Below the pieces are notes generated by a model, which worked only from the letters and a program-made list of their open reading frames with translations, searched no databases and was not told the DNA's origin. The translations under genes were made by a program, and so were the position numbers. From assembly GCF_900117415.1 (NCBI RefSeq), contig NZ_FPEI01000006.1, positions 1,736,001 through 1,800,000 of the forward strand: 64,000 nt of DNA. The letters are read 5' to 3'. Positions 1-64,000 of this stretch are shown piece after piece (the first letter of the stretch is position 1; every line of letters starts with the position of its first letter). Source of the DNA: Hyphomicrobium sp. CS1BSMeth3 (GTDB taxonomy: Bacteria; Pseudomonadota; Alphaproteobacteria; Rhizobiales; Hyphomicrobiaceae).

Positions 1-2
1 TC

Positions 3-1559
3 GGCCTCGGCGATGATGATCTCTTGCGCTTTGCCCCCCAGCGTAAAGGCTCGCTCTGGAGTGCGCTGCTCGCGGCAGCGGATGCGGGCGACGCGCGCCT
101 CGCGGCAGCCGCCGAGATCATCAAGCAGTGGCGGCGCAGCGCCGACTTCCGCCCGCCCTTCGAGTTCTACGCCGAGCTGCTCGACGGCAGCGAAGGGGGA
201 CGCGCCAAGCTGATCGCGCGCCTCGGCCCTGAAGCCGCCGATGCGATCGACGAGTTCATGAACCTCGCGCTGCGTTATGACGAGGCCGAACCTCCCTCTT
301 TGCAAGGATTTCTCGATCTGCTCGGGCAAAGCCGGCGCGAGATCAAGCGCGACCTGGAGCATGGCGGCAATCAGGTGCGCGTCATGACCGTGCACGGCGC
401 CAAGGGGCTCGAAGCACCGGTCGTGTTCCTGCCGGACACATGCAGCACGGACACGGGCGCGGCTCGCGGCGGCATTGTCGAGCTCACGGATGCCATCAGC
501 CGCGCAGGCGGCGCCAAGCCGGTCGTGTGGCCGGCCACAAAAGGATCCTTGCGCGTTGCAGCCATTGCCGACGCGCGAAACCAGGCCAGGTCGGCGGACG
601 CCGAGGAGCGCAACCGCCTGCTCTATGTCGCGCTGACGCGCGCGCGCGATCGCCTCTATGTCTGCGGCTACGACGGCAAGAAGGCGAGGCCGGCGGACTG
701 CTGGTACGAGCTCATCCGTGCCGGCCTCGCAGATCGCCTCGTCGAGTTGCGCGACGAAGAAGGGCGCACGATCTTGCGCATTGCCGCGCCGCAGCAGGTG
801 CCACCCACGGCCCGCAAGAGCGAGCCGGGCCTCGATGCAGCCCCCGAGCCGCTCCCTGATTGGGCGCATCGCCGGGCACCGCGCGAGCCGGCACTTGCGA
901 TCCCCATTGCACCGTCACGGCTCGCGCCGCTCGACATCGACACGGACGGCGAGCCCGTCGAGCCGCCAGCCGCGCCGGCAGCTCGCTCCGCGCGCTCCGC
1001 CGGATCCGGTGCCATTGGTGGTGAGAACCGCTTCCTGCGCGGCACGCTCACGCACGCGCTCCTACAGTATCTGCCGACCTGCCCACCGCACGGCTGGTCG
1101 TGCGCCGCGCAATCCTTCCTGGAAATCCGGGGCCACGCACTTCCTGCACGCGTACGCGCGAGCATCATCAAGGAGACGCTTGCCGTTCTGCAGGCGCCGA
1201 ATTTTGCCGCCGTATTCGGCCCGCGCTCGCGCGCCGAGGTGGCCATCGTCGCCGAGATCCCGCCGCCGGACGGCAAAGGCACGCCGCTCCGCATTGCCGG
1301 CCAGATTGACCGCCTCGTGGAGACGGACGGCGAGATTCTCATCGTGGACTACAAGACCAACCGGCCGCCTCCGCGAGATCTCGGCGAGGTGCCGACCGCC
1401 TACATTCATCAGCTCGCTGCCTATCGCATGGCTGTCCAGCGCATCTTCGGCGCCACAAAAATCCGCGCTGCTCTCCTATGGACAGACGGGCCGCAACTGA
1501 TGGAGATTTCGGAGGGCATTCTTGAACGGGCACAAAGCGGCCTCTTCACGCCGAATTGA
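3..1559 (+). CDS. addA: AddA helicase-nuclease, C-terminal part (partial)
   Basis: This is the C-terminal part (about 518 residues) of the AddA subunit of the AddAB double-strand-break repair complex; the gene runs off the left edge in an open frame. AddA is a UvrD-like 3'-5' helicase fused to a RecB-type nuclease, about 1150 residues in alphaproteobacteria. Visible are helicase motif V (VMTVHGAKGLE), motif VI (LLYVALTRARDRLYV), and the PD-(D/E)XK nuclease core (GQIDRL, then IVDYKTNRPP and HQLAAYR). It resects broken DNA ends for recombination. addB would be expected upstream, outside the window. trxA follows 111 bases downstream, a common alphaproteobacterial order. Family assignment is firm; only the N-terminus is unseen. 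Confidence 0.95.
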   Translation, partial: GLGDDDLLRFAPQRKGSLWSALLAAADAGDARLAAAAEIIKQWRRSADFRPPFEFYAELLDGSEGGRAKLIARLGPEAADAIDEFMNLALRYDEAEPPSLQGFLDLLGQSRREIKRDLEHGGNQVRVMTVHGAKGLEAPVVFLPDTCSTDTGAARGGIVELTDAISRAGGAKPVVWPATKGSLRVAAIADARNQARSADAEERNRLLYVALTRARDRLYVCGYDGKKARPADCWYELIRAGLADRLVELRDEEGRTILRIAAPQQVPPTARKSEPGLDAAPEPLPDWAHRRAPREPALAIPIAPSRLAPLDIDTDGEPVEPPAAPAARSARSAGSGAIGGENRFLRGTLTHALLQYLPTCPPHGWSCAAQSFLEIRGHALPARVRASIIKETLAVLQAPNFAAVFGPRSRAEVAIVAEIPPPDGKGTPLRIAGQIDRLVETDGEILIVDYKTNRPPPRDLGEVPTAYIHQLAAYRMAVQRIFGATKIRAALLWTDGPQLMEISEGILERAQSGLFTPN

Positions 1560-1670
1560 GGCCAACTTGACGCAGGACGATGCGATGCCTACCTAACGGC
1601 CAACGCGGCGATTCCGCCGCATCCCTCCCGTGCAGGCCTGCACGCGCTCATCCCTGAGGAGATCGCTGAA

Positions 1671-1991
1671 ATGACTGCGTTCGTTACCGACGCAAACTTT
1701 GAAGACGAGGTCATCAAGTCAGCTGAGCCGGTCGTCGTCGATTTCTTCGCTGAGTGGTGCGGCCCGTGCAAGGCGATGGCGCCGGCACTCGATCAGGTTG
1801 CGCAGGAAATGGCGGGGAAAGTGAAAGTGGTGAAGGTCGATGTCGACCGCAACCCGCAGATCACCCAGCGCTACCGCATCCAGGCGATGCCGACGCTGCT
1901 CGTGTTCAAGGACGGCAAGGTCGCGGCTCAGCAGGTTGGCGCCCTCGTGCAGAAGCGCAAGCTCGAAGATTGGATCAACGCCTCGATCTGA
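1671..1991 (+). CDS. trxA: Thioredoxin
   Basis: A 106-residue thioredoxin, the standard length. The redox motif WCGPC is at residues 29-33 and the cis-proline that packs against it is Pro74 (AMPTLLVF). It is a cytoplasmic disulfide reductase, recharged by thioredoxin reductase, that serves ribonucleotide reductase and other clients. The start codon follows a purine-rich stretch (GAGGAGATCGCTGAA). It lies downstream of addA and is followed by a strong hairpin terminator. Nothing is unusual in the sequence. Confidence 0.97.
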   Translation: MTAFVTDANFEDEVIKSAEPVVVDFFAEWCGPCKAMAPALDQVAQEMAGKVKVVKVDVDRNPQITQRYRIQAMPTLLVFKDGKVAAQQVGALVQKRKLEDWINASI

Positions 1992-2018
1992 TCCGCCGAG
2001 CGACCATTCGAAATTAAA

Positions 2019-2050
2019 AAAAGCCCCGCGCCAGGCCGGCGCGGGGTTTT
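2019..2050. terminator. Bidirectional intrinsic terminator after trxA
   Basis: A 9-bp perfect GC stem (2024-2032 with 2038-2046) is flanked by an A-run on the left and TTTT on the right, so it can stop transcripts from trxA on the plus strand and from the convergent DUF1194 gene on the minus strand. Confidence 0.9.
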
Positions 2051-2090
2051 GCATTTCAGGAAGCTCGCGGGGCGGTAGCGCGCTCGGCCA

Positions 2091-2927
2091 CTACTCGCGG
2101 AAGCGGCCGTCGATGTACATGCGCCAGAGCTTCTCACCGATCATGCAGTCGCTCCGCTCCTCGGGCACCGACATCTGCGTGGGGATGAGGCGAGGCTCCG
2201 CGGCATCCTCCGGCGAGAGATCGGCGATCTCCAGAATGAGCTTGCGGCGAATGGCGGGCGCGAACTCCGAGCGCGCGCGCACGGGAATGACGAAGCTACC
2301 GAACCCGCCGATCACACAGTCCGTGTAATACTTGTCGAGATTGTTGATATCGAAGAAGCCGGAGCGCTGGTTCGGCTTGAGGATGATCGGCAGGCCGTTG
2401 ATGACGACCCCCTCCTTGACGGCCTTGTCGCGGGCTACCTCGACCGGTCCACCGGAGTTATTGGGCCCATCCCCGGACACATCGATGACCTTGCGTTTAC
2501 CGACGAACCCCTGGGTGCCGAACTGGCGCGCCGAGAAGTCGATGGCCCCCGAAAGCGAGGTCATGCGCTCGCGCGAAATGGGCATTTTTTCGAGCCTGCT
2601 GGCGAACGTCTCGAGGGCTTCGGGACTGTCGATCAGCGTCCATGGCATGACGATCTGCTGGATGAGCTGTCCCGCCCACTCGACGTACATGAGGGCAATG
2701 CGCCCCTCGCCGCCGCTGCTGATCGCCTTCCATACTTCGGGGTCGCGCAGCGCGCTGATATAGCCCTCGCGCTGGAGCTGCTGCTCATCGAGGTCCATGG
2801 ACCAGGAAACGTCCACCGCGAGCACGAGCTCGAGGTCCACAGCCTGCTGGGCTCGCGATGGCGCAGCCGTCCCAAAGGTCACCACCGCAGCGAGCAAGGC
2901 GACCATGCATGTCCGATATGCCCACAT
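2091..2927 (-). CDS. DUF1194 family secreted VWA-like protein
   Basis: This 278-residue protein matches the DUF1194 family, which resembles von Willebrand A domains and is widespread in alphaproteobacteria without an assigned function. An N-terminal signal peptide ends near residue 26 (PSRAQQ). A metal-ion-dependent adhesion-site signature DxSxS is present at residues 39-43 (DVSWS), and a conserved VSGDGPNNSGG stretch matches the second part of such a site. It is probably an exported or periplasmic metal-dependent binding protein; the partner is unknown. It is convergent with trxA and appears monocistronic. Confidence 0.85.
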   Translation of the reverse strand: MWAYRTCMVALLAAVVTFGTAAPSRAQQAVDLELVLAVDVSWSMDLDEQQLQREGYISALRDPEVWKAISSGGEGRIALMYVEWAGQLIQQIVMPWTLIDSPEALETFASRLEKMPISRERMTSLSGAIDFSARQFGTQGFVGKRKVIDVSGDGPNNSGGPVEVARDKAVKEGVVINGLPIILKPNQRSGFFDINNLDKYYTDCVIGGFGSFVIPVRARSEFAPAIRRKLILEIADLSPEDAAEPRLIPTQMSVPEERSDCMIGEKLWRMYIDGRFRE

Positions 2928-3038
2928 CGGACTATCGCATCATGAGGTCTGTTCACTGGCAAATCACGAATCGTTTTACGCACATGCACCAGATCACGCG
3001 GATGGCGTAGCGGTGCCTCGCGATCGCGCGCGACGCCC

Positions 3039-3584
3039 TCAGCTATCCAGCTCGAGTTCCTCGTCGCGGACGTGAAGGAGCTTGCGGGGATCGGGCTCGG
3101 TGCGGATCGGTACGCAGAGTTGGGTCAGCCATTCGTCCCGCGGCGTCTTGGCCGGATCATTGAGATAGATCTCCATGAGCGGTCGGGACGTGTCGATGCG
3201 CAGGTTCTCGGCCTCGGCCCACTGCGAGCACATGTAGCGAAAGCCATCGCTGATCTGATCGTAGCAGCCCTGGAGACAGCCCTGGGCATAGGCTCCCCCT
3301 GGCGTCACCTTGCGCACGATCCCGCATTCGGGGGCAGCGCTCAGGCCCGGCACGAGCTCGACGCAGGCGTCGTATCGGAGCGCCATCGGATCGGTCGAGC
3401 GCGCGTGGTCATGGATAACGCCGAAAGCGCGCGGCCCGAACTTGCGCAGATCTCGCGCATCGAGCCAGCCGAGTATCGCCCCCCAGGCCTCCTTCACCGA
3501 CCGCTCGTACGGGCCAATAGCCCGATAGTGCAGCACCGGCGTGGGCCGCAAATACACAAATCGAATACGCACAATAGCCTCCAC
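3039..3584 (-). CDS. GyrI-like small-molecule-binding domain protein
   Basis: This 181-residue protein looks like a stand-alone GyrI-like (AraC effector-binding type) domain. Visible features are an N-terminal strand (IRFVYLRPTPVLHYRAIGPYE), a central helix around WGAILGWLDARDL, and a C-terminal DEWLTQLCVPIR stretch typical of the fold. No DNA-binding domain is attached. Such proteins bind amphipathic small molecules or, in some cases, hydrolyse them or inhibit gyrase; which applies here cannot be told. It is preceded by an AT-rich palindrome at 3636-3669, a possible operator. Function is inferred from fold resemblance only. Confidence 0.7.
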   Translation of the reverse strand: MEAIVRIRFVYLRPTPVLHYRAIGPYERSVKEAWGAILGWLDARDLRKFGPRAFGVIHDHARSTDPMALRYDACVELVPGLSAAPECGIVRKVTPGGAYAQGCLQGCYDQISDGFRYMCSQWAEAENLRIDTSRPLMEIYLNDPAKTPRDEWLTQLCVPIRTEPDPRKLLHVRDEELELDS

Positions 3585-3635
3585 GGTGCGCGCGATCGGC
3601 GACGGACCCCAGCCCCACGCGCACGAATAGTTTTA

Positions 3636-3669
3636 GTACGAATTGATTTAATGCCGTTTAAATCAGTAC
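3636..3669. promoter_or_regulatory. AT-rich palindrome upstream of the GyrI-like gene
   Basis: A perfect 8-bp inverted repeat (TGATTTAA at 3644-3651, TTAAATCA at 3658-3665) surrounds a 6-base centre and is bracketed by GTAC on both sides (3636-3639 and 3666-3669). It lies 52-85 bases before the GyrI-like start and is AT-rich in a GC-rich genome. On the minus strand it overlaps a possible promoter, TTGAAA-N17-TTTAAA. It is either an operator or part of the convergent/tail region of the nitroreductase gene ending at 3677. Confidence 0.45.
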
Positions 3670-3676
3670 GGAGACT

Positions 3677-4504
3677 TCATTTCAATTTGAAGCCCCGGGC
3701 ATTAACGAACTGGCCGAAGTCCGCCCGCTCGGGCTCGGCGTACTGGCGGGCCTTATCCTCGGACCAACCATAAGATTCGCTCGTCCCGAAGCGGGCGACG
3801 TTGCGCTGCTGGCGGTAAGGAAAGACGCCGTTGCGGCGGCGGTCGTACGCCGAGATAATTTCGCGGGTGCTCTCGTTGTAGCGGTCACGATGAAGCGTGG
3901 CCGCCAAAGGCAGCCGCAAGCTGATGTACGACGGCCCCTGCGGCCAGCCGAAACCGAGCCCGGCAACCGGAAATACATGGTCGGGCAGGCCAAGCAGGTC
4001 GCTCACCTCCTGGGCATGGTTGCGGATCACACTCACTGGGCAGCAGCCGAGCCCTGCCACCTCGGCCGCCAGCACGAACGACGAGAGGACGATGCCTCCA
4101 TCCACGGAGGCATTGAAAAAGGCATCCAGATGGTCGTTGGCAAACGGGATGCCTGTCCAGTTGTGGACCTGCCGCTGGCGGCGATTGTTGCCGAGGACGA
4201 CGAGGAAGTGCGGCGCCTTCGGGATCCAGTCCTGATCGGCCAGCAGGGTATTGATGCGGTTCCTGATGGCAACGTCCTCTATGATCAGGATATCGCGCTG
4301 CTGGAGATCGCTTTTCGAGGGCGCGGCAAGCGCCAGCGCCGCAAGCGTGTCGATGAGCTCGCGCGGCACCGGCTCATCGCGAAAGCGCCGGCACACGCCG
4401 CGCGAGGCAAGGCCGCGCAGGAACTCCGAGGCCTCGAGCCGTGGATCCACCGAATGGGGGAAGTCGCCGTAACGGTGGTCGAGCGCTTCCTTGATGCTTC
4501 TCAT
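3677..4504 (-). CDS. Nitroreductase family flavoprotein
   Basis: A 275-residue FMN-dependent nitroreductase-fold oxidoreductase. The N-terminal region carries the FMN-binding arginine motif (SRGVCRRF) followed by LALAAPSKSDLQQ, and the C-terminal half has the GLGCCPVSVIRN stretch seen in this family. The start was set at 4504 because AGAT CTCGGGGGAAATGACC gives a Shine-Dalgarno (GGGGGA) and because the family homology begins at MRSIKEAL. An upstream in-frame ATG lies inside the neighbour gene. It starts 4 bases after the uracil-DNA glycosylase gene ends, so the two are co-transcribed. The substrate (nitroaromatic, quinone or other) cannot be read from sequence. Confidence 0.88.
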   Translation of the reverse strand: MRSIKEALDHRYGDFPHSVDPRLEASEFLRGLASRGVCRRFRDEPVPRELIDTLAALALAAPSKSDLQQRDILIIEDVAIRNRINTLLADQDWIPKAPHFLVVLGNNRRQRQVHNWTGIPFANDHLDAFFNASVDGGIVLSSFVLAAEVAGLGCCPVSVIRNHAQEVSDLLGLPDHVFPVAGLGFGWPQGPSYISLRLPLAATLHRDRYNESTREIISAYDRRRNGVFPYRQQRNVARFGTSESYGWSEDKARQYAEPERADFGQFVNARGFKLK

Positions 4505-4508
4505 GTGG

Positions 4509-5408
4509 TCATTTCCCCCGAGATCCGAGCAGTCGTTCCTGAATGGCCAGCAGGTCGCGCCACGCGAGCCGCTTGCCGATCGGCGTGCGCAGCAGGTAGG
4601 CCGGATGCAGCGTCGGCATGGCCGGCACCTTGCGTCCCGCAACCTCCAGCTCCCGCCAGCGTCCCCGTGCGCGCATGATGCCGCCTTCGATACCGAGCAG
4701 CGCCGTCGCCGCCGGCCCGCCGAGCGTCATGATGACGTCCGGAGCGACAAGCTCGATCTGACGCTCGAGAAAGGGGCGGCAAACCTGCACTTCCTGCGGT
4801 GTCGGCGTGCGATTGCCGGGCGGGCGCCAGTACACGACGTTGGTGATGTGCACGTCGTCCTCGCCGAGGCCGATCGCGGCAAGCATCTTGTCGAGGAGCT
4901 GGCCGGCACGGCCGACGAAGGGCTTCCCCGCCAGATCCTCTTCGCGCCCCGGGGCCTCGCCGACGATCATCAGGCGCGCATCCGGGCGCCCGCGATAGAA
5001 GCAGAGCGACTTCGCCGTGGCCTTGAGCGCACAGCCGTCGAAGCGCTCCAGCACGGCGCGCAACGCGTCGAGCGTCGCCGCCCCGCGCGCCGCCTGACGG
5101 GCCGAGAGGGCCGCAGCATCGGGCGGCGCGGTTGGAAAGCGGCGCGGCGCGGCGTCTCCGGCAGGAGACGCATCGAAGCGGCCCGGCGCCGGCGCTGACC
5201 TTTGGACGGCAGGGGCAGGGCGCGGCGAGGCAGCCGGCGGCTCGGCCTTCTGAGGCTCCACTTTCTGCAGTGCAAAAGCCTGGCCCGGCACTGCTCCCTC
5301 ACGGGCGAGCCAGTCGGTGCCGCTCTCGTCGAGCGCACCGTCCACCCCCATCTCGCGCCACCACGCGAGCAGGGTCGCCATGCCAGGCCAGTCCTCCGCA
5401 TCGATCAT
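4509..5408 (-). CDS. Uracil-DNA glycosylase, family-4-like, lacking Fe-S cysteines
   Basis: This 299-residue protein belongs to the family-4-type uracil-DNA glycosylases that remove uracil from DNA. It has motif A GEAPGREED (150-158), the FVGRAGQLLDKML stretch and motif B HPAYLL (268-273). Canonical family-4 enzymes hold a [4Fe-4S] cluster with four cysteines; here the first CxxC is reduced to one Cys (C126), the cysteine before RPPGNR is Trp194, and only C210 matches the last ligand. This is the clusterless alphaproteobacterial variant. A proline/alanine-rich linker (residues 50-110) precedes the catalytic domain. The start at 5408 was preferred; ATG at 5420 is possible. It is the first gene of an operon with the nitroreductase. 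Confidence 0.88.
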   Translation of the reverse strand: MIDAEDWPGMATLLAWWREMGVDGALDESGTDWLAREGAVPGQAFALQKVEPQKAEPPAASPRPAPAVQRSAPAPGRFDASPAGDAAPRRFPTAPPDAAALSARQAARGAATLDALRAVLERFDGCALKATAKSLCFYRGRPDARLMIVGEAPGREEDLAGKPFVGRAGQLLDKMLAAIGLGEDDVHITNVVYWRPPGNRTPTPQEVQVCRPFLERQIELVAPDVIMTLGGPAATALLGIEGGIMRARGRWRELEVAGRKVPAMPTLHPAYLLRTPIGKRLAWRDLLAIQERLLGSRGK

Positions 5409-5484
5409 GGCCGGCACCATAGCGCCTAGGCCCCGCCTTGGCATCCCGCGCAGTGCGCATCCCCCTGCAAGGCGTGCTTGGTGC

Positions 5485-5514
5485 TTGACCATGATTGCGC
5501 CCCCGACCTATCGA
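5485..5514 (+). promoter_or_regulatory. Possible sigma70-type promoter for ETF-QO
   Basis: TTGACC (5485-5490) and TATCGA (5509-5514) are separated by 18 bases, about 43 bases before the ETF-QO start codon. The site also lies in the divergent region upstream of the uracil-DNA glycosylase. Confidence 0.4.
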
Positions 5515-5556
5515 ACAGCGGACGAACACTGGAACGGATCGAAGGAAGAGCTGACG

Positions 5557-7239
5557 ATGACCGACGAGCAGAGCGAGCTGCCGCCGCGCGAAGGCATGGA
5601 GTTCGACGTGGTGGTGGTGGGCGCAGGCCCGGCAGGTCTCGCAACGGCCATCCGCCTCCGCCAGCTCGCCGCCGAGCACGGGCAGGAGGTCTCCGTCGTC
5701 GTGCTCGAGAAGGGCTCGGAGGTAGGCGCGCACATCCTCTCGGGCGCGGTGATCGATCCCGTGGGCCTCAGCACCCTGATCCCGGACTGGAAGGAGAAGG
5801 GCGCGCCGCTCCACACGCAGGTCACGGAAGACCGCTTCATCTATCTCGGCCCGGCCGGCGAGATACGGCTGCCGAACTTGGGCATGCCGCCGCTGATGAA
5901 CAACCACGGCAATTACATCGGCAGCCTCGGTAATCTCTGCCGCTGGCTCGGCGAGCAGGCCGCGGAGCTCGGCGTCGAGGTCTATCCGGGCTTTGCCGCC
6001 TCCGAAGTGCTCTACGACGAGGAGAACCGCGTCGTCGGTGTCGCCACCGGCGACATGGGCATCGGCCGCGACGGCAAGCCGACCGACAACTTCACGCGCG
6101 GCATGGAGCTGCGCGGCAAGTACACCGTCATCGCCGAGGGCGCGCGCGGCTCCCTCGCCAAGCAGCTCATTGCCCGCTTTGCCCTCGACGGCGACAGCGA
6201 GCCGCAGAAGTACGGCATCGGCCTCAAGGAGCTGTGGGAGGTTGCCCCCGAGAAGCACCAGCCGGGCCTCGTCCAGCACACCCTCGGCTGGCCGCTCGAC
6301 GACGCGACCGGCGGCGGCTCGTTCCTCTATCACTACGGCGAGAACCTGGTGGCCGTCGGCTTCGTCGTCCACCTCAACTACCAGAACCCCTATCTCGCGC
6401 CCTTCGAGGAGTTCCAGCGCTTCAAGACGCACCCCGCGATCCGAGACGTGTTCGCAGGCGGCAAGCGCATTGCCTATGGCGCGCGCGCGATCACCGAAGG
6501 CGGCTGGCAGTCCATTCCGAAGCTGACGTTCCCCGGCGGCGTGCTCGTCGGCTGCTCGGCGGGCTTCGTGAACGTGCCCCGCATCAAGGGCTCGCACAAC
6601 GCGATCCTCTCCGGCATCCACGCGGCCGAGGCCGCTTTCGAGGCGATCGTCGCGGGTCGCGCGCACGATCAGCTCACCACCTACGAGCGGGCCGTGCGCA
6701 CTGGCCCCATTGCCAGGGACCTGAAGCCCGTCCGCAATGCGAAGCCGCTGCTTTCGCGCTTCGGCACGCGCATCGGCACGTTCCTCTCCGGCGCCGACAT
6801 GTGGTTCAACACGATCATTCCCGGCATCGGTCTCGGCTACACGCTGAAGCACCGCAAACCCGACTACGCGACGCTGAAGCGCGCCTCGCAGGCGCAAAAG
6901 ATCGAATACCCGCGCCCCGACGGCGTGCTGACCTTCGATCGGCTCACGAGCGTGTCGTTCTCCGCGACCAATCACGAGGAAAACCAGCCGATCCATTTGA
7001 CGCTCAAGGATCCCTCGATCCCGATCGCGCACAATCTTCCCGAATACGCCGAGCCCGCGCAGCGCTACTGCCCGGCCGGCGTGTACGAGGTCGTCGAGGA
7101 AGCGGACGGCAAGAAGCGCTTCCAGATCAATGCGCAGAACTGCGTGCACTGCAAGACGTGCGACATCAAGGATCCGGCCCAGAACATCAACTGGGTGGTG
7201 CCCGAGGGCGGCGGCGGTCCGAACTATCCTGGGATGTAG
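5557..7239 (+). CDS. Electron transfer flavoprotein-ubiquinone oxidoreductase
   Basis: This 560-residue ETF-QO passes electrons from reduced ETF, generated by acyl-CoA and other flavin dehydrogenases, to ubiquinone at the inner membrane. The FAD-binding GAGPAG motif is at 22-27, a second conserved FAD region surrounds GGWQSIPKLTFPGG, and the C-terminal [4Fe-4S] domain has Cys505, Cys529, Cys532 and Cys535 (CVHCKTCDIKDP). The start at 5557 has AAGGAAG 9 bases upstream; an upstream extension of the frame overlaps the divergent gene and has no homology. It complements the FadJ-like enzyme and acyl-CoA synthetases elsewhere in the window. Length and motifs are complete. Confidence 0.96.
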   Translation: MTDEQSELPPREGMEFDVVVVGAGPAGLATAIRLRQLAAEHGQEVSVVVLEKGSEVGAHILSGAVIDPVGLSTLIPDWKEKGAPLHTQVTEDRFIYLGPAGEIRLPNLGMPPLMNNHGNYIGSLGNLCRWLGEQAAELGVEVYPGFAASEVLYDEENRVVGVATGDMGIGRDGKPTDNFTRGMELRGKYTVIAEGARGSLAKQLIARFALDGDSEPQKYGIGLKELWEVAPEKHQPGLVQHTLGWPLDDATGGGSFLYHYGENLVAVGFVVHLNYQNPYLAPFEEFQRFKTHPAIRDVFAGGKRIAYGARAITEGGWQSIPKLTFPGGVLVGCSAGFVNVPRIKGSHNAILSGIHAAEAAFEAIVAGRAHDQLTTYERAVRTGPIARDLKPVRNAKPLLSRFGTRIGTFLSGADMWFNTIIPGIGLGYTLKHRKPDYATLKRASQAQKIEYPRPDGVLTFDRLTSVSFSATNHEENQPIHLTLKDPSIPIAHNLPEYAEPAQRYCPAGVYEVVEEADGKKRFQINAQNCVHCKTCDIKDPAQNINWVVPEGGGGPNYPGM

Positions 7240-7567
7240 TTTTTTCTGTTTGCCGCGGGCTGCCGGGAAGGGGTGCTGTCGCATTCTTCCGTCGTGCTAT
7301 GCCCGCGGCGGAGGGCGCTCGCGTGTGACGCCCACTTCTCCTTCTCCCCGTGCTTACGCGGAGAAGGTTGGGATGAGGGGCGGGAACTTGCGCAACGTCA
7401 GCGTATGTCGCCGCCCCTCACCCTAGCCCTCTCCCCGCAAGAGCGGGGAGAGGGGATGCGGGGGCGCGCTTGCAGCCCGCTCCAAGTTCATAAAAGACGG
7501 GGGTTCCGGGGGGTGTCCCCCGGTCGGGGTGTGGGGCTGAAGCCCCACTCGCGCCGCAGGCGCGACC
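7240..7567. repeat. Intergenic composite repeat, locus 1 (modules A-B-C)
   Basis: This 328-base gene-free stretch lies between the convergent ends of the ETF-QO gene and the HExxH lipoprotein gene. It holds module A (about 7251-7325, CCGCGGGC...GCCCGCGG inverted repeat), module B in inverted orientation (about 7336-7456, paired CTCTCCCC hairpins), and module C (about 7481-7566). Read on the minus strand the order is C-B-A, the same as the plus-strand order at locus 2. No open frame with family resemblance was seen in it. Confidence 0.85.
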
Positions 7568-8845
7568 TCAACCGCTCGCCGACCCGAGGCAGGCCTTCGG
7601 GCAGCGCGGCGCGCGGCCGAGCAGGTGGCCGAGCGCGCGACCGTTTGCCGACGAGCAGATGTGGCGCAGGAAGGCCTGATCGTCGACCGCATAGCGCGGC
7701 ACCTTGCAGGACTTCTCGATGGTGCGCTCGGCATCCGACCAGAGTGTCGTGACGAGATGCTTGACGTCCGGCCGGTGCAGGCCGGCCCAGGTGCGCGGAT
7801 CTTCCTTCTCGGCGAGCGCGACGTACGCCATGAGGAAGCTCATCATGGCCGACATGCCGTCGCGGTGACCGAGATAGCTGTCGCGCGGCGCCATGGTCTG
7901 GGTCTGGATGGCCGTATTCAAGTCATGGATGTACGAGTTGAACTCGTCGACGAGATACGTGAAGTCATCCGCCGATGACGCGCCGCCCGGCAGCAGATAG
8001 GTCCGCACGAAATCGTCGGACTGCTTGAACTGCCCCGCGATGCGGCCCGGCTTGGCGAACTTCTCCAGGGCCGGAATGCGAGCGATCTGGCCGCCGTCGA
8101 TGAGCGGAAATGCATCGAGCTGCTCGGTGAGCATGTGCACGGCCTCGTGCACGGCGGTGGTCAGCCCACGCTGGCGCTCGTCACAGAGGATCCAAGTGGT
8201 GAACATCCGCTTGTCGTCGAGCCGCTCGTAAATGCGATAGCCGGACGCCGAATAGCGCTTGAGCTGCTCGAGGGCTTCCTCGCGGCAGTGCGCATTACGT
8301 GCCTGGCCGCCGGCAATGCCGCCCTCTCCGTTCTCAGCGCGCCAAGTGCCGCTGTCAGTGCTCGTCACGACCATCGGGATCACGACATTGCGCGGACCGG
8401 GGCGCGTCGGCGCTGCGTCCGCAGGTGTCGAGCTGACGGGAACGAGGTTGGCGTCTTCCGGCGCGGGCGCGCCCTGTTCGATGGTCACCGAGGCGACCTG
8501 CTGGCGAACCTCGGGCTCTGCCGGATGCGGCGCGACGCTCGCGAGGATCGACGGCGGCGGCGTTGCGAGGCTCGGCGGCTCGACGAGCTGGGCGACGCGG
8601 CGCTTGATTTCTGCAGGCGTATAAGGGCCGAGCGCCGGATGCGCGCGAATGCGCCGCGCGGACTCGGCAAAACGGTCCGTACGTGTCGGCGTCGCAGCGG
8701 CAACGGCGGTCGCGCTTTCGCGCGCCCCGAGCTTGGAGGGGCGATCCTGGACGCCCTCCAGGGCCGTATCCTTGCAGCCGGCCGCGAGCGCTGCGGCGAG
8801 CAGCGTTGCGCACACCGACACCGGCACGATCATACGCCTGAACAT
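7568..8845 (-). CDS. Lipoprotein with HExxH zinc-protease-like motif, unknown family
   Basis: I do not recognise the family of this 425-residue protein. It has a lipoprotein signal peptide with lipobox LAAGC (Cys24), a Pro/Ala-rich linker to about residue 155, then a globular domain. Within that domain is TTAVHEAVHMLTE, an HExxH motif (His233, Glu234, His237) of the kind that binds catalytic zinc; VDEFNSY (Glu301) could supply the third ligand. Cysteines at 187, 221, 380, 397, 415 and 419 could form disulfides. It is thus a candidate outer-membrane-anchored metallopeptidase. The stop codon abuts the edge of repeat module C, so the C-terminus may have been altered by repeat insertion. Monocistronic, convergent with ETF-QO. 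Confidence 0.75.
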   Translation of the reverse strand: MFRRMIVPVSVCATLLAAALAAGCKDTALEGVQDRPSKLGARESATAVAAATPTRTDRFAESARRIRAHPALGPYTPAEIKRRVAQLVEPPSLATPPPSILASVAPHPAEPEVRQQVASVTIEQGAPAPEDANLVPVSSTPADAAPTRPGPRNVVIPMVVTSTDSGTWRAENGEGGIAGGQARNAHCREEALEQLKRYSASGYRIYERLDDKRMFTTWILCDERQRGLTTAVHEAVHMLTEQLDAFPLIDGGQIARIPALEKFAKPGRIAGQFKQSDDFVRTYLLPGGASSADDFTYLVDEFNSYIHDLNTAIQTQTMAPRDSYLGHRDGMSAMMSFLMAYVALAEKEDPRTWAGLHRPDVKHLVTTLWSDAERTIEKSCKVPRYAVDDQAFLRHICSSANGRALGHLLGRAPRCPKACLGSASG

Positions 8846-8981
8846 TGATGATCCCCCGTGTGCGATACGGAAGTGTTGTATGTCTGTTGGTCCACCGCAT
8901 GGCCGAAAGGCGGCGATCCGGCGGCAGCTTCCCTATTCCGGCAGCAGTCACGAGACGCCGCCGGCCCCTCAGCAACGTCCC

Positions 8982-9299
8982 TCAACGGCGGACACCGGAC
9001 CGCTCGATCAGGATACGGTCCGTGCGCGCGGCAAAGCCGAGATGGCGACGTGCCAGCTCGTCGACGTAGTCGAGATCGATGCCTGGTCCCTCGAGCAGCG
9101 CGAGCTCGCGCTCCAAAGCGGAGCGCACGGTCTCGAGCGCTCCGATCTCCCGCTCCAGCATCGTGGAGCGCTCGATCAGACGCGATTTTGTCTCGAGACC
9201 GTGCCTGCCTTTGATCGTGTGATAGCCGAAGTAGAGCGTCAGCCCACCGCAGAGAAGCAACACCGACACCTGCCGCTTGCTGACCATCAAGGCCACCAT
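8982..9299 (-). CDS. FtsB/DivIC-like septum formation initiator protein
   Basis: A small bitopic membrane protein of about 105 residues: a short cytoplasmic N-terminus, one membrane segment (VSVLLLCGGLTLYFGYHTI), a coiled coil (ERSTMLEREIGALETVRSALERELALL read as heptads) and a short C-terminal domain with DYVDELARRHLGF, as in FtsB/DivIC proteins of the divisome. FtsB links FtsQ-FtsL to septal peptidoglycan synthesis. The start is uncertain: TTG at 9314, ATG at 9299 or ATG at 9287; none has a strong Shine-Dalgarno. In many alphaproteobacteria this gene lies between eno and pdhA; here it stands alone. Confidence 0.8.
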   Translation of the reverse strand: MVALMVSKRQVSVLLLCGGLTLYFGYHTIKGRHGLETKSRLIERSTMLEREIGALETVRSALERELALLEGPGIDLDYVDELARRHLGFAARTDRILIERSGVRR

Positions 9300-9430
9300 A
9301 CTTATCGATACCAACGTGGCCCGGATCGACGCGAAACCGGATCGCGGCCACGGAGGATCACTCTAGGGGGACAGCGTTAAGTTGAGGTAAAGCGCTGGCC
9401 CAATCCGCGGCGATCGAGAAGACGGGGCAA

Positions 9431-10198
9431 TCAGAAGCGGAGGAGCGCGTTGAGCGTGGCGTAGAAGTCCGTCGCCTCGCGGTTATCCAGGATGCCCCCC
9501 GAGAGCGAGACCTCGCCCGAGGCCCATTCGTACCGCGCGAAACCGCCGTAGCGGACGAGATCGTCCCGCCCCGGCTCGAATTCGCGCGCGGCCGACCAGT
9601 ATCCGACCTCCGGTCCGGCCGAGATTTCGGGCGTGAGGCGGTAGCCGAGGCGCCCACGCGCCGTGATCGCATCGAGGCGGCTGGTCCAGCCCGCGTCGAG
9701 CTGGCCGAAAAAACTCGGCGTGAAATTGTACCAGCTCTCGACGAGCACCCGTGCGGCCGTGAATGAGCCGGGCGAGCCCTCGTCGTAGCCATCGATCAGG
9801 CGCCGCTCGTTGGCGTATGCGGCGCCGGCAAAGACTTTCAGCGTCAACGGGCCGAGGCCGGCCTGATAGCCGAGCAGGAGGTCGGCGAAGGAGCCCGTGC
9901 GCTTGCGTTGCACGCTTTGCTCGCCGAGCCCCGGGATCCAGATCGTCTGGCGACGCGCGTATTCCCAGTACCCGGCTCCCGCGCGCAAACGCCAGCCGTC
10001 CTCGCGAATGCTCTTCGGGACATCGGACAGCCAGGCCGCCAGGGCAACCGTGGTGTTCGTGTAGGCCGACCAGACATGGCCGCCGATCTCGCCGCCGCCG
10101 GCGACCTCGACGGTCGGAGGATCTTCGGCGCGCGCCGGCATCACGGCGAAGGCCGCGGCCGCCAGACAGCAGCCAGCCCACAGCAACGCACGCGGCAT
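9431..10198 (-). CDS. BcsS-like outer-membrane beta-barrel protein
   Basis: This 255-residue exported protein has a signal peptide (cleavage near PARA/EDPP) followed by about 12 alternating amphipathic strands ending in an aromatic residue (TLNALLRF), as in outer-membrane barrels. The pattern (GYWEYARR, FADLLLGYQAG, FAGAAYANERRLIDGYDEGSP, GPEVGYWSA) resembles the BcsS family annotated with cellulose biosynthesis in Rhizobiales. No other bcs gene is in the window, so the cellulose link is inference. The start at 10198 places the signal peptide at the N-terminus; the frame stays open for 29 further codons upstream. The region upstream (10285-10400) is AT-rich and probably contains its promoter. 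Confidence 0.7.
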   Translation of the reverse strand: MPRALLWAGCCLAAAAFAVMPARAEDPPTVEVAGGGEIGGHVWSAYTNTTVALAAWLSDVPKSIREDGWRLRAGAGYWEYARRQTIWIPGLGEQSVQRKRTGSFADLLLGYQAGLGPLTLKVFAGAAYANERRLIDGYDEGSPGSFTAARVLVESWYNFTPSFFGQLDAGWTSRLDAITARGRLGYRLTPEISAGPEVGYWSAAREFEPGRDDLVRYGGFARYEWASGEVSLSGGILDNREATDFYATLNALLRF

Positions 10199-10464
10199 CA
10201 ACGCTGCCGCACCCTCTCGGAGCCCACGCAGCACCACACACGCCCCCGCCGCCATTGCGGCACGCGTTCCGCGCGACCACGCCACATCAATTTTGCAGAA
10301 CGCCGTTTACCAAATTGAAATAGGAATACAGTCCGCGTCAATCGAAAAATGGTGGACACGGACAAATTGGCTCGTAGCTGCCCGTAGCAATTGCGTAATT
10401 CGGCCACTGACCACTCGGCCGCAAGCGCGCGCACGCGCGCCCGAATTCATGCTATGGCGCGCCG

Positions 10465-11169
10465 ATGATCGACGATGAAGCTGCACCCCATGACCTCGAA
10501 CTGCGCTCGTTCGGCCGCCGGCGCGGACGCAAGCTGAGCGCACGGCAGGAACGCCTGCTGGCCGAGCTCGCGCCGCGCGTGCGGCCGGATCTCGCGCATC
10601 CGGCCCCCGCCGATGTGGCGACGCTATTCGGCGCCCCCGTGCAGCAGGTCTGGCTGGAGATCGGCTTTGGCGGGGCCGAGCATCTGGCCTGGCAGGCGCG
10701 CCATCACCCGCACGTCGGCATCATCGGCTGCGAGCCCTTCGAGGAAGGCGTGGTCAAGGCCCTCACGCTGATCGAGGACGAGAAGCTCGCGAATATCCTC
10801 GTCCATGCTGATGACGTACGGCCGCTCCTGCGTTGGTTGCCGGCTGGATCGCTCGATCGCGCGTTCGTGCTCTTTCCCGATCCCTGGCCGAAGGCGCGTC
10901 ACCGCAAGCGCCGCCTCGTCGGGACGCCGCTGCTGGATCAGCTCGCGCGCGCCATGAAGCCCGGCGGGGAGCTACGCCTCGGGACGGACATCGGCGACTA
11001 CGCGCGCACGATGCTGGCAGCTCTCATGCGCCATCCGCAGTTCCGTTGGACGGCCACGCGCGCCGCCGATTGGCGCTATCGCCCGGAGGACTGGCCGCAG
11101 ACGCGCTATGAAGCCAAGGCACTCCGCGAAGGCCGTCGCTGCACGTATTTGCGCTTCGTGCGCGTTTGA
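10465..11169 (+). CDS. trmB: tRNA (guanine-N7)-methyltransferase
   Basis: This 234-residue SAM-dependent enzyme makes m7G46 in the variable loop of tRNA. It has the TrmB signatures: WLEIGFGGAEHL for SAM binding, FPDPWPKARHRKRR in the catalytic region and LGTDIGDYA further on. Length is normal for the family. The start is ATG at 10465; no strong Shine-Dalgarno is visible. It is transcribed alone, divergent from the BcsS-like gene and convergent with pepA across repeat locus 2. Confidence 0.95.
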   Translation: MIDDEAAPHDLELRSFGRRRGRKLSARQERLLAELAPRVRPDLAHPAPADVATLFGAPVQQVWLEIGFGGAEHLAWQARHHPHVGIIGCEPFEEGVVKALTLIEDEKLANILVHADDVRPLLRWLPAGSLDRAFVLFPDPWPKARHRKRRLVGTPLLDQLARAMKPGGELRLGTDIGDYARTMLAALMRHPQFRWTATRAADWRYRPEDWPQTRYEAKALREGRRCTYLRFVRV

Positions 11170-11549
11170 GACGCGTGGGACGTCGCGCTTTCAGCGCGAA
11201 CAGGGCTGCCGCACTGAAGCCCGCATCGTGCCGAAGGCGCATGTCTCCGACACGACGGACACCCCCGCCCCCGTCCTTTATTGATTTGGAGCTAGCCGCG
11301 AGCGCGCCATCATCCCCTCTCCCCGCTCTTGCGGGGAGAGGGTTAGGGTGAGGGGCGGCGGCAAACGCCAACGTCAACGAGCGGGCCGCCCCTCACCCCG
11401 ACCCTCTCCCCATTGAAGACAATGGGGAGAGGGGGAAGAGCGGTGCCACACGCGAGCGCTGCCCGCATGGCCCCCGCGGGCATGGCACCACGACAGAAGG
11501 CGTGAGCACCCCTGCCCGGCAGCCCGCGGCAAACAAAAAGACAGCGCCG
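11170..11549. repeat. Intergenic composite repeat, locus 2 (modules C-B-A)
   Basis: This 380-base stretch between convergent trmB and pepA is filled by repeats: a degenerate module C (about 11178-11290), module B (11313-11435) and inverted module A (11451-11533). Module B here has two near-perfect hairpins: 12 bp (11315-11326 with 11331-11342) and 13 bp (11402-11414 with 11421-11433), joined by a longer stem (11343-11359 with 11385-11401, some mismatches). No coding potential was recognised. Confidence 0.85.
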
Positions 11550-13085
11550 CTACTTCTCCGCCTTCTCGTAGTTGTCGGCGATCATGCGGTCGAGGAGACG
11601 CACGCCCCAGCCCGAAGCCCAACCCTGGTTGAGCTCGTCCTTCACGGAATCCATCGCCGTGCCGGCGATATCGAGATGCGCCCAGGGCGTGTCCTTGACG
11701 AAGCGCTGGATGAACTGCGCGGCGGTGATCGCGCCGCCGAGCCGCCCGCCGATGTTCTTCATGTCGGCGTTCTTGCTGTCGAGGAGCTTGTCGTAGGCCT
11801 TGCCGAGCGGCATCCGCCAGACCTTCTCGCCGGTCGCAAGACCTGCCTCGGCAATTTCGGCGGCGAGCTTGTCGTCATTCGAGAAGAGGCCGGCGTGCTC
11901 CTTGCCGAGCGCGACCATAATGGCGCCGGTGAGCGTCGCGAGATCGACCATGAGACGCGGCTTGAAGCGCTCCTGCGCGTACCACACGACATCCGCGAGC
12001 ACGAGGCGGCCTTCGGCGTCGGTGTTCAACACCTCGATGGTCTGGCCCGACATGGACTTCACGATATCGCCCGGCCGCTGGGCCGCGCCCGACACCATGT
12101 TCTCGACGAGACCGATAATGCCGATGGCATTCACGGCAGCCTTGCGCGCGGCAAGCGCCCGCATGAGCCCGACGACGCAGGCCGCGCCGCCCATATCGCC
12201 CTTCATGTCCTCCATGCCCGCCGCCGGCTTCATGGAAAGACCGCCACTGTCGAAGACCACGCCCTTGCCGATGATGCACACCGGCTTCGTGCGCTTGGAC
12301 TTGGCGCCGGCCCATTGCATGACGACGACGCGCGCTGGCCGCGTGCTGCCCTGGGCGACGCCGAGCAGCGCGCCCATGCCGAGCTTCTCGAGCGCATCCG
12401 GATCCAGCACCTCGACCTCGACGCCGAGCGATGACAGCTCCTGCGCGCGATCAGCGAACTCGACGGGGCCGAGCGCATTGGCCGGCTCGTTGACGAGATC
12501 GCGCGCGGCAAACACGCCGTCTGCCACGGCGAGCTTGTCGGCGAAGGCCTTCTCAGCGCCGCGCGGATCCTTGCAGTGGATGTAGAGGAGGCTCGGCTTG
12601 TCCTCGGGCTCAGGCTCGCCATTGTTGTTCTCGCGCGCCGGCCGTGTGCGGTACTTGCGGAAGTTGTAGCTCCTGAGCAGCGCGCCATAGGCAAGCAGCG
12701 CCGCGAGCTCGTCGGCTGAAGGCGCGCCTTTGTCCGGCGCTTCCGCGATGAGGCTCGCCGTCGGCGTCTTGCGCGCGTGGATCGCGGCATAGGCCGTGGC
12801 ACCGGCGCGCATCCAGTCGAGCTCGCCAGCCCCCTCGGTTTGGGCCGTGCCCACGAGATGCAAGCGGCTCATCTCCAGCCGCTCGGGCGAGAGGATCTCG
12901 ATGCTGCTCTTTGCTTTGCCCTTGAAATCCGCAGCCTTGGCCGCGCGCACCACCGCCCCCTGTGATTTCTGATCCAGGGCCTTCAGCGCCGGCGGCAAAT
13001 GCAGATCCTGCCCGACGAGGGCGGCGACGACAGCGCTCGCCGGCGCATCGAGGGCGACAAAGCGGATCTCGGGACGTTGGGACAT
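11550..13085 (-). CDS. pepA: Leucyl aminopeptidase (M17, cytosol aminopeptidase)
   Basis: This 511-residue M17 metallo-aminopeptidase removes N-terminal residues from peptides in the cytoplasm using two metal ions and normally works as a hexamer. The signature NTDAEGRL is at 354-361, with catalytic/metal residues Lys274 and Asp279 ([10 protein letters not shown]), Lys286, Asp356, Glu358 and Arg360. The N-terminal macro-like domain is typical. The start has AGGAGAG about 9 bases upstream. The gene is convergent with trmB and divergent from recQ. In several bacteria PepA is also a DNA-binding protein; nothing here shows that. Confidence 0.95.
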
Positions 13086-13348
13086 CGAGGGAACTCTCCT
13101 GATCGCGAGCGGCCGGGCCGGGCAAATGACTGCTATAGGAGGCTCGCGCCGTTCTCCGCAAGTTTAACGGGCCGGAGGCGCCCCCCGCATGCATGGCGCG
13201 CGGGCCCGCACTGGAGAGCCGCAGGGCGCATTTGGGCAACCCTTGGCCGCCAATCCACGTCCCATGCCGGGGCTGGCGTTGGCAGGGGGCCAGAATCGCC
13301 CTCATGGTGCCTGTAGCGCCAACTTCACGACGCCGCCGGACCCCGCTC

Positions 13349-15238
<1,890 letters not shown>

Positions 15239-15345
15239 CTGTGTCCTAGACGGCACACGATCTCCTATTGGCACCAGCCCGCAGCGATGCTAGCCGACAC
15301 CTGGGTCGTCAGACGTCGAGCGACGGCCGTCATTCATGGTGTCCA

Positions 15346-15939
15346 ATGGTGCTCTTTCCGACCGACCTCGCCTCGTTCCTCGAGCTGATCCGCCAGAACG
15401 GCGATGCCATCTACACGCTGATGTTTGCCTACGCGACCTCGCACAGTCTGCTGCTGGCGATGTTCGCGGGATATGTCGCGCATTCGGGCGCGCTCAATCT
15501 CGTGACGCTGATCGTCGTCTGCTGGATCGGCAGCTTCGCCGGAGACGTGGTCCGCTTCTGGGTGGGACGGCGATACGGAACACGCTGGCTCGGCTCCTTT
15601 CCGAAGCTGGAGCGCGCCATCCAGACCGCCGCGCAACTGGCGGCCCGGCATCATATGTGGATGATCCTCGTCCACCGCTACCCGAACGGCATTCGTGGTG
15701 TCGCCGGCTTCGCCTATGGCGTGTCGCCGCTTCCCTGGCCGAGCTTCCTCGTCATGAATTTCATCGCGGCCGGCATCTGGTCCGTCGCGGTCGTCTCCGC
15801 GGGCTATGCCTTCGGTCAGGTCTCGGAGAAATTCATGAGCCAAGCGTCGTCCGGCCTCGGCGCGGTCATGCTGGTCGCTTTCCTCGGGCTTTCCTGGGTT
15901 CTAAGCCGGCGCCTCGAACGCGCTCTCGAGCGCACCTGA
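15346..15939 (+). CDS. DedA/VTT-family membrane protein
   Basis: This 197-residue polytopic membrane protein belongs to the DedA (VTT domain) family. It has four to six hydrophobic segments and the family motif area WIGSFAGDVVRFWVGRRYG followed by HRYPNGIRGVAGFAYG, the conserved re-entrant loop region. DedA proteins in other bacteria act in phospholipid (undecaprenyl phosphate) flipping and membrane homeostasis; the specific substrate here is unknown. The start at 15346 was chosen because the membrane segments begin shortly after. It follows recQ by 107 bases and is terminated by a perfect hairpin shared with the TRAP operon. Confidence 0.82.
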   Translation: MVLFPTDLASFLELIRQNGDAIYTLMFAYATSHSLLLAMFAGYVAHSGALNLVTLIVVCWIGSFAGDVVRFWVGRRYGTRWLGSFPKLERAIQTAAQLAARHHMWMILVHRYPNGIRGVAGFAYGVSPLPWPSFLVMNFIAAGIWSVAVVSAGYAFGQVSEKFMSQASSGLGAVMLVAFLGLSWVLSRRLERALERT

Positions 15940-15975
15940 GAAGACAGCAAGGCTGCACCTTGCCTGGGAAAGCAC

Positions 15976-16000
15976 GAAAGCCGCCCGAGAGGCGGCTTTC
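15976..16000. terminator. Bidirectional hairpin terminator
   Basis: A perfect 10-bp stem GAAAGCCGCC (15976-15985) / GGCGGCTTTC (15991-16000) with a CGAGA loop. A/T runs on both arms allow termination of the DedA gene and of the convergent TRAP operon. Confidence 0.85.
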
Positions 16001-16028
16001 GCTGTCTGGGAAGCAGCTTCGCTGTGCC

Positions 16029-17342
16029 CTATCGAAGCATCTTGTAGGGGAGCCAGGTGATGAGCTCCGGGAAGATCATCATCAGGACCAGCGCCAGGAA
16101 TTGCAGGGCGATAAAGGGTATGACCGCCTTGTAGATGTCGAGCATCGACACCCCCTTCGGCGCCACACTGCGCATGTAGAAGAGGTTGAAGCCGAAGGGC
16201 GGCGTGAGGAAGGCCATCTCCATGTTCACGACGAACAGGACGCCGAACCACACGGGATCGAAGCCCAACTGCACGATGATCGGGAAGAAGAGCGGCACTG
16301 TCAGCAGCATGATGCCGATCGGATCCAGGAAGCAGCCCATGATGATCCAGATGATCTGCATTCCAAGGATGGTGCCCCACTTCCCGCCGGGGACATAGGA
16401 GAGTGCATCCCTGACGAGCTGGTCCGCGCCGACGGCGGCATAGAGTGCCGTGAACATGGACGCCGCGAACACGATCCACATGACCATGGAGGTCAGGCGC
16501 AAGGTGATGAGCGAGGATTCCTTGAGCGCCGTCCACGTCAGCTTGCCATAGGCAAGCGCACACAGGATCGACCCCGCGGCACCAATGCCGGCCGCTTCGC
16601 TCGGTGTCGCGACACCGCCGACGATGGAGCCGAGCACCAGCGCCACCAGCATGATGGGCAGGATCACCGCCTTGAGCGCGGCAATCTTCTCCGGCCAGGT
16701 CGCACGCTCCGCGACAGGCAGAGCAGGCCCCATCTCCGGCCAGATTGCGCAGGCAACGAGGATGTAGACGATGAAGAGCACGACGATCACGAGACCGGCC
16801 GTGATGCCGCCGAGGAAGAGCATGCCGACCGAGACGTTGGCATAGAGCCCAAGGACGATCATCAGAACGCTTGGCGGGATCAGCACGCCAAGCGCACCGC
16901 CGCCGGCGATACATCCGATACTGAGCCCCTTGCTGTACCTCGCGGCAAGCATGGACGGCAACGCGACGAGCCCCATGGTCACGGTCGCCGCACCACTCAC
17001 ACCGACGAGCGCGGCGAAGATCGTGCAGACGAGGATGGTGCCGACGGCGAGGCCACCGTTGATGCCGCCGAACCACTTCTTCATCATGTCGTAGAGATCG
17101 GTTGCGAGACCGGATCTCTCCAGCATGCTGCCCATGAAGATGAACATCGGGATCGCAAGCAGCACGAAGCTCGTTGCCGTGCTGAAGGTCTTGATGCCGA
17201 GCGCGTAGAGCGCCTCGGGTCCCCAGAGGAAGTAGGTCCCGATGATGGCCGCGCTGCCCAGCGAGAAGACAAGCGGTAGGCCGGCCGCCATGAGCAGCAG
17301 AAACGATCCGAAGAGGAGGATCGTGATGACTTCAATGCTCAT
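16029..17342 (-). CDS. dctM: TRAP transporter large permease (DctM family)
   Basis: This 437-residue protein is the large membrane subunit of a tripartite ATP-independent periplasmic transporter, the Na+/H+-coupled channel that takes substrate from the binding protein. It has about 12 hydrophobic segments and typical DctM stretches (IPMFIFMGSMLERSG near residue 55; GVATPSEAAGIGAAGS in the second half). The start at 17342 has AGGAGG upstream and overlaps the dctQ stop as ATGA, indicating translational coupling. It is the last gene of dctP-dctQ-dctM. Confidence 0.95.
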   Translation of the reverse strand: MSIEVITILLFGSFLLLMAAGLPLVFSLGSAAIIGTYFLWGPEALYALGIKTFSTATSFVLLAIPMFIFMGSMLERSGLATDLYDMMKKWFGGINGGLAVGTILVCTIFAALVGVSGAATVTMGLVALPSMLAARYSKGLSIGCIAGGGALGVLIPPSVLMIVLGLYANVSVGMLFLGGITAGLVIVVLFIVYILVACAIWPEMGPALPVAERATWPEKIAALKAVILPIMLVALVLGSIVGGVATPSEAAGIGAAGSILCALAYGKLTWTALKESSLITLRLTSMVMWIVFAASMFTALYAAVGADQLVRDALSYVPGGKWGTILGMQIIWIIMGCFLDPIGIMLLTVPLFFPIIVQLGFDPVWFGVLFVVNMEMAFLTPPFGFNLFYMRSVAPKGVSMLDIYKAVIPFIALQFLALVLMMIFPELITWLPYKMLR

Positions 17343-17890
17343 TGACGGACCTCCTGCGCATCGAGGACCACATCCTCCGGCAATAGTGGCGAGTTGGTGA
17401 GAGCGAGGTGCAGATCGCGTGCGATGCGCGCGATGGCTTGAAGAAGGAGCAGTCCTGCACCGATCGGCAGCGACACCATCACGGGAAAGAGCGGCGGGCT
17501 CCAATCCGACGAAGCACGCTGCCCCGTCTCGAGCGCCTCCTTGGCCATGATGAATGTCTGCTCGAAAAGAACCCAGCAGAACAGGAGCATGAAGAACGCG
17601 GTGCCGACATCGATGATGGCCCTACCGCGCATGGAGAACCGCGAGTAAATGATGTCCATGGAGACGTGGTCGCGATGGAGCAGCGTGTAGCCACCTCCCA
17701 GCATGACGTAGGCCGCGAAGATGAAACTGATCATCTCGTTGCCCCATGTCGTGGGCGCCTTCATCACGTAGCGCAGGAAGACCTCGTAGCAGACCAGAGC
17801 GATCAGCCCGAGCAGGGAGATGGCAGCGACGTAGCCGACCAAGCCGTTCAGCCTGTCGATCAAGCGCACGACTGCGCGTACCAAGTTCAT
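17339..17890 (-). CDS. dctQ: TRAP transporter small permease (DctQ family)
   Basis: This 183-residue small TRAP subunit has four membrane segments and the DctQ signature region (VLRYVMKAPTTWGNE-type sequence, read as FLRYVMKAPTTWGNEMISF). It forms the membrane complex with DctM. The start at 17890 was picked from family alignment, with GAGG upstream; the open frame continues upstream but is unlike the family. It overlaps dctM by four bases and lies 86 bases after dctP, with a hairpin in between. Confidence 0.93.
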   Translation of the reverse strand: MNLVRAVVRLIDRLNGLVGYVAAISLLGLIALVCYEVFLRYVMKAPTTWGNEMISFIFAAYVMLGGGYTLLHRDHVSMDIIYSRFSMRGRAIIDVGTAFFMLLFCWVLFEQTFIMAKEALETGQRASSDWSPPLFPVMVSLPIGAGLLLLQAIARIARDLHLALTNSPLLPEDVVLDAQEVRQ

Positions 17891-17918
17891 GGGGAACCTC
17901 AAATGGCTCGCAGCACCA

Positions 17919-17958
17919 AACGGCCCCGGAACCGCACGAAGGCGGGCCCGGAGCCGTT
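17919..17958 (-). terminator. Hairpin between dctP and dctQ
   Basis: AACGGCCCCGG (17919-17929) can pair with CCCGGAGCCGTT (17947-17958) with one mismatch. In TRAP operons such intergenic stems commonly attenuate read-through or stabilise the dctP message so that the binding protein is made in excess; that role is inferred here. Confidence 0.5.
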
Positions 17959-17976
17959 GCTGATCAGAACAGGTAG

Positions 17977-19077
17977 CTAGATATTCGAGGGACGCTTGCG
18001 GAACATGTCGCGCGTTTCGAAGATGATTTTCAGCACCTTCTGCGTCGGCTCGTCCTTGGTCTGCATCTTCTCGAGGGCCTCGTAGGCGGCCTTCTCGTAG
18101 TACTGGACGTCCGCCGGCGGCAGCGAGTTGAACTTCACACCGGCGTCCTTCATGATCTGGACGCACTTGGCGCTCTCGGCCGTGGAGGTCGTCGCACGCT
18201 CGACGGCGTAGATGCGCGTGACGATGTTCATGACCTCCTGGAGGTCCTTCGGCAGGCGGTTGTACGCCCGCTGGTTCATGAACATGTCTTCCATGTCGAA
18301 CGCGATCGTGGACGGGCCGAGATAGAACTTCGCCGGCTCGTGGATCTTGTACTGGAAGAAGCCTGCCGGCGAACCCCAGTTCGACGCGTCGATGACGCCG
18401 GTCGAGAGCGCGGTGTACTGCTCCTCGCCCGGAATCGTCACGATGCTCGCACCCTTGGTCTTGAAGACCTCGGCGCCGAGACCGAAGCTGCGGATCTTGA
18501 TGCCCTTGAAGTCATCGAGCGTCTTGAGCTCCTGGCGGGACATCGTCGCGCCCCACTCGTCCGAGTACACGGGGCCGAGGAAGTGCGTGCCGTGCTTCGC
18601 GAAGGCCTCGCGGACGACGTCCAGAAGACCCGTCTCGTTCCAGAGATAGTCGTAATGGTCGAGCGTCTTGAAGGCGCCGGGAATGCCCCACGTCCAGAGC
18701 GTGAAGGGGATCTTGCCGCGCCAGTAAGGCTGCGCGCCGTAGCCGATCTCGACCACGCCCTTGCCGACGGCATCGAGCATTTCGAAGGTGGGCACGAGGG
18801 CGCCGGGCGGGAATGCCTGAATCTGAATTCGGCCGTTCGACAATTCGCTGACGCGCTTGATGTAGCGCGGAATGAGCGTCTCCCACTCGACCGTGCCCGG
18901 GCCGAGGAAGGACTGCATGCGGAAGCGGAATTCGGCCTTCTGCGCGTGAGCTTTGGTCGGTAGGCTGGCGATGGCTGCCAGTGAGGCACCTGCCAGGCCC
19001 GCCCTCACCACATCACGGCGGCGTATCTTGGCTCCGCCGACAGATCCTACGACGCGATCGTCAATGTCTTTTGACAC
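17977..19077 (-). CDS. dctP: TRAP transporter substrate-binding protein (DctP family), Tat-exported
   Basis: This 366-residue periplasmic binding protein of the DctP family captures the substrate for the TRAP system. The N-terminus carries a twin-arginine signal (IRRRDVVRAG near residues 18-27, then an Ala-rich segment ending KAHAQ), so it is exported folded. The conserved substrate-carboxylate arginine region is seen in FKGIKIRSFGLGAE. The start is GTG with GGGAGAG upstream. It heads the operon dctP-dctQ-dctM. The substrate, probably a carboxylate, cannot be deduced. A 248-base leader upstream contains a hairpin at 19128-19144. Confidence 0.92.
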   Translation of the reverse strand: MSKDIDDRVVGSVGGAKIRRRDVVRAGLAGASLAAIASLPTKAHAQKAEFRFRMQSFLGPGTVEWETLIPRYIKRVSELSNGRIQIQAFPPGALVPTFEMLDAVGKGVVEIGYGAQPYWRGKIPFTLWTWGIPGAFKTLDHYDYLWNETGLLDVVREAFAKHGTHFLGPVYSDEWGATMSRQELKTLDDFKGIKIRSFGLGAEVFKTKGASIVTIPGEEQYTALSTGVIDASNWGSPAGFFQYKIHEPAKFYLGPSTIAFDMEDMFMNQRAYNRLPKDLQEVMNIVTRIYAVERATTSTAESAKCVQIMKDAGVKFNSLPPADVQYYEKAAYEALEKMQTKDEPTQKVLKIIFETRDMFRKRPSNI

Positions 19078-19325
19078 GGTTCTCTCCCTGGGGGTCCAAT
19101 TGGCTCTCGAGCTCGTTCAATGGCCCGCCGGCAGTGCGCCACTGCCGCCCCTCCCTTTGCTAATAACTCGTAGAATGATTTTCCGTCGGCATCAATGCTG
19201 TAAGCGCACGAAGACTGCCGTCCATCCCAGCGCGCATGCCTGGCCGCGCGGACGGCACAGGAATAGCTCTGCACGTAGAGCGGGAGCCATAAAATTGGCC
19301 CGGCAGCAAGGACCTGGCACGTCGC

Positions 19326-20402
19326 TCAGCGGCCTTTGTCCTTGGCGAGCGTGCGCGCGGAGTAGCGCGCATTGCCGAGCCCGGTGCCGATGGTCAGGAT
19401 GCCCCAATGCTTGCGCTTCTGCGCCCGCGGCAGGTGGCTCAGCCCCTGCACCACGGCGTCGTTGTGCATCACGATCATGGTCTCGTGATCGCCGATCTTC
19501 GGAATGCTCTCCGTGACCGCCGTCGGGAAGTTGAAGCGGCTGCTTTCCCAATTGCCGGGCAGGTTCTGCGCGCCGCGCGCAATGCTGCCGTCAGGCTCGA
19601 TCACGCCGGGGCATCCGATGCCCACGACGGGCGCGAGCGAAAGCTTCTCCTTCCGCGCGCTCTTGATGAGCGATTGCAGCAGGTCCGTCAGGTGCTCGAT
19701 GGTCTCCGTTCGCGAGACCTTCTCGTCGGCATGGCGCCACAGGTGGGATTCAGCAACGCGCGCCGCGGAGAGATCCTTGGCCTTTCCGAGGCGCAGCTCG
19801 ACAATGCCGGCGCGGATGTTTGTCCCGCCGATGTCGACAGCGAGGATGCCGTCATGACCTTCGAGCATCCACGCAGGCAGCAGGTGCGCCGCGCCGATCA
19901 ATCCGGCTTCATCCGGATCATGCTCGATGAGCTCGAGGTCCACATCCAGATCGTCGGCCTTGAGAAGCGTACCGGCGCGTCCGATTGCCAGCTCCCCGAT
20001 CCGGCTCGCGCGGAACCCGCCGCCGAAGACGATACACTCCGTCCCGGCCCAGGCCTTGTTCTTGAGAAATCGGCGGAGCACTTTGGCGAGTGCCTGCGCG
20101 TAGTCCTCGATGGCGCTCAGGATGATGCCGGCAGCTTCGACCGATCCGCTCGCGAGCAACTGATCGAGCTGCTTCTTGCTGATGTCGGCCGTCTTGGTAT
20201 CGCCGAGCGGGTCCTCGCCCGAGACTGATTTATGGTGCTTGCGCCAATCGTCGAGCGCCTCGCGAAAGGCATCCCGTCGCGCCTTGTCGCCGATGAAGCC
20301 ATCGGCATCCTCGAGCTCCAGGTTGTAGCTGTCGACCGTGACGCTCGGGAGCGTGGCGGCGCCGTGGGTCGGAAGCGTCAGGCGTTCGGCGTTCTCGGCC
20401 AT
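19326..20402 (-). CDS. ROK-family sugar kinase-like protein, circularly permuted
   Basis: This 358-residue protein has the motifs of ROK-family (glucokinase-like) proteins but in rotated order. Residues 1-180 match the usual C-terminal half: helix EAAGIILSAIEDYAQALAK, CIVFGGGFRAS (GGG at 127-129) and EAGLIGAAHLL (170-172). Residues 185-345 match the usual N-terminal half: phosphate-1 motif LAVDIGGTNIRAG (DIGGT at 190-194), GIGCPG (261-266), NLPG (280-283), the catalytic-base region MHNDAVVQG (Asp315) and phosphate-2 ILTIGTGLGNA (GTG at 339-341). The zinc-binding CxCGxxGC motif that should follow is absent. Likely a cytoplasmic ATP-dependent kinase or a former one. Transcribed alone, upstream of the TRAP operon on the same strand. 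Confidence 0.8.
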   Translation of the reverse strand: MAENAERLTLPTHGAATLPSVTVDSYNLELEDADGFIGDKARRDAFREALDDWRKHHKSVSGEDPLGDTKTADISKKQLDQLLASGSVEAAGIILSAIEDYAQALAKVLRRFLKNKAWAGTECIVFGGGFRASRIGELAIGRAGTLLKADDLDVDLELIEHDPDEAGLIGAAHLLPAWMLEGHDGILAVDIGGTNIRAGIVELRLGKAKDLSAARVAESHLWRHADEKVSRTETIEHLTDLLQSLIKSARKEKLSLAPVVGIGCPGVIEPDGSIARGAQNLPGNWESSRFNFPTAVTESIPKIGDHETMIVMHNDAVVQGLSHLPRAQKRKHWGILTIGTGLGNARYSARTLAKDKGR

Positions 20403-20658
20403 TCGAAGATCTCGGCTGCTCTGGGGGATCGGGGGTGCGCGGAACGAGCCGCACTCTGCTGGTGGTGAACGGCCGGGCGCACGGTCAGGTTCCCCGCCTC
20501 ACCGCCGGAAAGCCCGACGTCTGAGAATGCGACGCGAGCCGCGCTGGACCCATTGGCGCGCCCGGGCGGACGGTAACCATCCCTCAGTCTCGAACGCCCA
20601 CTTGCCCCCGCCACCCTGGCGCGCGATAACCTGCGCGCCTTCATTAGGAAACTGAACA

Positions 20659-21702
20659 ATGATCGAGCTCAAACCGCGCGTCTTCTCCGGCATGCAGCCC
20701 ACAGGCAGCCTGCACCTCGGCAATTATCTGGGTGCGCTCATCAACTGGGTGGCCATGCAGAAGACGCACGAGTGCATCTACTGCGTCGTGGACCTGCACG
20801 CGATCACCGCCGAATGGCTCGAGCCCGAGGAGCTGCGCCAGTCGATCCGCCGCGCCGCCGCGGCCTACATCGCCTGCGGCATCGACCCCAAGTCCAGCAT
20901 CCTCTTCAACCAGAGCCAGGTGACCGAGCACGCCGAGCTCGCATGGATCTTCAATTGCGTCGCCCGCCTCGGCTGGCTCAATCGCATGACGCAGTTCAAG
21001 GAGAAGGCCGGCAAGGACCGTGAGAACGCCTCGGTCGGCCTCTACGCCTATCCGAACCTCATGGCGGCGGACATTCTCGTCTACCGCGGCACGCACGTGC
21101 CCGTCGGCGAGGACCAGAAGCAGCACCTCGAGCTCGCCCGCGACATCGCCCAGAAGTTCAACAACGACTGGCGTGAAGCGATCGTCGCCAAAGGCTACGC
21201 GGACGGCATGTTCTTTCCGCAGCCCGAGCCGATCATCCTCGGGCCTGCGACACGCGTCATGAGCCTTCGCGACGGCACGAAGAAGATGTCGAAGTCGGAC
21301 CCTTCCGATCTCTCCCGCATCAACCTGACGGACGATGCCGAGGCCATCGCGCGGAAGATCCAGAGGGCGAAGACGGACCCAGATGCGCTGCCCTCCGAGC
21401 CCAAAGGCCTCGAAGGCCGTCCCGAGGCCGACAATCTGACGGGCATCTATGCCGCGCTCGCCGGCACGACGCAGGAAGCTGTCCTGAAGGAGTTCGGGGG
21501 CGGACAGTTCTCGACCTTCAAAAAGGCGCTCGCCGATGTGGCCGTGGCTAAGCTCGCGCCGATCACGTCCGAGATGACCCGCCTCTCCGCCGATCCGGCC
21601 GAGATCGACCGCATTCTGGCCGATGGCGCCCGTCGCGCCCGGGCAATTGCCCATCCGATCCTGAATGAGGTCAAAGACATCGTCGGCTTTGTCCGTTCGT
21701 GA
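20659..21702 (+). CDS. trpS: Tryptophanyl-tRNA synthetase
   Basis: This 347-residue class I synthetase charges tRNA-Trp. The HIGH-type motif is [13 protein letters not shown] (near residues 14-26) and the KMSKS motif is KKMSKSD. It has the full family length. AGGAA lies 9 bases before the ATG. It heads a plus-strand run (trpS, usp, nfuA, nitroreductase, tsaB, rimI) that is a usual alphaproteobacterial order, and is followed by a 9-bp GC hairpin before usp. Confidence 0.97.
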
Positions 21703-21728
21703 TAGGATCGGTCGAAGTAAGTTGATGC

Positions 21729-21753
21729 CGGGCGCGCAAACTTCGCGCGCCCG
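21729..21753 (+). terminator. GC hairpin between trpS and usp
   Basis: A perfect 9-bp stem CGGGCGCGC (21729-21737) / GCGCGCCCG (21745-21753) with a 7-base loop. No U-tract follows, so it may be a weak terminator or a message-stability element rather than a full stop. Confidence 0.45.
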
Positions 21754-21773
21754 CAAACACGACAGGTCACGCC

Positions 21774-22277
21774 ATGGCCAAGCAGAGACGGGTCTTCGAG
21801 CAAGGGCACCACAGGAAATTCCTGGTGGTCGTCGACGAGTCGTCGGAGGTCGAGTCGGCGCTCTTCTACGCGGCGCTGCGCATCTCGCATACGAGCGGGC
21901 GCCTCCTGCTCCTCTATGTCATCGAGCCGCAGGAATATCAGCACTGGGCCGGCATCCGTCAGGTGCAGCTCGAGGAAGAAACCAACAAGGCCAAGGCGCT
22001 TTTCCGCCTTATGCGGCGCAAGCTCAACAACGCCGGTTTCGAGGCGCTGGAGCATGAGGAGGTCATCCTCGAGGGCAACAAATCCGAGCAGATCGTGAAG
22101 CTCATCGAGGACGATGAAGACGTCGCGATCCTCGTCCTCGGCGCCTCCACGGATCCCAAGGGACCGGGGCCGCTCGTCTCGTCCATCGGCTCGGGGCAGA
22201 TGGCGGGCAATTTCAACGTGCCGATCACCATCGTGCCCGGCAATCTCGGCCTCGAAGACCTGAAAGCCTTCGCCTGA
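21774..22277 (+). CDS. Universal stress protein (UspA family)
   Basis: A 167-residue UspA-family protein with an adenine-nucleotide-binding fold. The N-terminal KFLVVVDESSE strand and the C-terminal LGASTDPKGPGPLVSSIGSGQMAGN read as the G-2X-G-9X-G(S/T) ATP-binding motif, followed by VPITIVPGN. A highly charged amphipathic middle region (KANLEEE type, VQLEEETNKAKALFRLMRRKL) is usual in the alphaproteobacterial members. It likely acts in stress survival; the target is unknown. It lies 71 bases after trpS. Confidence 0.9.
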   Translation: MAKQRRVFEQGHHRKFLVVVDESSEVESALFYAALRISHTSGRLLLLYVIEPQEYQHWAGIRQVQLEEETNKAKALFRLMRRKLNNAGFEALEHEEVILEGNKSEQIVKLIEDDEDVAILVLGASTDPKGPGPLVSSIGSGQMAGNFNVPITIVPGNLGLEDLKAFA

Positions 22278-22368
22278 GCCGGTCCGCACGCGGCCGGGCG
22301 CTTTTGCCGCCCTTCCGGCGTTGATTGGCAGACCTGCTGCGCCTAAATGGTTAGGCAGCAAGTCGGGT

Positions 22369-22397
22369 TTGACGCCGCCCGCCCCCTAGACTAGAAA
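22369..22397 (+). promoter_or_regulatory. Probable promoter for nfuA
   Basis: TTGACG (22369-22374) and TAGAAA (22392-22397) are 17 bases apart, 77 bases before the nfuA start. The downstream AGATTCCAAGTTTTT is AT-rich in contrast to its surroundings. Confidence 0.45.
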
Positions 22398-22473
22398 GAT
22401 TCCAAGTTTTTGGGCCGCCCGGCGGCCCCGCCGCGGCGCCATCTCAGGCGGCCGCGCAACGCAAGAGGACAAC

Positions 22474-23031
22474 ATGTTCATCCAGACAGAGCCGACCCCC
22501 AATCCGGCCACCCTCAAGTTCATCCCCGGCAAGTCGGTGCTGCCCGACGGCACAGCGGATTACCGCGACATGGACGAGGCATCGGCCTCCCCGCTCGCCC
22601 AGCGCCTGTTCGCCATCGACGGCGTGCGCGGCGTGTTCCTCGGCTCGGACTTCATCTCCGTGACTAAGGGCGACGGCGAGTGGCAGCACCTCAAGCCCGC
22701 AATCCTCGGCGCGATCATGGAGCACTACATGTCCGGCGCGCCGGTCATGGAGGGTGGCGAGGACGGCGAGGCTCTTCCCGGCGGCGACTACGACCCCGCC
22801 GACGAGGAGACGGTCAAAGCCATCAAGGAGCTGCTGGATACGCGCGTGCGCCCGGCTGTGGCCAATGACGGCGGCGATATCACGTTCCATGGCTTCCGCG
22901 AGGGCATCGTCTACCTGCACATGCGCGGCGCCTGCGCGGGCTGCCCGAGCTCGACGGCGACGCTGCGCGGCGGCATCGAGCGCCTGCTGCAGCATTTCCT
23001 GCCTGAAGTTCAGGAAGTCCGGCCGGTCTGA
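22474..23031 (+). CDS. nfuA: Nfu-type iron-sulfur cluster carrier protein
   Basis: This 185-residue protein has an N-terminal Nfu domain (FIQTEPTPNPATLKFIPG, about residues 1-90) and a C-terminal NifU-like domain (about 110-185) with the cluster-binding CxxC at Cys154/Cys157 (GACAGCPSS). It carries [4Fe-4S] clusters to client enzymes. AAGAGGA lies before the ATG and a strong terminator follows, so it is probably a single-gene unit. It is the general maturation protein, not a nitrogen-fixation gene. Confidence 0.94.
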   Translation: MFIQTEPTPNPATLKFIPGKSVLPDGTADYRDMDEASASPLAQRLFAIDGVRGVFLGSDFISVTKGDGEWQHLKPAILGAIMEHYMSGAPVMEGGEDGEALPGGDYDPADEETVKAIKELLDTRVRPAVANDGGDITFHGFREGIVYLHMRGACAGCPSSTATLRGGIERLLQHFLPEVQEVRPV

Positions 23032-23053
23032 CCGACGGATCCCAGAAATGAAG

Positions 23054-23082
23054 AAGCCCCGCCGTTGCGGGGCTTTTTTGTT
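23054..23082 (+). terminator. Intrinsic terminator of nfuA
   Basis: A perfect 9-bp stem AAGCCCCGC (23054-23062) / GCGGGGCTT (23067-23075), with a CGTT loop and six T residues directly after the stem. Confidence 0.92.
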
Positions 23083-23209
23083 TATAAGCCTCGCAGAAAT
23101 TAGCGGTGCACTTTTCGCGCGCGACACCGCATGATGCGCCGGATCGGCGCGTCGTGCCTTCATAGGCTGCCGCCACTCTCATGTGCCTAGGAAACTGCAG
23201 GAGACCCTT

Positions 23210-23803
23210 ATGGCCTCGACCATTGATGCTGCGGCGCTCGACCAGCTCTTCCGCTCCGCACGCACGCATAACAAATTCCTCGACAAGGAAGTGCCGGACA
23301 GCCTGCTCAAGCAGGTGGTGGAACTCGCCCAGCTCGGCCCCACCAGCGCCAACAGCCAGCCCGCACGCTACGTCTTCGTGAAATCCGCGGAGGCCAAGGC
23401 GCTTCTCAAGCCGCACCTCTCGGAAGGCAACCGCGACAAGACCATTGCCGCGCCCGTGACAGCGATCGTGGCGCACGATCTCGAGTTCTACGAGAACCTG
23501 CCGCGCACCTTCCCACACAACCAAGCGGCGAAGAGCTGGTTCACCGGCAATGCCGCCTTCACCGAAGCCACCGCCTTCCGAAATGGCTCGCTGCAGGGTG
23601 CCTATTTCATTCTCGCGGCACGCGCCCTCGGCCTCGATACCGGCCCCATGTCCGGCTACAATCAGGCCGGCGTCGACGCGGCGTTCTTCCCCGACGGGAA
23701 GCTCAAATCCAACTTCCTGATCAATATCGGCTACGGCGATCCCTCGGCGCTGCTGGGCCGGCTCCCGCGCCTGGCGTTCGACGAGGTGGCCAAGATCATC
23801 TAG
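23210..23803 (+). CDS. Nitroreductase-family NADH dehydrogenase (RutE/malonic semialdehyde reductase-like)
   Basis: A 197-residue flavin oxidoreductase of the subgroup that contains RutE (malonic semialdehyde reductase). Typical stretches are [45 protein letters not shown]-type (here [15 protein letters not shown]) and [12 protein letters not shown] near the end. The start at 23210 follows GCAGGAGA; an upstream in-frame ATG at 23183 lacks such a site. No rut genes are near, so the pyrimidine-catabolic role is only one possibility. Its stop lies 9 bases before tsaB, suggesting co-transcription. Confidence 0.87.
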
Positions 23804-23812
23804 GGTGGCCAT

Positions 23813-24508
23813 ATGGCCATTCTAGCATTCGACACCTGCCTCGGTGCCGTGTCCGTTGCGCTCCGCTATCGCGCGGCAAACGGGGATTGGCTCATCCGTG
23901 AAGCCTATGAGGCGCGCCAGACCGGTCACGCCGAGCGGCTCATGCCGATGATTGCGGAGGTCATGGCGTCCGCCGGCCGGGATTTCACGCAGGTCGAGCG
24001 CTTCGCGGTGACCGTCGGCCCCGGCACCTTTACCGGCGTGCGGGTTGGCGTGGCGGCAGCGCGGGCCTTTGCGCTGTCGGCTGGTCGACCGGTCGTCGGC
24101 ATCCCGAGCCTCGAAGTCATCGCCGCCCGCGCGCGCCACGTGCTCGGCCCTTCTGCGGCAACGCGCGCGCTGCTGGTCGCCACGGACGCCCGGCGGGGCG
24201 CGCTCTATTGCGCGCTCCATGGGGCCCCGAACAGCCCAGGCGCCCCCGCCCTCCTCACGGCCGAAGCGGCTGCCGCACTTGCATTGGAGCACGACGCCCT
24301 CGTCATCGGCTCTGGCGGCCCCCTCGCCGCTGAAGCCGCTGCGGCGGCCGGGCGAACCATCACGACCGAGCTGCCAGCCATCGAGCCACACGCGCGCTTT
24401 CTCGCCATGCTCGCCGCCGACCGCCTACCTTCCGCCACGGTAAGCCCGCTTTATCTGCGCGCACCCGACGTGAAGCCACAGCCTGAGCCCGTTGCGAGAC
24501 GTCCATGA
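23813..24508 (+). CDS. tsaB: tRNA threonylcarbamoyladenosine biosynthesis protein TsaB
   Basis: This 231-residue protein is TsaB, the dimerisation partner of TsaD in making t6A37 in ANN-decoding tRNAs. It shows the ASKHA-type start LAFDTCLGAVSVAL, the RQTGHAERLMPMI segment and VTVGPGTFTGVRVGVAAARAFA, all hallmarks of the family. The stop overlaps the rimI start (ATGA), a classical tsaB-rimI pair. Confidence 0.94.
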   Translation: MAILAFDTCLGAVSVALRYRAANGDWLIREAYEARQTGHAERLMPMIAEVMASAGRDFTQVERFAVTVGPGTFTGVRVGVAAARAFALSAGRPVVGIPSLEVIAARARHVLGPSAATRALLVATDARRGALYCALHGAPNSPGAPALLTAEAAAALALEHDALVIGSGGPLAAEAAAAAGRTITTELPAIEPHARFLAMLAADRLPSATVSPLYLRAPDVKPQPEPVARRP

Positions 24509-24984
24509 GTAGCCCGACGAGCCCTCCGATCAGCCTGCTCTGGGCTTCGCCCGAGGATTCGAAGGCCATCGCGGCGCTTCATGCCAAGCTCTTCCCGACA
24601 GCCTGGGACAGCGATGCAATTCAGGCTCTGATCGAGCATCCGGCATCGCTCGCGTTGATCGCTGCGCGGCCCGGACGCGAGATCGTCGGCTTCATCATTG
24701 CCCAGATTGCTGCCGACGAGGCCGAGATCCTCACCGTCGGCGTCGCTCCCGAGAGCCAGCGTCATGGCGTCGGGCGCCAGCTCGTCGACGGTGTCGCCCG
24801 CGCCGCCGCGCGCTCGGATGCGCGCCGGCTGTTCCTCGATGTGGCTGCCGGCAATGCCCCCGCACGCGCGCTCTATACGGCCTGCGGTTTTGCGGAGATC
24901 GGGCAACGCAAAGCCTACTACACGCTCCCCGGAGGGGCCCGCGACGACGCCCTCCAGCTCGCCCGCGATCTCAAGCCGGCATGA
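24505..24984 (+). CDS. rimI: Ribosomal protein S18-alanine N-acetyltransferase
   Basis: A 159-residue GNAT acetyltransferase. The acetyl-CoA-binding motif VAPESQRHGVGRQL follows the strand ILTVGV, and the C-terminal NAPARALYTACGFAEIGQRKAYY matches RimI. RimI acetylates the N-terminal alanine of protein S18. It is translationally coupled to tsaB by a four-base overlap. In other alphaproteobacteria fur or miaB commonly follows; here a NIPSNAP protein does. Confidence 0.92.
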   Translation: MSSPTSPPISLLWASPEDSKAIAALHAKLFPTAWDSDAIQALIEHPASLALIAARPGREIVGFIIAQIAADEAEILTVGVAPESQRHGVGRQLVDGVARAAARSDARRLFLDVAAGNAPARALYTACGFAEIGQRKAYYTLPGGARDDALQLARDLKPA

Positions 24985-25089
24985 GATTTTCGCTCATTTG
25001 GGCCGCTCGCAGCCTGGATGACAACGGCGAACCGGCAGCCTATCGTGCCGGCCATCCCATCTGACAGACAACATCCTGGAGGAAAGCCC

Positions 25090-25725
25090 ATGATCAATGA
25101 GCTGCGCATTTACACGCTCAAGGCCGGTTCGGCGCCGGAGGTCGCGAAAAATTCCGGCACCGTCGCGCGTGCCATCCGCGGCGATAACTACGGCAAGCTC
25201 GAAGGCTACTGGATCACCGAGATCGGCGCGCTGAACCAGGTCGTGCACCTGTGGACCTACGAGAGCCTCAATGATCGCGCGCGCCTCCGCGCCGAGCTGC
25301 AGAAGAACAAGCGCTGGACCGAGGAATACATCCCGCTCATCCGCCCGCATCTGGTGCGTCAGGACATCCGCCTGCTCAATCCGATCATTCCGCTCAGGGC
25401 CCCCGCGACGACCGGCAACGTCTACGAGCTGCGCTACTACCGCACGCGTCCGGGCGGTGCGAAGCCCTGGCTCGACGCTTTCACGGGCGCCCTCGACGTG
25501 CGCGAGAAGTATTCGAAGATCTCGGGCCTCTGGACCACCGAGGCCGGCCAGCCGAACGAGGTCATGCACCTCTGGGCCTATCCCGACCTCAACGCGCGCG
25601 CGAAGGCCCGCGGTGATGCCGTGAAGGATCCGGGCTGGCAGGCCTTCCTCAAGACCGGCGGCCCGCTCCTCGATGAGATGAACAACCTCATCATGCTCCC
25701 GAGCGCGCACTCGCCGGTGCAGTAA
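25090..25725 (+). CDS. NIPSNAP family protein, two tandem domains
   Basis: This 211-residue cytoplasmic protein contains two NIPSNAP (dimeric ferredoxin-like) domains: ELRIYTLKAGSAPEV...HLWTYESL and, after residue 115, ELRYYRTRPGGAKPW...HLWAYPDL. NIPSNAP proteins have no firmly assigned bacterial biochemical role. The start at 25090 has TGGAGGAAAG 5 bases upstream, better than any upstream choice. A hairpin terminator follows, then repeat locus 3. Confidence 0.9.
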   Translation: MINELRIYTLKAGSAPEVAKNSGTVARAIRGDNYGKLEGYWITEIGALNQVVHLWTYESLNDRARLRAELQKNKRWTEEYIPLIRPHLVRQDIRLLNPIIPLRAPATTGNVYELRYYRTRPGGAKPWLDAFTGALDVREKYSKISGLWTTEAGQPNEVMHLWAYPDLNARAKARGDAVKDPGWQAFLKTGGPLLDEMNNLIMLPSAHSPVQ

Positions 25726-25735
25726 GGCATACCGC

Positions 25736-25778
25736 GCCGCAGGTGAGACGATCGCGCCTGCGGCGGTGGTTTGTTTTA
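25736..25778 (+). terminator. Intrinsic terminator after the NIPSNAP gene
   Basis: CGCCGCAGG (25736-25744) pairs perfectly with CCTGCGGCG (25757-25765), followed by a T-rich stretch (GGTTTGTTTTAG). Confidence 0.75.
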
Positions 25779-25779
25779 G

Positions 25780-26052
25780 TGCCGCGGGCTGCCGGGAAGA
25801 GGTGCTGCCGCCTCCCACCATAGTGCCATGCCCGCGGCGGCAATGCCGACAGCGCGAATTCGTGGCTCCGGAGGACACCCCCGGAGCCACCGTCTTTTGT
25901 AGATTTGCGGTTCGCGGCAAGCGAGCGATCATCCCCTCTCCCCGCCCTTGCGGGGAGAGGGTTAGGGTGAGGGGCGGCGGCATACGCCAACGTCAGCGCT
26001 TGTGGCCGCCCCTCATCCCGACCTTCTCCCCGTAAGGACGGGGAGAAGGGGA
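25780..26052. repeat. Intergenic composite repeat, locus 3 (modules A-C-B)
   Basis: The 335-base gap between the convergent NIPSNAP and acyl-CoA synthetase genes (25726-26060) contains, after the terminator, module A in plus orientation (25780-25856), a short module C (25857-25912) and module B (25932-26051). Module order differs from loci 1 and 2, showing that modules assort independently. The conserved centre of module B (CATACGCCAACGTCAGCG) is clear here. No coding frame was recognised. Confidence 0.85.
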
Positions 26053-26060
26053 AAATAGGC

Positions 26061-27614
26061 TTACGTCACCAACCGCCCTCGCAGCACGCGGTGAAGCACC
26101 TTGCCGGTCGCGGTGCGCGGCATGTCCTCCTCGCGGATGAAACTCATCGAACGCGGCCGCTTGTACGGCGCCACGCGATCGCGGCACCACTCGATCAGCT
26201 CGTCCGCCGTCGCTTCGAGACCATCATGCAGGATGACGAACGCGTGCACGCGCTCGCCCCACTTCTCATCGGGCGCGCCGACGATCGCCACGTCCTTGAT
26301 CTTCGGGTGCGCGCCGAGCGCCGTCTCGATCTCCGAGGGATAGATGTTCTCGCCGCCCGAGATGATCATGTTGCTCTTGCGATCGACAAGGTGGATGAAA
26401 CCGTCCGCATCGCGCCGCGCCAGATCACCGACTGAGCAATACTCGCCGCGGAAGGCCTCCGCCGTCTTCTCGGGGAGCTGCCAGTAGCCGTCGAATGACC
26501 AGGGCGTGCGCGAGAACAGCTCTCCCGCCTCCCCATCCGCGACCTCGCTGCCGTCCGGCGCGAGGAGGCGCACCGGCCCCGAACCGACGACCTCGCGCCC
26601 GACCGAGCCGAGCTTGCTCAACTGCTCGTCGGGGCGCAGGATCGTCACCCAACCCGCTTCCGTCGAGCCGTACATCTCATAGAGGCCGGAATTGCCGAAC
26701 AGCTCCAGGATGCCGAGCTTGGTGTCGTGCCGCGCCGGCGCCGACGAGATCAGCAGGCGCTCGACGCGTTCGACATCGTATCGCGCGCGGACGGCGGACG
26801 AGAGCGCGAGCATCATGATGTAGTGCGTGGGCACCAGCGACGAGAACGTCGCTCCTGATTGCGCGAGCGTCGCCAGCAGATGCTCGGGGTCGATGCTCTT
26901 GCGGTTGTAGATCGCCGTGGTCGCGCCGCAGTAGGCGAAGGCGCCATAGAAGAACACGGAATTCGCGTGGCACATGGGCATGACGAGCAGTGCCGTGTCG
27001 CGCGCGGAAAGCCTGAACTCGACCTCCGTGATCATCGAATGAAGCGCGCTCGCGCCGTGATTTCGGATCGCACCTTTGGGCCGGCCTGTGGTGCCGGACG
27101 TGTACATGAGCGTCCAGGGATCGCCCGGCTCGACCAGAACCGCGGGCTCGCGATCGAGCGCGGCGGCGAGCACATCCTCGTACGTGCGAAAACCGGCAGG
27201 GACCTTGCCCCTGCCGAACACGATGCAGCGCCCCGGCGCGATGGGCAGATCGGCAAGGATCTCCTCGACGACGCCCGTAAGCTGATCCTCGACGATGAGC
27301 GCCAGCGCACCACTGTTCTCGATGATGAAGTGGATCTCTGGTCCAGTGAGGCGGAAATTGATGGGCACGGCGACAAGGCCGGCCTTGGCGGTCGCGGCGT
27401 AGATCTCCGCCCATTCCAGCGCATTGTAAGCGAGCACCGCGACCCGATCGCCCTTCGCAAGACCGAGACCGATCAATCCATTGGCAAGGCGGCAGGCCCG
27501 CCCATTCCACTGACGGAACGTGAGCTGGCGCTCGAGATCGCGGGCACCGATGCGCTCGGGGGCGAGCCGCGCCTGAGCCGCGAGCATCTCACCGAGATTG
27601 AGCAAGCGGGTCAT
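26061..27614 (-). CDS. Acyl-CoA synthetase (AMP-binding, ANL superfamily)
   Basis: This 517-residue adenylate-forming ligase activates a carboxylic acid with ATP and CoA. The ATP/AMP loop YTSGTTGRPKG, the YGSTEAGW region, GDLARRDADGF and the C-terminal catalytic lysine region (PRTATGKVLHRVLRG) are all present. It resembles the broad medium/long-chain fatty-acid or aryl-acid CoA ligases; the substrate cannot be determined. It starts 35 bases downstream of the MFS transporter gene's stop on the same strand, so the two may form an operon. Confidence 0.9.
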   Translation of the reverse strand: MTRLLNLGEMLAAQARLAPERIGARDLERQLTFRQWNGRACRLANGLIGLGLAKGDRVAVLAYNALEWAEIYAATAKAGLVAVPINFRLTGPEIHFIIENSGALALIVEDQLTGVVEEILADLPIAPGRCIVFGRGKVPAGFRTYEDVLAAALDREPAVLVEPGDPWTLMYTSGTTGRPKGAIRNHGASALHSMITEVEFRLSARDTALLVMPMCHANSVFFYGAFAYCGATTAIYNRKSIDPEHLLATLAQSGATFSSLVPTHYIMMLALSSAVRARYDVERVERLLISSAPARHDTKLGILELFGNSGLYEMYGSTEAGWVTILRPDEQLSKLGSVGREVVGSGPVRLLAPDGSEVADGEAGELFSRTPWSFDGYWQLPEKTAEAFRGEYCSVGDLARRDADGFIHLVDRKSNMIISGGENIYPSEIETALGAHPKIKDVAIVGAPDEKWGERVHAFVILHDGLEATADELIEWCRDRVAPYKRPRSMSFIREEDMPRTATGKVLHRVLRGRLVT

Positions 27615-27649
27615 TCAGACCTCCGTAGCTGAGTTCCCCGCGCTCACCC

Positions 27650-28909
27650 TCAGGCGCTGTTGGCCGGTGCCTCGACACGCCAGAGGTCGGCATGAAAACG
27701 TAACGCAAGAATGAGCACCATGCCCAATCCGAATAGGGCATAAGCCGAGATCGTCGCCGCAAATCCGACCCGTTCGATCAGCCATCCCGCGCAAAGTATG
27801 CCCATGGGCAAACTGTAGATCGCGAGAATGCGCACGCCCATGACGCGCCCCGCGACAGCCGGCGTCGCCGCGCGCAGGATCAGCACCACCATGGCAATCA
27901 TGCAGTAGCTCTGAGCAAGGCCGGCCAGCACCAGAAGCATCGCACCGCCGTATAGCGTGCTCATTTGAGCAAAAACGACCAGCATGGCGTACCAGACAGC
28001 AGCCGAGCCGAGCATCAGCCGTGCGACGGGCATTCTTCGGCTGGCGGCCGAGAACGTGAGCGAGCCGATGAGCGCACCACCCGCAAAGCTCGCGACCAGG
28101 GTGGCGAGACCGCGCTCGTCTGCGAGGTAGATCTCCCGTGCGGCGTAAGGCAGAAGCCCGTTCGTGAGCGGAAATGCCGACAGGTTAGCCAGCAGCGCGA
28201 GCCACATCGCGGCCCTCAGTGCGGGGCGCGACCAGACATACGCAATCCCCTCCTTGAGCTCGTGCCAGAAGGAGGTCCGCGACTGTTGCATCACACGCAG
28301 TGCTTCGGGATCGGGTTCCGCCGTCCGCGGCCCGCGCGCCGCGGCGAACGTCAACGACACGCCGATTGCGTAGAGCACGATGATGACGACATACGTCGGC
28401 GCAATGCCGAGCATGGCAAACATGCTCGCGCCCGCAAGTGCACCCGAGATGCGCGCTGTGTCGATCGTCATGCGCTCGAGGGCCATGGCGCCGCTCAGGT
28501 GCTCCCGCGGCAGGGTGCCGGCCATGAACGCGCTTCGGATGGCGAGATCCGACGGCCGCACGAGACCATTCAGAAAGGCGACGAGGAGCACGACGCCGGG
28601 GCTCAGCACGCCCGTCAGCGTGAATGTCAGAAGGGTCGCCGCGAGCACCATGTACCACGAGCGCATGAGCGCCAGCGTATTGCCATGGCCGATCCGGTCA
28701 GCGACGACACCGAGAAACGGCGCCAACAGCGTCCCGAAGTAGAGCGAGGACGCAAACATGGTGAGCTGAACGACGGAACCGGTTTCTACGAGGACGTACC
28801 AGCCGAGGATGAGCGTTTCCATTTCCAGCGCCCAGACGGTCAGAAGCGCCGCGGGCCACTGGAAGCGGAACGTTCTCACACTGAATGGGGCCAACCATGA
28901 GGAATGCAT
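27650..28909 (-). CDS. MFS transporter (EntS-like exporter family)
   Basis: A 419-residue major facilitator with about 12 membrane segments and the A-motif loop between segments 2 and 3 (GVVADRIGHGNTLALMR). Overall organisation (no cytoplasmic insert, FLNGLVRPSDLAIRSAFM in segment 4-5) resembles the enterobactin-exporter-like MFS group, whose members export siderophores or drugs. The substrate is unknown. It precedes the acyl-CoA synthetase gene and is divergent from the chromate-resistance pair. Confidence 0.85.
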   Translation of the reverse strand: MHSSWLAPFSVRTFRFQWPAALLTVWALEMETLILGWYVLVETGSVVQLTMFASSLYFGTLLAPFLGVVADRIGHGNTLALMRSWYMVLAATLLTFTLTGVLSPGVVLLVAFLNGLVRPSDLAIRSAFMAGTLPREHLSGAMALERMTIDTARISGALAGASMFAMLGIAPTYVVIIVLYAIGVSLTFAAARGPRTAEPDPEALRVMQQSRTSFWHELKEGIAYVWSRPALRAAMWLALLANLSAFPLTNGLLPYAAREIYLADERGLATLVASFAGGALIGSLTFSAASRRMPVARLMLGSAAVWYAMLVVFAQMSTLYGGAMLLVLAGLAQSYCMIAMVVLILRAATPAVAGRVMGVRILAIYSLPMGILCAGWLIERVGFAATISAYALFGLGMVLILALRFHADLWRVEAPANSA

Positions 28910-29080
28910 CGCGAATGCCCGATCTCGGAGTGTCGCTGGGGCGGCATGAGCTGGGAGACCGGCAAGGCCGAAGAATCGGGGCTCACAATATCTCAGGCTA
29001 GCAGCGCCGGCGCGCGCTCAAAACCCGGTATCCGTGCACTGCGGGATGAGGCCGGCCCGGCCGCGCAGCGCGCCCTCGAG

Positions 29081-29109
29081 TTGACAATGACGCGGCAATG
29101 CACGAGATA
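29081..29109 (+). promoter_or_regulatory. Possible promoter for the chromate-resistance pair
   Basis: A consensus -35 TTGACA (29081-29086) with a poor -10 candidate GAGATA at 29104-29109 (17-base spacing), 87 bases before the first gene. The weak -10 would fit a regulated promoter. Confidence 0.35.
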
Positions 29110-29195
29110 GAGGCCATGGGGTTCTCCGCGACGACCTCGTGAGGCGCAAGCCCAATGTTCGCGTCCCAATCCCTCAACATGAGGAAGGACGCGCT

Positions 29196-30014
29196 ATGCC
29201 ATCTCCCACCGAAATTTCTGCTGCCCAACTCTCGCGCCTCATCGGCCTGCCGACGGCGCCTGTGATCATCGACGTGCGCACGGACGAGGACTATGCCGCA
29301 GCACCGCGGCTGATCCCCGGATCCGTACGCCGGGACCCGTTCGATGTGACCAACTGGTCCAAGGAACTGACCGGCCGGAATGTCGTTGTCGTTTGCCAGA
29401 AGGGCCTGAAGCTCAGCCAGGGTGCCGCTGCCTGGCTCCGCCACGAGGGCATTCCGGCAGAGACGCTCGAAGGCGGCTTCGTCGCGTGGCTCGAGGGTGC
29501 TTATCAGACGCTCGACGTCGCGAAGCTGCCGCACCGCGACGCGCAAGGCTACACGGTCTGGGTCACCCGCGCCCGTCCGAAGATCGATCGCATTGCCTGC
29601 CCCTGGCTCATCCGCCGCTTCGTCGACCCCAGTGCCGTGTTCCTGTTCGTCTCGCCCTCCGAAGTGAAGGCCGTTGCCGAACGCTTCGCAGCGACACCCT
29701 TCGACATCGAGGATGTGTTCTGGAGCCACCGCGGCGAGCTGTGCACATTCGACACGATGCTCGCCGAGTTCGGTCTCGCCGATCCAGCCCTCCAGAAGCT
29801 CGCGATGATCGTGCGCGGCGCGGATACGGCGCGGATGGATCTTGCACCCGAGGCCGCGGGGCTTCTCGCCGTCTCGCTGGGGTTCTCGCGCATGTACAGG
29901 GACGATCTCGCCCAGCTCGATGCAGCGATGGCGATCTACGACGGCTTCTATCGCTGGTGTCGTGATGCCGGCGATGAGACACACAACTGGCCGTCTCCGA
30001 AGGTCAAGGCATAG
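29196..30014 (+). CDS. Rhodanese-ChrB-type chromate resistance protein
   Basis: This 272-residue cytoplasmic protein fuses an N-terminal rhodanese-like domain (IIDVRTDEDYAAAP; active-site-type Cys67 in VVVCQKGLKLSQG) to a chromate-resistance (ChrB C-terminal) domain starting near residue 120 (VTRARPKIDRIACPWLIRRFVD, then FDTMLAEFGL and GADTARMDLAPEAAGL). ChrB proteins sense or assist chromate resistance; the usual N-terminal helical domain is replaced by rhodanese. The start at 29196 has GAGGAAGGA upstream. It lies 13 bases before chrA and so forms an operon with it. Confidence 0.88.
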   Translation: MPSPTEISAAQLSRLIGLPTAPVIIDVRTDEDYAAAPRLIPGSVRRDPFDVTNWSKELTGRNVVVVCQKGLKLSQGAAAWLRHEGIPAETLEGGFVAWLEGAYQTLDVAKLPHRDAQGYTVWVTRARPKIDRIACPWLIRRFVDPSAVFLFVSPSEVKAVAERFAATPFDIEDVFWSHRGELCTFDTMLAEFGLADPALQKLAMIVRGADTARMDLAPEAAGLLAVSLGFSRMYRDDLAQLDAAMAIYDGFYRWCRDAGDETHNWPSPKVKA

Positions 30015-30027
30015 GGTGCCCGCAAGC

Positions 30028-31353
30028 ATGACATCCCAAACCAAGGCCGCTCCCCTCGAGGGAGCGGCAACACCGGCGCCCACGTTCGCGGAGGCGTTCG
30101 GCGTCTGGACGCAGATCGGCCTGCTCTCGTTCGGCGGTCCCGCCGGACAGATCGCGCTCCTGCACCGGATGCTCGTCGACGAGCGCAAGTGGATCGACGA
30201 GCGCTCATTCCTCCAGGCGTTGAACTTCTGCATGCTGCTCCCGGGCCCCGAGGCCATGCAGCTTGCGACCTACGTCGGCTGGCGCCTCCACGGCACGATC
30301 GGCGGCCTCGCCGCGGGCCTGATGTTCGTCATTCCGGGGGCACTGGTGATCCTGGTGATCGCCGCCCTTTACGCACTGTTCGGCGCGCTGCCGCTGGCTG
30401 CGGCCCTCATGGTCGGCATCAAGGCCGCTGTGCTGGCGATCGTGGTCGAGGCGCTCGTGCGCATTGCCAGACGCGGCCTGACTGCCACCAGCCATCGCTG
30501 GCTCGCGGCTCTCGGCTTCATCGCGATCTTCTTCCTCGGCGTACCTTTCCCCCTGATCGTCCTCGCGGCGGCGCTCTACGGCTTTGCGACCGGCGCGGGT
30601 CTTCCCGACCACACGGCCGCGACGGCGGTGCCTCACATCAGCCTTGCCGAGACATTGCGGACAACAGCCATCTGGCTCGTGATCTGGATCGCACCGCTGG
30701 CCGCCCTCGCGATGATCTTCGGGAGCACGCACGTTATCTCGCAGCTCGGTGTGCTCTTCTCCAAGCTCGCCGTCGTCACATTCGGCGGCGCTTATGCCGT
30801 CCTCGCCTACCTCGCGCAGGATGTCGTGCAGCACTACGGCTGGCTCGTGCCGGGCGAGATGGTCGATGCGCTCGGGTTCGCCGAGACGACACCCGGCCCG
30901 CTGATCCTGGTCACCGAGTTCGTCGGCTTTCTCGCCGCCTATCGCCATGGCGGCGGTCCTCCCCTGCTCATGGGCACGCTCGGCGCGCTCGTGACGCTGT
31001 GGGCGACCTTCGCCCCATGCTTTCTGTGGATCTTCGTCGGTGCGCCCTATCTCGAGCGCATCAATGCCGAGCCGCGCCTCAGGGCCGCCCTTGCCGCCGT
31101 CACGGCCGCCGTCGTCGGCGTCATTCTCAACCTGACCGTCTGGTTCGCCCTCAATGTCCTCTTTCACGAGAACACCACCCTCTGGTACGGCCCGCTGAGG
31201 CTCTACCTGCCGAGCCCCTCATCCCTCGATCCGGTCGCCCTGGCCCTGTCGGCGCTGGCGTTCGTGCTCCTGTTCCGGTTGCATCGGGGCATCATCACCA
31301 CGCTCGGCATCTGCGGCGCGCTCGGCATCGGCTGGCACCTGCTGGTGGGATGA
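30028..31353 (+). CDS. chrA: Chromate efflux transporter ChrA (CHR family)
   Basis: This 441-residue inner-membrane protein contains two CHR domains, as in long-chain ChrA proteins. The first has LLSFGGPAGQIALLHRM and FLQALNFCMLLPGPEAMQL; the second has VVTFGGAYAVLAYLAQD and ALGFAETTPGPLILVTEF. The duplicated FGG/PGP signatures are the family hallmark. ChrA exports chromate, probably by a proton-coupled process. It is the second gene of the operon with the rhodanese-ChrB protein; its stop directly abuts the convergent small-protein gene. Confidence 0.93.
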   Translation: MTSQTKAAPLEGAATPAPTFAEAFGVWTQIGLLSFGGPAGQIALLHRMLVDERKWIDERSFLQALNFCMLLPGPEAMQLATYVGWRLHGTIGGLAAGLMFVIPGALVILVIAALYALFGALPLAAALMVGIKAAVLAIVVEALVRIARRGLTATSHRWLAALGFIAIFFLGVPFPLIVLAAALYGFATGAGLPDHTAATAVPHISLAETLRTTAIWLVIWIAPLAALAMIFGSTHVISQLGVLFSKLAVVTFGGAYAVLAYLAQDVVQHYGWLVPGEMVDALGFAETTPGPLILVTEFVGFLAAYRHGGGPPLLMGTLGALVTLWATFAPCFLWIFVGAPYLERINAEPRLRAALAAVTAAVVGVILNLTVWFALNVLFHENTTLWYGPLRLYLPSPSSLDPVALALSALAFVLLFRLHRGIITTLGICGALGIGWHLLVG

Positions 31354-31704
31354 TCAGGTCCCGGCGTCCGGCTGGCAGGGCTGCTGGCTCGGGATCCAGG
31401 ACGTATTATTCTCGAAGATGTCACACCGCGTGAGCACGGTGCCGACATGCGTCCTCATGCAGACGATCTCGCCGAGCTGATAGGCCTTGCCATTGAAGCG
31501 ACAGCGGCAGGGGATTTTCCTGCCCCATCCGTCGATCACACCGCGGTGCGGCGAGGTCGGCCAACTGGCCGGCGGCAGGCCCTGCGGCTCGTCTGCTGCG
31601 GCCGGAGCCCACAGGACCGCGGCGAACACGGCAAGACCGGCGCCGGCTGCTAAAAACCCGCCCACGCGAGATATATGTCTCGTGCCGTTCAAAACCATAC
31701 GCAT
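31354..31704 (-). CDS. Small secreted cysteine-rich protein, unknown family
   Basis: I cannot name a family for this 116-residue protein. It has a signal peptide (hydrophobic to about residue 35, cleavage near PAAA/DEPQ) and a mature part with five cysteines (66, 68, 82, 94, 110) in the pattern CxC...C...C...C, with the stretches GRKIPCRCRF, GEIVCM and ENNTSW. It is likely a disulfide-bonded periplasmic protein. Starts at 31704 or 31698 are equally possible. Its stop touches the chrA stop in convergent orientation with no gap; it is divergent from maeB, only 70 bases away. Confidence 0.7.
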   Translation of the reverse strand: MRMVLNGTRHISRVGGFLAAGAGLAVFAAVLWAPAAADEPQGLPPASWPTSPHRGVIDGWGRKIPCRCRFNGKAYQLGEIVCMRTHVGTVLTRCDIFENNTSWIPSQQPCQPDAGT

Positions 31705-31774
31705 GGCATTGGCACTCCGCCATGGTTCTGTGGCAAACATGCGAGCTGCCGGATCGCAATAAGGGAAGCGGCGA

Positions 31775-34066
31775 ATGCCCGATAACAATCTGCGTCGCAA
31801 TGCGCTTGATTACCATGAGGCGGACCCGCCGGGAAAGGTCGCGATCCACGCGACCAAGCCGGTCGCCAACCAGAATGACCTCGGGCTCGCCTACTCGCCG
31901 GGCGTCGCCTTCGCCTGCCAGGCCATTGCTGAGGATCCGGCCGCCGTCTCCCGCTATACCGCGCGCGGCAACCTCGTCGGCGTGATCACGAACGGCACGG
32001 CCGTGCTCGGCCTCGGCAATATCGGGCCGCTCGCCTCCAAGCCGGTCATGGAAGGCAAGGCCGTCCTCTTCAAGAAGTTCGCCGGCATCGACGTCTACGA
32101 CATCGAGGTTGCCGAGACCGAGGTCGCCCCCTTCGTCGAGGCCGTGGCCCGTCTGGAGCCGACCTTCGGCGGCATCAATCTCGAGGACATCAAGGCGCCG
32201 GAGTGCTTCGAGATCGAGCGCCAGCTCCAGGCGCGCATGAAGATCCCCGTCTTCCACGATGACCAGCATGGCACGGCGATCGTGGTCGCGGCCGGCATCC
32301 TCAACGGCCTCAAGCTCGTCGGCAAACCGCTCGGCGAGGTGAAGATCGTGTGCTCGGGCGCGGGCGCGGCGGCGCTCGCCTGCCTCGGCCTCCTCTGCGT
32401 GCTCGGAGCGAAGCGCGAGAACATCTGGGTCGCCGACATCGAGGGCGTGGTCTACACGGGCCGCCAGAAGCTCATGGACCCCTACAAGGCCGTCTACGCA
32501 CAACAAACCGAGAAGCGCAAACTCGCCGAGATCATGGTCGGCGCCGATGTCTTCCTCGGGCTCTCGGCCGCCGGCATCGTGAGCCGTGAGATGGTCGCCT
32601 CCATGGCGCCGAAGCCCCTCGTCTTCGCACTGGCCAATCCCAATCCCGAGATCATGCCCGAGGACGTGAAGGCCGTGCGCGACGATGCCATCATCGCCTC
32701 CGGCCGCACGGACTATCCGAACCAGATCAACAACGTTCTCTGTTTCCCATTCATCTTTCGCGGCGCCCTCGATGTCGGCGCGACGACGATCAATGCGGAA
32801 ATGAAGGCCGCGGCCGTGACCGCACTGGCCTGCATCGCCGAGAGCGAGGCCTCGGACATCGTGCTCGCAGCCTACGGCGCGGAGACGTTCCTCTTCGGCC
32901 CGGACTACATCCTGCCCAAGCCCTTCGATCCGCGCCTCATTACCGAGATCGCGCCCGCCGTGGCGAAAGCGGCGATGGATTCGGGCGTGGCGACGCGACC
33001 GATCGCCGACTTCCATGCCTATCGCGAGAAGCTCAGCGGCTTCGTCTTCCGATCGGGCTTCCTGATGAAGCCGATCATGGACGCCGCCAAGGTCGCTTCG
33101 CACGAGACGCGCAAGCGCCTCGCCTTTGCCGAAGGCGACCACCCCTACGTGCTGCAAGCCGCACAGCAGCTCGTCGCCGAGGGCATCGCGCATCCCATTC
33201 TGATCGGGCGCCGCGACGATATCCGCCGGATGATGACCCACCTCGGGTTGCGGCTCAAAGTCGGCGTCGACGTGGATATCATCGATCCCGAGACAGACCC
33301 GCGCATGGCCGTGCTCACCGACGAGTATCACCGCCTCGTCGAGCGCAACGGCGTCTCGCCCTCGCACGCCCAGCGCGTCGTGCGCAACGGCTCGACGGTG
33401 TTGGCGGGCCTGCTGCTGCGGCGCGGCGATGCCGACGCTTTGATCTGCGGCGCGGTCGGCCGCTATCTCACGCAGCTCCGCCACGTCTCGGAGGTCGTGG
33501 GTTTGCGTCCCGGCGCGCGCGGCTTTGCGACGCTCTCGGCGATGATCCTGCCCTCAGGTCCGCTGTTCATCGCCGACACGTACGTGTCCTATGATCCTTC
33601 GGCCGAGCAGCTCGCCGAGATCACGCAACTCGCCGCTGCCGAAGTCCGCCGCTTTGGCATCGAGCCCAAGGTGGCGCTGCTCTCGCACTCGAACTTCGGC
33701 ACGGAGAACACGGCCTCGGCGCGCAAGATGCGGCAGGTGCTGAACCTCGTGCGCGAATGGGAGCCGGATCTCGAGGTCGAAGGCGAAATGCACGCCGATG
33801 CCGCGCTCTCGGCCTTCATTCGCGAGGAGATCTTCCCGAACTCGGCGCTCAAGGGCGCGGCGAACCTGCTCATCATGCCGAGCCTCGATGCGGCGAACAT
33901 CGCCTTCAACCTGCTCAAGGTCGTCTCGGGCAGCGTGGCGGTCGGCCCGATCCTGCTCGGCGCCGCACGTCCCGCACACATCGTCACGCCCTCGATCACC
34001 GTTCGGGGCCTGCTCAATGTCTCGGCCATTGCTGTCGTCGACGCGGCGCGCCGCGGGGCTGGCTGA
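31775..34066 (+). CDS. maeB: NADP-dependent malic enzyme with phosphotransacetylase-like domain
   Basis: This 763-residue enzyme decarboxylates malate to pyruvate with reduction of NADP. Residues 1 to about 430 hold the malic-enzyme domain ([51 protein letters not shown]), and residues from about 435 to the end hold a phosphate acetyltransferase-like domain ([29 protein letters not shown]) that in MaeB proteins is regulatory. Length equals the usual MaeB. The SDR gene follows 20 bases after it and is probably co-transcribed. Confidence 0.95.
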
Positions 34067-34086
34067 AGCTCAAGGAGAGAAAAACA

Positions 34087-34875
34087 ATGCTGCTCGAGGA
34101 CAGGATCGCGATCGTAACGGGCGCCGGGCAGGGCATCGGCCAGGCTTGCGCCGTGAGGCTCGCCCGCGAGGGCGCCAAGGTCATCGTCGCGGACGTGAAC
34201 GACGACGCCGGCAATCGCGTTGTCGCCGAGATCCGCAAGAGCGGTGGCACCGCGGATTTCGTCGACTGCGACGTCTCGGAAAAGCTCGACGTGCACAACT
34301 TGATCGCCAAGGCACTCGAGGTGCACGGCCGCATCGATGTGCTCGTCAACAACGCCGGCATCGTCGATGACGCGCCTTTTCTCGATCTGCCGGAGGAGGA
34401 GTTCGACCGCATTCTCGGCGTGAACCTCAAAGGGGCGTTCCTCGCCGGTCAGGCCGCTGCGCGGCAAATGGTCAAGCAGGGCGCGCGCGAAGGCAGCGGT
34501 GCCGGCGCGATCGTCAACATGAGCTCGGTCAACGCCGTGTTCGCGCTGCCGGATCACGTGGCCTACTCGGTGTCGAAAGGCGGTCTCGCGCAGCTCACGA
34601 AAGCCATGGCGATCGCGCTCGCGCCGCACGGTGTGCGCGTGAACGCGGTCGGTCCCGGCACGATCGAGACGCCGCTGCTTGCCGGTGTCGTGAAGGACGC
34701 GGCCTTCCGCAAGAAAGTGCTCTCGCGCACGCCTCTCGGCCGCGTCGGCCAGCCGGCCGAAGTCGCCGCGATCGTGGCCTGGCTCGCAAGCGATGAAGCG
34801 AGCTACGTCACCGGCACGACCGTCTACGCCGATGGCGGACGTCTGCCGCTCAACTACGTCATGCCGGAGAAGTAG
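34087..34875 (+). CDS. Short-chain dehydrogenase/reductase (SDR)
   Basis: A 262-residue classical SDR oxidoreductase. The NAD(P)-binding TGAGQGIG is at residues 11-18, then VNNAGIVDD, the serine region IVNMSSVNAV and the catalytic YSVSKGG. D-type acidic residue after the second strand (IVADVNDDAG) suggests NAD preference. The start at 34087 is preceded by CAAGGAGAG. It follows maeB in an operon-like arrangement; the substrate is not evident. A longer stem with a 7-bp base (34899-34905 with 34935-34941) follows the stop. Confidence 0.9.
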   Translation: MLLEDRIAIVTGAGQGIGQACAVRLAREGAKVIVADVNDDAGNRVVAEIRKSGGTADFVDCDVSEKLDVHNLIAKALEVHGRIDVLVNNAGIVDDAPFLDLPEEEFDRILGVNLKGAFLAGQAAARQMVKQGAREGSGAGAIVNMSSVNAVFALPDHVAYSVSKGGLAQLTKAMAIALAPHGVRVNAVGPGTIETPLLAGVVKDAAFRKKVLSRTPLGRVGQPAEVAAIVAWLASDEASYVTGTTVYADGGRLPLNYVMPEK

Positions 34876-34949
34876 TAGGTTCGCTTTCATCATCGATGCG
34901 AGCCCGTCACAGCGCTGCAGCGGCAGTGCCTACTGGGCTCGATCGATAT

Positions 34950-36188
34950 TCAGGATTCGATTTTGCTCTGTTGTGATGCGTGATCCGTTCCGCGGTGCAG
35001 CAGCAAAAGGCCGAGAAGCGCGCAGAAGGCGAAGATCGAGATCGCAAAGGCCAGCCAAAGCGCGGCGTGGGGACCGGCAGAGGTCATGATGGCGGCGAAT
35101 ATCGGCGGTGCGGCCGCAAAGGAGAGGTTGAGCGGCACCGCGAGCCGCGCCGATGCGCGGGCATAGGCGCCAGCGGGGAAAATCTGCAGCGGCAGCGTGG
35201 CGCGGGTGACGGCGATGATGCCGCCGGCAACGCCGTAGAGCGTGGCGAAAATCATGGCGCTAGCGAAACTGCTGCTCAGCAGAAGAACGATGAAGCTCAG
35301 CGGAAACAGAGCCGAGGCAGCAAGACCGGTGACGAAGCTGGACCAGCGACGGCCGCCGAGGAAGTCGGCCATGCGCCCCGCCCATTGAGCAATGCCGATG
35401 AAGGCCGCTGCCGCCAGCGCGCTGGCGTGATCGAGACCGCCCGCCTCGAACAGGACGATGATGGTAAGAGCAAAGCCCCAGGTGACAAAGCCATTGGCGG
35501 CAAAGCTCATGGCGAGCAGCGTGAAGCGTGACCGGTCAATGGGGACTGCCTCGGCCGTCGTCTTCGCTGCGAATTTTTCCCTGGGCCGGCGGGCAAGCGT
35601 GGCCCAATGCAGTGGCGTGCAGACAAGCAGTATGAGAGCGGCATAGAGCAGCGTCGTCGTGCGCCATCCCCATTGAGCCTGCAGAAGCCCTGTCAGCGGC
35701 CACATGATGGTCGATGTCAGCCCACCGGCCAGGATCAGCACGCCGAGCGCCTCGCGCGCCTTCTCGCCGGCGATCTCGGTCACCGCAATCTGCGCCGGCG
35801 TCGTCAACATGCTGGCACCGGCAAGGCCGAGAATGACCCACGCCAGCGCATAGGTCACCGGACCATCGGCCAGGCCTATGACCAGGAGACCGGCCGCGCC
35901 GAGCGGGGATCCCAACACCATGACCGGGCGCGCGCCGTGGCGCTCGAAGACGGCGCTCAGCGGCCAGGACACCATGGCCATGACGACGAGCATGACTGTC
36001 GGTCCCGCCATGATCATGGGAAGGCTCATGCCCAGCTCGTCGGCCATGGCAGGTCCTGTGACCGCGGGCAGCCAGAACGTGGCGCCCCAGCCAATGAGCT
36101 GGGTCAGCGACAGGGCAGCAACAGCACGGACTGTGGGCGAACGGTGCGGCATCAGGGGATCGGCGGTGGGAGTGGTGACCGCCCGCAT
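34950..36188 (-). CDS. MFS transporter
   Basis: A 412-residue major facilitator with 12 predicted membrane segments; WPLSAVFERHGARPVMVLGSP is the loop 2-3 A-motif and a cytoplasmic central loop (LARRPREKFAAKTTAEAVPID) divides the halves. It resembles the large MFS_1 group of exporters and carboxylate carriers; the substrate cannot be predicted. Starts at 36188 or the internal Met13 are possible. It is 24 bases downstream of the ABC ATPase gene on the same strand. Confidence 0.83.
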   Translation of the reverse strand: MRAVTTPTADPLMPHRSPTVRAVAALSLTQLIGWGATFWLPAVTGPAMADELGMSLPMIMAGPTVMLVVMAMVSWPLSAVFERHGARPVMVLGSPLGAAGLLVIGLADGPVTYALAWVILGLAGASMLTTPAQIAVTEIAGEKAREALGVLILAGGLTSTIMWPLTGLLQAQWGWRTTTLLYAALILLVCTPLHWATLARRPREKFAAKTTAEAVPIDRSRFTLLAMSFAANGFVTWGFALTIIVLFEAGGLDHASALAAAAFIGIAQWAGRMADFLGGRRWSSFVTGLAASALFPLSFIVLLLSSSFASAMIFATLYGVAGGIIAVTRATLPLQIFPAGAYARASARLAVPLNLSFAAAPPIFAAIMTSAGPHAALWLAFAISIFAFCALLGLLLLHRGTDHASQQSKIES

Positions 36189-36212
36189 GATGATGCTTGG
36201 TGATTGAAAGGT

Positions 36213-37274
36213 CTACGTCTCCGCCGCGAATACGAGCACGCGTTGCGGATCGACCTCGATGCCGATGTCGCGACCGCGTGCGGGCACATCGCTCTCGTGC
36301 ACGAGTGCCTTGAGCGGTGCGTCGAAGCCCTGCACGGCCATCTCGACGAGCGCGGCATCGCCGAGAAAGCGCACGTGAAGCGCGCGGGCAGGATGGCCTT
36401 GTCCTTCGGGCAGCAGGCGTATGGCGCGCTGGCGAATGCAGAGCACGGCCTTCGCGCCGTCAGGCATGGATGGGGCTGGGAAGGTGCCGAGCGGCGTCAC
36501 GAGCGCGCCACCCGCGACGGACCAGGGGATCTCGTTGATCTCGGAAAAGAGGCGGGCGACGAACAGATCGACCGGCTGGCGATAGAGATCTTCCGCGCGC
36601 CCGATCTGGATGATGCGACCGGCGCGCATGACGGCGATACGATCGCCGAGGCGCATGGCCTCCTCGGGATGATGTGTGACGATCATGCAGGTCGCACGTG
36701 TCTCGCGCAGAAGCTCGAGCGTGCCTTCCTGCAGGCGCTCGCGGAGCTGGATGTCGAGACCGGAGAAGGGCTCGTCCATGAGCATGACGGCGGGGCGCGG
36801 AACGAGCGCGCGCGCCAGCGCCACGCGCTGCTGCTCACCGCCCGAGAGAATGTGCGGATGCTGGTCCGCGTAGCGTTCGAGACCGACGCGCGCGAGAAGC
36901 GCCATGGCTTCGCGTCGCGCCTCGGCTGCCGGAAGCTGCTTCAAGCCGAAGGCGACGTTCTGCGCGATAGTCAGATGTGGAAAGAGCGCGAAGTCCTGGA
37001 ACATGAGGCCGACATTGCGCTCTTCCGGCGGCACGAAGCGATTGGGGCCGGCCACTTCCTGGTCATTGACCAGAACACGGCCTCCCGTTGGACGCTCGAT
37101 GCCGGCGGCAATGCGAAGCAGTGTCGTCTTTCCGCAGCCCGAAGGCCCGAGCAGGCAGACGACCTCGCCGGGTGCGATGTCGAGGCTCACGCCCGCGAGC
37201 GCGACCGTATCGTCGAAGGTGCGCTCCACGGCCTCGAAGGTCAGGCGCGCGGCAAAGGTCGTCGCAGCGCGCAT
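36213..37274 (-). CDS. ABC transporter ATP-binding protein (FbpC/PotA-like), orphan
   Basis: This 353-residue ATPase has Walker A GPSGCGKT, Q-loop MFQDFALFPHLT, signature LSGGEQQRVALARAL, Walker B VMLMDEPFSGLD and the H-loop VTHHPEEA, followed by a C-terminal TOBE-like regulatory domain (from about residue 260). This is the type that drives iron(III), polyamine or sulfate importers. No permease or binding-protein gene is adjacent, so its partners must be encoded elsewhere or it is an orphan. The start at 37274 (ATG) was chosen over an upstream TTG at 37361 that lacks homology. Confidence 0.87.
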   Translation of the reverse strand: MRAATTFAARLTFEAVERTFDDTVALAGVSLDIAPGEVVCLLGPSGCGKTTLLRIAAGIERPTGGRVLVNDQEVAGPNRFVPPEERNVGLMFQDFALFPHLTIAQNVAFGLKQLPAAEARREAMALLARVGLERYADQHPHILSGGEQQRVALARALVPRPAVMLMDEPFSGLDIQLRERLQEGTLELLRETRATCMIVTHHPEEAMRLGDRIAVMRAGRIIQIGRAEDLYRQPVDLFVARLFSEINEIPWSVAGGALVTPLGTFPAPSMPDGAKAVLCIRQRAIRLLPEGQGHPARALHVRFLGDAALVEMAVQGFDAPLKALVHESDVPARGRDIGIEVDPQRVLVFAAET

Positions 37275-37409
37275 GGAGCCCTGCCTCGCGCCGGCGCTCG
37301 CAAGCTTGCTGCCGGCATCGGGGCGCGACCCAACTCGTCCAAGGAGTGTCTTTAAGACCAACCGTCACCTCGATCGGCCGAACTCTGGAGACGTTCTAAG
37401 GGAGCGTCA

Positions 37410-38264
37410 TCAGGTGCGGTCCGCCTCGCCCATATCGTCTTCCTCTTCGTCGGGCAAGTCGGGGGGCGAGTCGAGGTCAAGCTCCTCCTGTGCCGCGTCG
37501 GCCTCATCCTCGAGCGGGAGCTCATCCGGCATGAGGGCGGCGACATCCGTCGGCTCGGGCACTTTGAAGTCCGGCGGCAGGTTCGCATCGAGCAGGCCCG
37601 CGCCCTTCAGCTCCTGCAGACCCGGCAGATCTTTCACCGTGTCGAGATTGAAGTGGCTGAGGAACGTCTCCGTCGTGCCGTAGGTGATCGGCTTGCCGGG
37701 AGCACGGCGACGCCCGCGGGGACGCACCCAACCGGTTTCCAGCAGCACATCGAGCGTACCCTTGGAGGTCTGCACACCGCGGATCTCCTCGATCTCGGCG
37801 CGCGTGACAGGCTGGTGGTAGGCGATGATGGCGAGCGTCTCCAGCGCAGCCTTGGAGAGCTTGCGCTCCTCCTTGGCGTGGCGCTCGAGCAGAAACGAGA
37901 GATCGTCCGCCGTGCGGAAGGCCCACTTTCCGGCGACGCGCACGAGATTGATGCCGCGCGAGGCATAGAAACCCTGCAGCTCCGTGAGCAGGGCATTCAC
38001 GTCGTCGCCCTCGGCGAGGTGACTCGCGAGATGCTGGACGTCAAGCGGCTCGGACGCCGCAAAGAGCAGCGCTTCCAGTACGCGCAGCTTCTCGCGACGA
38101 TCGGCAGAGGGCAGCGCCGCGATATTCGCCGGCAGCGGACGCAGCGGCGGCCCCGTGCGCTCCGATGCGGGCGGACGCACGTCGGAGAGATCGGAACCCG
38201 GCTCTCTTTTCTCGTTACTCGTCATCTCACTGTCCGGCGCGATACTCAGCTTGGGTGGAACCAT
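37410..38264 (-). CDS. scpB: Segregation and condensation protein B
   Basis: This 284-residue ScpB contains paired winged helices (from EKLRVLEALLFAASEPLD to about residue 215), including ALETLAIIAYHQPVTRAEIEEIRGV, the family hallmark. The C-terminal 70 residues are strongly acidic (DEEEDDMGEADRT end), an alphaproteobacterial extension. ScpA-ScpB regulate the SMC condensin complex that compacts and segregates chromosomes. It follows scpA by 48 bases. In many relatives tatABC follow; here the orphan ABC ATPase does. Confidence 0.93.
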   Translation of the reverse strand: MVPPKLSIAPDSEMTSNEKREPGSDLSDVRPPASERTGPPLRPLPANIAALPSADRREKLRVLEALLFAASEPLDVQHLASHLAEGDDVNALLTELQGFYASRGINLVRVAGKWAFRTADDLSFLLERHAKEERKLSKAALETLAIIAYHQPVTRAEIEEIRGVQTSKGTLDVLLETGWVRPRGRRRAPGKPITYGTTETFLSHFNLDTVKDLPGLQELKGAGLLDANLPPDFKVPEPTDVAALMPDELPLEDEADAAQEELDLDSPPDLPDEEEDDMGEADRT

Positions 38265-38312
38265 GTCTCGCCCCCGTGTCTCGCCTCCTCGGGATCATGT
38301 CCTGCAGCGCAC

Positions 38313-39179
38313 TCAATTCGCGCCCTGCGATCCTCCGACATCCAGGCGCTGCCACTCCGCGCCTGCTTCCTTGCGTCTCAGATATATCGGCGCGAACGGC
38401 CCCGCCTGCCGGATCTCGATGTGCCCCTCGCGCGCCATTTCGAGCGTCGCGCCGAAGGAGCTGGCGAGCGCCGTGCGGCCAAGCTCCGGTGATGGGAGAT
38501 ATTGCTCGAGGAAGAAATCGAGCTGCACCCATGAGCCGGCGGAACGGCCTACGAGCGTTTCGAGACGCTGACGCGCATCCTTGATCGACCACACGGTGCG
38601 CTTCTTCACCACGTGGGCGCGGTGCACGACCGTGCGCGTGCGTTGCTCGGCGTAGGCCTTCAGCAGGTCGTAAATCTCGGCGGAGTGCTCGCGCGTGCGG
38701 ATGGTCTTCACGCCCTCGGGCATACCGCGGGGGAAGATGTCACGATCGAGCCGCTTGCGGGTCAGGAGCTGCGCCGCCGCGTTGCGCATGGCTTCGAGCC
38801 GCATGAGGCGGAAGGCAAGGCGCGCCGCCAGCTCTTCGCCCGAGGGACCGCCCTCGGCCTTCTCGTCGCGCGGCAGCAGCAGGCGCGACTTCAGGAAGGC
38901 AAGCCAGGCCGCCATGACCAGATAGTCGGCGGCGAGCTCCAAGCGGAGCTTTTGTGCTTCGCGGATATAGGCGAGGTACTGGGTGACGAGGGTATCGATC
39001 GAGATGCGCGCGAGATCGACTTTCTGCGTCCGCGCCAGGGCGAGCAGCAGGTCGAGCGGTCCCTCGAAGCCTTCGAGATCGACGACGAATGCGTCCTCGG
39101 GCGGCGGCGCATCGCCGCGCTCGGGATCGCCCCATTCCTCGGGGCCTGCGTTCGCTTCGCCCGTCCCGCCGTCCATCAT
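38313..39179 (-). CDS. scpA: Segregation and condensation protein A
   Basis: This 288-residue kleisin-like ScpA bridges SMC heads. The N-terminal SMC-binding helix region FVVDLEGFEGPLDLLLALARTQKVDL and the ISIDTLVTQYLAYI stretch are clear, and the C-terminal winged helix is near LPSPELGRTALASSFGATLEMAREG. An acidic 30-residue leader precedes the domain. Either of two adjacent Met codons can start. It is flanked by nagZ upstream (70 bases) and scpB downstream, the conserved alphaproteobacterial order. Confidence 0.93.
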   Translation of the reverse strand: MMDGGTGEANAGPEEWGDPERGDAPPPEDAFVVDLEGFEGPLDLLLALARTQKVDLARISIDTLVTQYLAYIREAQKLRLELAADYLVMAAWLAFLKSRLLLPRDEKAEGGPSGEELAARLAFRLMRLEAMRNAAAQLLTRKRLDRDIFPRGMPEGVKTIRTREHSAEIYDLLKAYAEQRTRTVVHRAHVVKKRTVWSIKDARQRLETLVGRSAGSWVQLDFFLEQYLPSPELGRTALASSFGATLEMAREGHIEIRQAGPFAPIYLRRKEAGAEWQRLDVGGSQGAN

Positions 39180-39249
39180 GGCCGCCGTTTGACACCCTTG
39201 CGGGCGGGCCGGATCATCCAGCCCTTATCCACAGGAACCATAAACTGAT

Positions 39250-40263
39250 TCATGCGCTCACGGACAGCGCGCGCGCAATTGCCGCCTCGGCAAGCTGTGG
39301 CTCGAAGGCTTCACACTGTTGCAGAACTGCCAGAGCTGCTGCCAGGCGAAAACCAGAAGCACCTGAAATCTCTGGACTTGCAGCGGCGACGGCCTCCATC
39401 TCGGCCATGATCCCATTGCAATGAAGCACCAGGTCGGAGCCGGCCGCCAGAACCGCCTCGGCCCGCGTGCCCAAGGGTCCGCCGAGCGCCTTCATGCTCA
39501 CATCGTCGCTCATGAGCAGGCCGCCGAAGCCGATCGAGCCGCGCATGATTTCGGCCGTCACCACCAGCGAGGTGCTCGCGGGCCGCTCGCGATCGATGTC
39601 CGTGAACAGTACGTGCGCGGTCATGGCTGCAGGGAGATGAGCGAGCGCGCGGAAGGGCGCAAAGTCCGTCGCTTCGAGCGTCGCCCGCGGCGTATCCACG
39701 ACCGGGAGATCATAATGACTGTCCGCGCCCGCCCGGCCGTGCCCGGGAATGTGCTTCATCACGGGCAGCACGCCGCCTGCCATGAGGCCGGCCGCAACCT
39801 CCGCGCCGAGCGCTGCCACTTGATCTACCGTCGCGCCATAGGCCCGATTGCCGATGACGTCGTGGGCCCCCGACACCGGCACGTCGAGGACCGGAGCGCA
39901 GTTCGTGTTGATGCCGAGCCCACGCAGATCCTCGGCATTCTGGCGGCTCACGAGAAAGGCAAGGCGGCAGGCTTCCACTGGGTCATGGGCGTAGAGCGTG
40001 CCGAATGCCGCGGCCGGCGGCAGCGCGCGGCCAAGCGGCGGCCGCAGACGCTGCACGCGCCCGCCCTCCTGGTCGATCAGCACCAGCGCGTTGGCATTGC
40101 CGATCGCGTCGAGACTGTCGCCGATGAGCTTCCGTATCTGCTCACGGGATACACAGTTCCGCGCGAACAGGATGATGCCCGCTGGACGAGACGCCGCGAG
40201 AAACGAACGCTCCGCCTCGAGCAGCGTCGGACCGGCAAGCCCTGTGATGAATGCGCTCGGCAT
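39250..40263 (-). CDS. nagZ: Beta-N-acetylhexosaminidase NagZ (GH3)
   Basis: This 337-residue cytoplasmic family-3 glycosidase releases GlcNAc from anhydromuropeptides in peptidoglycan recycling. The conserved KHIPGHGRAGADSH segment holds the catalytic histidine and MSDDVSMKAL the nucleophilic aspartate. AGGAGCC lies 7 bases before the ATG. The upstream sequence is entirely repeat modules C and A, so any separate nagZ promoter lies within repeats or transcription reads through from the SPOR gene. In some bacteria NagZ products induce beta-lactamase; no ampR/ampC is in the window. Confidence 0.94.
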   Translation of the reverse strand: MPSAFITGLAGPTLLEAERSFLAASRPAGIILFARNCVSREQIRKLIGDSLDAIGNANALVLIDQEGGRVQRLRPPLGRALPPAAAFGTLYAHDPVEACRLAFLVSRQNAEDLRGLGINTNCAPVLDVPVSGAHDVIGNRAYGATVDQVAALGAEVAAGLMAGGVLPVMKHIPGHGRAGADSHYDLPVVDTPRATLEATDFAPFRALAHLPAAMTAHVLFTDIDRERPASTSLVVTAEIMRGSIGFGGLLMSDDVSMKALGGPLGTRAEAVLAAGSDLVLHCNGIMAEMEAVAAASPEISGASGFRLAAALAVLQQCEAFEPQLAEAAIARALSVSA

Positions 40264-40283
40264 GATGGCTCCTGGGTTCGTGG

Positions 40284-40489
40284 TCGCGCCGCTGGCGCGA
40301 GTGGGGCCGCGGGCCCCACACCCCGCGCGGGGGACACCCCCGCACCCCCGTCCTTTATGACTTGTATGAGCGCGCGGGAAGTGCGGAGCAACTCAGCGCT
40401 GTCGCACACTCAAGCTGCCCGCATGGCGGCCGCCGGCGTGGCACTACGAAGGGAGGCGACAGTCCCCATCCGAGCAGCCGGCGGCACTT
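40284..40489. repeat. Intergenic composite repeat, locus 4 (modules C-A)
   Basis: Between the SPOR gene's stop and the nagZ start are module C (about 40284-40365; its left edge GGTCGCGCC matches locus 1 exactly) and inverted module A (about 40411-40489), with no module B. This is the only copy lying inside a co-directional gene series rather than between convergent genes. Confidence 0.8.
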
Positions 40490-40490
40490 A

Positions 40491-42065
40491 TCAATAAGGC
40501 ATGATCCAGCAGCCGCTATAGCCCTGCGACTTGAGCTGGCCGCAGACACTGTTCGCCATCTCGCGCGAGCCCGGCGGCCCCACGACGACGCGATACCACA
40601 TGCCCTTCTCGCCGAGGTTCGCCTGACGGACATCAGCCGCGCGCCCCTGGAGAACACTGGGGTGCTTCTGCTGGATGTCGGCGAGCGACTTCAACGCATC
40701 CATGTGCGATTGGCGCGAGGCGAGCACGGCCACATAGCCCGATGTCGGCGCAGCGGTCGCAGCCGGAGCCGGAGCCGGTGCGGGCGTCCGCGCAGCCTGG
40801 CGCGTGGGCACCGAACGCCTTGACTCGGGTTCCGCGCGCGGCGCCGGCATGGCAGCGGCCGGCGGCTCCATGGCGGACGCCTGCGGCGCTGAAGCGACGC
40901 GCCGCGGTGGTAAGGCGGGGGCGGGCTCCTCGACCGGCATGGCGCGTGCCGGAGGCGGCGGGGGTGGCGGCGCGGCCTCACGCTGTGGCGGCGGCACACG
41001 CGGCGACAGACCATCGACCAGCAGGCCCGGCACGCCACTCGAAGGCGGAGCCGACGGCCCCGTGCCCGATGCGATCGTGCCGTCGCGATTGATCACCATC
41101 GTCGGCACGCGGCGGGGAGCATCCCCGGACTCGCGCTCGGGTGCCGGCGGCAGAATCGAGACCGGCACGGGTCGGGCCGGGCCGCGGTCCTCGGTGAGCC
41201 GGTTCAGGATCTTCTTGTCCGTGTGGGCCACCTGCTTGCCGCCGGGGTCGGTCGGCTGGGCCTTGGCAGGGGCGCTGTCGGCGCGCAGGATCGGGAGCTT
41301 GCCGCCGCCATCGCGGCCGCCGCTCGTCATCGCCTTGTAGCCATAAGCCAGACCGCCGCCGAGCGCGATTGCGCCCATCAGCGCGCCGACCACGACAATC
41401 GCACGCGGTCCGCGCCGGGCCGGAGGCTCGGGCTCTTCTGGATACTCTTCCTCGTAGTAGCCGGCGTCCGTGCCATGGCCGGGTGCCATCTGATGCGACG
41501 CGGCATAGGGATCGGCCGCATTGGGACGATAAGGATCGTCGTAGGCGTAGCCGTCATCCTGCCCGTAGCCGCCCTGCGGCGCATAGCCGTGCTGGGGCTG
41601 CTGGGTGTAGTAGCGCGGATCGTGCTCGGGCGCGGTATCGTACCCGCCCTGCTGCGCGGGATAGCCGCCAGGAAGCGGGCGCCCATAGGCGTCGTGCCCG
41701 TGCGCCTGATGCCCCCCTTGATGTCCATGCCCTTGATGTCCGTGTCCCTGACCGTACAATTGGTCCGGCTCACCGAACTGCTGGCGGCCATAGCCGCCGT
41801 GGGCCTGAGCCTGCGGACGTCCGGCAGGAGGCGCGAACGGCTCGAAGCGCGAGCCGAGGGTCGGCGGCTCCGACCTCAGCGCGCTGAAGATGTCCCGTGG
41901 CGCGCCACCCTGCTGGGGCGCGTGGCCATCCTGCTCGCTTGGATCGTATTGCGAAGGATAGGCGTTGCCGTATCCATGGGCAGGCTCGGACTGATCGTGC
42001 GTGGCGTGCGGCGACCGCAGGTGCGGGCCCGCACCTTTCGGTAGCATATTATTCTGCCGTGCCAT
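40491..42065 (-). CDS. SPOR-domain membrane protein with Gly/Tyr/Gln/His-rich N-terminus
   Basis: This 524-residue bitopic protein has a long cytoplasmic N-terminal segment (1-218) of low complexity rich in Gly, Tyr, Gln, Pro and His, one membrane helix (221-243, RAIVVVGALMGAIALGGG), a Pro/Ala-rich periplasmic linker, and a C-terminal SPOR domain (about 444-524: YVAVLASRQSHMDAL...MWYRVVVGPPGSREMA). SPOR domains bind glycan strands denuded of stem peptides at division septa. A histidine cluster (GHGHQGHGHQGGHQAHGH, residues 107-124) could bind metal. It stands between argS and nagZ, the usual alphaproteobacterial position. Confidence 0.88.
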   Translation of the reverse strand: MARQNNMLPKGAGPHLRSPHATHDQSEPAHGYGNAYPSQYDPSEQDGHAPQQGGAPRDIFSALRSEPPTLGSRFEPFAPPAGRPQAQAHGGYGRQQFGEPDQLYGQGHGHQGHGHQGGHQAHGHDAYGRPLPGGYPAQQGGYDTAPEHDPRYYTQQPQHGYAPQGGYGQDDGYAYDDPYRPNAADPYAASHQMAPGHGTDAGYYEEEYPEEPEPPARRGPRAIVVVGALMGAIALGGGLAYGYKAMTSGGRDGGGKLPILRADSAPAKAQPTDPGGKQVAHTDKKILNRLTEDRGPARPVPVSILPPAPERESGDAPRRVPTMVINRDGTIASGTGPSAPPSSGVPGLLVDGLSPRVPPPQREAAPPPPPPPARAMPVEEPAPALPPRRVASAPQASAMEPPAAAMPAPRAEPESRRSVPTRQAARTPAPAPAPAATAAPTSGYVAVLASRQSHMDALKSLADIQQKHPSVLQGRAADVRQANLGEKGMWYRVVVGPPGSREMANSVCGQLKSQGYSGCWIMPY

Positions 42066-42170
42066 CGAGATACCCCCTTAGGTTTCCCGCTGTGCCGGAA
42101 CCGCCCGCGCGCCGTTCAACCCGCTCAAGTCTCTGCCGCGTAGTCCGCGTTTCGTCTCGCGATTCGCACG

Positions 42171-43937
42171 CTAGCGCATTTCGATCGGAGCGTGCACCCC
42201 GAGGATCGCAAGCCCTGTCGCGATTACCTGTGCACAAGCCCCCACAAGAGCGAGGCGCACAGCGGTAAGGTTTCGGTCATTCGCCTGGATAAAGCGCAAA
42301 TGTGGCGAATCATTGCCTCGCGTCCATTGCGCGTGAAATGCGGACGCCAAATCAGAGAGATAGAAGGCTATGCGGTGCGGCTCGTGGGCCCGCGCCGCAC
42401 CCTCGGCAATACGCGGGAAAAGGGCGAGACGGCGCAGCAGATCGAGCTCGCCCTCGTCCGTCAAAAGCGATGTATCCGCTCCTGTCACATCCCTGTCGCG
42501 AGGCCCGAGCCCCGTGAATGCCTCCGCGGCATTGCGGAAGATCGAGTAGGCGCGCGCGTGCGCGTACTGGACGTAGAAGACGGGATTGTCCTTGGACTTC
42601 TCGACGACCTTGGCGAGGTCGAAATCCAGGGCCGCATCGTTCTTGCGGTAGAGCATCATGAAACGGATCGGGTCGCTGCCGACCTCGTCCACGACCTCAC
42701 GCAGCGTCACGAACGTGCCGGCGCGCTTCGACATCTTGACCGGCTCGCCGCCGCGCAGCAACCGCACGAGCTGGCAGACCTTGATGTCGAGATCGGCCTT
42801 GCCGCCAGAGAGTGCCGCGACCGTCGCCTGCATCCGCTTGATGTAACCGGTATGGTCGGCGCCGAAGACGTTGATGAGATGCCGGTAGCCGCGCGACAGC
42901 TTGTTGTGGTGGTAGGCCATGTCGCCGGCGAAATAGGTGTAGCTGCCATCGGACTTCATGAGCGCGCGATCGACGTCGTCGCCGAAGTCCGTGGAGCGGA
43001 ACAGCGTCTGCTCGCGATCCTCCCAGTCGTCGGCGTCATGGCCCTTCGGCCGCTCGAGCCGGCCCTCGAACACGAGCCCTTTGCCGCGCAGCTCCGCAAT
43101 CGTCTCGGCGATCTCGTCCTTAGCGCCTTCGGTCAACGAGCGCTCGGAGAAGAAGACCTCATGGCGGATGTCGAGTGCCGCCAGATCCTCCTTGATCATG
43201 GCGAGCATCATCTCGATGGCCTTGGCGCGCACGATCGGCAGCCAGGCGCTCTCGTCATTCGCCTTTTTGAGCAGCGCGTCGCCATGCTCCTGCGCGAGCG
43301 CGACGCCGACGGGCTTCAGGTAGTCGCCCGGATAGAGGCCGGCCGGAATCTCGCCGATGTCCTGGCCGAGGGCCTCGCGGTAACGCAGGAATGCCGAGCG
43401 CGCGAGCACATCCACCTGAGCGCCGGCATCATTGACGTAGTACTCGCGCATCACGTTATAGCCGGCGAAGGCCAGCAGGTTCGCGAGCGAGTCGCCGAAC
43501 ACCGCGCCGCGACCATGGCCGACGTGCATGGGACCGGTCGGATTGGCCGAGACGTACTCGATGAGCAGCTTCTCGCCCTTGCCGAGATTTGAAGCGCCAT
43601 AGCCCGCGCCGGCACTCCGCACGTCTGCGATCACGCCCTGCCAGCGCTTGACGTCGAGCGTGATGTTGACGAACCCCGGCCCCGCGACCTCGACCTTGAC
43701 GTAGCCCGGGAGCGCAGCGAGCTCGGCGACCAGCGCGTCGGCGATGTCGCGCGGCTTCATGCGCGCAGGCTTGGCGAGCACCATCGCGGCGTTCGTCGCG
43801 AGATCGCCGTGGCGCGGGTCCTTCGTCGGCTCGACTTCCGCCGCGTCGAGCGCGAGTTCGGCCGGCAGGCGCCCGGCCTGCTGCAGCCTCTTCAATGCGG
43901 CGGCGATCTCAGCCTCGACCTCGGCGAGCACGGTCAT
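42171..43937 (-). CDS. argS: Arginyl-tRNA synthetase
   Basis: A 588-residue class I synthetase that charges tRNA-Arg. It has the N-terminal Add-1 domain, the HIGH-type [14 protein letters not shown], the catalytic Rossmann core and the C-terminal anticodon-binding domain ([14 protein letters not shown] to the end). The start at 43937 is preceded by CGAGGAACC; the frame continues upstream without homology. It lies between dgt (58 bases upstream) and the SPOR gene, the standard order. Confidence 0.96.
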
Positions 43938-43995
43938 GATGGTTCCTCGGATGGGGGACGCCTCGGCTTTCGCCAGCGTCATAACATGGCGGCAG

Positions 43996-45300
43996 CTAAT
44001 GCAAATCAATGGTGTCGTCAAACAGGCGGGCGTACTCGGCAAGGGCAAATCGGTCGGTCATACCGGCAATGAAATCGGCAATGCGCCGTGCCCGGCCGGC
44101 AGGATCGAGGCCGAGAACGGCCTCACCGCGGCCCCCCGGCAGGTCCGCTGGACTGTGCAGATAGCGGTCGAAAAGTGCCGCTACCACCTCCTCGGCCTTG
44201 TGCATGACACGCATGACCCGGGGCGCACGGTAGACCCGGTAGAATAGGAACTTGCGCAGCCCGTCGAGCTCGACCCGGCTGGCCTCCGGGAAGGCGACCA
44301 CGGCCATCCCGGCATTTCGGATGTCATCGGCATTCTGCGGGGCGAGTGCCGCGACGCGCACGCGCGTCTCCTTCACGACGTCGTCGACCATGGCCGTGAT
44401 CATGCGCCGATTGACCTCGTAGAAGAGGCGGCGGTCGCGATCGATCGGGCCGCGGGCTATGGCCGTGCCCTCGAGCACGGCGCGCGCGGCGGTGACGAAC
44501 GCGCCGGCCATGGGGGCGCCTTCGAGGTCGGCGATGCTGATGAGCCCGGCGCGGAGCGCGTCGTCGATGTCGTGGTTCGTGTAGGCGATATCGTCCGCGA
44601 TCGCCGCAACCTGCGCCTCGGCCGCCGCGAAGCGATCGAGCTCCAGCGCCTGCGTCAAGCCCAGCGCAGCGATGAGATCCAGCAGCTCGCGATTGCGCTC
44701 AGCGGCATTCGGCGCGGCGTGCGGCCCCGTGAGCGGCCCATTGTGCTTGGCGAGACCTTCGAGCGTCTCGAATGTCAGATTGAGGCCGTCGAAGCGGGCG
44801 TAGCGGCGCTCGAGGCTCGTGACCATGCGCAGGCTGTGGGCATTGTGGTCGAAGCCGCCCCAGGCCCGCATGGCAAGATCCAGCGCCCGCTCCCCGGCAT
44901 GGCCGAATGGCGGATGCCCGACGTCGTGGGCGAGCGAGAGGGCCTCGGCAAGATCCTCGTCCAACTCGAGTTGCCGAGCCATCGAGCGCGCGATCTGAGC
45001 GACCTCGAGCGAATGCGTCAGCCGCGTGCGGAAGTGATCCCCCTCGTGGTGGAGGAAGACCTGCGTCTTGTAGGTGAGCCGGCGGAAGGCCGTCGCGTGG
45101 ACAATACGGTCGCGGTCGCGCTGGAAGGGCGTGCGCATGGGGCACGGCGGCTCCGGCACGGCCCGCCCGCGGCTCGCGTCCGCTTCGAGCGCCCAGGCGA
45201 CAACCCGCCGGGCCCCAGGCCGCCGCGGCACCGGGGCCTCGTTCGGCACGTCCTGGCTGCTCCGGTCACCGATCGCCACGTTTTCCCCAGCCACCCGCAT
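43996..45300 (-). CDS. dgt: Deoxyguanosinetriphosphate triphosphohydrolase-like protein
   Basis: This 434-residue HD-domain dNTP triphosphohydrolase converts dNTPs to deoxynucleosides and tripolyphosphate. Metal-binding residues are in [13 protein letters not shown] and [15 protein letters not shown]. It is the shorter alphaproteobacterial type (type-2 Dgt-like). The start at 45300 has GAGGGGCAG upstream. It is divergent from erpA across a 149-base promoter region and upstream of argS. Confidence 0.93.
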
Positions 45301-45342
45301 GGCTGCCCCTCGTTCACCCTATGATAGACCGAGCGCCGCCGT

Positions 45343-45370
45343 TTGACATCGCCGCGGCAAATCCTATTTA
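45343..45370 (+). promoter_or_regulatory. Probable promoter for erpA
   Basis: TTGACA (45343-45348) and TATTTA (45365-45370) are 16 bases apart, 80 bases before the erpA start, in an AT-rich patch between divergent dgt and erpA. Confidence 0.55.
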
Positions 45371-45449
45371 TTTCTCAAGTATCCGCGTCACATCCACCCG
45401 GTTTCCAAACCCTGGAGAGCGGGCGCAAAGCACGCGAGGAGCCCCGTTC

Positions 45450-45794
45450 ATGACGATGGTTGAGGATCGCCCCCGGGTCGCGCTGACCGAGCGGGCCGCA
45501 CGGCGGATTGCCGAGATCGTAGCCGGTGAGCCCGGCGCCGAAGCGCTCCGTGTGAGCGTCGAGGGCGGCGGCTGCTCGGGCTTCCAATACAAGTTCGATC
45601 TCGTTTCCGGGCGCGAGCCGGACGATCTCGTCATCGAGCGCGAGGGCGCGGTCGTGCTGATCGACGAAATGTCCGTCGGCTACATGGAAGGCTCCGAGAT
45701 CGACTTCGTCGATGAGCTGATCGGCGCCTCCTTCAAGATCCAGAACCCCAATGCTACCGCCGCCTGCGGCTGCGGCACGAGCTTCTCGATCTGA
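45450..45794 (+). CDS. erpA: Iron-sulfur cluster insertion protein ErpA
   Basis: A 114-residue A-type Fe-S carrier. The three cluster-binding cysteines are Cys42 (EGGGCSGFQY), Cys106 and Cys108 (ACGCGTSFSI). It delivers clusters to apo-enzymes. The start at 45450 follows GAGGA; Met at 45456 is an alternative. The frame extends upstream to 45321 across the promoter and is not coding there. The stop lies 19 bases from the convergent ppiD stop. Confidence 0.94.
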   Translation: MTMVEDRPRVALTERAARRIAEIVAGEPGAEALRVSVEGGGCSGFQYKFDLVSGREPDDLVIEREGAVVLIDEMSVGYMEGSEIDFVDELIGASFKIQNPNATAACGCGTSFSI

Positions 45795-45813
45795 AACCAA
45801 CCCTGCACGAACC

Positions 45814-47712
45814 CTACTGCTGCTGCGTGTCGATGCCCAGCGCGCGCCGGTAGATCGTCTGGTTGACGCTGTAGCCGAGGCGGTTCTGCAGCGCGCTCAC
45901 GTAGGCGCTGATCGCGTCGCCCTGGTATTGGCGTGCGAGCTCCTGGCGCAGTTTCGCGAGCTGCTCCGGCGTGGCCGCCGGCGGATCGACGATGGCACGG
46001 ACGACGATGATCGTGCGTGATTTGCCGTCCGCCGTTTCGACAGCCGCCGCACTTCCCCGCGCCAGAGAAAATGCGCGCTGAATGGCGGCCCGCGTCAGGC
46101 CATCCGCCTGCTGCGTCCGCGTCACGGGCTGAGCGAGCTTGACTTCGAGGCCAAGCTCTTTGGCGATGTCCTCGAGGGCCTCACCCTTGTCGACGCGCTC
46201 GACGATCTTCTGGCCGGCCGCATTGAGCGCCGTGCGGCGCTCGGCCTCGATCCAAGCCGTCTTGACCGCTTCGTGCACCTCCTCGAAGGGCCTCTGGCGC
46301 TCGGCCGTGACGCCCGCGACATCAACCCAGGCATAGCCGCCGTCGGTGAGCTCGATGGCCTCGCGATCGAGACCGCTGCCGCCCTCGAAAGCCGAGGCGA
46401 TGATGCGTGCCGCATCGGGATTGTCGAGCGCAGGCTTGCCGTCAGGCGCCATGCCCTGCTTGTCGGTCGCTTCGATCTCGACGAACGGCACCTTCAGGCG
46501 CTCGGCGATCTCCTTGAGGCCGCCGCCGCCCGCGCGCGCATCGTCAACGCGATCGTGCAGCTCCTGCACCTCGCGGCTCACGCGCTCGCCCGCGAGGCGG
46601 TCGCGAAGCTGGTCCTTGACCTCGTCGAAGCTGCTCTGCTTGCCGGGCGTGATGTCCGCGACGCGCAGGATGACCGTCGAGAAAGTGCCCGTAACGGGCT
46701 CCGAAAGCTGACCCTTCTCGAGCTTGAAGGCCGCATTTGCAATGGCCGCGTCGATCATCTCGGACTTGGCCAGCGTGCCGATCTCGACATCGGCGTCCTT
46801 GATGCCGAGCCCCTTGAGACCTTCTTCGAAGGACGGTGCGGCCTTGAGTGCGGCCAGAGCTTTCTCGGCAGCCGCGCGATCCGGGAACGAGAGCTGCTGG
46901 ATGCGGCGACGCTCGGGCGTTGAGAACGTATCCTTCTCGCGCTCGTAGAGCGCCTTCATCTCCTCGTCGCTGACGGCAATGTGCTTGCGCGCCTCGGTAG
47001 CGGTCAGAAGGATGATGGGCACTTTGCGGTACTCGGGCGCAACGAAGCGGCGCTTGTTCTGCTCGTAGTAGGCCTTCAGCGTCGCCTCATCGGGCGCCGC
47101 GACCTTGCCCGAGACTTCGGGATCAAGCGTCATGTGGGCGATCGTGCGCGTCTCACCCTGATAGCGGTGGAGAACCTGGAGCAGATAGTCGGGCGGCACA
47201 TTGCCGCCGGTGAGCGTCTCGGTGAGCTGCTCGCGCACTTCCTCCGCACGCCGCTCGGCGAAGTAACGCTGCTCGCTGAGACCGTTCTGGCGCAGGATCT
47301 CGGTGAAGAAATTGCGATCGAACTGACCGCCGACACCCTGGAATGTCGGATCGTTGCGGATGGCCTCCGCAATGGCGGCATCGGACAGATAGAGGCCGAG
47401 CTCCTTGGCGTGCGTATCGATGGCCGCGGTGCCGATCAGGCGCGAGAGCACACGCTGGTCGATGCCGAACTGGCGCGCCTGCTCGACGGTGAGCCGCCGG
47501 CCGAACTGGCGGGAGAGCCCGCTGATCTCGAGCTGCAGCGCCTGCTGGAACTGGTCCTGCGAGATCTCGGTTGTGCCGATGCGGGCGAGCGAGGTCTGAC
47601 CGCGGCCCTGGAAGACGTCGGCAATGCCCCACACGGCGAAGGCGATCACGAGAAGGCCGATGAGGGCCTGGACGAATATGCCTTTGACGCCGCGTCTCAG
47701 TGACTGAAGCAT
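45814..47712 (-). CDS. ppiD: PpiD-like periplasmic folding chaperone / peptidyl-prolyl isomerase
   Basis: This 632-residue protein has one N-terminal membrane anchor (FVQALIGLLVIAFAVWGIAD, about 13-32), a SurA-N-like chaperone domain, and a parvulin-type central region (about 255-375, ending FSTVILRVADITPGKQ), followed by a long C-terminal domain. It assists folding of proteins emerging from the Sec translocon. The start at 47712 gives CCAGGAA upstream and fits the family (MLQSLRRGVKG); the open frame continues upstream without homology. It is divergent from tpiA, as in related genomes. Confidence 0.92.
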   Translation of the reverse strand: MLQSLRRGVKGIFVQALIGLLVIAFAVWGIADVFQGRGQTSLARIGTTEISQDQFQQALQLEISGLSRQFGRRLTVEQARQFGIDQRVLSRLIGTAAIDTHAKELGLYLSDAAIAEAIRNDPTFQGVGGQFDRNFFTEILRQNGLSEQRYFAERRAEEVREQLTETLTGGNVPPDYLLQVLHRYQGETRTIAHMTLDPEVSGKVAAPDEATLKAYYEQNKRRFVAPEYRKVPIILLTATEARKHIAVSDEEMKALYEREKDTFSTPERRRIQQLSFPDRAAAEKALAALKAAPSFEEGLKGLGIKDADVEIGTLAKSEMIDAAIANAAFKLEKGQLSEPVTGTFSTVILRVADITPGKQSSFDEVKDQLRDRLAGERVSREVQELHDRVDDARAGGGGLKEIAERLKVPFVEIEATDKQGMAPDGKPALDNPDAARIIASAFEGGSGLDREAIELTDGGYAWVDVAGVTAERQRPFEEVHEAVKTAWIEAERRTALNAAGQKIVERVDKGEALEDIAKELGLEVKLAQPVTRTQQADGLTRAAIQRAFSLARGSAAAVETADGKSRTIIVVRAIVDPPAATPEQLAKLRQELARQYQGDAISAYVSALQNRLGYSVNQTIYRRALGIDTQQQ

Positions 47713-47984
47713 TTCCTGGTCGATCCTCGTTGAAGGGCGGCGCGGCTGCGCGTTCGGTCGGGCTGACGTCCATATAGGCGGTGTGCGCGAAGGCGTCCAT
47801 ATTGCCGCGCCGGGCGCTGTTGGCACGTTGCCGCGCCCGGACCACGGCTTTTCCTTCTGTAGCAAGCTGTTGAGCAAGATCCGAGACCGGCCGACCGGCT
47901 GGGGTTGAAAGTCCGGGCACTGCAAGATAGGCATGGCGCCACGTCCCGCGCGCGGCGACCGCCCGGGCTCAGCATGAGGGCATC

Positions 47985-48737
47985 ATGACGGACAGCGCGA
48001 TCAGGCCCCTCGTGGCCGGCAACTGGAAAATGAACGGCCTTACCGCATCGCTGGCCGAGGCGGAGGCAATGGCGAGGGGCCTCTCCTCCCAGGCGGCGGA
48101 CGTGCTGATCTGCCCGCCGGCGACGCTCGTCGCGACGCTCGCTGCACGGCTCGGGGGATCGCGGATCGCGGTCGGCGGCCAGGATTGCCATCCCAAGGCG
48201 AGCGGCGCCCATACCGGCGACATCTCCGCGGAAATGCTCAAGGATGCCGGCGCTTCCGCCATCATCGTCGGCCACTCCGAGCGGCGCACCGACCATCTCG
48301 AGAGCGACGCCCTCGTGAGGAGCAAGGCCGAGGCCGCGCACCGCGCCGGCCTCTCGGCGATCGTCTGCGTGGGTGAGACCGCGGCCGAGCGCCAGGCCGG
48401 ACAGACGCTGGAAGTGGTCTCGCGCCAGCTCGCGGGCTCGCTGCCCGAGACGTGCCGCGCCACTGACACGATCGTCGCCTACGAGCCCGTATGGGCCATC
48501 GGCACGGGCCTGACGCCGACGACTGGAGATGTGGCCGAGGTACACGCCTTGATCAGAAAAGCGCTGGCAGCGCGCTTCGGCAACGAAGGGCAGGCCATGC
48601 GCATTCTGTATGGTGGCTCGGTGAAACCGTCGAACGCGAATGAGCTGATGGCGGTCGCCAACGTGAACGGGGCCCTCGTCGGTGGGGCCAGCCTCAAGGC
48701 CGCGGACTTCCTGGGGATCATCGCAGCCTATGCATAG
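47985..48737 (+). CDS. tpiA: Triosephosphate isomerase
   Basis: A 250-residue TIM-barrel isomerase interconverting DHAP and glyceraldehyde 3-phosphate. N-terminal NWKMNG (catalytic lysine), IVGHSERR (catalytic histidine), [12 protein letters not shown] (catalytic glutamate) and phosphate-binding YGGSVKPSN are all present. GAGG lies before the ATG. It starts the plus-strand run tpiA-periplasmic protein-secG-pyrG. Confidence 0.97.
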
Positions 48738-48762
48738 GGTTGCAGCTACGGGATACGGATAT

Positions 48763-49461
48763 ATGCAGCGCTTGCGATTGAGTGGTCTGGCCGCCGCGCT
48801 CACGCTTGTGGGCGCTGGCATCGTGCCCGCCACGAGCGCCCAGCTCGATGCACCCGCCTGCGAGCAACTCCAGGTCCGGCTCGACACGTTGCGTAATGAG
48901 GGTGCTGCGGCCGACATGGCACGGGGACCCGAGTGGGCGCGCGCCAACCTTCCGCCCGACCGCCTGCAGCGCATCAGCGCGCTGCTCGAAGTCGAGGAGC
49001 AGCTCAACTTCCGCTGCGGCTTTGCCAAGGCGCGGATCAACCTGCCGACGACGATCGAAGGCGGCGAGGAGGAGATTCCCGGCCCCGGCGAGACGCCCGC
49101 GGAGGGAAAGACGGTCGTACTGCCCCAGAAAGCCCCGCCCGCGCCCAAGCGCCCGGCAGCGGCCGCCGCGGCCGCGACAGGGCTGCCCAAGGCGCCCGCG
49201 CCCAAGGCCCCTGCCGCCAAAGCCCCCGTGAAGAAGCAGACGGCGGTCCAGCCGGAGGGGAGCAAGGCACCGGCAAAAAAAGCCGCTCCGGCCGCGAAGG
49301 CGAACGAAAAGGCCGCCAAGCCCGCAACTGCCGGGACTGAGCCCGCCAAAGCCCCGGCCAAGAAAAAGCAGCAACCCAAGGCCGATGACGCCTATCGCCC
49401 GCCCCCGCGGCGGCCCCAGGCGACCGAGGACGGCAGTGCGGCGTTCGCCCCCCAGCAATAG
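48763..49461 (+). CDS. Periplasmic protein with histone-like Lys/Ala/Pro tail, unknown
   Basis: No family is recognised for this 232-residue protein. A signal peptide (cleavage near TSA/QLDA, residue 26) is followed by a compact helical domain with two cysteines (Cys33 and Cys85, probably disulfide-linked) up to about residue 100, then an acidic turn (GGEEEIPGPGE), then about 110 residues of Lys-Ala-Pro repeats (KAPAPKAPAAKAP type), as in histone-H1-like tails. A basic tail outside the cytoplasm could bind wall or lipopolysaccharide polyanions. It sits between tpiA (25 bases) and secG. Start at 48763 was chosen to place the signal peptide first. Confidence 0.75.
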   Translation: MQRLRLSGLAAALTLVGAGIVPATSAQLDAPACEQLQVRLDTLRNEGAAADMARGPEWARANLPPDRLQRISALLEVEEQLNFRCGFAKARINLPTTIEGGEEEIPGPGETPAEGKTVVLPQKAPPAPKRPAAAAAAATGLPKAPAPKAPAAKAPVKKQTAVQPEGSKAPAKKAAPAAKANEKAAKPATAGTEPAKAPAKKKQQPKADDAYRPPPRRPQATEDGSAAFAPQQ

Positions 49462-49516
49462 CCTCCAATCGGCCGCAGGAGAGGTGGTGGCAGTCTGCCC
49501 CGACATGGTGTAGACC

Positions 49517-49572
49517 ACCCCCCGAGATTAGGCCCCCGAGATTTGGCCGCCGACATTGGCCCCCATCATCGG
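49517..49572 (+). repeat. Four degenerate 14-base tandem repeats before secG
   Basis: Four units of 14 bases (49517, 49531, 49545 and 49559) follow the pattern GGCCCCCGAGATTT, with the core GAGATT, GAGATT, GACATT and a decayed fourth. They lie 58-114 bases before the secG start, in its probable leader. The unit length is not a multiple of three. Confidence 0.6.
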
Positions 49573-49630
49573 CGCGGATAACCGGCATCGGGATGGCCGG
49601 CGCCGCGGCCCCACGACAACGAGGCATTAG

Positions 49631-50032
49631 ATGGCAACCGTTCTGCTGGTCATACATTTGATGATCGCTGCGGCACTCTGCGCGGTCGTCCTCCTGCAGC
49701 GCTCGGAAGGCGGCGCGCTCGGGATCGGCAGCAGCGGCGGTGCCGGCGGCTTCATGACCGGTCGCGGTACGGCGAACATGTTGACGCGCGTGACGGCAGG
49801 CCTCGCTGCGGCATTCTTCGTCACCTCGATCACCCTGACGTTGCTCGCCCAGCAGAGCCGTCGCGCGACCTCGCCACTCGATCGGCCGGCAGCGACGGCG
49901 CCAGCCGTGCCCGGCAAGGCAGCCCCTGGTGCGCCGGCGACCGGCGCCCCCGCGGCGCCGTCGGGCGGCGGTCTGCTCGACAGCCTCCAGCAGGGGCGCC
50001 AGCAGCTCCCGCAGGTTCCGGCGAACCGCTAA
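49631..50032 (+). CDS. secG: Preprotein translocase subunit SecG
   Basis: A 133-residue SecG, the small subunit of the SecYEG channel. It has two membrane helices (TVLLVIHLMIAAALCAVVLL and LAAAFFVTSITLTLLA) joined by the conserved cytoplasmic loop QRSEGGALGIGSSGGAGGFM. The C-terminal Pro/Ala/Gly-rich extension of about 55 residues is usual in Rhizobiales. It lies between the periplasmic protein and pyrG, the normal tpiA-secG-pyrG order. Confidence 0.94.
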   Translation: MATVLLVIHLMIAAALCAVVLLQRSEGGALGIGSSGGAGGFMTGRGTANMLTRVTAGLAAAFFVTSITLTLLAQQSRRATSPLDRPAATAPAVPGKAAPGAPATGAPAAPSGGGLLDSLQQGRQQLPQVPANR

Positions 50033-50088
50033 TCGAGATTGTCGAGGATGCTGGCGGCCACCTGCGGTCGCAGCCGTTCGAAGTGTGA

Positions 50089-51789
<1,701 letters not shown>

Positions 51790-51800
51790 TTTGCCGCTGC

Positions 51801-51847
51801 CCTCGCCCCGATCCTCTCTCCATTGAGGGAATGGGGAGAGGGGGAAA
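51801..51847. repeat. Partial module B repeat after pyrG (locus 5)
   Basis: CCTCTCTCCATT (51813-51824) pairs with AATGGGGAGAGG (51830-51841) with one mismatch. It is the second hairpin of repeat module B standing alone, 11 bases after the pyrG stop, where it could act as a terminator. Confidence 0.7.
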
Positions 51848-51943
51848 TGCGTTGCCTCGGCAGAGCAGATGCTTTCCGCCAGCCCTGTCCTCGATGCGTC
51901 ACCAGGCCCCGTCGATCGCTCTCGCCATTGGACCTGATGGACC

Positions 51944-52690
51944 ATGCTTGCCGACCTGACGCTCGTCCAGCTCGCCGTCATCGCCCTGACCGCCTTCGGT
52001 GCGCAGATACTCGGCGGCTTGGCGGGCTATGGCACAGGCCTCCTCATGCCGCTCGTGCTCGTCCCGATCCTCGGCGCGCCGGCCGTCGTGCCGGTCATCG
52101 GCCTGAGCGCGATCATCACCAATGCGACGCGCGTCGCGGCCTTCCGGGAGGCGCTCGATTTGCGGAAAGTAGTGATCGTCTCGATCGCTGCGCTCCCTTT
52201 CACCGCCCTGAGCGCCTGGGGCTACACTCTGCTCACGGGCAAGGGCGCGACCATCCTCATCGGCATCATGCTGATCGTGCTGGTGCCCGCGCGGCGTTTC
52301 TTCGAGCATCTCAAACTCACGCTGTCCGAGCGCGGTCTCGCGTACTCATCCGTCGGCTACGGGCTGATCATGGGCGGCACGTCGGGCAGCGGCGTCATGC
52401 TGCTTTCGATGCTGATGGCGACGGGCCTCACCGGCACCCAGGTCATTGCGACCGACGCCGCCATCTCCTTCCTGCTCGGGTTCATAAAGACGGGTGTCTT
52501 CGCCGGCTTCGGCGCGCTCGATCTGAAGCTCGTGCTGGTCGCGCTGCTGATCGGCATCATGGCGACGCCTGGCACGTTGACCGCGAAATGGATGGCGCGT
52601 CACTTCTCGGTCCGCGTGCACACGCTCATTCTCGAAGCCGGCATCATCGTCGGCGGGAGCGTGCTGATCTGGCGGGCCTTAGCGAGCTGA
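51944..52690 (+). CDS. TauE/SafE family sulfite/anion exporter
   Basis: This 248-residue membrane protein of the TauE/SafE (DUF81) family has about eight membrane segments in two similar halves; the repeated Gly-rich loops FGAQILGGLAGYGTGLLMP and GYGLIMGGTSGSGVMLLS are the family signature. Members export sulfite, sulfoacetate or related organosulfur anions. No sulfur genes adjoin it, so the substrate is open. It is convergent with an acyl-CoA synthetase gene. Confidence 0.88.
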   Translation: MLADLTLVQLAVIALTAFGAQILGGLAGYGTGLLMPLVLVPILGAPAVVPVIGLSAIITNATRVAAFREALDLRKVVIVSIAALPFTALSAWGYTLLTGKGATILIGIMLIVLVPARRFFEHLKLTLSERGLAYSSVGYGLIMGGTSGSGVMLLSMLMATGLTGTQVIATDAAISFLLGFIKTGVFAGFGALDLKLVLVALLIGIMATPGTLTAKWMARHFSVRVHTLILEAGIIVGGSVLIWRALAS

Positions 52691-52780
52691 CTCGAATTGG
52701 CACTTTCGGCGCGAACGAGGGGCGGGCACGTCAGAGACATGCCGCCGGCATGATGGCCCCGCCCGCGCCGGAAGCGCGTA

Positions 52781-54418
<1,638 letters not shown>

Positions 54419-54543
54419 GGCGCGCTTCTCCCGGATTTGTTATGCGCCAACGTTAGACGCCGCCGCGCGCAAATCCAAGCACTCCGAAGGTCGCTTGCGC
54501 GCGCAGTCCGGCCCGAGCCGGCATTCAGCAGGAGGACACCCCC

Positions 54544-56640
54544 ATGGCCACCGCAACCCTGACCAAATCGGGCGATATCGCCGTCATTCGCCTCGCGCAT
54601 CCCCCGGTCAATGCACTCGCCCAAGGCGTGCGCCAGGGCATCCAGGACGGCATTGCCGCCGCCAATGCCGATCCGGCCATCAAGGCCATCGTGGTTACCG
54701 GTGACGGCCGCGCCTTCTCGGCCGGCGCCGACATCACCGAGTTCCGCTCGGGGCCGAAGCCGCCGGGCCTCGGCGAGGTCATCGACACCATGGAGGCCTC
54801 GGCAAAGCCGGTGGTTGCAGCGCTCAACGGCCTCGCGCTCGGCGGCGGCCTGGAGGTCGCGCTCGGCTGTCACTATCGCGTCGCGAACAAGGCCGCGAAC
54901 CAGCTCGGCCTTCCCGAGGTCAAGATCGGCATCCTGCCGGGCGCCGGCGGCACGCAGCGTCTCCCCCGCATCATCGGCATCGAAGCGGCGCTCGACATGA
55001 TCGTCTCGGGCAATCCGGTCAATGCCGAGAAGGCGGCCAAGGTCGGCCTCGTGGATCGGCTCGTCGAGGGCGATGTGGTCGAGGGCGCGATCGCCTTCGC
55101 GCGCGAGCTTGTCGCGGCAGGCAAGGGCCCGCGCCCGGGTAGCGCCACGCGCATCGATCCCGCGAGCGTGCCGGCCGATCTCTTTGCCAAGAAGCGCGCC
55201 TCCATCGCGCGTCATCCCTCGGGACCGATGGCTGCGAAGAACTGCATTGCCGCTGTCGAGGCGGCCGTCGGCTCGGACTACAAGGCGGGTGTCGCGCGCG
55301 AGCGTGCGCTCTTCCTGGAGCTTGCCGGCAAGCCCTATGCGCGGGCGCTTCAGTACGCCTTCTTCGCCGAGCGCCAGGCGGCGAACGTCCCCGACATCGG
55401 CAAGGACGTGACGCCGCGCGATGTGAAGACCGTCGGCATTCTCGGCGCGGGCACCATGGGCACGGGCATCGGCCTCGCCTTCCTCAATGCGGGACTGCCA
55501 GTGACGATCGTCGAGGCCAACCAGCAGGCGCTCGACCAGGGCGCCAAGCGCGTGCGCGAGACCATCGAAAGCAATGTCCAGCGCAGCCGCATTTCGGCCG
55601 AGGAAGGCCAGAAGCGCCTCGCGAACCTCACGACCTCGCTCGATCTCAAGGCGCTCGTGAATGCGGATCTCATCATCGAGGCCGTGTTCGAGAACATGGC
55701 GCTGAAGAAGGAGATCTTCGCGAAGCTCGATGCGGTTGCGAAGCCCGGCGCCGTACTGGCGAGCAATACCTCGACGCTCGATGTGGACGAGATCGCCTCC
55801 GCGACCAAGCGGCCGCAGGATGTGGTGGGCATGCACTTCTTCTCGCCGGCCAACATCATGCGGCTTCTCGAAGTCGTGCGCGGCAAGGAGACGGCGAAGG
55901 ATACGCTCGCGACCGCGATGGCCATCGCACGGCGCATCGGCAAGGTCGGTGTCGTCTCGGGCGTGTGCTTCGGCTTCATCGGCAATCGCATGGTCGAGGC
56001 CTACCTCGAAGAGGCGCAGGCCATGCTGCTCGAAGGCGCGACGCCGGCCGATATCGACGGCGCACTCGAAGCCTGGGGTCTCGCCATGGGCCCGCTCGCG
56101 ATGATGGACATGGCGGGCCTCGACGTCGGCTACCGCATTCGCCAGGAGCACAAGCTGACGCCGGAGCGCGCGAAGCTCTATCGCGTCACGGATGCGATCG
56201 TGGAAATGGGCCGGCACGGCCAGAAGACGGGTGCCGGCTATTACACCTACGGCGCCGACCGCAAGCGCCAGAGCGATCCCAAGATCGAGGAGATGTTCGC
56301 GAAGGAAGCGGCCGCGCAGGGCCTCTCGAACCGCAAACCCGGCGCCGACGAGATCGTCGAGCGCTGCCTGCTCAGGCTCGCCAATGAAGGCGCGAAGATC
56401 CTCGAAGAGGGCATCGCGCTCAGGGCATCGGACATCGATACGATCTACCTCAATGGCTATGGCTTCCCCGGCTGGCGCGGCGGCCCCATGTGGCAGATCG
56501 AGGAAATGGGCCTCGCGAAGGTCGCCGAGAAGATCAAGGCCTACGAGGCGCGCCACGGCAAACGTTGGGCGATCGCACCGCTCATCGAGAAGCTCGTGGC
56601 TTCCGGCGGCAAGCTCGCTGATGCGGGCGTGAAGGGCTGA
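54544..56640 (+). CDS. FadJ/FadB-like enoyl-CoA hydratase / 3-hydroxyacyl-CoA dehydrogenase
   Basis: A 698-residue bifunctional beta-oxidation enzyme. Residues 1-190 form the enoyl-CoA hydratase/isomerase (crotonase) domain with FSAGADITEF and LALGGGLEVALGCHYR; about 295-475 the NAD-binding hydroxyacyl-CoA dehydrogenase domain (VGILGAGTMGTGIG); about 480-698 two C-terminal dimerisation domains (NRMVEAYLEEAQAML...GWRGGPMW). It hydrates enoyl-CoA and oxidises the product. GGAGGACACCCCC precedes the ATG. The thiolase partner is not in the window. Confidence 0.94.
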   Translation: MATATLTKSGDIAVIRLAHPPVNALAQGVRQGIQDGIAAANADPAIKAIVVTGDGRAFSAGADITEFRSGPKPPGLGEVIDTMEASAKPVVAALNGLALGGGLEVALGCHYRVANKAANQLGLPEVKIGILPGAGGTQRLPRIIGIEAALDMIVSGNPVNAEKAAKVGLVDRLVEGDVVEGAIAFARELVAAGKGPRPGSATRIDPASVPADLFAKKRASIARHPSGPMAAKNCIAAVEAAVGSDYKAGVARERALFLELAGKPYARALQYAFFAERQAANVPDIGKDVTPRDVKTVGILGAGTMGTGIGLAFLNAGLPVTIVEANQQALDQGAKRVRETIESNVQRSRISAEEGQKRLANLTTSLDLKALVNADLIIEAVFENMALKKEIFAKLDAVAKPGAVLASNTSTLDVDEIASATKRPQDVVGMHFFSPANIMRLLEVVRGKETAKDTLATAMAIARRIGKVGVVSGVCFGFIGNRMVEAYLEEAQAMLLEGATPADIDGALEAWGLAMGPLAMMDMAGLDVGYRIRQEHKLTPERAKLYRVTDAIVEMGRHGQKTGAGYYTYGADRKRQSDPKIEEMFAKEAAAQGLSNRKPGADEIVERCLLRLANEGAKILEEGIALRASDIDTIYLNGYGFPGWRGGPMWQIEEMGLAKVAEKIKAYEARHGKRWAIAPLIEKLVASGGKLADAGVKG

Positions 56641-56655
56641 GCCAGTTCACAGGAA

Positions 56656-56677
56656 GGGAGAGCCACGCGGCTCTCCC
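56656..56677. terminator. Hairpin between convergent fadJ-like and cytochrome genes
   Basis: A perfect 9-bp stem GGGAGAGCC (56656-56664) / GGCTCTCCC (56669-56677) with a 4-base loop in the 45-base convergent gap. No T-run follows immediately on the plus strand, but CTTCTTTTT follows after 10 bases. Confidence 0.6.
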
Positions 56678-56685
56678 GCATCCGC

Positions 56686-57036
56686 TCACTTCTTTTTCGC
56701 GTGCAGGCCTTTGGGCAAGGAGCCGTAGTAGCTGGCAAGCGCCTTCATCTGGTCATCCTCGAGCGACTGCGCCACGGAGACCATCGCGGGATTGTTGCGC
56801 TCGCCATTGCGATAGAAGACGAGCGTGTGGACGAACTCCTCGGGATCCCATCCCGTGATCGAGGGAATGCCGTTGTCCGCACCGTCGATGCGATGGCAGG
56901 CGCTGCATTCGCCGGACAGATGGCGGCCGTAAGCGACCTTCTTCGCGTCGCTCGCGACTGCCGAGCCCGTAAGCATCAGTCCAAGTGCGCCAGCCGCGAG
57001 GCGGAGACCACCCGGCTTCAGAACCGTGCCTCTCAT
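56686..57036 (-). CDS. Small periplasmic cytochrome c (FccA-like)
   Basis: A 116-residue class I cytochrome c with a signal peptide (cleavage near AVAS/DAKK, residue 29). Heme-binding CSACH is at 44-48; the likely axial Met85 lies in RNNPAMVSVAQSL, followed by the helix DDQMKALASYYGSL. This arrangement resembles the cytochrome subunit of flavocytochrome-c sulfide dehydrogenase and related c4-type half-molecules. It overlaps the upstream arsR gene by ATGA, so its expression follows that regulator. The flavoprotein partner (FccB) is absent nearby. Confidence 0.88.
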   Translation of the reverse strand: MRGTVLKPGGLRLAAGALGLMLTGSAVASDAKKVAYGRHLSGECSACHRIDGADNGIPSITGWDPEEFVHTLVFYRNGERNNPAMVSVAQSLEDDQMKALASYYGSLPKGLHAKKK

Positions 57037-57407
57037 TTCTTCTCCGGCAGCATGCCTTTTGCGCAGTAATGGCGGTAGAGCGTGGCGACGATCTCCTTCG
57101 CCACGGTGTCCGTCAGAGAATAGTAGGCGAAATGGCCGCGCCGCTCGGCCTTCACGAGGCCATCGAGACGGAGCCGCGTCAGATGCTGCGAGGTGAGGCT
57201 CTGGCGGGCGCCGATGGCGTCGCAGATCTCCGTTACCGTCTTCTCGCGCTCGACGAGCAGGCAGAGGATCATCAGGCGATAGGGACTGCCGATCGAGCGC
57301 AGCACGCCGGCGGCCTCCTCGGCGGCCCAGCGCATGGAGTTCAGCACCTCGCTGGCCGGCAGCTCGTCGCCGTCCCGGGCCTCCTTGGCGAGTGCGTCCA
57401 TGGACAT
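57033..57407 (-). CDS. ArsR-family regulator with BigR/SqrR-type cysteine pair
   Basis: This 124-residue winged-helix repressor of the ArsR family has the recognition helix region RQSLTSQHLTRLRLDGLV (about residues 68-85). It contains Cys49 (YRLMILCLLVE, helix 2) and Cys115 (LYRHYCAKG, last helix), 66 residues apart. BigR/SqrR sulfide sensors have their two reactive cysteines at corresponding places with the same 66-residue spacing (41 and 107 in SqrR). Typical ArsR arsenic ligands (ELCVCDL) are missing. It is likely a repressor released by sulfane sulfur. It heads an operon with the small cytochrome c. Start at 57407 or 57401. Confidence 0.85.
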   Translation of the reverse strand: MSMDALAKEARDGDELPASEVLNSMRWAAEEAAGVLRSIGSPYRLMILCLLVEREKTVTEICDAIGARQSLTSQHLTRLRLDGLVKAERRGHFAYYSLTDTVAKEIVATLYRHYCAKGMLPEKK

Positions 57408-57456
57408 GATGCCTAATGCCCTTTCGCGATGGCCGGGTCGCGCCGGTCCTCTATGA

Positions 57457-57486
57457 CTAATATTCGCAAGTGGCAATATTTGCAAT
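57457..57486 (-). promoter_or_regulatory. Promoter with overlapping candidate operator of the arsR-cytochrome operon
   Basis: On the minus strand TTGCAA (57485-57480) and TATTAG (57462-57457) are exactly 17 bases apart, a good promoter. The same bases contain two copies of AATATT(C/T)GCAA (57459-57469 and 57475-57485), 16 bases apart, whose AATATT cores also give an inverted repeat. The repeats cover both promoter boxes, as expected for a repressor-binding site. It lies 50 bases before the arsR start. Confidence 0.6.
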
Positions 57487-57528
57487 CCGGGGGCGGATGT
57501 ACGGCCCCCAATCACCCGGCTTTATCGT

Positions 57529-58017
57529 TTATTTCTCGGCCGGTGGCTCCTTGAGCAGACCCGCGAGGCGGCGCTGCTCATCGGCCGTCAGAGGCGCCGG
57601 CGGGGCCCTAACCTTGCGCGCTGCGGCAAGCCGCCAGCCGATGCCGCCGGCCGCGGCAGCGAGCAGCAGGAGGGGCGTCAGCCAGAGCAGCAGCGTGTTC
57701 CCGCTGAGTGGGGGCCTCAGCAGTACGAACTCGCCATAGCGCGCGACGAGGAAGCGCGTGACCTCCTGGTCGCTGTCCCCCGCGACGAGGCGCTCGCGCA
57801 CGAGGAGCCGCAGATCCTTGGCGAGCGGTGCATCGGAATCATCGATCGATTGGTTCTGACAGACGAGGCAGCGCAACTGCGCCGAGAGCGCGCGCGCACG
57901 CGCCTCGAGGGCGGGGTCCTTCAGCACCTCGTTCGGCTGCACGGCGTGTGCGGCCCCAGGTAGGAGGAGCAATGACAGCAACAGAAGTGTGCGCACGCTG
58001 AAGCGCATCGGCATCAC
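57529..58017 (-). CDS. ccmH: Cytochrome c maturation protein CcmH
   Basis: A 162-residue membrane-anchored thioredoxin-like-independent CcmH (CycL) with signal sequence (to about residue 25), the redox motif [11 protein letters not shown] (Cys50, Cys53) and one C-terminal membrane helix ([17 protein letters not shown]). It reduces the apocytochrome CxxCH for heme ligation with CcmF. Its ATG overlaps the ccmF stop. It is the last gene of ccmI-E-F-H, immediately before the arsR promoter. Confidence 0.94.
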
Positions 58018-60005
58018 TCCGCCGGAGCCGGAGTTGGTGCCGGCCTGCGCGGCCGCCGCCGGCTCGGTGCGCCGACGCGCAGCCGCCGGTCGCTCAGCGA
58101 GAAAGCACCGCCGATGAACATGATGACGGCACCGATCCAGATGAGGCGCACAAGCGGATTGAAGTAGAGCCGCACGGCCCAGGCCCCATCGCCCGCGTCA
58201 TCGCCGAGCACGGCATAGAGATCACCCGCGAGCGCGACATAGATGCCGGCCTCGCTCGTCGCCTGCGGCGGCGCGTTGTACTGCCGCTTGGAGGGCGCGA
58301 GCTCGGTGACGAGGCTGCCGCCCCGCGAGACGGTCATGAGGCCGATGATCTCGCGGTAGTTCGGCCCGTCGTTCGGCGCCACGCCCTTGAAGGTGAGCTC
58401 GTAGCCGGCAATTTGCGCCGTCTGGCCGGGGCGCATGGTGAGGATCTTCTCGCTCTGCCAGGCGCTCGTCGCGGCAATGCCGATCACCATGATGCCGACA
58501 CCGGCATGCGCAATTGCCGTGCCGTACACCGAGCGCGGCAGATTGCCGAGACGGCGCAGCACCTCGGCACCTTGGGCATTGCCGGCGCGGGCGCGGAACA
58601 GAAGCTCGCTGATAGCGCCCGCGACCACCCACACGCCGAGTGCGATGGCAAAGGGCGCGAGCCACGGGCCCCGCTCGACGAATGCGAACACGACGACAGC
58701 GGCGCCGATGGCCAGAAGCCCCGCAATCATGAGGCGCTGCAGGGCCGCGTAGACATCACCGCGCTTCCAGGCGAGCAGCGGGCCAAAGGGCAGCGCGAGC
58801 AGTAGCGGCACCATGAGCGGCACGAAGGTCGCGTTGAAGTAGGGCGGGCCGACGGAGATCTTGGCGCCGTTGATGGCTTCGAGCGCGAGCGGATAGAGCG
58901 TACCGACGAGCACGGTGCCGGTCGCCGTCGTGAGCAGCACGTTGTTGAGGACGAGCCCACCCTCGCGGCTGATCGGCGCGAAGAGACCGCCCTGGCGCAG
59001 GCTCGGCGCGCGCCAAGCATAGAGCGTGAGTGCGCCGCCGATGAAGACGCTCATGATGCCGAGGATGAACACGCCGCGCTGCGGGTCCACGGCAAAGGCG
59101 TGCACCGACGAGAGCACGCCCGAGCGCACGAGGAACGCGCCCATGAGCGAGAGCGAGAAGGTCAGGATCGCGAGCAGGATCGTCCAGACCTTGAGCGCCT
59201 CGCGCTTTTCCATGACGACGGCGGAATGCAGGAGCGCCGTGCCGGCGAGCCAGGGCATGAAGGAGGCATTCTCGACCGGGTCCCAGAACCACCAGCCACC
59301 CCAGCCGAGCTCGTAGTAGGCCCACCATGAGCCCATGGCGATGCCGACCGTCAGACACATCCAGGCGGCAAGCGTCCACGGTCTGACCCAGCGCGCCCAC
59401 GCGGCATCCGTGCGCCCTTCGATCAGCCCCGCGATCGCGAACGAGTAGGCCATGGAGAAGCCGACATAGCCCGCATAGAGGAAGGGTGGATGGAAGGCGA
59501 GTGCCGGGTCCTGCAGAATGGGATTGAGGCCGCGCCCATCGAGCGGCACGGGATCGAGGCGCGTGAACGGGTTCGACGTGAGCAGGATGAAGAGCAGGAA
59601 GGCGAGCGCGATCGAGGCTTGCACGCTCAGCACGTTGGCGCGCAGCGTCGTCGGCAGGTTCGATCCGAAGGCTGCGACCGCAGCGCCGAAGAGCGCCAGG
59701 ATCAGCACCCAGAGCAGCATCGAGCCCTCGTGGTTCCCCCATACGCCCGAGATGCGGTAGATGAGCGGCTTCGTCGAATGCGAATTGGCCCAGACGTTCG
59801 AGACCGAGAAGTCGCTGACGATATAGGCGTGCGTGAGCGCGCCGAAGGCGACGATGAGGAGGCCGAGCTGAAGGAGTGCGGCCGGCTCGCCAACGCGCAT
59901 GAGGCGGGCTTCTCCGATCTGCGCGCCCCACGCCGGCAGGATCACCTGCACGAGGCAGATGAGAAAGGCGAGGACCAGCGCGAAGTGACCAAGCTCGACG
60001 ATCAT
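58014..60005 (-). CDS. ccmF: Heme lyase CcmF
   Basis: This 663-residue integral membrane protein is the cytochrome c heme lyase of system I. It has about 15 membrane helices, the tryptophan-rich WWD heme-handling motif [18 protein letters not shown] and the conserved HEGSMLLW region. It accepts heme from CcmE and joins it to apocytochrome with CcmH. The start at 60005 follows family alignment; it begins 19 bases after the ccmE stop. Translationally coupled to ccmH. Confidence 0.96.
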
Positions 60006-60024
60006 GGGCGGGCGATACCTCGCA

Positions 60025-60507
60025 TCACTTCTTCTCGCTCGCGGTCTGCGGCGTCGTGGCTGCAGGGGGCGGCACACCATGCTGCCAGAGGCCTTTTTCC
60101 TTGAGCGCCTTGGCGACCTCGGGCGGCATGTAGTTCTCATCGTGCTTGGCGAGCACGGTATCGGCACGGAAGACGCGGCCGGCTTCGAGCTTGCCTTCGG
60201 TCACCACGCCCTGCCCCTCGCGGAAGAGATCAGGCAGGACGCCGCGATAGCGCACGGTGACCTGCTCGGCCGTGTCCGTGATGGCGAACTCGACGTCCGC
60301 GCCTTGCCCACGCTTCACGCTGCCCGTGGCGACGAGGCCACCGAGGCGGATGCGCTGGCCTTCGGGAATGCCCTTGGCCGTGAGATCGCTCGGCGTGTGG
60401 AAGAAGACGATGGAATCGCGCAGCGCCATCAGCACGAGCCCGACCGCGACGGCGAGCACGCAAAGCGCGCCACCAATCAGAATGCCTCTGCGGCGGCGGC
60501 GGGTCAC
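60025..60507 (-). CDS. ccmE: Heme chaperone CcmE
   Basis: A 160-residue periplasmic heme chaperone with an N-terminal membrane anchor ([21 protein letters not shown], 9-29) and an OB-fold domain. The heme-binding HxxxY motif is His122-Asp-Glu-Asn-Tyr126 ([12 protein letters not shown]). The start is GTG at 60507 with AAGGAG 9 bases upstream; an upstream in-frame ATG overlaps ccmI. It lies between ccmI and ccmF in the maturation operon. Confidence 0.95.
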
Positions 60508-60535
60508 GTCGTCGTCTCCTTCCTCGCGATCGCAC

Positions 60536-61714
60536 TCATGATGCAAGCCCCAGTGATTGGGCCAGCGCACCGAGCGCTTCCAGCGACTGCGCCTCTCCGG
60601 TCATGGCGGCACGTGCCCGCGCGAGCGCGGCAAGCGCATCCTCGCGACGCCCGAGCACCGTATAGGCGCGGATCAAGCGCTGCCAGCCCTCGAGGTCGCG
60701 CCCGTTATCGCGCAGGCGCTTGTCGAGACCTGCGACCATGTCCTCGATCATCTGCTTGCGCGCGTCGTCAGGAAGAGACTGGATCGCGCGCACGTCCTCG
60801 TTGGCCAATGCCGGCGCCAGGCCGGTGGACTTCGCTTCGGGCGCTGCATCCTTCTTCGCGGTGGGCGCCGGCTCGGTCGCTAGCCCGAGCTTCGTGCGCA
60901 TGGTCTGCCAGCGCGCTTCGACCATGGGACGCCAGGGCGCCGCAGCCTCGCCTTCGGTGAGGAGCTGCGCGTAGACTTTCACAGCATCCTCGAAGCGGCC
61001 ATCCTGCTCGGCAGCGACCGCGAGCCAGAAGCGCGGCTCCATCCGGTCGGGTGCAAGCTCCCGCAAGCGCTCGTAGGACTTGCGCGCGATTTCCGTGACG
61101 ATGCCGTCGTTGGCGAGCACGTGCGCCTCAGCGAGACCGGCGAGCCGGTCCGTACTCTCACCCACGAGACGGAGTGCACGCTGGAAGGCATCAGCCGCTT
61201 CGGGATAGCGCCCGAGCCGCAGGTAGACCGGCGCGATGACATCCCAACCGCGACCGTCCTCGGGATGCGAACGCAGGCGCTCCTCCACCTTGGCAACGAG
61301 CTGGGCGACGCTCGGCGCCGCGCCGGGGGCCGGCCCTCGCGCCGCGAACGGCTGGCCCGGCTGATTGGGCGCTCCGACGGCGAGATAAACAGCGATCGCC
61401 AGCACGGGGAGAGCCGCGGCCACGACCGTGGCGACCGTTCGAAGCTCCCGCGACGCGGCTGTCCCAGGCGCATCTTTTGTGGCATCGGCCGTCGCCAGCA
61501 GCCTTCGCGCAATCTCGACGCGGGCCGCCTCGGCCTCGGTCTCGGCGATCAGGCCGCGCGCGCGATCAGCCTCGATCTCCGCGAGCTGGTCGCGATAAAC
61601 GGCCGTGCCCGTCGGCTGAAGGGAGGTGTCCGTGGGCGTGCCGACGAGCAGCGGCCGCAGCAGCGCCGCCACGACGCCGGCTGTCAGAACCGCAAACCCA
61701 AGCCAGAGCAACAT
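60536..61714 (-). CDS. ccmI: Cytochrome c maturation protein CcmI (CycH)
   Basis: This 392-residue protein is the first gene of the maturation operon. It has two N-terminal membrane helices flanking a coiled-coil cytoplasmic loop ([18 protein letters not shown], then [18 protein letters not shown]), followed by a periplasmic TPR domain (repeats from about residue 130: [25 protein letters not shown] and later units). CcmI chaperones apocytochromes to the CcmF/H complex. The loop-type leucine-zipper-like region is usual in alphaproteobacteria. Confidence 0.93.
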
Positions 61715-61873
61715 CCACGCACCTCTCGTCCCCGCCCCGGCATGGGGCGAGGTGCAGCCATATGGCCCGTCAATAAGGACGCCCGGTCACCCTTGCAAGG
61801 CGACCCGCCCGCACAGTGGCGGGAGACGCGTCCTCGGCCCTGATTAGGCGCAAATATGAGCTGCACTGCGGCA

Positions 61874-63256
61874 TCACGCCGCCGGCAGCACGAGCCGCGC
61901 GCTCAGCCCGCCCGCCGGAGCCGCCTCCAGATGGAACGTGCCGCCATAGCTCTGCACGAGATCTGCGACAATGGAGAGGCCGAGGCCGGATCCGGGCTTG
62001 CTCTCGTCGAGGCGGCGGCCGCGCTTGACGGCCTGCGCCCGCTGCTCCGCATTGAGGCCGGGACCGTCATCCGCGACGGTAATCTCGACGACACGGTGAG
62101 GCCGCAAACCGTCCGCCTCGCGCAGGACAGCGTTCACCGTGACCTGGCTCCCCGCCCACTTGCAGGCATTGTCGAGCAGATTGCCGAGCATCTCCTCGAG
62201 GTCCTGCCGCTCGCCGCGGAAGCGGGCGCCGGGCGCGCACTCGACGCTCATGTCGAGCTGGCGATCGCGATAGATGCGCGAGACGGCGCGAACCAGCCCG
62301 CGCAGTACGCCCTCGACCTCCGTCACCGTCCCGATGATGCCGAGCTGGGCAGCCACCCGGGCACGATCCAAGTAGTGATTGATCTGGTCGCGCATGATAT
62401 CGCCCTGCTCGGCGATCTTGTCGCCGAAGGGCGACCGCTCCTCACGCGCCTCGTTGATCACGACGGCGAGCGGTGTCTTCAGCGCGTGAGCGAGATTGCC
62501 GACCTGCGTGCGCGCACGCTCGATGGTGTCGTGGTTGGCCTGGATGAGCGCGTTGAGCTCGGCCCGGAGCGGCTCGATCTCTGCCGGAAGATCCCCGCCG
62601 AGTTGCCGCTCGCGCCCCGAGCGGATGTCGGCAAGCCCCTGCTCGATGGAGCGCAGCGGCTGCAGGCCGTAGCGCACCTGCACGAAAGTTGCGCCGACGA
62701 GGCCCAGTCCGGCAAGGGCGAGTGCCATCACGAGCGGAAGGCGGAACTCGTCGAGGCGGCCTTCGATGAAGTCGCGGTTGCCGGCAACGACATAAGAGTA
62801 GTTGCTCGGCGCTTCGTCATCACCGAAGTTGAAGATCGTCTCGCCGACGCGCAGCGGCTCGCCGAGCGGTCCGGTGGCTTCGGTCCAGCGGATGTTGTTG
62901 CTGTCGGGCCTGGTGTTCGTCGCTGAAGGGAGCGGCAACACCTCGCTTGCGAGCGACGCCGATACCATGCGGCGCCCCGGGCTGTTTCCGAGCGGCGTGA
63001 TCTGCCAGTACCAGCCCGAATGCGTCACCTCGAAGAGCGGCTCGCCGACATTCCTCGGAAAGCGCGGCTCGGAGCCGCCATCGTCGGTGCTGAAGGCGAT
63101 GACGAGCGTCAGAAGCTGGCTTATGCGCGTATCGTGCGCGCTGGCGAGCTCGCGCTGGCGCACGTAGTCGATGGCAAGACCGGCAACAGGAAGGACGAGC
63201 AGCGTCCAGACGGCCGCCGTCGCAAAGAGACGAAACGCAAGGGAGTTAACTTTCAT
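61874..63256 (-). CDS. Sensor histidine kinase (PhoQ/FeuQ-like)
   Basis: This 460-residue inner-membrane kinase has two membrane helices (about 8-30 and 177-197) around a periplasmic sensor, a HAMP-like stretch (LQPLRSIEQGLADIRSG), the phosphoacceptor box NLAHALKTPLAVV, and the ATPase boxes NLLDNACKWA, VADDGPGL and GSGLGLSIVADL. The form matches the PhoQ/FeuQ type. The ATG at 63256 overlaps the response-regulator gene by 11 bases with GAGGG upstream, so the pair is translationally coupled. The signal is unknown. Confidence 0.92.
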   Translation of the reverse strand: MKVNSLAFRLFATAAVWTLLVLPVAGLAIDYVRQRELASAHDTRISQLLTLVIAFSTDDGGSEPRFPRNVGEPLFEVTHSGWYWQITPLGNSPGRRMVSASLASEVLPLPSATNTRPDSNNIRWTEATGPLGEPLRVGETIFNFGDDEAPSNYSYVVAGNRDFIEGRLDEFRLPLVMALALAGLGLVGATFVQVRYGLQPLRSIEQGLADIRSGRERQLGGDLPAEIEPLRAELNALIQANHDTIERARTQVGNLAHALKTPLAVVINEAREERSPFGDKIAEQGDIMRDQINHYLDRARVAAQLGIIGTVTEVEGVLRGLVRAVSRIYRDRQLDMSVECAPGARFRGERQDLEEMLGNLLDNACKWAGSQVTVNAVLREADGLRPHRVVEITVADDGPGLNAEQRAQAVKRGRRLDESKPGSGLGLSIVADLVQSYGGTFHLEAAPAGGLSARLVLPAA

Positions 63257-63917
63257 CACCCTCACGCGTCAGGCGATAGCCGAGCCCGCGCACCGTCTTG
63301 ATCATCTCGGGCGGGATCTTGCGCCTCAGACGGCCGATGAACACCTCGATGGTGTTCGAGTCGCGGTCGAAGTCCTGATCGTAGAGATGCTCGACGAGCT
63401 CGGTCCGTGAGACGACCCGCTCGTTGTGATGCATGAGATAAGCGAGCAGGCGGTACTCGTGCGAGGTCAGCTTCACCGGCTGGCCGCCCATGGAAACCCG
63501 CGCGGTCTTGGTGTCGAGGCGGAGCGGGCCGACCTCGATCTCGCTGCGGGCGTGCCCCGTCAGGCGGCGCACCTGGGCGCGGATGCGGGCCAGCAGCTCC
63601 TCCATGTGGAAGGGCTTGGCAAGATAATCGTCCGCGCCGGCGTCCATGCCCTGGACCTTGTCGCTCCAGCGATCGCGCGCGGTGAGCAGGATGACCGGCA
63701 TGTTGCGTTCCGCGCGCCGCCACTGCTCGAGGACGCTGATGCCGTCCTTCTTCGGCAGGCCGATGTCGAGGATCACGATGTCGTAGGGCTCGGTCTCGCC
63801 GAGGAAATAGCCTTCCTCGCCGTCGTGCGCGCAGTCGACGGCGTATCCCGCGTCGACCAGTGCAGTGGAAAGTTGACGATTGAGATCAGGATCGTCCTCG
63901 ACCACCAGCACACGCAT
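63246..63917 (-). CDS. Response regulator (OmpR/PhoP/FeuP-like)
   Basis: This 223-residue regulator has an N-terminal receiver domain with phosphoacceptor Asp51 (IVILDIGLPKKDG) and conserved Lys (YLAKPF), and a C-terminal winged helix (LTSHEYRLLAYLMHH...SNTIEVFIGRLRRKI). It resembles PhoP/FeuP, which in Rhizobiales controls envelope functions such as cyclic-glucan export. The start at 63917 follows GAGGGG; an upstream in-frame ATG at 63953 lacks homology. It is followed by its cognate kinase and then the ccm operon. Its upstream partner genes lie beyond the window edge. Confidence 0.93.
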   Translation of the reverse strand: MRVLVVEDDPDLNRQLSTALVDAGYAVDCAHDGEEGYFLGETEPYDIVILDIGLPKKDGISVLEQWRRAERNMPVILLTARDRWSDKVQGMDAGADDYLAKPFHMEELLARIRAQVRRLTGHARSEIEVGPLRLDTKTARVSMGGQPVKLTSHEYRLLAYLMHHNERVVSRTELVEHLYDQDFDRDSNTIEVFIGRLRRKIPPEMIKTVRGLGYRLTREGDES

Positions 63918-64000
63918 GGCGTCACGTCCCCTCGCCTGAGATGCCCCGTGCATGGCTACTCACCCGCGTTTGCCGAAAACATCGGACGGAGCGGATTTTA

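Follow-up and report, generated by a model that had tools for sequence, protein, structure and literature searches.

A circularly permuted ROK-family protein of Alphaproteobacteria, probably a sugar kinase tied to trehalose metabolism

The Locus and Its Gene

The gene studied here, which encodes a circularly permuted ROK-family protein (hereafter ROKp), lies on the minus strand of the window, i.e., the whole stretch of 64,000 nucleotides that was analysed, with a TRAP transporter cassette downstream of it and trpS in divergent orientation (Table 1). Its open reading frame runs from 20402 to 19326, with an ATG start and zero internal stops, which bears out the original prediction of a single protein in one frame and adds the strand, missing from that prediction. 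The gene for a DctP-type substrate-binding protein follows 248 bp downstream on the same strand.

Every motif that had been listed for the 358-residue product was found where it was expected: GGG (127–129) and PDEAGLIGAA (163–172, with GAA at 170–172) in the first half, then DIGGT (190–194), GIGCPG (261–266), HNDA (313–316) and GTGLGNA (339–345) in the second half. The names applied to these motifs (DxGGT, GTG, GGG, ExGH and the zinc motif CxCGxxGC) are those in use for ROK proteins. The zinc motif is absent from the ROKp of the window, as predicted, and even a C-x-C is found in the first 70 residues of none of its 127 relatives (0/127); likewise, no ExGH motif is present in the ROKp of the window.

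Table 1. Features of the ROKp locus in the window.
Feature	Positions	Strand	Details and basis
ROKp (circularly permuted ROK-family protein)	19326..20402	minus	358 aa; Pfam ROK match and relatives
ROKp first half, residues 1–182, counterpart of the C-terminal region in ordinary ROK proteins	19857..20402	minus	hhalign, Pfam, weak Foldseek matches
ROKp second half, residues 183–358, counterpart of the N-terminal region in ordinary ROK proteins	19329..19856	minus	Pfam, hhalign
Site where the old termini are joined, about residues 173–187	19842..19886	minus	Predicted secondary structure
New N-terminal segment, residues 12–38, HGA..LPSV.VD.YN.E....GF.G	20289..20369	minus	Column counts over 128 rows
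TRAP transporter substrate-binding protein (DctP type)	17977..19077	minus	TRAP_S1, 89.9 bits, cut-off 50 (NCBIfam)
TRAP transporter large permease (DctM)	16029..17345	minus	TIGR00786, 332 bits, cut-off 268

Evidence for Swapped ROK Halves

The Pfam ROK model matches the ROKp of the window over residues 187–344, at model positions 2–136 out of 294 (27.8 bits, gathering cut-off 22.9). When the first halves of 21 members were scanned alone with Pfam, ROK was matched in nine of them (the next commonest family in two), and all nine matches start at model position 179, 180, 183, 192 or 196 and end at 291/292, i.e., at the far end of the model; in seven members, the match begins around residue 30–37, corresponding to model positions 179–183. 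The best of these matches has an E-value of 0.0015, below the gathering score; the 12 remaining first halves show no ROK match, none of the 21 reaches the Pfam cut-off, and the first half of the window ROKp, taken alone, has no Pfam match.

Using hhalign, a profile of the same 21 first halves was compared to one built from 17 classical ROK proteins of the same bacterial family. Residues 73–176 of the first-half profile align to classical positions 209–305 with a score of 34.3, versus a mean of 14.6 (SD 2.6, maximum 22.4) for 200 column shuffles, while the second-half profile aligns to classical positions 6–150. The first halves thus match the C-terminal end of ROK and the second half its N-terminal end, as expected under the predicted permutation. 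For whole profiles, the rearranged order aligned to the classical proteins in one piece over 290 columns (59.9) and the native order over 143 columns (45.3), the score of 59.9 being dependent on realignment. In the construction without realignment, there was no gain from the rearranged order (46.9 vs. 47.1), and shuffling the first half left the score as high in 59 of 200 versions, even though none of the 200 covered 290 columns (maximum 268). Because of this equality, the total score of the whole chain is not used as evidence here, in favour of the positions and of the first half alone.

It had also been proposed to compare the Pfam score of the rearranged chain with that of its native order. 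A gain was observed only for one relative (L027), in which two stretches at 33.4 bits became a single stretch over positions 4–292 at 36.0 bits; there was none for the ROKp of the window (27.8 to 27.9 bits) or for two other relatives (L014, 38.8 to 38.9 bits; L028, 38.0 to 38.0 bits). The second half of the window ROKp scores 26.4 bits alone and 23.3 bits with a shuffled first half.

Predicted Structure

AlphaFold2, run on the 21-row alignment, models ROKp as one confident fold (pLDDT 90.2, pTM 0.88). Values of pLDDT below 50 are restricted to residues 1–8 and 353–358, which are the new chain ends, and at the junction of the old termini, helices 163–174 and 177–180 lead into strand 185–191. 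When the whole model was searched against the PDB with Foldseek, the best match was the N-acetylmannosamine kinase 2yhy, over 173 columns (part of the chain), and tandem eukaryotic hexokinases (5hfu, 1dgk) stood at ranks 2 and 4 with 436 and 431 columns. These hexokinases have two full unpermuted copies per chain (897–898 residues), and ROKp would seem to align across the end of one copy and the start of the next, as a permutant should. Lower matches are members of the wider superfamily, including exopolyphosphatases and Hsp70. Folded alone, the first half reaches a pLDDT of 79.2; its PDB matches are weak (best E-value of 0.025, with 2aa4 and 3vov as the best hits), yet ROK proteins occupy ranks 1–4, 6 and 7, the other four of the top ten being chains of one designed protein.

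An alternative is a fusion in which an unrelated domain, the first half, precedes a truncated ROK half, the GGG and GAA motifs being coincidental. The first half of the window ROKp, devoid of any Pfam match, would be in line with this, as would a comparison of the HMM profile of the first halves with PDB sequences, which returned two chance matches and no ROK chain. However, a fusion of two unrelated domains was rejected on the basis of the shuffle test and of the nine (out of 21) first halves matching ROK, each at the C-terminal end of the model; moreover, the best Foldseek matches of the isolated first half are ROK proteins. We therefore regard such a fusion as very improbable, and ROKp as almost certainly a real circular permutant of ROK.

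Conservation and Break Point

Our alignment comprises 128 rows, i.e., the ROKp of the window and 127 relatives that are full-length and free of stops, and it includes six or more rows that duplicate others; four of the 131 loci, in which a stop lies inside the match, were left out. The permuted order is seen in all 128 rows, most of them from Alphaproteobacteria: a regular expression retrieved it in 122, while the other six have an extra earlier “HND” (five rows) or GD in place of GG (one row). Homologues with the same order do therefore exist, and the suggested distinct subfamily turns out to be widespread. Such uniformity implies that the order is due neither to chance nor to an assembly artefact, and the probability of an assembly or gene-calling error is practically nil, the same order recurring in many genomes and on complete replicons (e.g., pSymB of S. 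meliloti). The ROKp family is old. In the only pair for which codon positions were compared (the window ROKp and L003), first, second and third positions differ 16, 12 and 70 times in the first half and 14, 6 and 68 times in the second half; with most differences at the third position, both halves are under constraint at the protein level.

Invariant over the 128 rows are D190, CPG, the Q-N and P-G-W of QNLPGNW, HND, GTGLGN and GGG. In the phosphate-1 motif DxGGT, the D and the first G are found in 128 rows, the second G in 127, and T or S in 128; the phosphate-2 motif GTG, the HND carrying the catalytic Asp (N-D motif) and the adenosine motif GGG are all present in 128/128. The GAA-type end is looser, with G170 in 128 rows, A171 in 90 and A172 in 51. 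In the new N-terminal segment, the counts (out of 128) are 127 for H13, 126 for G14, 128 for L18, 123 for P19, 116 for D24, 122 for N27, 116 for E29, 125 for F36, 128 for G38 and 127 for D39.

According to Pfam, second halves stop around ROK model positions 136–151 and first halves start around 179 or later, and the intervening model segment holds the ExGH and zinc motifs in ordinary ROK proteins. The break falls inside this ExGH/zinc segment, from which both motifs are gone, with two new chain ends there instead and the new N-terminal segment (residues 12–38) taking its place. Judging by the register with the following strand, the place of ExGH would read x-L-P-S in ROKp. As ExGH is also without a counterpart, the substrate site has been remodelled beyond the zinc site alone, and the new conserved segment may form the remodelled rim of the sugar pocket. 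The permutant shows that the ROK fold tolerates a cut and a new join through the segment that usually binds zinc and sugar.

Compared with the ROK kinases of PF00480 (glucokinase, N-acetylmannosamine kinase, allose kinase), ROKp shares the ATP and catalytic motifs but differs by the swapped motif order, the lack of ExGH and of the Cys zinc motif, and the new N-terminal segment. Since the order is reversed in 128/128 rows, ROKp is a permuted relative of ROK and not an ordinary member: a structural variant that departs from the family in order, ExGH and zinc, and agrees with it in its ATP and catalytic motifs and in its Pfam score. Glucokinases of the E. coli Glk type (PF02685) belong to the same superfamily but are unpermuted and form another Pfam family, against which ROKp scores 11.8 bits (cut-off 22.1).

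Distribution and Annotation

A scan of the genome collection yielded at least 595 stretches, at least 581 of which encode a relative (two of the scan patterns lie in one gene, so that stretches are not equivalent to genes), and the best 80 loci were kept. These belong mostly to Bradyrhizobium, Hyphomicrobium, Rhodoplanes, Phyllobacterium and other Alphaproteobacteria, one being titled Gammaproteobacteria, and the two nearest relatives among them are on contigs of metagenome-assembled genomes titled Hyphomicrobiaceae. Of the 385 genomes in the class sample, 16 have a full-length match, which contains stop codons in three of them, and three further genomes have partial matches only. The order sample gave 61 matching genomes out of 397, 57 of them at full length; two genomes of this sample (G575 and G598, family f19) have two full-length copies each. 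The phylum sample contains 58 matching genomes out of 398, of which 22 are full-length, the other 36 being partial and mostly due to ordinary ROK proteins; five of the 22 lie outside the class, and three of those five have a stop codon in the match. Finally, 207 of 72,556 plasmid records match, mostly from Rhizobium and Sinorhizobium and including pSymB of S. meliloti 1021. Many of the bacteria that carry ROKp live in soil or root nodules.

Relatives share about 48% to 91% identity with the ROKp of the window. Among the listed records, those with an annotation read “ROK family protein”, or “hypothetical protein” in two cases, and half of the window ROKp is missed by the Pfam model. Well-supported natural circular permutants of enzymes with a deep active-site cleft are uncommon; this one is retained throughout a large group of bacteria, and its annotated records mostly read plain “ROK family protein”. 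Among the open-access papers listed, none describes a permuted ROK kinase in its title or abstract opening. One study, the main text of which does not contain “ROK”, mentions that kinase folds within a group are possibly related by circular permutation (PMC1079889), and “permut” does not occur in another (PMC12696579).

Trehalose Genes in the Neighbourhood of ROKp

The neighbourhoods of ROKp vary widely, trehalose genes being one recurrent theme. We examined 120 loci, made of sets of 80 and 40 (at least three of the 40 repeat genomes of the 80, none of those being trehalose-linked), and found a GH15, OtsA or OtsB gene in the flanks of 15 of them (10/80 and 5/40), with OtsB in all 15. The queries were taken from ROKp neighbourhoods, and the same queries gave nothing in the controls, i.e., 0/16 regions around classical ROK genes and 0/20 offset regions about 200 kb from ROKp; the other 105 loci have no trehalose gene in the searched flanks, some of which are short. 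Two arrangements recur: the one-strand order GH15 (trehalase-like), OtsA, PfkB kinase, OtsB and ROKp (L038, L040, L050, L053, L192, L224), and ROKp head to head with OtsB (L085, L097, L210, L216, L225). The identity of representatives was checked with Pfam (TREH_N/GH15, OtsA as Glyco_transf_20 and PfkB in L050; OtsB as Trehalose_PPase in L043). On a FastTree tree of 125 rows (three dropped as copies), 18 of which bear the trehalose label, this label needs eight changes (gains or losses), at least five of them forced by starred branches, whereas 500 label shuffles average 17.2 changes and none is as low as eight.

Nine plasmid regions were picked out of the 207 matching records. In three of them (R. 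leguminosarum WSM1325, R. lentis and Shinella), otsB is directly divergent from ROKp, at 106–124 bp. On the R. leguminosarum and R. lentis plasmids (L301, L302), ROKp sits between otsB and the repABC replication genes. In both S. meliloti regions (L299:7654-10056 and L298), the direct divergent neighbour of ROKp is the M42 peptidase belonging to the NAGGN osmoprotectant system, annotated as such in one region and recognised by homology in the other, which makes this peptidase a second compatible-solute neighbour of ROKp besides the trehalose genes. The region of Sinorhizobium sp. B11 has a TRAP transporter at ROKp, those of Phyllobacterium and Bradyrhizobium have no otsB, M42 peptidase or TRAP transporter there, and the unannotated S. 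fredii region shows no match to the proteins tested. A TRAP transporter was rejected as a general partner of ROKp: homologues of the window DctM occur in only 3/120 loci (L033, L034, L203), the first two of which belong to the genus of the window. A different TRAP cassette adjoins ROKp in L305, and a weak DctP match was seen in 1/20 offset regions.

At the scale of the class sample, OtsA (PF00982) is encoded in 99 of 385 genomes, namely 15 of the 16 with a full-length ROKp (G390 being the exception) versus 84 of the 369 others (Fisher p = 8e-9, ignoring phylogeny and genome size). GH15 was found in 14/16 ROKp genomes, in 25/30 chosen genomes with OtsA but without ROKp, and in 0/18 with neither, which indicates that GH15 goes with OtsA whether ROKp is present or absent. 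The trehalose linkage, computed from these loci and genome samples, is new here, and for many lineages at least, a tie to trehalose or osmoprotection is likely. The genes that thereby gain a concrete, testable connection to trehalose or osmoprotectant metabolism probably number in the hundreds and include the one on pSymB of the laboratory symbiont S. meliloti.

The genome of the window itself has a run of OtsB, GH15, OtsA and a glucokinase (PF02685), with a divergent PfkB, about 218 kb from ROKp (L264:9480-15866, G000:C2). There, it is the PF02685 glucokinase that adjoins OtsA, in the type of cluster where ROKp stands in other genomes. PF02685 is also beside OtsA in several genomes devoid of ROKp (e.g., G134, G079, G098 and G165), so that a kinase seems to be a frequent part of the OtsA cluster. 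When the PF02685 protein of the window genome was used as a query, no match was obtained in the 120 ROKp loci. At the genome level, a PF02685 glucokinase is present in 29/48 ROKp genomes, versus 26/32 of the others chosen. A plain replacement of this glucokinase by ROKp was thus rejected, both being present in those 29 genomes, and ROKp is not simply “the” glucokinase.

Proposed Function and Alternatives

Our preferred reading, to which we would give a probability of about 0.6, is that ROKp is a circularly permuted ROK-type sugar kinase of trehalose metabolism, most simply acting on glucose. That it is an active kinase is quite probable in view of its intact ATP and catalytic motifs, hence the label, while glucose as its main substrate is a tentative proposal. 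According to the computed evidence, the chain begins in the segment that follows the GTG phosphate motif of an ordinary ROK protein and runs through the old C-terminal part (GGG, GAA); the old termini being joined, it then passes into what used to be the N-terminal part (DxGGT, CPG, HND) and ends past GTG, the whole presumably closing into a single ordinary ROK fold. In this fold, the phosphate loop D190-GGT, GTG (339–341) and GGG (127–129) would still form the ATP site, and D315 of HND would still serve as the base, allowing a sugar hydroxyl to attack the gamma phosphate. As the new chain ends lie at the usual ExGH/zinc site, the pocket may be completed by the new conserved segment, i.e., by H13..L18-P19..D24..N27-x-E29..G38-D39.

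Genome context suggests that the sugar belongs to trehalose metabolism. Glucose might be phosphorylated to feed OtsA, or the glucose freed by the GH15 trehalase-like enzyme might be recaptured, glucose 6-phosphate being the probable product of ROKp. Several points speak against this reading: the ExGH residues expected for sugar binding are without a clear counterpart, the ROKp of the window is not beside trehalose genes but is followed by the TRAP cassette, 29 of the 48 ROKp genomes have a PF02685 glucokinase as well, and 105 of the 120 loci show no trehalose gene in the flanks searched.

ROKp could also be a permuted zinc-less ROK protein of the polyphosphate glucokinase branch, transferring phosphate from polyphosphate or ATP to glucose and lacking the zinc motif already before the permutation, an origin that we consider rather unlikely. 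Its second half does find its best NCBIfam match in the polyphosphate-glucose phosphotransferase (NF045942), the best-scoring known subfamily, though at 24.9 bits for a cut-off of 250, and its best PDB sequence match is the polyphosphate/ATP-glucomannokinase 1woq (E-value of 0.0045), itself unpermuted; besides, the same taxonomic order has unpermuted zinc-less ROK proteins (L145, L146, L265, L288). Yet, when 40 unpermuted ROK proteins were pooled, 33 of them with the zinc motif, those with and without it obtained similar scores against the second half (the two best at 26.3 and 25.4 bits), and against the first half the zinc-bearing ones had a slight advantage. Moreover, the E-x-x-H/Q-like motif of zinc-less ROK proteins is missing from ROKp too.

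Alternatively, the permuted fold might act as a non-catalytic sensor of a sugar or sugar phosphate, comparable to ROK repressors but without their DNA-binding domain. The loss of ExGH and of the zinc ligands, the presence of another glucokinase in 29 of the 48 ROKp genomes and the wide variation of gene neighbourhoods would all fit such a role. We nevertheless find it unlikely, given that GTG, GGG and the Asp of HND are invariant in 128/128 rows and DxGG in 127/128, which a pure sensor would not need; in addition, Pfam matches no DNA-binding domain.

A third possibility, which appears quite improbable, is that ROKp uses ATP to phosphorylate trehalose itself (or another disaccharide of the pathway), in which case it would make trehalose 6-phosphate and oppose OtsB. 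With the chain ends moved to where ExGH and the zinc loop would be, the pocket could open to a larger sugar, and OtsB is encoded head to head with ROKp in several Rhizobiaceae. If this held true, kinase and phosphatase together would set the level of trehalose 6-phosphate without OtsA.

Zinc-Less and Tandem ROK Proteins

Four of the unpermuted ROK proteins in the collection (L265, L288, L145 and L146) are short, zinc-less and endowed with ELAH- or EFGQ-like motifs; against the polyphosphate glucokinase model, L265 and L288 score 104.5 and 50.6 bits, below the cut-off of 250. Another unpermuted zinc-less ROK protein (L031:751-1905, minus strand) is 384 aa long with a TTG start as called. It was considered as a possible sister of ROKp because the second half of ROKp aligns well to it (hhalign score of 65), but this was rejected, the first-half alignment not being significant and, of the 58 genomes searched, only its own giving a match. 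Directly after L031, two fragments (L296 and L297, G089 contig 99) represent a second ROK copy, 40% and 46% identical to it, which makes a tandem ROK pair, the kind of arrangement that would give rise to permutants.
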